From a virus, in the IMG/VR virus record IMGVR_UViG_3300034106_005852, positions 1 through 24,648 of that record: a stretch of DNA of 24,648 bases. One strand, given 5' to 3'. The position numbers and the translations under genes are program-made. The notes below the pieces were generated by a model. It was not told where the DNA came from. It did no database searches and worked only from the letters and a program-made list of their open reading frames with translations. Each line of letters opens with the position of its first letter. Position 1 is the first letter of the stretch. Of the stretch, positions 1-24,648 are shown one piece after another.

Positions 1-775
1 GTCTTGATCAAGAGTTGTGGCCGAGCCGGCGACGTAGTAAGTAGAATCACAGGAGTTGTAGCCGGTGTAGGTTGTCAGATCAAAATCTGCAACGCCGGCA
101 GTGTAAGCCACATTGTTCCAGCAGCCATTGCCGTCTGAATCAAGGTCAGTGCCTACGCCTGCGATGTAGTAAATGTTGTCACAGGAGTTGTAGCCGGTGT
201 AAGTCGCGGGGTCAAAATCTGCAACGCCGGCAGTGTACTCTATGTTGCTCCAGCAGCCGTTGCCGTCTTGATCAAGAGTTGTGGCCGCGCCGGCGACGTA
301 GTAAGTAGAATCACAGGAGTTGTAGCCGGTGTCAGTGGCGGGGTCAAACGAAACTGCGCCGTTGACGTAATATTTGTTATCTATACAGCCGTTGCCGTCT
401 GGATCAAGGCCAGTGCCTACGCCTGCGATGTAGTAAATGTTGTCACAGGAGTTGTAGCCGGTGTAGGTTGTCAGATCAAAATCTGCAACGCCAGCAGTGT
501 AAGCCACGGCGTTCCAACAGCCGTTGCCGCCTGAATCAAGGTAAGTGCCTACTCCGGCGATGTAGTAAATGTCGTCACAGGAGTTGTAGCCGGTGTAGGT
601 TGTCAGATCAAAATCTGCAACGCCAGCAGTGTAAGCCACGTTGTTCCAACAGCCGTTGCCGTCTGGATCAAGGTCAGTGACTACTCCGGCGATGTAGTAA
701 ATAAAATTACAGGGGTTGTAGCCGGTATAAGCCGTGAGGTCGACTTCTACACCGTTGTCATAAAGGTCGCCTTCC
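1..775 (-). repeat. 132-bp tandem repeats inside the tail fibre gene
   Basis: The hexamer cacagg (tacagg in the last copy) recurs at 48, 180, 312, 444, 576 and 708, exactly 132 bases apart each time, with similar flanks. One unit encodes 44 residues. Each unit has two diverged halves of about 23 and 21 residues: TGYNSCDNIYYIAGVGTDLD and GNGCWNNVAYTAGVADFDLT. Copies differ by scattered substitutions; for example, the copy near 350-410 encodes CIDNKYYVNGAVSFDPAT. More diverged half-units of shorter length continue up to about position 1000. The array continues past the left edge, so the copy number is unknown. Such arrays can expand or contract by recombination. Confidence 0.9.
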
Positions 776-2628
776 CAGCAGCCGTTGCCGTCTGAATCAA
801 GGTCAGTAAGTGCGCCGGCGATGTAGTAAGCGCCGCTCCAAAAGCCGGTGCCTGATTCTGGCAAATCGGTTTCAACGCTGGCGACCCAGTAAGACTCATT
901 CCAATAACCAGTGCCGGACGCGTTTAATCCCGTGCGGCGACCATTAATGTACCAATAGGCATCATCAATCCAACCAGTGACATCACTACTGTACGTGGCT
1001 GTGCCGGATATCGTGCCGCCGTCATCACGCGAACTGCCCAAGAATGTCGCGTTGCCAATTACGTCGCCTGTCTTGTAGGCGGTGTTAATAAAAATTGCAT
1101 TGCCTTTGACAGTGCCCAGCAAATTTGTACCGTCAAATACCCAAGTTAAAATTTCTTCGCCGGCTGAGTCTAGCGTGTCGCCCGTTACGTTACCGTTGGC
1201 GTAACCCGTTTCATCTACCACATAGCCGTTGCCGTACTGTTCGCTATCGGCCGCGGTCAGATACATAAACTTTGCATCGCCATTAACTGTGTTTCCTTGA
1301 TTGGTCGCCGTGTCGGAAAAAATAGCAAGTTCAGAACAATTTATGGTTCCAGTGACAACGACATCATTTTTAACGTAAACATTATCAGCCGTAATAGTGC
1401 CGGCAAATGTGCCAGACAAAATTACACCAGTAAGCGCGGTTACGGAACCAGCAGATGCCGCGCCAGAAATAACAACAAAGTCGTCTGCGGTCGGGAGTGT
1501 GGTAGCGGCTTGATCGTAATCGTCTGTCCAGTTGGCAAGCGTGCTTAAATTACCGGTAGAAAAGTAGTAAGTTGCAACATATCCGCCGTCTACGGAAGTA
1601 ATCGCTGCGGTATTTTGCGTCGTGCCGTCGGGGAACAGCAGCCCCGCGGAACTGATCTCCATGTTGCTTTCGCCTTCGCCCGGAAACCACAGCGGCGAAT
1701 CAACATAGATCGGCTGCGGCAGGCCGTCTGTGTCGCCAAGGTTTACTTTGCGCAGCCTACCGCCCTGCCAGTTCAACTCGTAACCGGCGGTGCAGATGAG
1801 CGAAATGCCGTTCTGGCCGCTAGTCATGTTGTCAAACGCGCCGACGCCAATACCCGAAAAGTTGCGGAGCGCGATCCCGCCATTAATAAACTCGCCTTCG
1901 TTCTCGGGGTCAGGGATACCCGCGACCACCAAGTTATTTACAAAAGTGGCGTCTTGCCCATATGCGACGATATCCGAACCAACAATGTGCGCGTTGGTTT
2001 GCTCGTTGATATCATTGTTGCGGCCGCCGAGAATACTGGAATATTCGCCGTCAGCGGTGTTATCCTTGCCGCCTACAACAACGCTGTAGTCTGATGTGGC
2101 GCTGTTGGTATTTTCGGCGCCAAGACCCACGAGACTACCGTCGCCGTCGCCGGCGACTATTAAGCCAACACCATCGGCGCCCGGTGGTCCGGCCTGTCCA
2201 ATAACTTCTACATACGCGGTGTCGCGCCAAACGTAGATACGACTTTCCGCCGCGTCGATATAGAAAGTTTCTGTGTTGCCGGTAAGCGGAAAAGACTCCG
2301 CAGTCGCGTAAGTAAATACTTGTTGCGGCCCCTCAACGCCGGCCGGGCCTTGCGGGCCAGTAGCGCCTGCTACACCTTGAGGGCCTGTAGCGCCTGCGCC
2401 GCTTGGGCCTGTAGCGCCCTGTGGTCCAGTGGCGCCTTGAGGGCCTGTAGCGCCTTGCGGGCCTGTGGCGCCTGAACCGCCACCCCCGCCGCCTATAGCG
2501 GCTGCTATCGCGCCGAGCGTGGTGCGTTTAGTTTGAAACGGCTGCGTAGCCGTATCGACAAGCGGAAGGATGTCATTTGCGCCGGGGGTTGACTTAAGCG
2601 GAAGCTCAGAGATTTTCTTGTTGGCCAT
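1..2628 (-). CDS. Tail fibre / spike protein with collagen-like and tandem repeats (C-terminus missing)
   Basis: An open frame of 876 codons runs from an ATG at 2628 through the left edge with no stop, so the C-terminus lies outside the window. The N-terminus (MANKKISELP, then a D-x-LPLVD segment) is the usual opening of phage tail fibre proteins. Residues about 43-100 form a collagen-like stretch of G-A-T-G-P-Q-G repeats. Residues about 150-200 contain GGKDN and GGRNN motifs like the beta-roll of YadA-type trimeric adhesins and phage spikes. From about residue 545 to the edge come repeats with a YxxGVxTDLDSDGNGCWN pattern, each 44-residue unit made of two related halves. A trimeric receptor-binding or adhesion fibre is inferred. 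It follows a run of small genes, 7 bases after the previous stop, with only a weak ribosome site. Family assignment is firm; the receptor is unknown. Confidence 0.85.
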   Translation of the reverse strand, partial: MANKKISELPLKSTPGANDILPLVDTATQPFQTKRTTLGAIAAAIGGGGGGSGATGPQGATGPQGATGPQGATGPSGAGATGPQGVAGATGPQGPAGVEGPQQVFTYATAESFPLTGNTETFYIDAAESRIYVWRDTAYVEVIGQAGPPGADGVGLIVAGDGDGSLVGLGAENTNSATSDYSVVVGGKDNTADGEYSSILGGRNNDINEQTNAHIVGSDIVAYGQDATFVNNLVVAGIPDPENEGEFINGGIALRNFSGIGVGAFDNMTSGQNGISLICTAGYELNWQGGRLRKVNLGDTDGLPQPIYVDSPLWFPGEGESNMEISSAGLLFPDGTTQNTAAITSVDGGYVATYYFSTGNLSTLANWTDDYDQAATTLPTADDFVVISGAASAGSVTALTGVILSGTFAGTITADNVYVKNDVVVTGTINCSELAIFSDTATNQGNTVNGDAKFMYLTAADSEQYGNGYVVDETGYANGNVTGDTLDSAGEEILTWVFDGTNLLGTVKGNAIFINTAYKTGDVIGNATFLGSSRDDGGTISGTATYSSDVTGWIDDAYWYINGRRTGLNASGTGYWNESYWVASVETDLPESGTGFWSGAYYIAGALTDLDSDGNGCWEGDLYDNGVEVDLTAYTGYNPCNFIYYIAGVVTDLDPDGNGCWNNVAYTAGVADFDLTTYTGYNSCDDIYYIAGVGTYLDSGGNGCWNAVAYTAGVADFDLTTYTGYNSCDNIYYIAGVGTGLDPDGNGCIDNKYYVNGAVSFDPATDTGYNSCDSTYYVAGAATTLDQDGNGCWSNIEYTAGVADFDPATYTGYNSCDNIYYIAGVGTDLDSDGNGCWNNVAYTAGVADFDLTTYTGYNSCDSTYYVAGSATTLDQD

Positions 2629-2635
2629 ATCTTAG

Positions 2636-2950
2636 TCACCGTTTGTAATCGTTTATATCGTCGTCATCGTCTTCTTCGTAACGATGGCGCGTTTTGTTTT
2701 TCTTGTCTGAATTTTTTACGCCCTCTAGCGCATCAGCCGCGCGAGTTAGCCATTTGGCCAATTTACGCGCGTCAGCCGCGGTCAATATTGGCGCCTGCTC
2801 GCCGAGCGTGTCGAAAACCACGCCGCTTTCAACGTAATCACCAGCCTCCCAGTCACCTGATTGTACGGACAATGTAGGCGCATCTTTTAAACCAGAAACA
2901 GCGTTTACAAACTGAATGTGATTGGGCGTGTTTTCTACAAGCGTAGCCAC
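2636..2950 (-). CDS. Hypothetical protein, 104 residues, acidic tail
   Basis: I do not recognise this protein. It starts at GTG (2950), about 11 bases after a GGAG that overlaps the stop of the upstream gene. The N-terminal 85 residues look globular: a beta-rich part (VQSGDWEAGDYVESGVVFD) is followed by a helix (TAADARKLAKWLTRAADALE). The last 25 residues are highly charged: a lysine/arginine patch (KKNKTRHR), then a run of glutamate and aspartate, ending NDYKR. It sits directly before the tail fibre gene in transcription order, so a small virion-assembly or regulatory role is possible, but nothing in the sequence shows one. Confidence 0.75.
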   Translation of the reverse strand: MATLVENTPNHIQFVNAVSGLKDAPTLSVQSGDWEAGDYVESGVVFDTLGEQAPILTAADARKLAKWLTRAADALEGVKNSDKKNKTRHRYEEDDDDDINDYKR

Positions 2951-2958
2951 TGAATTTA

Positions 2959-3222
2959 TTACTCCGTTAAGTCATCAAGGATAACAGGTGTGTGCTCGCC
3001 GGCCCAAAGACCGACAAATTTGCTGGAGAAATACTCTTCTACGTCTTCTGCTGACAAACCATCGGCAGCCAGTTTTTCGTAGATTTTGGCGCGGCTATAC
3101 ACGGCTACCGGGTCCCGATGACCGATATAGCCCAACCCCACAAGCGCCGACGCCATATTGTCGAAAAAATACGCTTCTGGATTTAAGTCCCCAAGCTGAT
3201 CGACTACGCTTTTCGGTTCCAT
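2959..3222 (-). CDS. Hypothetical protein, 87 residues
   Basis: This is a short acidic protein that I do not recognise. It starts at ATG (3222) behind a CGAGG ribosome site, two bases after the stop of the upstream gene, and ends 8 bases before the next gene, so the group is probably one operon. The sequence is mostly helical, with SALVGLGYIGHRDP and AVYSRAKIYEKLAADGLSAE, and has no cysteine cluster, signal peptide or membrane segment. The SAEDVEEYF part could be a small helix-turn-helix-like bundle, but this is a guess. It is supported as a gene by tight packing, start signal and coding-like composition. Confidence 0.7.
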   Translation of the reverse strand: MEPKSVVDQLGDLNPEAYFFDNMASALVGLGYIGHRDPVAVYSRAKIYEKLAADGLSAEDVEEYFSSKFVGLWAGEHTPVILDDLTE

Positions 3223-3224
3223 AT

Positions 3225-3731
3225 TTAAACCTCGCCGTCGATGTCTTCAAGAAACGTGGCAGCGATATCGCTTGCGCGGCGATAACCCTCTCGCACACCT
3301 CTCTGGTATTCCTGCGATCCGGCCGCCGCTGGACGTTCTGTTAAATCAGCAATGACGGCTAAACCAGCAATCATTTTATTACGTAGCTGGCGATATTCAA
3401 AAGAGCTTTTAATGACATCTGTGCCGACGCTGGAAACCGCCGCGTCCATTTGCGAGGAAATTTCGGGCTTTAGGCCCATATCTTGCAACAATTTTGTGCA
3501 GTGCACAAAAGTTGAATAATCCTCGAACGCCCCGGCTGTTTTTGACACATGCTTCTGAGCTAAAGCATGCAGCATAAAACAAATCTTGCGCAACGACTGA
3601 TTTACAGTGCGGTGCGGGGGACTTACGAGTAGCTGCCGCTCAATTCGGCGCGCCTCGGATTTAGATACAAAAATCTCGGATTCACGCTCTAGGTTTTGAG
3701 CGGCGATCTCCGGCGCGACCATTACTGCCAT
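3225..3731 (-). CDS. Hypothetical helical protein, 168 residues
   Basis: The family is not recognised. The ATG at 3731 has a good AGAAGGGA ribosome site about 8 bases upstream. That site and the first 50 bases of the gene lie inside the 3' end of the thymidylate kinase gene in another frame. The protein is largely helical: a charged N-terminal helix (SKSEARRIERQLL), a middle with SLRKICFMLHALAQKHV, and a C-terminal part (YQRGVREGYRRASDIAATFL). No catalytic motif, membrane segment or metal site is visible. Overlapping translation signals suggest it is co-translated with the kinase. Confidence 0.75.
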   Translation of the reverse strand: MAVMVAPEIAAQNLERESEIFVSKSEARRIERQLLVSPPHRTVNQSLRKICFMLHALAQKHVSKTAGAFEDYSTFVHCTKLLQDMGLKPEISSQMDAAVSSVGTDVIKSSFEYRQLRNKMIAGLAVIADLTERPAAAGSQEYQRGVREGYRRASDIAATFLEDIDGEV

Positions 3732-4365
3732 TTTTAGAATCCCTTCTCTTTGGCATACAGGTTTTAGACCCCTTCAACGCGGCAGACACAATTTTCATTA
3801 TCTGCCGGTGTGTTGTGTTCGGCGCCGAAGTTGCGTCGATAACGTGCGTAACTTGAGCGAAGTCGTCGCCTGCGTATGTAAGATAAGCGTCGCGCATTTT
3901 CTTGCGGTCGGCCATGCACCGGCGCTCATACCGGTCCCGAGGCTTGCCCATGCGCTTTTTGGCGTCTGTCGGCGAAATATCTAACAGAAAGCAGATATCC
4001 GGGTTTATGCCGGTCGTCCAGTCAAAAATATCGACAATCAGGGTCGGCTCAATGTCGTTCAGCGTGCCCTGATACACAAGCGTCGATAGCAGCCAGCGGT
4101 CGCAAATAATGACGTGATTATGCAACTTCGGTTCCATGTAAGACGCGAGTTCAGCACGGGCGGCAGAGAAAAGAAGCATTTGCGCAAACGGCGTAATCGG
4201 CCCGTCGTTGTCGAGCAGAATCTGGCGAATAGCGGTGCCTATTTTTGTAGTTCCGGGGTCGGCTACCAGTTCTGTTTTTACCTCGGCATCTTTAAGCGCC
4301 TGAAAGAGCATACGAGCCTGCGTGGTTTTGCCGGCCCCATCAATACCCTCAAAGCAGATAAACAC
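3682..4365 (-). CDS. tmk: Thymidylate (dTMP) kinase
   Basis: The enzyme phosphorylates dTMP to dTDP with ATP, supplying dTTP for phage replication in the cytoplasm. The P-loop FEGIDGAGKTTQ is at residues 5-16, the DRW motif at 89-91 with ST and YQG just after, and a basic LID-like segment near 139-149. The 227-residue length is normal plus a basic tail (KTCMPKRRDSKNGSNGR). I chose the GTG at 4365: GGAGG sits 5 bases upstream and the protein then begins MFICFEGIDG, as is usual for the family; an upstream TTG at 4377 is less likely. The usual E-P-G-G-T substrate loop reads D-P-G-T-T (residues 36-40), a small deviation that may alter substrate preference. It lies beside an HD-domain gene, so a nucleotide-metabolism pair is plausible. 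Confidence 0.9.
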   Translation of the reverse strand: MFICFEGIDGAGKTTQARMLFQALKDAEVKTELVADPGTTKIGTAIRQILLDNDGPITPFAQMLLFSAARAELASYMEPKLHNHVIICDRWLLSTLVYQGTLNDIEPTLIVDIFDWTTGINPDICFLLDISPTDAKKRMGKPRDRYERRCMADRKKMRDAYLTYAGDDFAQVTHVIDATSAPNTTHRQIMKIVSAALKGSKTCMPKRRDSKNGSNGRAGDRRSKPRA

Positions 4366-4380
4366 AGAGCCCTCCAATTA

Positions 4381-4707
4381 CTAGTTGCCCATAATTCGCA
4401 CAGACGCGTCTTGAACCGCACCCGAAGATCGCACGCTACCGCCATTGTTGCCAGTGATAGAAAAAGCAGGCATGCTTGCGACGGGCACTTCAGTAGGCGG
4501 CGCGACTGTCAGTAGATATTCGCTCCCGTCCGCAAAGCGAAGAGACATGCCATTGGTTGTGTGCCCGACCCCAATCAACCCGGAATCATTGAGCCATTTC
4601 GTAGCATATTCGCAGAAGGCGCGCAAGATACCGCCGTCACGCGAGTCGTGCGGGTCGGCTGCTTGGAAGTCACTCAGAATCTTTTTGAACATTTCGTTTA
4701 CTTGCAT
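4381..4707 (-). CDS. Hypothetical protein, 108 residues
   Basis: I do not recognise this protein. The start is set at ATG 4707 because a TGAGGTG ribosome site lies about 6 bases before it. A longer frame from 4761 would lack such a site and run 92 bases into the HD-domain gene. With the chosen start the overlap is 38 bases. The N-terminal half is helical (MFKKILSDF; ILRAFCEYATKWLND). A beta hairpin follows (GMSLRFADGSEYLLTVAPP), then a glycine/serine-rich tail (ITGNNGGSVRSSG). There is no catalytic motif. It lies between the HD protein and thymidylate kinase in one operon. Confidence 0.7.
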   Translation of the reverse strand: MQVNEMFKKILSDFQAADPHDSRDGGILRAFCEYATKWLNDSGLIGVGHTTNGMSLRFADGSEYLLTVAPPTEVPVASMPAFSITGNNGGSVRSSGAVQDASVRIMGN

Positions 4708-5434
4708 AACGCACCTCAGTTTTTGGCGTCTTTTGCTTACGCGACTTTTTAGAAGCGGCAATAGATTCTCTCAACGTTTTGGTATTTTGCAACGCTAATT
4801 TTTCGAGTCGGGCTTGCTGCTTGTGCGTTTTCAGCTTCTGACTGACCTCGATCAAAAGGTTCCGGGCAGCGTGCGCATATAGCCGCAAAATATAGTATTT
4901 GTTTGCGGCGTGGACGGCTAATAGATCTCCGTCTAGCTGCGCAAGTGTTTTTTTGATACGCGGCGCAAAGGTTAAACCAGAGGAATCGACCAAGGAGGAT
5001 AAATCTTTGGCGGTACAAATGATGTCAGCAACCGCGACAATTTGCGCGCCAACAGGACTTTGGCTTAGCCGCCCGCGAAACTCCATGTCGCGCTTCGTTT
5101 CAACAAGCCGAAAATCACGACTAATAGCGGCTACCATGGCGGCGATTTGTACATTTGCAACTTCGGCCACGCTCTCGAATGCGCAAGCGCTAACATTTAA
5201 TACGTCGTGCAGTAGGCCACAGTGCACAATTGCTGTGATGCTGTCTTTTGTATCGTCCGGCATATAGTCGGCGCGCATGTCCTGATACAACTCTGCGGCT
5301 ATTTTTTCGGCGTGCCGGGCCACTTGTTTGGAGTGCGCAACCAAACCTTCGCCCGATAAAGTCGTTTTTGAGGCGTAGCACTGCGCAGCAAATTGAATTG
5401 TTTTTTCCAGCGATAACTCGTCCGTCTTTTTCAT
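4670..5434 (-). CDS. HD-domain phosphohydrolase, (p)ppGpp-hydrolase-like
   Basis: The first 145 residues show an HD metal site: H34 in LVAHSKQVARHA, the H76-D77 pair in GLLHDVL (H71 nearby), and D137 in VAVADI. This order and spacing resemble the SpoT/MESH1 hydrolase branch of the HD family, which cuts (p)ppGpp or related nucleotides. The activity here is inferred, and a dNMP or dNTP phosphohydrolase is an alternative. Residues 150-254 form a helical, lysine-rich tail (KLKTHKQQARLEKLAL; KKSRKQKTPK) that could bind nucleic acid. The ATG at 5434 was chosen because GGAGG is 6 bases upstream; an in-frame start at 5455 has no such site. The gene overlaps the next by 38 bases and is followed by thymidylate kinase. 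Confidence 0.72.
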   Translation of the reverse strand: MKKTDELSLEKTIQFAAQCYASKTTLSGEGLVAHSKQVARHAEKIAAELYQDMRADYMPDDTKDSITAIVHCGLLHDVLNVSACAFESVAEVANVQIAAMVAAISRDFRLVETKRDMEFRGRLSQSPVGAQIVAVADIICTAKDLSSLVDSSGLTFAPRIKKTLAQLDGDLLAVHAANKYYILRLYAHAARNLLIEVSQKLKTHKQQARLEKLALQNTKTLRESIAASKKSRKQKTPKTEVRYASKRNVQKDSE

Positions 5435-5458
5435 GGGTGCCTCCGTGCACCCCAACTT

Positions 5459-6499
5459 TTAAACAAGCCGTAAAATTGATTGCCATCCTAGCTCAAATGA
5501 TTTGCGGCGTGAGTTGAGGTTATAGTTGATTTTTTTGTTCATGTTGTCAATGTGCCAAGGCTCGGCGATAAGCGTCTGTAGTACTTTTGCAAATCGGTCG
5601 TAGTCCGGCGCGGCATGGGGTACACCGTTTTCGTCAAAGTCGATTTTGGTCTTTACCAGCGCGCCGTTTGCGTCAGGATATACGAAATCAGTCTGGGGCG
5701 ATACAGCAAAAGTAAGTACTGGCGTTCCGCAATTAATAGACATTAAATTGCAGGCGCCAAAGTTATCGCACTCAGCGGGAAACACAGTTAAATCATGTTC
5801 GGCGAATATGGCCGGCCGCCTAGAAAAAGGTACGCCGCGCAAAACTTTAACTCGTTTAGTTTTCTGGCCGAGCCGTTGAAAAAACTTGGCAACCGCAGGA
5901 GAAAATTTGCTAGAAGAAATACATACCGTTAAATGCGCTTCCGGCATGTGCGTGATAAGGTTTTCTAAGTGATCCAGAAATACGCTCTGGGTGCAACGAG
6001 CGTTTCGGTCAAACCACGGCAACAAAAGTTTAATGTGCCGGTGATTTATATTGCCCTCTTTTTTGGTTACGGGCAACCCGGCATCAAAAGGAACAAGCGT
6101 GGTGTTGCGAAATTTGTACACACCATAAAACAACTCGCGGCATTCGGTCGACATCGCAATAACATGATCGGCTTGCTTAGCCGTTTTGCGAAACGGCGGA
6201 TTTAACTCCTGCCACATAGGCGCTAAAACCGTTAAAACTTTATTGCGTTTTGCGTAGTTAACCTGCTCGATGCGGGGGATGTGCGTCCACACAATAGACG
6301 TTTTGCTCTTAGCCCACGCAGTAAACGTTTGTTTTGTTTTGTGCGCAACAACGTTGTCGTAGCGGCACTTTAGCTTTGCCGGCTGGTTATCGGCATAGAT
6401 AGATACATCTACCCCGCGGGTGCGTAAAAAGTCCGCCAGCCGAACGGCAAAATAAGTCTGGTCGCACAGGGCGTAGTGCGTGTAGATGCCGATGCTCAT
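5459..6499 (-). CDS. Glycosyltransferase, GT-B fold, GT4-like
   Basis: This protein would transfer a sugar from a nucleotide-sugar donor; the acceptor is not known. Over 346 residues it has a Rossmann-like N-terminal half, beginning MSIGIYTHYALCDQTYFAVRLADFL, with a second strand at VSIYADN. The C-terminal half carries the GT4 signature region AECDNFGACNLMSINCGTPV at residues 242-261. The usual pair of glutamates (E-G-F-G and the E of lEAma) is replaced here by D245 and M253, so catalysis or donor binding may differ. The cysteine content is high. It starts three bases after the portal stop with only a weak ribosome site, suggesting coupling to portal translation. Virion, host surface or DNA glycosylation are all possible. 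Confidence 0.78.
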   Translation of the reverse strand: MSIGIYTHYALCDQTYFAVRLADFLRTRGVDVSIYADNQPAKLKCRYDNVVAHKTKQTFTAWAKSKTSIVWTHIPRIEQVNYAKRNKVLTVLAPMWQELNPPFRKTAKQADHVIAMSTECRELFYGVYKFRNTTLVPFDAGLPVTKKEGNINHRHIKLLLPWFDRNARCTQSVFLDHLENLITHMPEAHLTVCISSSKFSPAVAKFFQRLGQKTKRVKVLRGVPFSRRPAIFAEHDLTVFPAECDNFGACNLMSINCGTPVLTFAVSPQTDFVYPDANGALVKTKIDFDENGVPHAAPDYDRFAKVLQTLIAEPWHIDNMNKKINYNLNSRRKSFELGWQSILRLV

Positions 6500-6502
6500 T
6501 GT

Positions 6503-8434
6503 TCACATACCGGCTGGCGCGGGTTGTCCGTACTGCTGCGCCATCACCATAGCGCCGCCCTGAGAACGAGCTTGTTGCCGAATGTCGTCAATAATACTTG
6601 TCACCAGCGCGTGCATCGTCGCGTCGCCGCGCTTGAGCTTAATAAGCTCCGAGTCTTTCTGTGTCTCAGGCATAGAGAGCAACTGGTTAGCAATAAGTTG
6701 CGCCTGCTGCTGCAGATCTTCGGGCGTACGTGGAATACTGCCGGAGTTCTGTCGCTGCATCAAGAAGTGATCAACAGCAGACGGCTGCCCAGGACCCATA
6801 GGCGCGCCGCCAGCGGCTGGTACAGGCGCGCCGCCTTGCTGCGGCGGCATGCCTGTCGCACCGGCACCAGCTTGACCTACGCCGCCCATCATTTCTGCAG
6901 ACTGCGACAAATCCTTCATCTGCTGCGACTGCTCCATCTCCTTTTGCATGCGCTCTTGCTCGTCGGCGTAAATGCGCTCTTCTTCGAGCATGCGCTTAGT
7001 CTCGTCCTCATAGTCGATGCCGACGCTCTTAAGACCCGTAGTCTTGCTGATCATCTGGCCCTGCATTAGTTGCAGCTTGGCCATCTGACGGTTGAGGTCG
7101 TCCGCGTGAGTAACGCGAACGAGCTTGGCACCTACCGGCTCCCACGACATCACATTGGCGACGTGGCCGGATAGGTCAGTCAAAAACCGATTCATGTTGT
7201 GCGGTAAATGGCTCCAGTTCGCTTCAAACAAGCGCAGCGCTGCCGGCGCAGCTTGGAACGACAGCGTGCCATTGAAAAGCTCAACCGGCATGCCAATGCA
7301 CTTGAGCAGCGTTTCAAGCCCCTGATCCAGCAAGTCTTTGGGCGCTAGCTGCGTGGCGTCGCCGCCAAGCGCCTGATAGTTCACAGGAAAAGGCAGCACA
7401 TTCCAACGAGCAGGATCTGTCCTACGGGCGCGAAGCATAGACTGCACCCGCGCCGTAAAATTAGACAAATTAATCGTGTGCACGGGGTCGGAAGACTGAG
7501 CATCGCCACCGCGCGGCGCCGGTGTAATTACGCGGAACGGAATCACGTAATCCAGCGCAATCGCCTCGTTATAGCGATGCAGAATCTGATAGTACCACGC
7601 CTGCCGGAAATTCGTCAGCACGCGAGAGATACCCCAACCGCGATTACGCATACCGGCGAGGGCGTCTTCTTTCAGATGGTAAATCACGCCCTTGTCAAAC
7701 ATCAAGTTCTGTTCGTTTTTGATCGCCTGAATCACTTCCCAACTGGCGCGCTCAAGATGATGCAAGTGCCCCTGCTTGATCAGCGCTCGGTAGTCCTGCG
7801 GAATCTTCCAGACGTAGGAGCAGTCGTCGGTGTACGGGTCCCAAAGAATGTCGATCTCGTGCGGACTCCAGCGTTTCACGTGCATGTTGTCGGTGTCGCC
7901 GGATCGCCGGTCGATATGGCGCCACTCTCCAGTTCGCTTGCACTTCGGGCAGGTAGCGTGAAACTGAAAGTCTTGCCACTTAAACGCGCACTGTTCAGAG
8001 TTGTAAACTTTGTCTAGCGGCATTTCGAGGCCGCAGGACTTGCACGACAGATACCGGCGAAACGGAACAAGCAGGCTGGTAAACGAATTACCATAGGACA
8101 TGTAGTCCAGCCCGATCGTGTGCAGGACGTTTTTGATGCTGAGAGTGTCTTCAAGAAAGACCTGAAACTTTTCTTTCTCTTCGCGCCCTGTGGTATTCTC
8201 ACCGATATCGTAAATTTCGACATCAGTAATAAAGTACGACACCACGCGGTCAACGGCTTGCCGGTACGGGCCGTTGGCGTTCATGACATACTCAGTCCAG
8301 CGTAAAGCTGTCTGAATACTTTCCGGCATAGACAGGCTGGCTATGTCGCAGAAAGGGTCCGGAAAGCGCTCGTCAGAATGAACGCCTTTGCCCAGCGAGT
8401 TGTAGCCGAGTTGTGAGGTTGGAGTAAGCGACAC
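6503..8434 (-). CDS. Portal protein with inserted zinc ribbon
   Basis: Portal proteins form the dodecameric ring at one capsid vertex through which DNA is packaged and to which the tail attaches. The evidence is the length (about 643 residues), the N-terminal region (RWTEYVMNANGPYRQAVDR, a typical portal opening) and the stem/crown-like segment GMPVELFNGTLSFQAAPAAL. The C-terminal part is rich in glutamine and methionine, then in proline and glycine. A C-x2-C pair at residues 132/135 and another at 163/166 form an unusual zinc ribbon inserted between early strands. Two adjacent GTG codons (8437, 8434) could start it; the second is better spaced (6 bases) from GAGG. A 52-residue gene ends 11 bases upstream, and the terminase must lie elsewhere. 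Confidence 0.88.
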   Translation of the reverse strand: MSLTPTSQLGYNSLGKGVHSDERFPDPFCDIASLSMPESIQTALRWTEYVMNANGPYRQAVDRVVSYFITDVEIYDIGENTTGREEKEKFQVFLEDTLSIKNVLHTIGLDYMSYGNSFTSLLVPFRRYLSCKSCGLEMPLDKVYNSEQCAFKWQDFQFHATCPKCKRTGEWRHIDRRSGDTDNMHVKRWSPHEIDILWDPYTDDCSYVWKIPQDYRALIKQGHLHHLERASWEVIQAIKNEQNLMFDKGVIYHLKEDALAGMRNRGWGISRVLTNFRQAWYYQILHRYNEAIALDYVIPFRVITPAPRGGDAQSSDPVHTINLSNFTARVQSMLRARRTDPARWNVLPFPVNYQALGGDATQLAPKDLLDQGLETLLKCIGMPVELFNGTLSFQAAPAALRLFEANWSHLPHNMNRFLTDLSGHVANVMSWEPVGAKLVRVTHADDLNRQMAKLQLMQGQMISKTTGLKSVGIDYEDETKRMLEEERIYADEQERMQKEMEQSQQMKDLSQSAEMMGGVGQAGAGATGMPPQQGGAPVPAAGGAPMGPGQPSAVDHFLMQRQNSGSIPRTPEDLQQQAQLIANQLLSMPETQKDSELIKLKRGDATMHALVTSIIDDIRQQARSQGGAMVMAQQYGQPAPAGM

Positions 8435-8445
8435 CACGCACCTCG

Positions 8446-8604
8446 TTATTTAGCGGCGTTATGGGCGGATTCAGCAGCTAATTTGCGGAAGTCGTTATCT
8501 AACTCCGCGACAGTAGGTTTTTTAAGCTTGTTGTCGGCTGCTTTTTTTTCAGGCTCGTGTTCCGGATTTGTTAACCCAGCACGAATTTCGCCACGCTTTT
8601 CCAT
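8446..8604 (-). CDS. Hypothetical small protein, 52 residues
   Basis: This short frame fits exactly between two larger genes. It opens with ATG at 8604, three bases after the stop of the 304-residue gene, and ends with TAA at 8446, 11 bases before the portal start. The upstream ribosome site is the GGAATG at the end of the previous gene and is weak. The protein is highly charged and probably helical: MEKRGEIRAGLTNPEHEPEK at the start, then VAELDNDFRKLAAESAHNAA. Function is unknown. Its position directly before the portal gene recalls small head-joining or scaffold-like proteins, but the sequence does not show this. Confidence 0.7.
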   Translation of the reverse strand: MEKRGEIRAGLTNPEHEPEKKAADNKLKKPTVAELDNDFRKLAAESAHNAAK

Positions 8605-8607
8605 TTT

Positions 8608-9522
8608 TTACATTCCGGTAGACATCACGGCGCGCTCTACCAGCAGTACGCAGTATTCGCGGTTATCATAAACATACTGAAAACCTGTGGTATGCACAAG
8701 GTACAGCTTAGAATCTTCGCTAATTTGCACAGCCCACGGCCGTTGATATGGATCGTTTGACGGCGGAAACCAGCGGGCCGCGTTCTGTTCAAAACGCAGA
8801 TCGTATATTAACACCATAAACCCGTTTTCTTCGATAGCCTCGTCGTCAGCGGGAGCGGTAGAAATGATAATGTCGTGAAAAAACGCCGGAACCGTGCCAA
8901 TGCCTTCTTTTTCAAAATAGACAAGCTTTTGCGGCGGACCAACACGGGCGCCGTTAGTCGTATGGCCGTTTGAACTCTGCTGGGCCGCCGCCGTTTTCTT
9001 CTTGAGGCCAAAAGCGGCCATAGGACTGTAGCCGCGATCTATCTTTTCAATCGGCGGTACGGGGGGCGGAATAGGCCGGGAAATCTCTTCGCGCAATTCG
9101 TCGACAATTTCTATCTCGTCGTAGTCTTCTTCGATGACCGGCGGGGCGTTGCGCGCGGCAGCCGGCTTTTGCACGACAGATTTATTCAGCTTTGCCAACT
9201 CCTCAAACACCATAGCGGCGCGCTCCCTTATAGTATCAATATCGTCTCCGGGTAATTGTTGCTCGGCGGCGGCGATCGCAGCGTTTACTTTATCCTGCGG
9301 CATCTGATCGAAACCAAGCGCATTAACATTTTTACCGTCAGGGTCAATAATGTTAATACGCACTTTAGACATGTCGTGTGGATCGTAGTTTACAGGCGTC
9401 CCGCCGGCAGTAGCCTTGCCGACCACCACGCCGCGCAGACCGTATGGGCCGCGGCGGATAGCGTCAGCCATGGTGCGCCCGCTTTCTAACTGCACACTTG
9501 CGGGGTCCTGATACGTAGGCAT
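8608..9522 (-). CDS. Hypothetical protein, 304 residues, upstream of the portal gene
   Basis: The family is not recognised. Start at ATG 9522 with AGAGG 6 bases upstream. The N-terminal 75 residues contain a beta-rich segment (YGLRGVVVGKATAGGTPVNY; KVRINIIDPDGK) that looks like a small barrel. A helix follows (ERAAMVFEELAKLNKSVV). Then comes a long low-complexity linker with an acidic stretch (EEDYDEIEIVDELREEI), prolines (PIPPPVPPIEK) and QQSSNGHTTNG. The C-terminal 100 residues form a second globular domain (FMVLIYDLRFEQNAARWFPP; EYCVLLVERAVMSTGM). It is the first gene after the terminator at 9540-9575 and is packed against the portal genes, which points to a virion or assembly role. Confidence 0.7.
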   Translation of the reverse strand: MPTYQDPASVQLESGRTMADAIRRGPYGLRGVVVGKATAGGTPVNYDPHDMSKVRINIIDPDGKNVNALGFDQMPQDKVNAAIAAAEQQLPGDDIDTIRERAAMVFEELAKLNKSVVQKPAAARNAPPVIEEDYDEIEIVDELREEISRPIPPPVPPIEKIDRGYSPMAAFGLKKKTAAAQQSSNGHTTNGARVGPPQKLVYFEKEGIGTVPAFFHDIIISTAPADDEAIEENGFMVLIYDLRFEQNAARWFPPSNDPYQRPWAVQISEDSKLYLVHTTGFQYVYDNREYCVLLVERAVMSTGM

Positions 9523-9539
9523 AAAAACCTCTGATAGCT

Positions 9540-9575
9540 AAAAAAAGGGGGGAGCGCTACGTAGCGCTTCCCCCC
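9540..9575 (-). terminator. Strong rho-independent terminator
   Basis: On the minus strand six G, AAGCGCT, ACGT-type apex, AGCGCT and six C form a near-perfect GC-rich stem with a single bulged base, followed at once by seven T. This is a textbook intrinsic terminator. The stop codon of the 97-residue gene lies in the hairpin apex, and the next gene starts only 18 bases beyond the T run. It therefore closes the long middle operon while leaving the portal group just behind it. Confidence 0.92.
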
Positions 9576-9850
9576 AGAAAATCCTTCGGGCCGAGGGTGT
9601 CGCACACGCTGTATAACAGATTTCGAGGAATCTGAAAATACAACCTGCCAAGTGGGATGCCGCTGCCGCAAGCCGTCTCAACGTGCTCTACGGTCGGTAT
9701 CACTTCGGCGACAACCCCGCCAGAAAGAAGATGGGCCACCACCAAACCTGATTTTTCGTCTTTAGGAAAGACGGGTATAACGTGCGGCTCGACGTCTTGG
9801 TCGAGCAGCCAGTTCAACACTGGTTTGTCAGGTTTGAGGAAGAATCGCAT
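9557..9850 (-). CDS. Hypothetical protein, 97 residues
   Basis: I do not recognise this protein. ATG at 9850 follows the previous stop by 4 bases with no clear ribosome site, so translation probably relies on coupling. The compact sequence has several beta-like segments: VEPHVIPVFPKDEKSGLVVA, LSGGVVAEVIPTVEH and IPLGRLYFQIPRNLL. There is no membrane segment or metal motif. Its final codons and stop are part of the terminator stem at 9540-9575, which ties the 3' coding sequence to the RNA hairpin. It is the last gene of the operon that contains RuvC. Confidence 0.72.
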   Translation of the reverse strand: MRFFLKPDKPVLNWLLDQDVEPHVIPVFPKDEKSGLVVAHLLSGGVVAEVIPTVEHVETACGSGIPLGRLYFQIPRNLLYSVCDTLGPKDFLGGSAT

Positions 9851-9854
9851 CGTG

Positions 9855-10883
9855 TTATGCGGGTTCTTGCACCACGGCCGGGCGGGTACTTGCCGGGGCC
9901 CAGTTGTTCGGTGTTAACACCGTACCGCCATAATCCTCCGACAGGTCCTGCGCAGTCTCCACAGGGAATAACTGCATCGCGGACAGTCGGCTAATGCGCA
10001 GCGGGTTTTGAGAATTTTTCGCGGCCACAAGCAGGTCGTTAAAAGACGCCTCCCAACGATACCGCTTGTACAAGTTTTCTCGCATAGCGTGTACCGCAGC
10101 TTCGGGCGCGTAAAGCGCTGCCTCGGCGAGCGGGAGCTTAACAGAAAACCGTGGTTTGCGAAACAGCAGCGCGTCTACAGCTGTCGACCAATCGACATCA
10201 AAGTCTGGCACGGCAGCCTTGAACTCGAAGACCATGTCTTCAAGTTCGGGCTGGCCGACGCCGAGCGGATAATCAATTCCGCGGCGAGCCAAAATCTTTT
10301 CTGCCGGGTTAGGCAAACTGACGTCGACAACGTCCAAGTCCTTCGCCGGGTTCTCAACCTCAAGGCCAAGCACAGGCGAATAATCCTCGGCGACAATGCG
10401 GCCGTTATTGCGCACTACAGTTGGAAACCGGAGCGGCTGCAAATCCTCATGCAGACCAAAAGACGCACGACGACCGTAGGCCACGATAGCGGCCAACATC
10501 TCGTTTGCGCGGCGGGCGAGCACGATGTTGTTTGCGGCCAGCGTTTTACCGCCGCCGCGGGGCGTGTACACCATCGAAACGTCGTAACTGAAGATGATCG
10601 AGTAGACCATCTTGTTTTTACGTCGACGGCTGATGGCGCCAGAAAAAGTCAGGCTTTCGTCTCGGACCTCAAGCGTCAGTAGCGGCGGACGACGATAACC
10701 GCTAAGACTCCGAATCGGGTTGTCGAAAGTTTGGTCTACGCCGGGCATGTACAGCCCAGCACAAACGCCGCTCAAGTAATGAGAGACGTCGTAGAACCGC
10801 TTTAGCAGACGCTGCTGCTGAGCGATGATTGCGGCGACCTTGTCGCCCACTTGCGTATTAAGTTGTTCTGCTGCTGTCGACAT
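9855..10883 (-). CDS. Hypothetical protein, 342 residues
   Basis: The family is not recognised. I chose the third ATG (10883, protein MSTAAEQLNT): AAGGA is 7 bases upstream, immediately after the stop of the 61-residue gene. An upstream frame from 10913 would overlap that gene and lacks a site. The N-terminus is helical (VAAIIAQQQRLLKRFYDVSHYL). Several beta-rich segments follow, with the arginine-rich ISRRRKNKM near residue 85. A GGGKT near residue 112 is not a proper P-loop because the first glycine of G-x4-GKT is absent. The C-terminus is proline/alanine-rich. Its neighbours are unknown genes; a structural or DNA-binding role cannot be told apart. Confidence 0.75.
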   Translation of the reverse strand: MSTAAEQLNTQVGDKVAAIIAQQQRLLKRFYDVSHYLSGVCAGLYMPGVDQTFDNPIRSLSGYRRPPLLTLEVRDESLTFSGAISRRRKNKMVYSIIFSYDVSMVYTPRGGGKTLAANNIVLARRANEMLAAIVAYGRRASFGLHEDLQPLRFPTVVRNNGRIVAEDYSPVLGLEVENPAKDLDVVDVSLPNPAEKILARRGIDYPLGVGQPELEDMVFEFKAAVPDFDVDWSTAVDALLFRKPRFSVKLPLAEAALYAPEAAVHAMRENLYKRYRWEASFNDLLVAAKNSQNPLRISRLSAMQLFPVETAQDLSEDYGGTVLTPNNWAPASTRPAVVQEPA

Positions 10884-10893
10884 GGGCATGTCC

Positions 10894-11079
10894 TTAGAAA
10901 CTGCGTACGACATCGCGACGCTTTACGTTAGCGTCGTAATAGAGATTTTCTTTACCAGCTTCCCACTCGGCCGCGGTGACTACTACAGGCGGCCTCGAAT
11001 AAAACACTAGGAGAATTTTGTCATCGGCGATCTTTCGCTGCCGCTTGACCGCGGACCCACGAAATGTAACAACACGCAT
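10894..11079 (-). CDS. Hypothetical small basic protein, 61 residues
   Basis: This short protein is not recognised, but it is well supported. ATG at 11079 has AAGGGA 5-6 bases upstream, and its stop overlaps the ribosome site of the 342-residue gene. The sequence begins MRVVTFRGSAVKRQRKIADD, then LLVFYSRPPVVVTAAEWEAG, and ends in basic residues (ANVKRRDVVRSF). Basic patches at both ends suggest a nucleic-acid-binding or regulatory peptide, which is an inference. The 69-base gap before it contains a weak five-pair stem (CCCGC/GCGGG) with a T-rich loop but no convincing promoter. Confidence 0.72.
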   Translation of the reverse strand: MRVVTFRGSAVKRQRKIADDKILLVFYSRPPVVVTAAEWEAGKENLYYDANVKRRDVVRSF

Positions 11080-11148
11080 ACGTTCCCTTTCTCTACCCGC
11101 GAAAAGAAAACAGCGGGGTATTAAATATGCCGCGTTATTGCCTATAGT

Positions 11149-11565
11149 TTAGCTGTCAGGATCGGGTAGCGCGTTGTCAAAAAGATTGATGGCGTCACCG
11201 TCATCGTCTGAGAAAAACTCATCTGTCGCCGGTGTCGGTCGGCCGACGGGCGGCACGGCTAGCTGCGGCGGCTCTTCAAGATGCGCAGGATCAAACCCCA
11301 GATAACCCGTGTCATCTGGCTCGATGGGCGGGTTGGTGTCGAATAACGGCACGTTGCCCGACGGCGTTATGAGATATCGCATCGGAGGCTTTGAGACATG
11401 CAGCCGCGCGCCTGTGAAGCAAGACACCGACACGTCACGATCAATAAGCGCTTTCAAGCGCGCAGCGAGTTGTTCTACATCGTCGAACTGCTCTGTAGCA
11501 AATGTGCCGTCCGCATGCAGCACGACGGCGTAAAACAAATCAGCCGGCCTAGCTTCTTCGTGCAT
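11149..11565 (-). CDS. Hypothetical protein, 138 residues, acidic C-terminus
   Basis: I do not recognise this protein. The start is placed at ATG 11565 (MHEEARPADL), one base after the stop of the upstream gene and just behind CGAGAG. The longer open frame to 11676 would overlap that gene by 110 bases and has no ribosome site. The first 60 residues look like a small alpha/beta fold (DLFYAVVLHADGTFATEQFD; VEQLAARLKALIDRDVSV). From residue 75 on it is proline-rich and acidic (NPPIEPDDTGYLGFDPAHLE; EFFSDDDGDAINLFDNALPD) and likely disordered. An acidic tail of this kind can mediate protein contacts, but no partner is evident. Confidence 0.72.
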   Translation of the reverse strand: MHEEARPADLFYAVVLHADGTFATEQFDDVEQLAARLKALIDRDVSVSCFTGARLHVSKPPMRYLITPSGNVPLFDTNPPIEPDDTGYLGFDPAHLEEPPQLAVPPVGRPTPATDEFFSDDDGDAINLFDNALPDPDS

Positions 11566-11566
11566 G

Positions 11567-12211
11567 TTACTCTCGAATATCCAGAGGATCGTTTTCTGTA
11601 AACGGACTAAGGATTCCGTTCTGCTGTAGAAACCCGAGCGCGGCGGTTGCTGACGGCACGGGTATCTGCCTGACACCCGCCGGTCCGGTTAACCGCTTTT
11701 CTAACATCGTAATAAACTTGTTTGAAATCACACCAAGAACTTTTACAACTAATGTCTCGTTGAACCACGAAGTCGGGTCGGGGATGGTAATGTCGTAAGC
11801 GAAGACGCTAGCAAAAAAGCCTGTCTTAGGGTCAGAAAAAGCAATACCAGACAAAAACGCAAAACACTCTTCTTCGCGCTCTTTGTCTACGCCATAAACA
11901 CGTTTATCCCAATTAACTGGTAGCGGGTAACCGGGCAGTCGGCGCACGCCCAGGCCGGAAAAGAAAAACTCATTGGTGTCTGGTTTTAAATCGATGCAGA
12001 ATGGACGACTATCTGCGTCTTCAACTGGAAATCTCGCGTCGAACTCGGTTACCGGATCACGGTCGAAGCCGCCGTGCGTTAAAAGCAGTGCCGGCGTAAA
12101 CAACGCAACTTTCTTGCTAAATCCGCGCAAAACATCGGCGCAGGATCGTGTAACAATACGATCCGCGTTTGTGATCGCGTCTAACTCGTATATCGGGCCG
12201 TGCGTAGACAT
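11567..12211 (-). CDS. Hypothetical protein, 214 residues
   Basis: The family is not recognised. ATG at 12211 follows the RuvC-like gene by 5 bases, with a weak AAGAAA-type ribosome site. The sequence is mixed alpha/beta with many aromatic residues: VALFTPALLLTHGGFD, FCIDLKPDTNEFFFSGLGV, ECFAFLSGIAFSDPKTGFFA and TLVVKVLGVISNKFITMLEK. There is no signal peptide, transmembrane span or catalytic motif that I can name. The position directly after a Holliday-junction resolvase suggests a recombination or packaging context, but this is only by association. Confidence 0.72.
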   Translation of the reverse strand: MSTHGPIYELDAITNADRIVTRSCADVLRGFSKKVALFTPALLLTHGGFDRDPVTEFDARFPVEDADSRPFCIDLKPDTNEFFFSGLGVRRLPGYPLPVNWDKRVYGVDKEREEECFAFLSGIAFSDPKTGFFASVFAYDITIPDPTSWFNETLVVKVLGVISNKFITMLEKRLTGPAGVRQIPVPSATAALGFLQQNGILSPFTENDPLDIRE

Positions 12212-12216
12212 ATGCG

Positions 12217-12855
12217 CTATTTCTTGGGCGCCGGCATACCCGCATTTACACGTTGAATTAACATGAGCAGCACAAACGCGGCGTCCACTACGTTATCGAT
12301 ACCTGTGGATTTGTACTTCGTGGAGTCAAATGCGGCACCCAAAGACTTGTTAGCCGCCACGATCATGTCTTCTTTGCTGGCCTTACCGTTGCCAGTAGCG
12401 AACTTCTTAATTGTAGCGATAGCGTAGCCATTGGAGATAATGTTGTTTTCTTCAGCCCACGTAGCGGCAGTAACTTTCATGCCGCCCAAAACCTCAGACG
12501 CCGTGGCTACCCTAGAGAGTACAGCTGGAATACCGAATTTTTTGTTCATAAAAAACTCTTTAGGCGGAGAGTACTTCACGTCTTCATAGCCTAACACGTG
12601 CGGCGCCGCAACATTTAAAAAAGCACGTAAACGCACAAATCGGGCTGCGCCAGATTCCAGTCCTTGTGTCGATAAGTCCCACTGAAACAGTTGCAACTTA
12701 TCCTGCAACAAACGCTTGCCAGGAACGTGATCATACACCGCTACGCCACAATTGCTGCCCAAGTCTAAACCTAAAAAACGCGTAGCCTCTTTAGGACACG
12801 GACCGACCTTAGACGCAAACGAGTCCGGGTCTTTGTACATCCTATACTTTGGCAT
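12217..12855 (-). CDS. RuvC-like Holliday junction resolvase
   Basis: This RNase H-fold endonuclease would cut branched DNA, resolving recombination and replication intermediates before packaging. The motifs are in order: D31 in FLGLDLGSNCGVAVYD (strand 1 aspartate), E91 in VLGYEDVKYSP, the basic helix around KKFATGNGKASKEDM (about 150-164), and D187 and D191 in GIDNVVDAAFVLL. All four acidic positions of the RuvC site are present. The 212-residue length is slightly over the usual 160-180 because of an N-terminal extension and a tail. The start ATG overlaps the upstream stop by one base (TAATG). In the same region lie a RecA-like recombinase and DNA polymerase, which fits a recombination-dependent replication module. 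Confidence 0.85.
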   Translation of the reverse strand: MPKYRMYKDPDSFASKVGPCPKEATRFLGLDLGSNCGVAVYDHVPGKRLLQDKLQLFQWDLSTQGLESGAARFVRLRAFLNVAAPHVLGYEDVKYSPPKEFFMNKKFGIPAVLSRVATASEVLGGMKVTAATWAEENNIISNGYAIATIKKFATGNGKASKEDMIVAANKSLGAAFDSTKYKSTGIDNVVDAAFVLLMLIQRVNAGMPAPKK

Positions 12856-13514
12856 TACTTTGCCTTTCTAAAAAACAAGGCCGAAAGCCGGGCGAACCAA
12901 GGCTGCTGAATTTTAGCCTGCAATATTTTGTGCTCTTCATGCAGTTTAGCTAATTCCAAGCCGCGCTGTTTATACGCTGTCAACAATTCTTTTTCTCGCC
13001 CCAGCAATACATCGTTTGTCATACGCAAATGCTCAGCCATAAACACCGCGTCGTATGTTGAAGATTTGCGCAGATTAGCAAACTCTCTAACCGCAGCTGT
13101 AAATCGCGCCATGTCTGTCTGCGCGGGAGATTCCTGTCCGACAACAGACACTTCTCGCACAGCGGCGAACCAAGCGGCGCAAAATACTTCGCCAATAGCA
13201 GCCCAAAGATACTGCCGAACGACATAACGCAAGCTAAAAAAATTATGCCGATTTAAAGCTGCGGCAAAGCTTGTTACCGGATCAGCAGCGTTAACAAAAT
13301 CGCGCTGCGCTTCAGCGAGCACGGTGGCGGCGATGACGATTTCCTCGTCAGTGATATTGTGCTCGGCGCGCCAACGAGACCGATCCGCATCGTCGTTGGC
13401 GTCCAACCGCTCAATTGCTTGCCGCATAAGAGTTGGCGTAATGTACGCGTAGTCTCGCTCGGGATTGTAAAGCGGACCAGAATCTCCCTTCCGCCGGTAG
13501 CCGATATCGGCCAT
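12855..13514 (-). CDS. Hypothetical helical protein, 219 residues
   Basis: I do not recognise this protein. ATG at 13514 has AAGGAG 6 bases upstream, and the stop overlaps the RuvC start, so the two genes are coupled. The N-terminus is basic (MADIGYRRKGDSGPLYNPER). The rest is nearly all helical, with many alanine and arginine residues: SFAAALNRHNFFSLRYVVRQ, YLWAAIGEVFCAAWFAAVRE. A likely coiled coil lies at about 165-205 (LLGREKELLTAYKQRGLELA; KLHEEHKILQAKIQQ). An amphipathic or weakly hydrophobic C-terminus (WFARLSALFFRKAK) could touch a membrane or a partner. No enzyme motif is seen. Confidence 0.72.
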   Translation of the reverse strand: MADIGYRRKGDSGPLYNPERDYAYITPTLMRQAIERLDANDDADRSRWRAEHNITDEEIVIAATVLAEAQRDFVNAADPVTSFAAALNRHNFFSLRYVVRQYLWAAIGEVFCAAWFAAVREVSVVGQESPAQTDMARFTAAVREFANLRKSSTYDAVFMAEHLRMTNDVLLGREKELLTAYKQRGLELAKLHEEHKILQAKIQQPWFARLSALFFRKAK

Positions 13515-13529
13515 GTTCTTCTCCTTGAA

Positions 13530-14375
13530 CTAGTGAATCGTATACGTGTTTATACGACAACAATTAACGCACATAACCCCTATGTTTTCGGGGTCAAAGA
13601 AAGCCGTAGAATTACAGTTTCGACAATGGGCTTCTACGTATGTCTTTGCGTGCACCGCATACGAACACTCGTTGTACCCAATAAAACAATTTGTGCAAGC
13701 GTGCTGATACCCTTCTGGACAAGGCTCGGTTCGGCAGCGCACAGAGAGCAATTCTTTATTGTGCTTAAGCATGCTACTCGTAACGCTAACCTGCCTAAAG
13801 TACGGCTTGTCCCGACTCCGCTCGGCTTCAACGTGCGCAAAAAACATCAAGTTGACAAAGTGCAGGCCTACGCCGGAATATTGCAACGGACCCCACGAGT
13901 TGTTAGAGAAGCCCACAACACGGGCAATTGCGCGGCAGCTATTAGTGGGGAAAAACTGGGGAAATAACTCAGCGCACGGCGAGCCCGCTAGCGCCCGACA
14001 AGAAAAGATAAATCCGGTTTTATCGCGACGCTTAGCCGGGATAACGCGTTCAACTGATACCGGAACGATTTCGTCGTACATCTGCCGCGTCCACGGCAGA
14101 ATAGCTTCGCCGTCATTGAGTCGGTCTAGGTTGCCTGACATCCGCCACGCCAACATGGCAAGCGTCTTCTGACTCAGGGTCGTACCGGCCATGACTCGTA
14201 CCGTCTCAAAAACGGCGTTGCGCGACACAGTGTTTGGCAGCGCAGCCAACAACCGATCTGCAACCTCATAAATAACATTGCCAGAGATCGTCTGGTCCCT
14301 AAAAGCGTCGAGCACAGTCATCAACTGTGCTCGGCGACGAATAATCTGATGTCGGCTAAACTTTTTTGCCGTCAT
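13530..14375 (-). CDS. Hypothetical cysteine-rich putative zinc-binding protein
   Basis: The family is not recognised. ATG at 14375 overlaps the upstream stop by 4 bases (ATGA) and has AGAGG 5 bases upstream. The N-terminal 110 residues are helical and basic (MTAKKFSRHQIIRRRAQLMT). The C-terminal 70 residues carry ten cysteines at 214, 219, 227, 230, 237, 251, 254, 269, 272 and 273. These include C-x2-C pairs at 227/230 and 251/254 and C-x2-C-C at 269-273, with histidines at 226, 242 and 250, so two zinc sites are likely. A zinc-ribbon end on a basic protein suggests DNA or RNA binding, for example as a regulator; this is inference. Confidence 0.75.
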   Translation of the reverse strand: MTAKKFSRHQIIRRRAQLMTVLDAFRDQTISGNVIYEVADRLLAALPNTVSRNAVFETVRVMAGTTLSQKTLAMLAWRMSGNLDRLNDGEAILPWTRQMYDEIVPVSVERVIPAKRRDKTGFIFSCRALAGSPCAELFPQFFPTNSCRAIARVVGFSNNSWGPLQYSGVGLHFVNLMFFAHVEAERSRDKPYFRQVSVTSSMLKHNKELLSVRCRTEPCPEGYQHACTNCFIGYNECSYAVHAKTYVEAHCRNCNSTAFFDPENIGVMCVNCCRINTYTIH

Positions 14376-15040
14376 ACCGCCTCTAATGTAATTGGACCGT
14401 CCTCGGCGCTTGTATCTGCCACGTCTACAGATACAGCCGCAGCTTCACCGGTTCTCACAATTTTCTTGTCTTTATTGTTCGTCTCCCACTCCGCCAACGC
14501 CGAAGAGCATCGCTCGCCGGTTTTCTGAGCGAGATCTTCCAGTTGTTTGGCCTGCTCAGAAAGCGCAAGAATAATGACGCCAAACTCTGTAGACATCAGT
14601 CCGGTAATATCGCCAATCGACGCCACAGACTGAATCTCGGCTGTGTGCGCTTCTTCTTTGCCGTCCTTGGTGACAGTGAAATCAATAACAATGTTTTTAA
14701 TACGCACGTGCTCGGGGATCGACGTGTCGAGTTGACGGCCGTGCAACTCTACCGCCAATTTCTTCAGCTTGTCAAAACGCGCATACAACTTTTCCATCTC
14801 TTCAGAAATGTTTCGCATATACACCGAAGGATTGATGCGCTCTGTTTGCGGCTCTACAGCCACGCCGGCAGACTGGCCAACAGAAGACGAGCCGATTTGT
14901 GGCTGCTGTCTAGCCAAGTTCTGCAAAACCTGCTGCATCTGGGATGCATCAATTTTTACGGGAATGCTCTGCATTGCAGTGTTGCCAGAGCTATTAACCG
15001 GCTCAGAAACTACATCAATCACTTTTGTCACGCTTGCCAT
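14372..15040 (-). CDS. Hypothetical protein, 222 residues
   Basis: I do not recognise this protein. ATG at 15040 is preceded by AAAGGAG at 7 bases. The first 75 residues are low in charge and glutamine-rich (SQMQQVLQNLARQQ) and probably flexible. Residues about 76-105 form a likely coiled coil (ISEEMEKLYARFDKLKKLAV). A beta-rich core (RIKNIVIDFTVTKDG; EAHTAEIQSVASIGD) and another helix (VIILALSEQAKQLEDLAQKT) follow, then an acidic tail. The stop overlaps the next start by four bases, so the two are translationally coupled. No function can be assigned. Confidence 0.72.
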   Translation of the reverse strand: MASVTKVIDVVSEPVNSSGNTAMQSIPVKIDASQMQQVLQNLARQQPQIGSSSVGQSAGVAVEPQTERINPSVYMRNISEEMEKLYARFDKLKKLAVELHGRQLDTSIPEHVRIKNIVIDFTVTKDGKEEAHTAEIQSVASIGDITGLMSTEFGVIILALSEQAKQLEDLAQKTGERCSSALAEWETNNKDKKIVRTGEAAAVSVDVADTSAEDGPITLEAV

Positions 15041-15042
15041 TC

Positions 15043-15456
15043 TTATGCTCCTTTGTCTGTAACAACTGCCACGCCAACCCAGTAGCGCAATGCGACCGCT
15101 GTATTTATACCTTCGTCGCGAATTAGGTCAACAGGACTTCCAGTGACAACATGAAACTTTTTAACACGACCCGGTAAATAACCAGCACACGATAACCCAA
15201 GCTGCAACATGTAGGCAAACGCTAAATCTGCAGCTGGATTTAAATCGTACGAAAACAGCGGTACTCGCACGTATTGGTCGTGGCCCGCTGAGGCCCACGT
15301 AGGCGGCGTACCGGGCACTATGGGCGCGTCGGCGATCCACCAGTCATCCGGCTGCATAACAGGCTGCTTAAGCATCAGCGCCGGTTTAAACGGCAAATTA
15401 GCCGGCCAATTTTCTGCCGTTTTCTGCAGGTCTAATTGCGAAACTTTTAGCTCCAT
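15043..15456 (-). CDS. Hypothetical protein, possible phage ABA-sandwich (DUF2591) type
   Basis: Start at ATG 15456, with a TAGGTG ribosome site 4-5 bases upstream; a GTG two codons earlier is possible. The protein of 137 residues ends in a pattern reminiscent of the phage ABA-sandwich (DUF2591) domain: YDLNPAADLAFAYMLQLGLS (the Y-S-x-D..aA helix), a strand (VKKFHVVTGSP), and NTAVALRYWVGVAVV in place of the usual A-I-C-R-A helix. The resemblance is weak and seen by eye only. The N-terminal 60 residues have proline- and tryptophan-rich segments (QPDDWWIADAPIVPGTPPTW). It overlaps nothing and follows a glycosyltransferase gene by 6 bases. Confidence 0.7.
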   Translation of the reverse strand: MELKVSQLDLQKTAENWPANLPFKPALMLKQPVMQPDDWWIADAPIVPGTPPTWASAGHDQYVRVPLFSYDLNPAADLAFAYMLQLGLSCAGYLPGRVKKFHVVTGSPVDLIRDEGINTAVALRYWVGVAVVTDKGA

Positions 15457-15462
15457 AAACAC

Positions 15463-16158
15463 CTACACCATCGTCCGGGGCTGCGCAGCCTCTACGCCCG
15501 CATCATTAGCGTTTATACACAAGCCGTCACGAAAATGACACAGCCGTAAATTTTGGTGCTGACACAAAGCGCCCAAAACCACGTCGCCGTTCTTTTGCTT
15601 TAAATCCGGCGGCGGCCAATCCCACTGCTGGAGCAATTCAGTACGAATCGACCACCAGCCGCCAAGCGCGTGCTGCAGGTACGGCTTGTCGCGTTCTTTA
15701 TGAAACCACGACTGCTCAGTAACCCAGTCGCGCTGGGCGGCAGATAACTCAGACGTATAAACAGAGCCGTTCATGTCGCAGTGACTGAGGTTTAGAACAA
15801 TGCGGTCAAACCAATTATTGACGTCTAACGTCGGCTCTAAATACGAGTCGTGATCAAACCACATAGTGATCGGAGCTTTAACCGGCGGCGCATGAAACAT
15901 CTTCCGCATCATCGGGTACTTTAAGATGTTCTCGGGGCTGTGGAACAATACGGCGTCGTGAAAGTGATCCGCTATTTGCTGCACCAGAAACTGAGTTGTT
16001 TCTGCGCCCACAGCGTTGCAGCCAAAGCGGAATGCAATATTCCGCTTGGCTAAGCAACGCATCGGCTCGTTCAGCACCCGCTGCGCCAGCTGAAAGTGCT
16101 TTTCTTCTGCACCGTAAAAAAGAATACAGATGCAGGCTTCTGCGGCTCCGTCCGCCAT
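15463..16158 (-). CDS. Glycosyltransferase, GT-A fold
   Basis: This looks like a short GT-A (GT2-like or GT32-like) sugar transferase of 231 residues. The metal-binding D-x-D motif is seen as D102-H-D104 in MWFDHDSYLE. The acceptor-side segment GGWWSIRTELLQQWDWPP at 166-183 is followed by NGDVVLGALCQHQNLRL, where D192 matches the general-base E/D-D-x-x-L-G position. The N-terminal strand ACICILFYGAEEKHFQLAQR fits the start of the fold. The start ATG at 16158 has CGGAGT 4 bases upstream. It is in the middle of the unknown-gene run, far from the GT-B enzyme at 5459-6499. The sugar and the acceptor are unknown. Confidence 0.7.
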   Translation of the reverse strand: MADGAAEACICILFYGAEEKHFQLAQRVLNEPMRCLAKRNIAFRFGCNAVGAETTQFLVQQIADHFHDAVLFHSPENILKYPMMRKMFHAPPVKAPITMWFDHDSYLEPTLDVNNWFDRIVLNLSHCDMNGSVYTSELSAAQRDWVTEQSWFHKERDKPYLQHALGGWWSIRTELLQQWDWPPPDLKQKNGDVVLGALCQHQNLRLCHFRDGLCINANDAGVEAAQPRTMV

Positions 16159-16258
16159 AACGACTCCGTTCGTTTACAACTCTGCGACGCGATACTCGGT
16201 AATGCCCGCTACTTCTTTGATAGCCGGACCCTTACCCACTTTTCTGCGATTGCCTTTT

Positions 16259-16807
16259 TCAAATCTTGACTCCCTTTAAACTGTTTTTGGCGACCGCGAT
16301 TGGTAACACAACCGGACTCACGCGCGACCGAGACAGGATTGAAAACACGGCTTCAACGTCAGCCATGTTGGGTTTACGATCGGCGTGCATCTGTGTCATT
16401 ACATTATCCACAAGCTCCATAAACTTGTCGCGGAGCTTGGACGAGTGGAAAGAGAACCGCACAGAAAACTGCGTCACTGTCTTACCGGCATGCTCGGCGG
16501 CAACCTCGCGCTTTTCCCAGGACCTACCTTTGTCGTCACGCGTGTATACAAACGTGATTCGACCAAGGTTGTCGTACACCAGCAACACCACTGACTCTTC
16601 TGGATTTGTCGTCAACGAAAAAACATGCGGCAGCTTGGTTGACGGGATAAACGGCAGCTTTTCTATTACCTCCGAATCCAAAGCCACCCTAAATAAATGC
16701 GCTGGAAAGGACCTAGGCTTTCGCGACGATTCCGCGACGGCAAACTCCGCTTCGAGCGCGCCGACACCGGGCTCAATTACTACCGGCACGTTTCGAACAA
16801 AAAACAT
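16259..16807 (-). CDS. Hypothetical protein, 182 residues
   Basis: The family is not recognised. ATG at 16807 has ATGAGG 5 bases upstream. The protein is beta-rich in the first two thirds: FFVRNVPVVIEPGVGALEAE, HVFSLTTNPEESVVLLVYDN, LGRITFVYTRDDKGRSWEKR. Then come helices (SSKLRDKFMELVDNVMTQMH; MADVEAVFSILSRSRVSP). No catalytic residues stand out. The final codons (KGVKI, stop TGA) overlap a possible tiny frame starting at TTG 16262. The 100 bases that follow, up to the glycosyltransferase start, carry no convincing gene. Confidence 0.72.
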   Translation of the reverse strand: MFFVRNVPVVIEPGVGALEAEFAVAESSRKPRSFPAHLFRVALDSEVIEKLPFIPSTKLPHVFSLTTNPEESVVLLVYDNLGRITFVYTRDDKGRSWEKREVAAEHAGKTVTQFSVRFSFHSSKLRDKFMELVDNVMTQMHADRKPNMADVEAVFSILSRSRVSPVVLPIAVAKNSLKGVKI

Positions 16808-16817
16808 AAAAACCTCA

Positions 16818-17678
16818 TTATCGTGTGATATCGGACTTCTTTTTCGTAGCTACTGTCTGGGTATCCACGTCCTCCTCTTCGACCGCTTCTTCCATCTTTT
16901 CTAACATTTCATTGATCTTGCGGCACATGACTACGTGATCAGCTACCATGTCGCCCATCTGATCAAAGTTTTCGGTCATCTCGGCCAGAAAACTACGAAT
17001 AGACGCGTCAAACTTTTCAGGCGCGGTGTTAGCAATGTCATCGTAAATATTGTCGTCTTCCTCGTTCAGCCACAACTTCTCAGAGCGCGCGATGAAACGC
17101 CGCTGATGCGCTAGCAAATCCATGATCTGCTGCTTTAAGCCTTTCGGGGCACGGTGTGTGCGCCCGCTGTTCTTCTGCTTGCCGCGCAACTCCTGAAGCT
17201 CTAGCGCCAGATTACGTGCCGTGTACGCTTCTTCAGCGCACTTGCTCTCCAGCGCCGTCCGCTGCTCTTCGTCGGCAATCTGGGACAGCAGCTGGACGTG
17301 CGAAATCGTCAGACGCCACCGCGGCCGGTCGGGGTGTGGGCAGCGCAGAGATAACAGGCGCGTGATTTCTGCCTCGCTGGGGTAACGCTCGTAAAAATTT
17401 ACAGCGCCACGAAGCTGCTCGGCAGTGTAAATCGGCGCAAAGATAGAGATAATCAACGACGCGCCGTCCACGTGCGCCGACCGCTGCTCCGGCGTCAAAT
17501 AAGTATCCGGGTTGTTTTTGACGTCATCAATCAGCTTGCCGACTTGCCAGAACGCCGTCAAGCTAGACGTCTGCACATCAGAAAAAATCTGGTCGATCTG
17601 CGAGACTATGTCCTGCATCTCTTCTGTCAAAGAGTGCTCAATAAGATTGTTGGACGGAATCGAAATTTCCTGACTCAT
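16818..17678 (-). CDS. YhcG/DUF1016 N-terminal-like protein
   Basis: Residues 43-50 (FWQVGKLI), 89-100 (LRGAVNFYERYP), 123-134 (LTISHVQLLSQI) and 135-160 (ADEEQRTALESKCAEEAYTA) follow the layout of the DUF1016 N-terminal domain seen in YhcG proteins, where a winged-helix-like segment precedes a nuclease domain. No PD-(D/E)xK catalytic half is present here: the rest is a basic stretch (KQKNSGRTHRAPKGLKQQ), then acidic helices (KINEMLEKMEEAVEEEDVD). The start was set at ATG 17678 because GGAGG lies 5 bases upstream; the ATG at 17690 overlaps that site. A DNA-binding role is plausible. The match is by eye and moderate. Confidence 0.7.
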   Translation of the reverse strand: MSQEISIPSNNLIEHSLTEEMQDIVSQIDQIFSDVQTSSLTAFWQVGKLIDDVKNNPDTYLTPEQRSAHVDGASLIISIFAPIYTAEQLRGAVNFYERYPSEAEITRLLSLRCPHPDRPRWRLTISHVQLLSQIADEEQRTALESKCAEEAYTARNLALELQELRGKQKNSGRTHRAPKGLKQQIMDLLAHQRRFIARSEKLWLNEEDDNIYDDIANTAPEKFDASIRSFLAEMTENFDQMGDMVADHVVMCRKINEMLEKMEEAVEEEDVDTQTVATKKKSDITR

Positions 17679-17721
17679 TGGTTCCTCCATAAACTAAAAG
17701 CCAAAACACATACACACATAA

Positions 17722-18867
17722 CTACCGTTCTTTTTTGGGTAACAAAATTTCCATAGCCGCGCCCTGCAGGATGTCGCGGGTGGTGTGGTACTGGTTGCGG
17801 GAATACCGCAGAATCGAACAAAACAAGTCATACACCGTGCGGGATGAAAGCACTTCGCGACTGTACAAGTCCATAGGGTTTCTCGGGTCAATGTCGGCGC
17901 CAACCGTCGCGGCGTTCTTACAGATAGTCTTGGCATCTTCCCGCGAAATCTTAAAACGGCATAAATAGTCTACCCACTGGTTCATCGCCGCCTCACGAGC
18001 CTTAGTGGACTCTGAATAGTTCAGCGAGGATGACGCTATGCGGTTTACAGCGCGCGCGACAGCGTCTATGTCAAGCACGTTGTCTACCACCTTGCCGACC
18101 ATAATCGCGGCACGGCCCATTAAATCAGCGCCGGTGTGCCTGACGGCATACCCTCGCGCTTTAGGCTCAATCGCCGCACCGAAGCGAGTCATTACGCACA
18201 TGGCCGCCCGCAACGCCAGACCCGAGTCCTCACGATTTGAAAAGTACCAGCCAGACGCAAACATGTGCCGAGAGTCGTGGTAGAGATTATTGCGCTTTGT
18301 GCTGTTCTCAATAAAGTACAGCCGCAATTCTCGGCCAATAAGCTCGGCGCGGTAGAAAGAAGAATTCGGCTGCCGGGCCTCTAACTCGTCAGCGACCAAC
18401 GAGAAAAACACGGAGTTATCGAGCATACGGTGTTCGATGCCCAGAAAACCCTCAATCGTTTTCTCACGGTGATTGACGAGCAGCGTGCGTTCGCGCAAGT
18501 TGTCGAACCGCGCTTTCAGCACCATGTTGTAAATGCTGACCGCGGTAGCCAAGTCGCCGGCGGCTAAACTAGCCTTAAAAGAGTTTCGAGATTCACCCGA
18601 CAAGTCGTTAAACACAGAATTCATGCCGCTGATCATGGCGTTCGACACCGCTGAAAAGCCAATCGCGTTAAATCGATAGCCGTTTTCCGCGACTCGGCCG
18701 TCAGCCGCCATGGCAAGCTGCGCCTCGTCTACGATCGGCACGCACTCGGTATCTGAGTTACGCTGCGCCAGAAAGTTCTTGCAGTCCTCGCGCTGGCTGG
18801 CGTTGAACGTCAGTGCCACAACGGGCGCAAACACGCTCTTTGCTCTCGTTGTCGGCGGGCCGAACAC
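17722..18867 (-). CDS. DUF932-like phage protein
   Basis: I placed the start at GTG 18867, because AGGAGG lies 6 bases upstream; the open frame also extends to a TTG at 18888 that has no such site and overlaps the previous gene. The 381-residue protein shows a middle segment reading FSNREDSGLALRAAMCVMTR, followed about 20 residues later by AVRHTG. This resembles the central N-S-x-x-G...C-x-N-G...R-H-T pattern of DUF932 proteins of phages and plasmids, whose role is unclear but which often sit near recombination genes. Here the cysteine is kept and the N-G after it is absent. RecA and ParB-like genes are close. Treat as a tentative family match. Confidence 0.65.
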   Translation of the reverse strand: MFGPPTTRAKSVFAPVVALTFNASQREDCKNFLAQRNSDTECVPIVDEAQLAMAADGRVAENGYRFNAIGFSAVSNAMISGMNSVFNDLSGESRNSFKASLAAGDLATAVSIYNMVLKARFDNLRERTLLVNHREKTIEGFLGIEHRMLDNSVFFSLVADELEARQPNSSFYRAELIGRELRLYFIENSTKRNNLYHDSRHMFASGWYFSNREDSGLALRAAMCVMTRFGAAIEPKARGYAVRHTGADLMGRAAIMVGKVVDNVLDIDAVARAVNRIASSSLNYSESTKAREAAMNQWVDYLCRFKISREDAKTICKNAATVGADIDPRNPMDLYSREVLSSRTVYDLFCSILRYSRNQYHTTRDILQGAAMEILLPKKER

Positions 18868-18877
18868 GACGAGCCTC

Positions 18878-19456
18878 CTAGACTTCAAACCACTCGTTGC
18901 CTATCGCCCGAAGCACAGGCGTTGCAGCTTCGACGATTAACGGCGACGACCCGTTATCGAAACGCCATTGCGCGCGAGGCTGTTCTTCGGATACCGGGCA
19001 CGCAATTTCCAGATTATGTGCGCAAAACCGTTTTCGCACAACCGTAAAAATGAAAAGAAATGGCCGACTGTCGTCTACCGCTGATTCATGCAGGGCCTTC
19101 GATATCGCTCGAACCAATCGGTTAAATTTTGTCGTTAAAAGCTCAGCCAGCAGTAATTGATAGATATACCGTTTCTGTTTATTGCCAGCTTCGTCTTTGT
19201 CGTAGCCACAAAATCCAATTGATCGCCCGCACAATACTGCCGGGAAATGCCGAAAAGTCGAGTTAAACCACGAAAAGCTAAACTCAGGCTGCCCCGTTTC
19301 ATCGCGGCACAAGTTTACCAGTCGGCCCATGCTTGGAATTTTGACGCCACACTCAGAAAACACGCGCTTGACGACGCGGTGTTCATACGACAAATGCCGG
19401 TGGAAGTTATCGTCGTTAAATATCTCGCCGAAGAACTGATCACGAAAATCACTCAT
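18878..19456 (-). CDS. Hypothetical protein, 192 residues
   Basis: I do not recognise this protein. ATG at 19456 overlaps the upstream stop (ATGAGTGA) and has AGAGG 5 bases upstream. It is rich in phenylalanine, arginine and histidine: FGEIFNDDNFHRHLSYEHRV, FSFSWFNSTFRHFPAVLCGR. A helical part follows (IYQLLLAELLTTKFNRLVRA), then beta-like segments (PFLFIFTVVRKRFCAHNLEI; AQWRFDNGSSPLIVEAA). No metal cluster or catalytic motif is clear. Close packing with the DUF932-like gene (10 bases) suggests co-expression. Confidence 0.72.
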   Translation of the reverse strand: MSDFRDQFFGEIFNDDNFHRHLSYEHRVVKRVFSECGVKIPSMGRLVNLCRDETGQPEFSFSWFNSTFRHFPAVLCGRSIGFCGYDKDEAGNKQKRYIYQLLLAELLTTKFNRLVRAISKALHESAVDDSRPFLFIFTVVRKRFCAHNLEIACPVSEEQPRAQWRFDNGSSPLIVEAATPVLRAIGNEWFEV

Positions 19457-19769
19457 CGCGACCTCTTGCCACTAGCCCAGCATCTATAGCCGCTATTGCT
19501 TTAGTCAGTTCGGGCACACGCTCGTCTTCATCAAATACGCCGTCGCCTTTGGGGTTCGACTCGTAGACTGTTTCGCCGCCACAGTCATACAGGTCAGCCC
19601 GAAAGAAACCGTGGCGCAGCCGCAAGTACCCAACCTGCTGCTTAGTAAGCTCGTCAAATACGTCGTACTGCTCTGGGCACGCGCCGCACGTGCATATCAA
19701 ACGATAGCGGCCAATAATAATGTCGTCGTCACGGGTGCCAAAACCGTTATAGTCGTTGTCATCCGCCAT
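19449..19769 (-). CDS. Hypothetical acidic protein with CxCxxC motif, 106 residues
   Basis: The family is not recognised. ATG at 19769 is preceded by GAGGAG at 8 bases. The N-terminus is acidic (MADDNDYNGFGTRDDDIIIG). C26-T-C28-G-A-C31 could hold a metal with C63 (LYDCGG), but this is not established. The rest is a small alpha/beta protein (QYDVFDELTKQQVGYLRLRH; RVPELTKAIAAIDAGLVARG). It is the first gene after the RecA-like recombinase and is separated from it by the three hairpins at 19802-19854, so it may be transcribed less strongly or from its own signal. Confidence 0.7.
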   Translation of the reverse strand: MADDNDYNGFGTRDDDIIIGRYRLICTCGACPEQYDVFDELTKQQVGYLRLRHGFFRADLYDCGGETVYESNPKGDGVFDEDERVPELTKAIAAIDAGLVARGRDE

Positions 19770-19801
19770 GTATGCGGCTCCTCTTTAAAACGCTTATTAC
19801 A

Positions 19802-19854
19802 AATATACTGCCGGTATATTTTGCGCTAGCAAAATAAAGTCTGCCTAGACTTTA
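19802..19854 (-). terminator. Three consecutive hairpins after the recombinase gene
   Basis: Read on the minus strand, 19854-19835 is TAAAGTCT, AGGC, AGACTTTA (8-bp stem) followed by TTTT, a fair rho-independent terminator. Bases 19834-19819 are TTTTGC, TAGC, GCAAAA (6-bp stem), whose first arm is that same T run. Bases 19820-19802 are AATATAC, CGGCA, GTATATT (7-bp stem). All three stems are perfect. They lie 10 bases after the recombinase stop and about 30 bases before the next start. Termination is the simplest reading; the linked second and third hairpins may tune read-through or protect the 3' end. Confidence 0.72.
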
Positions 19855-19864
19855 CTGCAAACCG

Positions 19865-21241
19865 TCAGTCAACCTGACCGAGCGGATCAAAGTCTTCTGG
19901 GATGATACTGTCGCCGGACATGCTGGCCGCGGCCATAAGCTCCGGAACGTCAGTCATCTGCTGCGTCTTCAACTGCTCCATAACCTGCGCCCGATATCGC
20001 TTAGCAGGGTTGCAAATCGTGTACTCGTTGACGCCGAGCAGGCCGTGGAGGACGCCAAGAACCTTCTTGTTCTCTTCAATCGCAATTGAGGCTTCCACCT
20101 CGGATACCGCGCCCTGCTTCGTGATGCCGAGAGCAGACGAATAGACAAGCGGCGTGTCTGCATTTTTAGTACCGTGCTTATACTCCAAGTCACAAACTTG
20201 TCGTACAAGCGCAGGCAGTTTCGGATCAACGCCGGCCTGCGGCTTCTTGTCGGACGCCTGCAAGTCCATAAGCAGGCGAATCGACGCCGTGTGCCAGTCC
20301 CAGTAATGATACTGCTGGTTTCTGTAGTTCTCATTGCCGTCAGCGTCCTTTGCTGAAACGATGTCGTTGTACCACATCAGGTTTACGACCAAACTCCTGT
20401 TCGGGGCGCCAAGGTTGTTTTTGGTCGCCTTCAATCGTACCGCTTGTCCCTCAGCCCGACCGGACACGATGTTATTTCGCGCCGCCTTTTGCATGTCGAT
20501 AATCAGCGTCGGGTAGTAATCGAGACTAGCGCCGCCGGGAGCGTACTTCTTGGGCGGACCAAACCCCATGGAGTTAATCTCCTCCTTGAGGTGATTCGTC
20601 GCAATCAGCGCAATCGGATAGTGCCGCAGCGTGGGCACCAGCGCCGTCCGCATGAAGTCAGACAGATTCCGAGCGAGATAAGGATGCCCGGCAGCCGCAT
20701 GCCCCTCGTCCGCCACCTTCTCGACACGGCGGTCAACTTCGACTGCCGAAATCGAGTCCACGCCAATACAAATCGGCACAACGCGCTCTGGGGCGTTAGC
20801 CGCATCAATCTGCGCGTGAATAGCCTTACAGAATCCCATGTACTTGCCCTGCCACTCCTCTACGCTAGCGGCAGTGCAAACCTTGGTGCGGGCGATGTGC
20901 TGCGGGTTGTGCCCCAGCATGCCGCGAAGCATCGTCTCAGAACCCTTGTTCTCGGTGTCGATTAAAATTGCGCCGCCGCCATACACATGGAACCAGCGCA
21001 TAATCTCCAACAACAACGCCGACTTGCCGGCACTGAACTCGCCCCGAAGTTGCGTTAAACGCGACAGCGGAAAGATGTTCGCCTGCAGTAGATAGCGGGC
21101 CGCGAGCGTCGGCAGCGGGAGACCGATAAGCGGGTCTTGGTCTTCCGCAGAGGCTTTTAGAACCTCGGTAATAACTGGGTGTTCGCCGTTTACGTCGAAC
21201 ACGCTGACGTCACTGTCTAAATTTTTCTTTTTCCGGCCCAT
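19865..21241 (-). CDS. RecA/UvsX-like recombinase
   Basis: An ATP-dependent strand-exchange protein for recombination and recombination-primed replication. Walker A is G67-E-F-S-A-G-K-S74, the catalytic glutamate position is E97 in ILIDTEN, and Walker B is VPICIGVDSIS with D162. The loop region reads LIATNHLKEE (N216, H217), where bacterial RecA has N-Q; T4 UvsX also has N-H, so it leans toward the phage type. A GGASLDYYP segment follows, as in RecA loop 2. At 458 residues it is longer than RecA (about 350) because of a C-terminal part beyond residue 330 (EYKHGTKNADTPLVYSS; ENKKVLGVLHGLLGVNEYT). ATG 21241 has only a weak AGAAAG site. A palindrome (21263-21282) lies upstream. Confidence 0.9.
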   Translation of the reverse strand: MGRKKKNLDSDVSVFDVNGEHPVITEVLKASAEDQDPLIGLPLPTLAARYLLQANIFPLSRLTQLRGEFSAGKSALLLEIMRWFHVYGGGAILIDTENKGSETMLRGMLGHNPQHIARTKVCTAASVEEWQGKYMGFCKAIHAQIDAANAPERVVPICIGVDSISAVEVDRRVEKVADEGHAAAGHPYLARNLSDFMRTALVPTLRHYPIALIATNHLKEEINSMGFGPPKKYAPGGASLDYYPTLIIDMQKAARNNIVSGRAEGQAVRLKATKNNLGAPNRSLVVNLMWYNDIVSAKDADGNENYRNQQYHYWDWHTASIRLLMDLQASDKKPQAGVDPKLPALVRQVCDLEYKHGTKNADTPLVYSSALGITKQGAVSEVEASIAIEENKKVLGVLHGLLGVNEYTICNPAKRYRAQVMEQLKTQQMTDVPELMAAASMSGDSIIPEDFDPLGQVD

Positions 21242-21262
21242 ATAGTCTTTCTGTATTAAATA

Positions 21263-21282
21263 GAAAACCTGCGCAGGTTTTC
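21263..21282. promoter_or_regulatory. 20-bp perfect palindrome before the recombinase gene
   Basis: GAAAACCTGC is followed at once by its own reverse complement, in the 48-base gap between the ParB-like gene and the recombinase. As DNA it is a symmetric site suited to a dimeric repressor. As RNA it gives a stem, followed on the minus strand by CTATTTAAT, a poor T tract, so it could also be a weak terminator. It ends 22 bases before the recombinase start. The ParB-like protein encoded just upstream is a natural candidate binder, by inference only. Confidence 0.7.
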
Positions 21283-21289
21283 GTTTAAA

Positions 21290-22597
21290 TTATCGCGTCA
21301 AACCAGAGTTCTTGCGTAACAACCAGTAATCAGGCATGCCCTTTCGGCTGCACGAATTGCGCACACTCGCAAGCTCTGAATTTCTATTCGGCTCAACCGA
21401 GTAAAACAGATCAAAAGCGGTTTTGAACTTCGACAAGAAATTTGTCTTTGGTCGCTTACTCGGCTTGAACAACTCGGACACCTGACGTACGAGCGCCGTG
21501 CAAACCTTGACGCCGCGGCCGTCTTCTGAGTTAAGGTCCTTGGCGTTCGGGCACATTTCCCGATTGAACACCGCGCTCGCGATAGGCTTGTTGATTTGCT
21601 CAGCAAGATTTTCGATGAGCACCGGAGTGGTGTTCTGCAGCAGGTGCTCTGTCATCGCGCTGTGGATAAAACCAGTGCGCTCAAACTCGTGTATGTAAAG
21701 AGCCCAACCAGCGAGCATGTCGGCACGCAGAGTAGCCGAATTACCAAACCAGTGAGCGAACGTCGGATTGCTGAACAAATCTAGCACGCGGGCCAGCGTA
21801 TCTTCGCCGTATCGTCGCAAAATCTTCTCAACAGTTGGAATCGCGCCGATTTCCGGCCAACTCTTTGTGCCTAACTTCATAGAGATTACAAAGCCGCGAG
21901 CCTCGATAAACTGCTTCAACGCCAGTGCGCGTTCCTCTTCTGACGAGATGCGGTTCTTTAAAATGTCGATACCGGCGTGAGCACGGCGACCATAATTACA
22001 GTCGCTAGAGATTTCGGCTTCTTCGCGCACAGAGTCGACAAGCTGCACGCTGACAAGAACGTGCGTGTAACCCTTCTCCTGCAACGTCGTCGTGCGATGA
22101 ACACCGTCAGTCAAGGAAAAAATAACGTCAGAGAGGTTGCCATCGTCGTCGTACTCGCACCGCGCGGCCACGCTGGGAATCGAAACTGACTTGGGGTGAA
22201 AATCCATAGCCATGTCGGCTACGTGATTCCAGTCAACCAGCTTGCTTCGCGCCCAAGCGTCGTCGACAGTAAGGTAATTGATCGGTATCTCAGCTACGGA
22301 GATACCAAGGATAACCTCGCCGCGACTGGCGGCGCTTTCGACACGCAACTCCGTCGCTTCGTGGAGCAGCACAAGCGAATCGTAAAGCGCTTTCTTATCT
22401 TCCAGAGAAACGGGCGTAGTACGAAAAAGGTCCTTGCCGTCACGCGCCGAAGAAAAGTTATTGAACGTGTAGGTCTTATGCGGATTACGCTTGCCTTTGA
22501 CAGTAAACGCGCGCGTTTTTACGGAGCCATTTTCGTTGTTGTCGTTGTTATCGTCATCATTATAAGGCGTCGAATCTTGGCTACCTGCCATAGTCAT
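21290..22597 (-). CDS. ParB-like (DGxHR) protein
   Basis: Residues about 100-185 resemble the ParB/Srx-type N-terminal domain: ISVAEIPINYLTVDD, then a strand (VIFSLTDGVHRTTTLQEKGY) holding D164-G-V-H-R168, the phage form of the ParB G-E-R-R motif, then HVLVSVQLVD. Such domains bind or hydrolyse nucleotides (CTP in ParB) and some act as nucleases; which applies here is unknown. The N-terminus is disordered and asparagine/aspartate-rich (YNDDDNNDNNENG). The C-terminal 220 residues are helical (RISSEEERALALKQFIEARG) and may bind DNA. The start at ATG 22597 has a weak ribosome site; an ATG two codons later is possible. It sits between a candidate ssDNA-binding protein and the recombinase. Confidence 0.75.
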   Translation of the reverse strand: MTMAGSQDSTPYNDDDNNDNNENGSVKTRAFTVKGKRNPHKTYTFNNFSSARDGKDLFRTTPVSLEDKKALYDSLVLLHEATELRVESAASRGEVILGISVAEIPINYLTVDDAWARSKLVDWNHVADMAMDFHPKSVSIPSVAARCEYDDDGNLSDVIFSLTDGVHRTTTLQEKGYTHVLVSVQLVDSVREEAEISSDCNYGRRAHAGIDILKNRISSEEERALALKQFIEARGFVISMKLGTKSWPEIGAIPTVEKILRRYGEDTLARVLDLFSNPTFAHWFGNSATLRADMLAGWALYIHEFERTGFIHSAMTEHLLQNTTPVLIENLAEQINKPIASAVFNREMCPNAKDLNSEDGRGVKVCTALVRQVSELFKPSKRPKTNFLSKFKTAFDLFYSVEPNRNSELASVRNSCSRKGMPDYWLLRKNSGLTR

Positions 22598-22648
22598 GTT
22601 CTATCACTTTCGTGTAAAAGAAAAATTTACGGATACAAAACTCAAACA

Positions 22649-22710
22649 GCTTCGGGGCCAGAGGCCGCACCAGCAAATAGCCGGATAACGAGATTGCATG
22701 ACCCCGAAGC
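22649..22710 (-). terminator. Long inverted repeat with large loop
   Basis: GCTTCGGGGTC and GGCCCCGAAGC pair over 11 positions (one G-U) around a 40-base loop, between the 460-residue gene and the ParB-like gene. On the minus strand the stem is followed by TGTTTGAGTTTTG, moderately T-rich. It may be a terminator or a folded RNA element. It is not a tRNA: there is no T-arm or matching arm set. The 128-base gap holds no gene. Confidence 0.55.
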
Positions 22711-22725
22711 GATTGAGCGCGTGAA

Positions 22726-24108
22726 CTACTTCTTGGCCAATTTCGCCTTAGCGGCCTTGGCGCGCGCAACAATATCAGCCGGATTGATCGCGTCGACTGT
22801 GGACGCGGCAGGTGCCGGCTCAGACTCCGCAACGGGCGCCGAAAAGATATCGGCTACGCCGGCTGCTTCTTCTTCCGTAATCTCGCCCTCTACCGGCGCG
22901 TCACCCCACGGCGCTCCGACCGGATCAGCAGGCTTAGGCTGCGGCTGCTCCGCCCTCTGACCAACCGGCTGCGCAACACGCTGGCGCGGAGCCGAGAAAG
23001 CCTGCACGGCCTCGTCGTCGTCCTCGTCAGCCTCAACAACCGGCGCGGCCGCAGCAGGCCGACGCGAAAGCGCCCGCAGGTACTGCGGGTACTCACGCCA
23101 CGCGAACTCAAGGGCTTCCCGCGGAAAAGCGGGAACCAGAAGCTCAGCCTGCTCCTCGTAAGACAGCACGTTTAACGTCTGGTCCCACGAAGAAGCCTCG
23201 GATTCAATACGCTCGGCGTGCTCTTCCAGAGAGATCACCTGCCCATTGAACTTGTCGTGCAGCACAGCGAAGTGAGTAAACGCGCTGCGCCGATCCGGCG
23301 GCGGGTAGCCGACGATGTACTGCGCGCCACCACGGGCGTACTTGGGGCAGAAGAAAGTCTCGGGGCCGTCGGCACCGATGCCCATGACCTTCTGCTCCTT
23401 GCTCTGGAACGACTCGGGAAGAATCGTCAGCAGCTTGGCTGGACCCATGGAGAGCATGTCGCCAGACAAGAACTCGTGCGTGTCGGGGTCCTGAACCTTG
23501 AGCGCCGAAAACAGAGACTGCAAGGCACTGAACTTGAGACCGATAACGCGAGCGTTCTTCTTCTGGTCGTCGAGAAAGCAACTCAGCGTGATCTGCCCGC
23601 GATCATCAACACCCACGATCGACGCCGAAATAAACAGCATCTTCTCAGGCTTGGTGAGCGAGCCGATCGAGGAGTTCATGACCTTCGGCTTCTGCAGCAG
23701 TTCGCTGAACAGACGGCCGACGCCCGGAGTCTCCTTGTTCTTCCACGCGACGTTGTAGAGCAGGTTATACGGGTTTTCCCGGATATCCAGTTCCGGATTA
23801 CCGTCGTGAACAATGAAACACACGCCGGGATTACCGACCCAGTGCGCCACCGTCATCAAACGGCACCAGTCACCCGTGGCAACGTCGCCGGCACCCTCGC
23901 GAAACCGGACAAAGCCAGCACCGCTCTCTTCGCGCATCGGCATGAGTCGCAGGCAGAGGCCCTGACCCATAAGCTCGTTGCCGGCGGCGATCAGAACATT
24001 GCGCCCGTAGGTGTAACGGGTGTTCTTCTTGGAACCGGAGTCAAGATTATTCTGCCGCCGGTACTCCGGATCGATGGCGGCGAGATTCTGCGAATTGTAA
24101 CGAGGCAT
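22726..24108 (-). CDS. Candidate phage single-stranded DNA-binding protein
   Basis: I do not recognise the family with certainty. The 460 residues begin MPRYNSQNLAAIDPEYRRQN. A large globular part (about 25-340) follows with many aromatic and basic residues: WCRLMTVAHWVGNPGVCFIV, GQITLSCFLDDQKKNARVIG, FFCPKYARGGAQYIVGYPPP. The last 110 residues are disordered: alanine/proline-rich with acidic runs (VVEADEDDDEAV at 357-368; EITEEEAAG), then a lysine-rich end (ARAKAAKAKLAKK). A globular core plus an acidic disordered tail, next to polymerase and recombinase, fits an ssDNA-binding protein, but the basic end is atypical. ATG 24108 has AAAGG 7 bases upstream and lies behind its own promoter and leader (24130-24223). 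Confidence 0.7.
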   Translation of the reverse strand: MPRYNSQNLAAIDPEYRRQNNLDSGSKKNTRYTYGRNVLIAAGNELMGQGLCLRLMPMREESGAGFVRFREGAGDVATGDWCRLMTVAHWVGNPGVCFIVHDGNPELDIRENPYNLLYNVAWKNKETPGVGRLFSELLQKPKVMNSSIGSLTKPEKMLFISASIVGVDDRGQITLSCFLDDQKKNARVIGLKFSALQSLFSALKVQDPDTHEFLSGDMLSMGPAKLLTILPESFQSKEQKVMGIGADGPETFFCPKYARGGAQYIVGYPPPDRRSAFTHFAVLHDKFNGQVISLEEHAERIESEASSWDQTLNVLSYEEQAELLVPAFPREALEFAWREYPQYLRALSRRPAAAAPVVEADEDDDEAVQAFSAPRQRVAQPVGQRAEQPQPKPADPVGAPWGDAPVEGEITEEEAAGVADIFSAPVAESEPAPAASTVDAINPADIVARAKAAKAKLAKK

Positions 24109-24129
24109 AATCGTACCTTTCTTTCTAGT

Positions 24130-24182
24130 GCGAGGATTGGTTACCTCGCGTTGTTGTTTAGTACTGGGAGTTGGTTCCCCAG
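24130..24182 (-). promoter_or_regulatory. Leader with two hairpins sharing an AACCAA loop
   Basis: On the minus strand, 24182-24164 reads CTGGGG, AACCAAC, TCCCAG (5 pairs plus one G-U), and 24149-24130 reads GCGAGG, TAACCAAT, CCTCGC (6 pairs). The stems differ in sequence but the loops both contain AACCAA, 34 bases apart. Hairpin two ends 10 bases before the ribosome site. Keeping the loop while changing the stem is what a protein- or RNA-binding site would show. Together they form most of the 5' leader of the 460-residue gene. Confidence 0.72.
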
Positions 24183-24195
24183 CGTTGATGCTCAG

Positions 24196-24223
24196 AGTCT
24201 AGCACACGCCGAAAAGGAATCAA
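24196..24223 (-). promoter_or_regulatory. Sigma70-like promoter with extended -10
   Basis: Minus strand: TTGATT (24223-24218) as -35, a 16-base spacer, and TAGACT (24201-24196) as -10, preceded by TGC as an extended -10. It starts 6 bases after the polymerase stop codon. Transcription should begin near 24189, giving a leader of about 80 bases that contains the two hairpins before the 460-residue gene. The match is by eye; each hexamer has one or two mismatches to consensus. Confidence 0.55.
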
Positions 24224-24228
24224 GCCCC

Positions 24229-24648
24229 TCAATTCTCGGTCAAAAAGTGCAATCCGAGAGCTTCTGCTTCCTGATCCGACAAGGTCTCGCCCCAGTGGAC
24301 GAACACCTCGCGCGATGAGCCAAAGTGATACGGACCGGCGTCAATCATCGAGCCGTCTAATCCTCGCGGATAGAACGGCACGTCGTCGATCATGCACTTT
24401 GGCACCACTTCCTTGTACACACGTTCAGCGTGCTCGATAGGCACGATGAGCACGATAGCGTCGTGAATCTGCAACCCAATCTTGTAGTCGATGTCGGGGT
24501 GCGTGTCACGGTATCGGTGAAAGTTGCGCAGCGCGATTGATACGGCGTCTGCGACTCCACCTTGAATTGGGAAGTTCTGAGCCTGCCGTTCCTGCTCGCC
24601 GCGGATTGCACGGTCGTTCGAGGGGGTGAAGCGGCGAAAACGCCCGTA
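24229..24648 (-). CDS. DNA polymerase, family A, C-terminal part (N-terminus outside window)
   Basis: This is the end of a Pol I-type replicative polymerase; the frame is open to the right edge and continues beyond it. Motifs in order: YGRFRRF just after the fingers O-helix, then ERQAQNFPIQGGVADAVSIA (the Q-R-x-x-N-x-P-x-Q-G-x-x-A-D signature), and LQIHDAIVLIVP, the palm motif C. Motif C normally reads H-D-E: the aspartate is present but the glutamate is alanine here. The remaining 60 residues (YKEVVPKCMIDDVPFYPRGL, ending LGLHFLTEN) complete the palm. Roughly 140 residues are visible, so any exonuclease domain cannot be judged. The downstream promoter starts 6 bases past the stop. Confidence 0.9.
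   Translation of the reverse strand, partial: YGRFRRFTPSNDRAIRGEQERQAQNFPIQGGVADAVSIALRNFHRYRDTHPDIDYKIGLQIHDAIVLIVPIEHAERVYKEVVPKCMIDDVPFYPRGLDGSMIDAGPYHFGSSREVFVHWGETLSDQEAEALGLHFLTEN

Follow-up and report, generated by a model that had tools for sequence, protein, structure and literature searches.

Several described systems come close to the leader reported here. In T4 gene 32 a pseudoknot lies ~67 bases upstream and is followed by an unstructured ribosome-binding site (RBS) (PMC3014915), and the RB69 operator has the same shape as that of T4 even though its sequence has diverged (PMC535899). The gp43 operators, by comparison, have the same loop bases in T4 and RB69 (PMC3014915). In bacteria the protection of mRNA by 5' stem-loops is well established (PMC7509114, PMC3997798), and the target RNAs of ANTAR have hexanucleotide loops with A at position 1 and G at position 4 (PMC3369931). 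In this study we describe a covariation-supported and previously undescribed leader RNA in uncultured large phages; a literature search on the element found nothing. The window analysed is the whole stretch of 24,648 nucleotides of IMG/VR virus record IMGVR_UViG_3300034106_005852.

The leader of a gp32-like gene

On the minus strand of the window a DNA polymerase A gene is followed by a promoter, a two-hairpin leader and an ORF of 460 residues. The upstream neighbour is the C-terminal part of the family A DNA polymerase (24229-24648, minus strand; Pfam DNA_pol_A 1.2e-11), of which a relative, L027, carries the full gene (1049 residues), and the end of the polymerase gene lies upstream of the 460-residue gene in all homologous leaders inspected. 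Its stop codon at ~24229 is followed by a sigma-70-type promoter, TTGATT-16-TAGACT with the extended -10 TGC (24196-24223, minus strand). The -35 hexamer TTGATT (24218-24223, minus strand) has the same position in relatives, where it reads TTGATT, TAGACA or TGGACT with a 16-base spacer wherever the promoter could be assigned, and the pattern TGnTAnnnT of the extended -10 element TGCTAGACT (24196-24204, minus strand) is kept in most of them. From the promoter motif, transcription is predicted to start near 24188, giving a leader of 80 bases up to the ATG at 24108, much as the original prediction had it with a promoter and a leader of roughly 80 bases in front of the ORF. The Shine-Dalgarno-like AAAGG (24116-24120, minus strand) is situated 7 bases 5' of the ATG in an open, A-rich stretch. 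A search for further extended -10 promoters followed by a Shine-Dalgarno-led start in the window, in the related phage G001 (198 kb) and in G003 returned none but that of this gene.

The protein itself (22726-24108, minus strand) had been proposed as a candidate single-strand-DNA-binding protein (SSB). At the sequence level it has no match beyond a weak one to PHROG 1607 (best E 0.087). An AlphaFold2 model built from 32 homologues reached a pLDDT of 72.8 (33.5 from 10 sequences), and its top Foldseek match was RB69 gp32 (prob 0.92, E 4.3e-3). Among solved structures only the RB69 and T4 gp32 cores gave Z > 5; the match to the gp32 core (Z 7.8 over 192 residues, rmsd 5.3, 6-7% identity) is modest, with Z < 8. 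The best viral matches in BFVD include annotated phage SSBs (~5e-7 to 3e-6). With a fold predicted to resemble T4 and RB69 gp32 (Foldseek/VIA, BFVD) and nothing unrelated competing, we take the protein as gp32-like and predict that it binds single-stranded DNA, in support of the proposed identity. Homologues were found on ~45 IMG/VR contigs, several of ~200 kb; in the cultured-phage collection none was detectable, and the genome contigs searched gave no match. The nearest cultured phages seen were those matched by a probable portal protein (6503-8437), namely Salmonella phage Arash and Vibrio phages D69, D148 and D181, with 25-29% identity over about three quarters of its length.

Two hairpins with different stems and an identical AACCAA loop had been predicted, and both are present on the minus strand. 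Hairpin 1 (24163-24183; GCTGGGG-AACCAAC-TCCCAGT) has 7 pairs, two of them G-U, and begins at the predicted +6, while hairpin 2 (24130-24149; GCGAGG-TAACCAAT-CCTCGC) has 6 pairs and ends 22 bases 5' of the ATG; AACCAA stands at 24171-24176 and 24137-24142, respectively. The 135-base leader region folds better than shuffled sequence (z -3.06), with 1 of 200 shuffles folding at least equally well. The repeated loop had been taken as an argument against chance. As a word, AACCAA occurs 14 times in the window against 13.4 expected, that is, at chance frequency. What does speak against chance is the alignment of one hairpin unit with the other, in which 22 of 29 columns agree (p ~0.0005 against random hairpins); each unit is an imperfect copy of its neighbour, and the shared loop is thus a piece of a longer repeat. 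The likeness between the hairpins is weaker or absent in other members of the clade.

Two small hairpins with an identical loop also recall the dual-hairpin antiterminators read by ANTAR. Position 4 of the present loop is C, however, and no overlapping coding-strand terminator was called, so that the leader does not belong to this class. A role in attenuation or termination, be it for the polymerase gene or for the leader itself, is also highly unlikely for these hairpins. A few relatives (L095, L102) do have U-runs behind the hairpin, and a scan of the window called one terminator-like site here on the strand opposite to the gene (24126-24153), but neither hairpin of the window is followed by a coding-strand U-run and no minus-strand terminator was called here. 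Other identities were considered as well. Rfam gave no match above its gathering threshold, the best one below it being RF02979 (freshwater-1) at the chance level of 14.3 bits against 72. The GGA loop of CsrA-type sites is absent from the window's loops, and the clear turn in GC skew that would be expected of an origin of replication is not seen at the locus in two relatives.

Stems, loops and placement among relatives

Both hairpins are present in nine leaders of a near clade (71-87% protein identity); in a far clade (~50-58%) a single hairpin is found. For the near clade, a plain MAFFT alignment of the nine leaders was compared with 500 shuffles and with slid controls. Six of 13 pairs have changed on both sides and 95.7% of cells are paired, against 38-56% in the slid controls; none of the 500 shuffles reached the covariation score. 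In hairpin 1 the pairs changed on both sides are 9-28 and 12-25 of alignment A2. Hairpin 2 contributes four of its six pairs, with 100% of cells paired in the nine leaders, and in the far clade three of five pairs have changed in this way. A covariance model (R1) matched only leaders of the SSB gene and nothing else below E 1. The stem covariation that the original prediction had asked for is thus borne out, and the comparison of sequences supports the view that both hairpins are real and under selection as structure. The same data bear on the idea that these inverted repeats, being dyads immediately 3' of the promoter, are DNA operators for a repressor of the SSB promoter. Such an operator should keep its half-sites; here the two sides change in step with pairing kept, and the G-U pairs break DNA symmetry, which makes this reading very improbable.

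The loops behave differently. AACCAA occupies both loops only in the window and in L021; hairpin 2 has AGCCAA in L053, and L026 shows AAACCAA in hairpin 2 only. In the remaining leaders the loops vary (CGA, CTCAACA, ACAAAA, TATAAAT). By sequence, loop conservation is found within clades and is absent across the family. An invariant AACCAA loop, a central element of the original prediction, therefore has to be given up, and free variation of the loop in homologous leaders was what that prediction had itself named as speaking against it. The far clade has a common loop of its own, AAYAGG; among L030, L031-L045 and L047 this loop persists although the stem is GTCGAGC in some and the unrelated AGGGC in others (L030 versus L031).

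Placement is a further shared feature. Of 38 leaders, which are related and hence not independent, 34 have a hairpin whose first base falls at about +1 to +13 of the predicted start site, mostly at +6 to +9, although the stems and loops of these start-proximal hairpins differ widely. For the gene-proximal hairpin, the median distance from its end to the AUG downstream is 22 bases (interquartile range -24.5 to -22). In the far clade one hairpin occupies both positions and in the near clade each of the two hairpins occupies one. Two longer leaders (L039, L049) have kept the 5' hairpin only, and L083 has two hairpins; four leaders (L050, L098, L100, L102) are without a good hairpin, which counts against the leader device proposed below.

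With two stem-loops immediately behind its promoter and a long operon to follow, the leader is also reminiscent of HK022 putL, and a put-like element, in which tandem hairpins bind the transcribing polymerase and cause downstream terminators to be ignored, has been considered. HK022 put RNAs, of about 70 nt, share sequence and their two stems abut, whereas the hairpins in our leader are ~13 bases apart, their sequences vary freely and most relatives carry one hairpin only. The likeness to put thus ends with the two stem-loops immediately 3' of the promoter, and we see only a very slim chance that the element acts in this way.

Comparison with the gene 32 operator

The original prediction read the hairpins as an autoregulatory operator, at which surplus gp32-like protein would nucleate on the hairpins, spread over the A-rich RBS and block translation. 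Much of the locus resembles the gene 32 operators of T4 and RB69: the predicted gp32-like fold of the protein, a structured 5' part of the leader followed by an open RBS, and a structure that outlasts its sequence. The mean unpaired probability of the RBS region is 0.90 in the window and 0.67-0.92 in the near clade, with lower values in some far-clade leaders. Variable loops would be compatible with such control, since the T4 and RB69 operators keep their structure despite sequence divergence (PMC535899). Against it stands that no conserved 5' pseudoknot was found. Pairing between the loops and the downstream leader is not conserved (L026 alone stands out, p 0.02), and nothing therefore points to a pseudoknot of the gp32 type in this test, which is blind to a tertiary fold lacking loop-downstream complementarity; loop-loop and loop-RBS pairing conserved among leaders was likewise not found. 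Where T4 and RB69 have a pseudoknot, these phages have one or two simple hairpins, which also occur before an unrelated gene of 438 residues. Moreover, the loop is not conserved, and ~22 open bases precede the AUG compared with ~45 in RB69. In the T4 gene 43 operator, too, a replication gene has a hairpin 5' of its RBS, but that operator keeps its loop, whereas the loops here vary.

What stands of the proposed operator are the selected hairpins and the gp32-like fold; the invariant loop does not, and the shared layout, together with the failure to find a conserved pseudoknot, weakens the case for feedback at an operator that serves the SSB alone. Autoregulation of the gp32 type is therefore a live but weaker rival of the general leader device described below, and we regard it as doubtful though possible. 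A more particular version, in which the SSB of these ~200 kb phages would read simple hairpins by structure rather than by loop sequence and control its own mRNA and perhaps that of the 438-residue gene, would amount to gp32 control free of a pseudoknot and seems highly improbable to us. Either way the leader lends itself to asking whether a pseudoknot is required for autoregulation of the gp32-like kind.

Hairpins before other genes

The 438-residue gene is unrelated to the SSB gene (L104:7679-8995 in G001, together with the 80 bases upstream) and its cluster may be a candidate head-assembly module. Its homologues are found on 44 contigs. In their leaders a TTGACA-type promoter-like sequence comes first, a hairpin next and an AAGGAG site last, which is also the order of elements in the SSB leader, and among 26 distinct leaders six of seven stem pairs have changed on both sides, with a score that none of 500 shuffles reached. 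Because this unrelated gene has the same layout of promoter, hairpin and RBS, we argue that the layout is a general device of the lineage and that the hairpin is not specific to the SSB; the SSB may additionally bind its own leader, with which the layout at the 438-residue gene is compatible. Across two whole relatives, the hairpins whose ends lie 14-32 bases 5' of a start number 15 against 8.1 and 24 against 7.6 in shuffles that kept base composition only, with mechanically called ORFs, an excess of ~2-3 times; the hairpin of the 438-residue gene is among them.

From the observed promoter motif, the hairpins with their covariation and placement, and the layout before a second gene, we infer a protection of the mRNA, a role at the RBS and a duplication. 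A host-type sigma-70 promoter within the replication operon would be dedicated to the SSB gene, and from its transcript, with a short leader, the gp32-like protein would be made in abundance. The hairpin near the 5' end of the transcript would protect it against 5'-end-dependent decay, and the hairpin just 5' of the RBS would shield this site while the A-rich stretch for ribosome loading stays open. A single hairpin might perform both tasks in most relatives; the window's clade has a longer leader with two hairpins, of which hairpin 2 resembles a copy of hairpin 1. Of the readings considered we favour, and give about an even chance to, this general leader device, in which a 5'-proximal hairpin protects the mRNA and the RBS is kept open, with a partial duplication in the window's clade.

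The E. coli stabilisers of the ompA/papA type provide a close parallel to the general leader device. They share with our leaders a stem kept by pairing and a loop of free sequence, as seen in the covarying stems and varied loops; their hairpin lies near the mRNA 5' end, and ours would do so too if transcription starts as predicted, some +6 to +9 ahead of it. They differ in that a phage gene is concerned here and that the stem, by prediction, comes after five to nine unpaired bases. Classic 5'-terminal stabilisers, as known from the ompA work, tolerate fewer unpaired 5' bases than this, and the distance, calculated from a predicted start, weighs against a stabiliser. The leaders suggest that these phages equip selected genes with a covarying hairpin, set between the promoter and the RBS, as a simple expression part.

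Some further features of the window and its relatives were noted. A perfect palindrome, GAAAACCTGCGCAGGTTTTC (21263-21282), ends 22 bases 5' of a UvsX-like gene, where relatives have other hairpins or none. The large ORF at 1-2628, probably a tail fibre, contains GPQGATGP repeats like those of collagen, along with 5.4 copies of a tandem repeat of 132 bases (44 residues), and the ORF at 16818-17690 matches the DUF1016 N-terminal domain slightly under the curated cut-off. In G001 a tmRNA gene (L107:7246-7602; RF00023, 125.6 bits) with the tag GASAPALAA adjoins a tRNA cluster.
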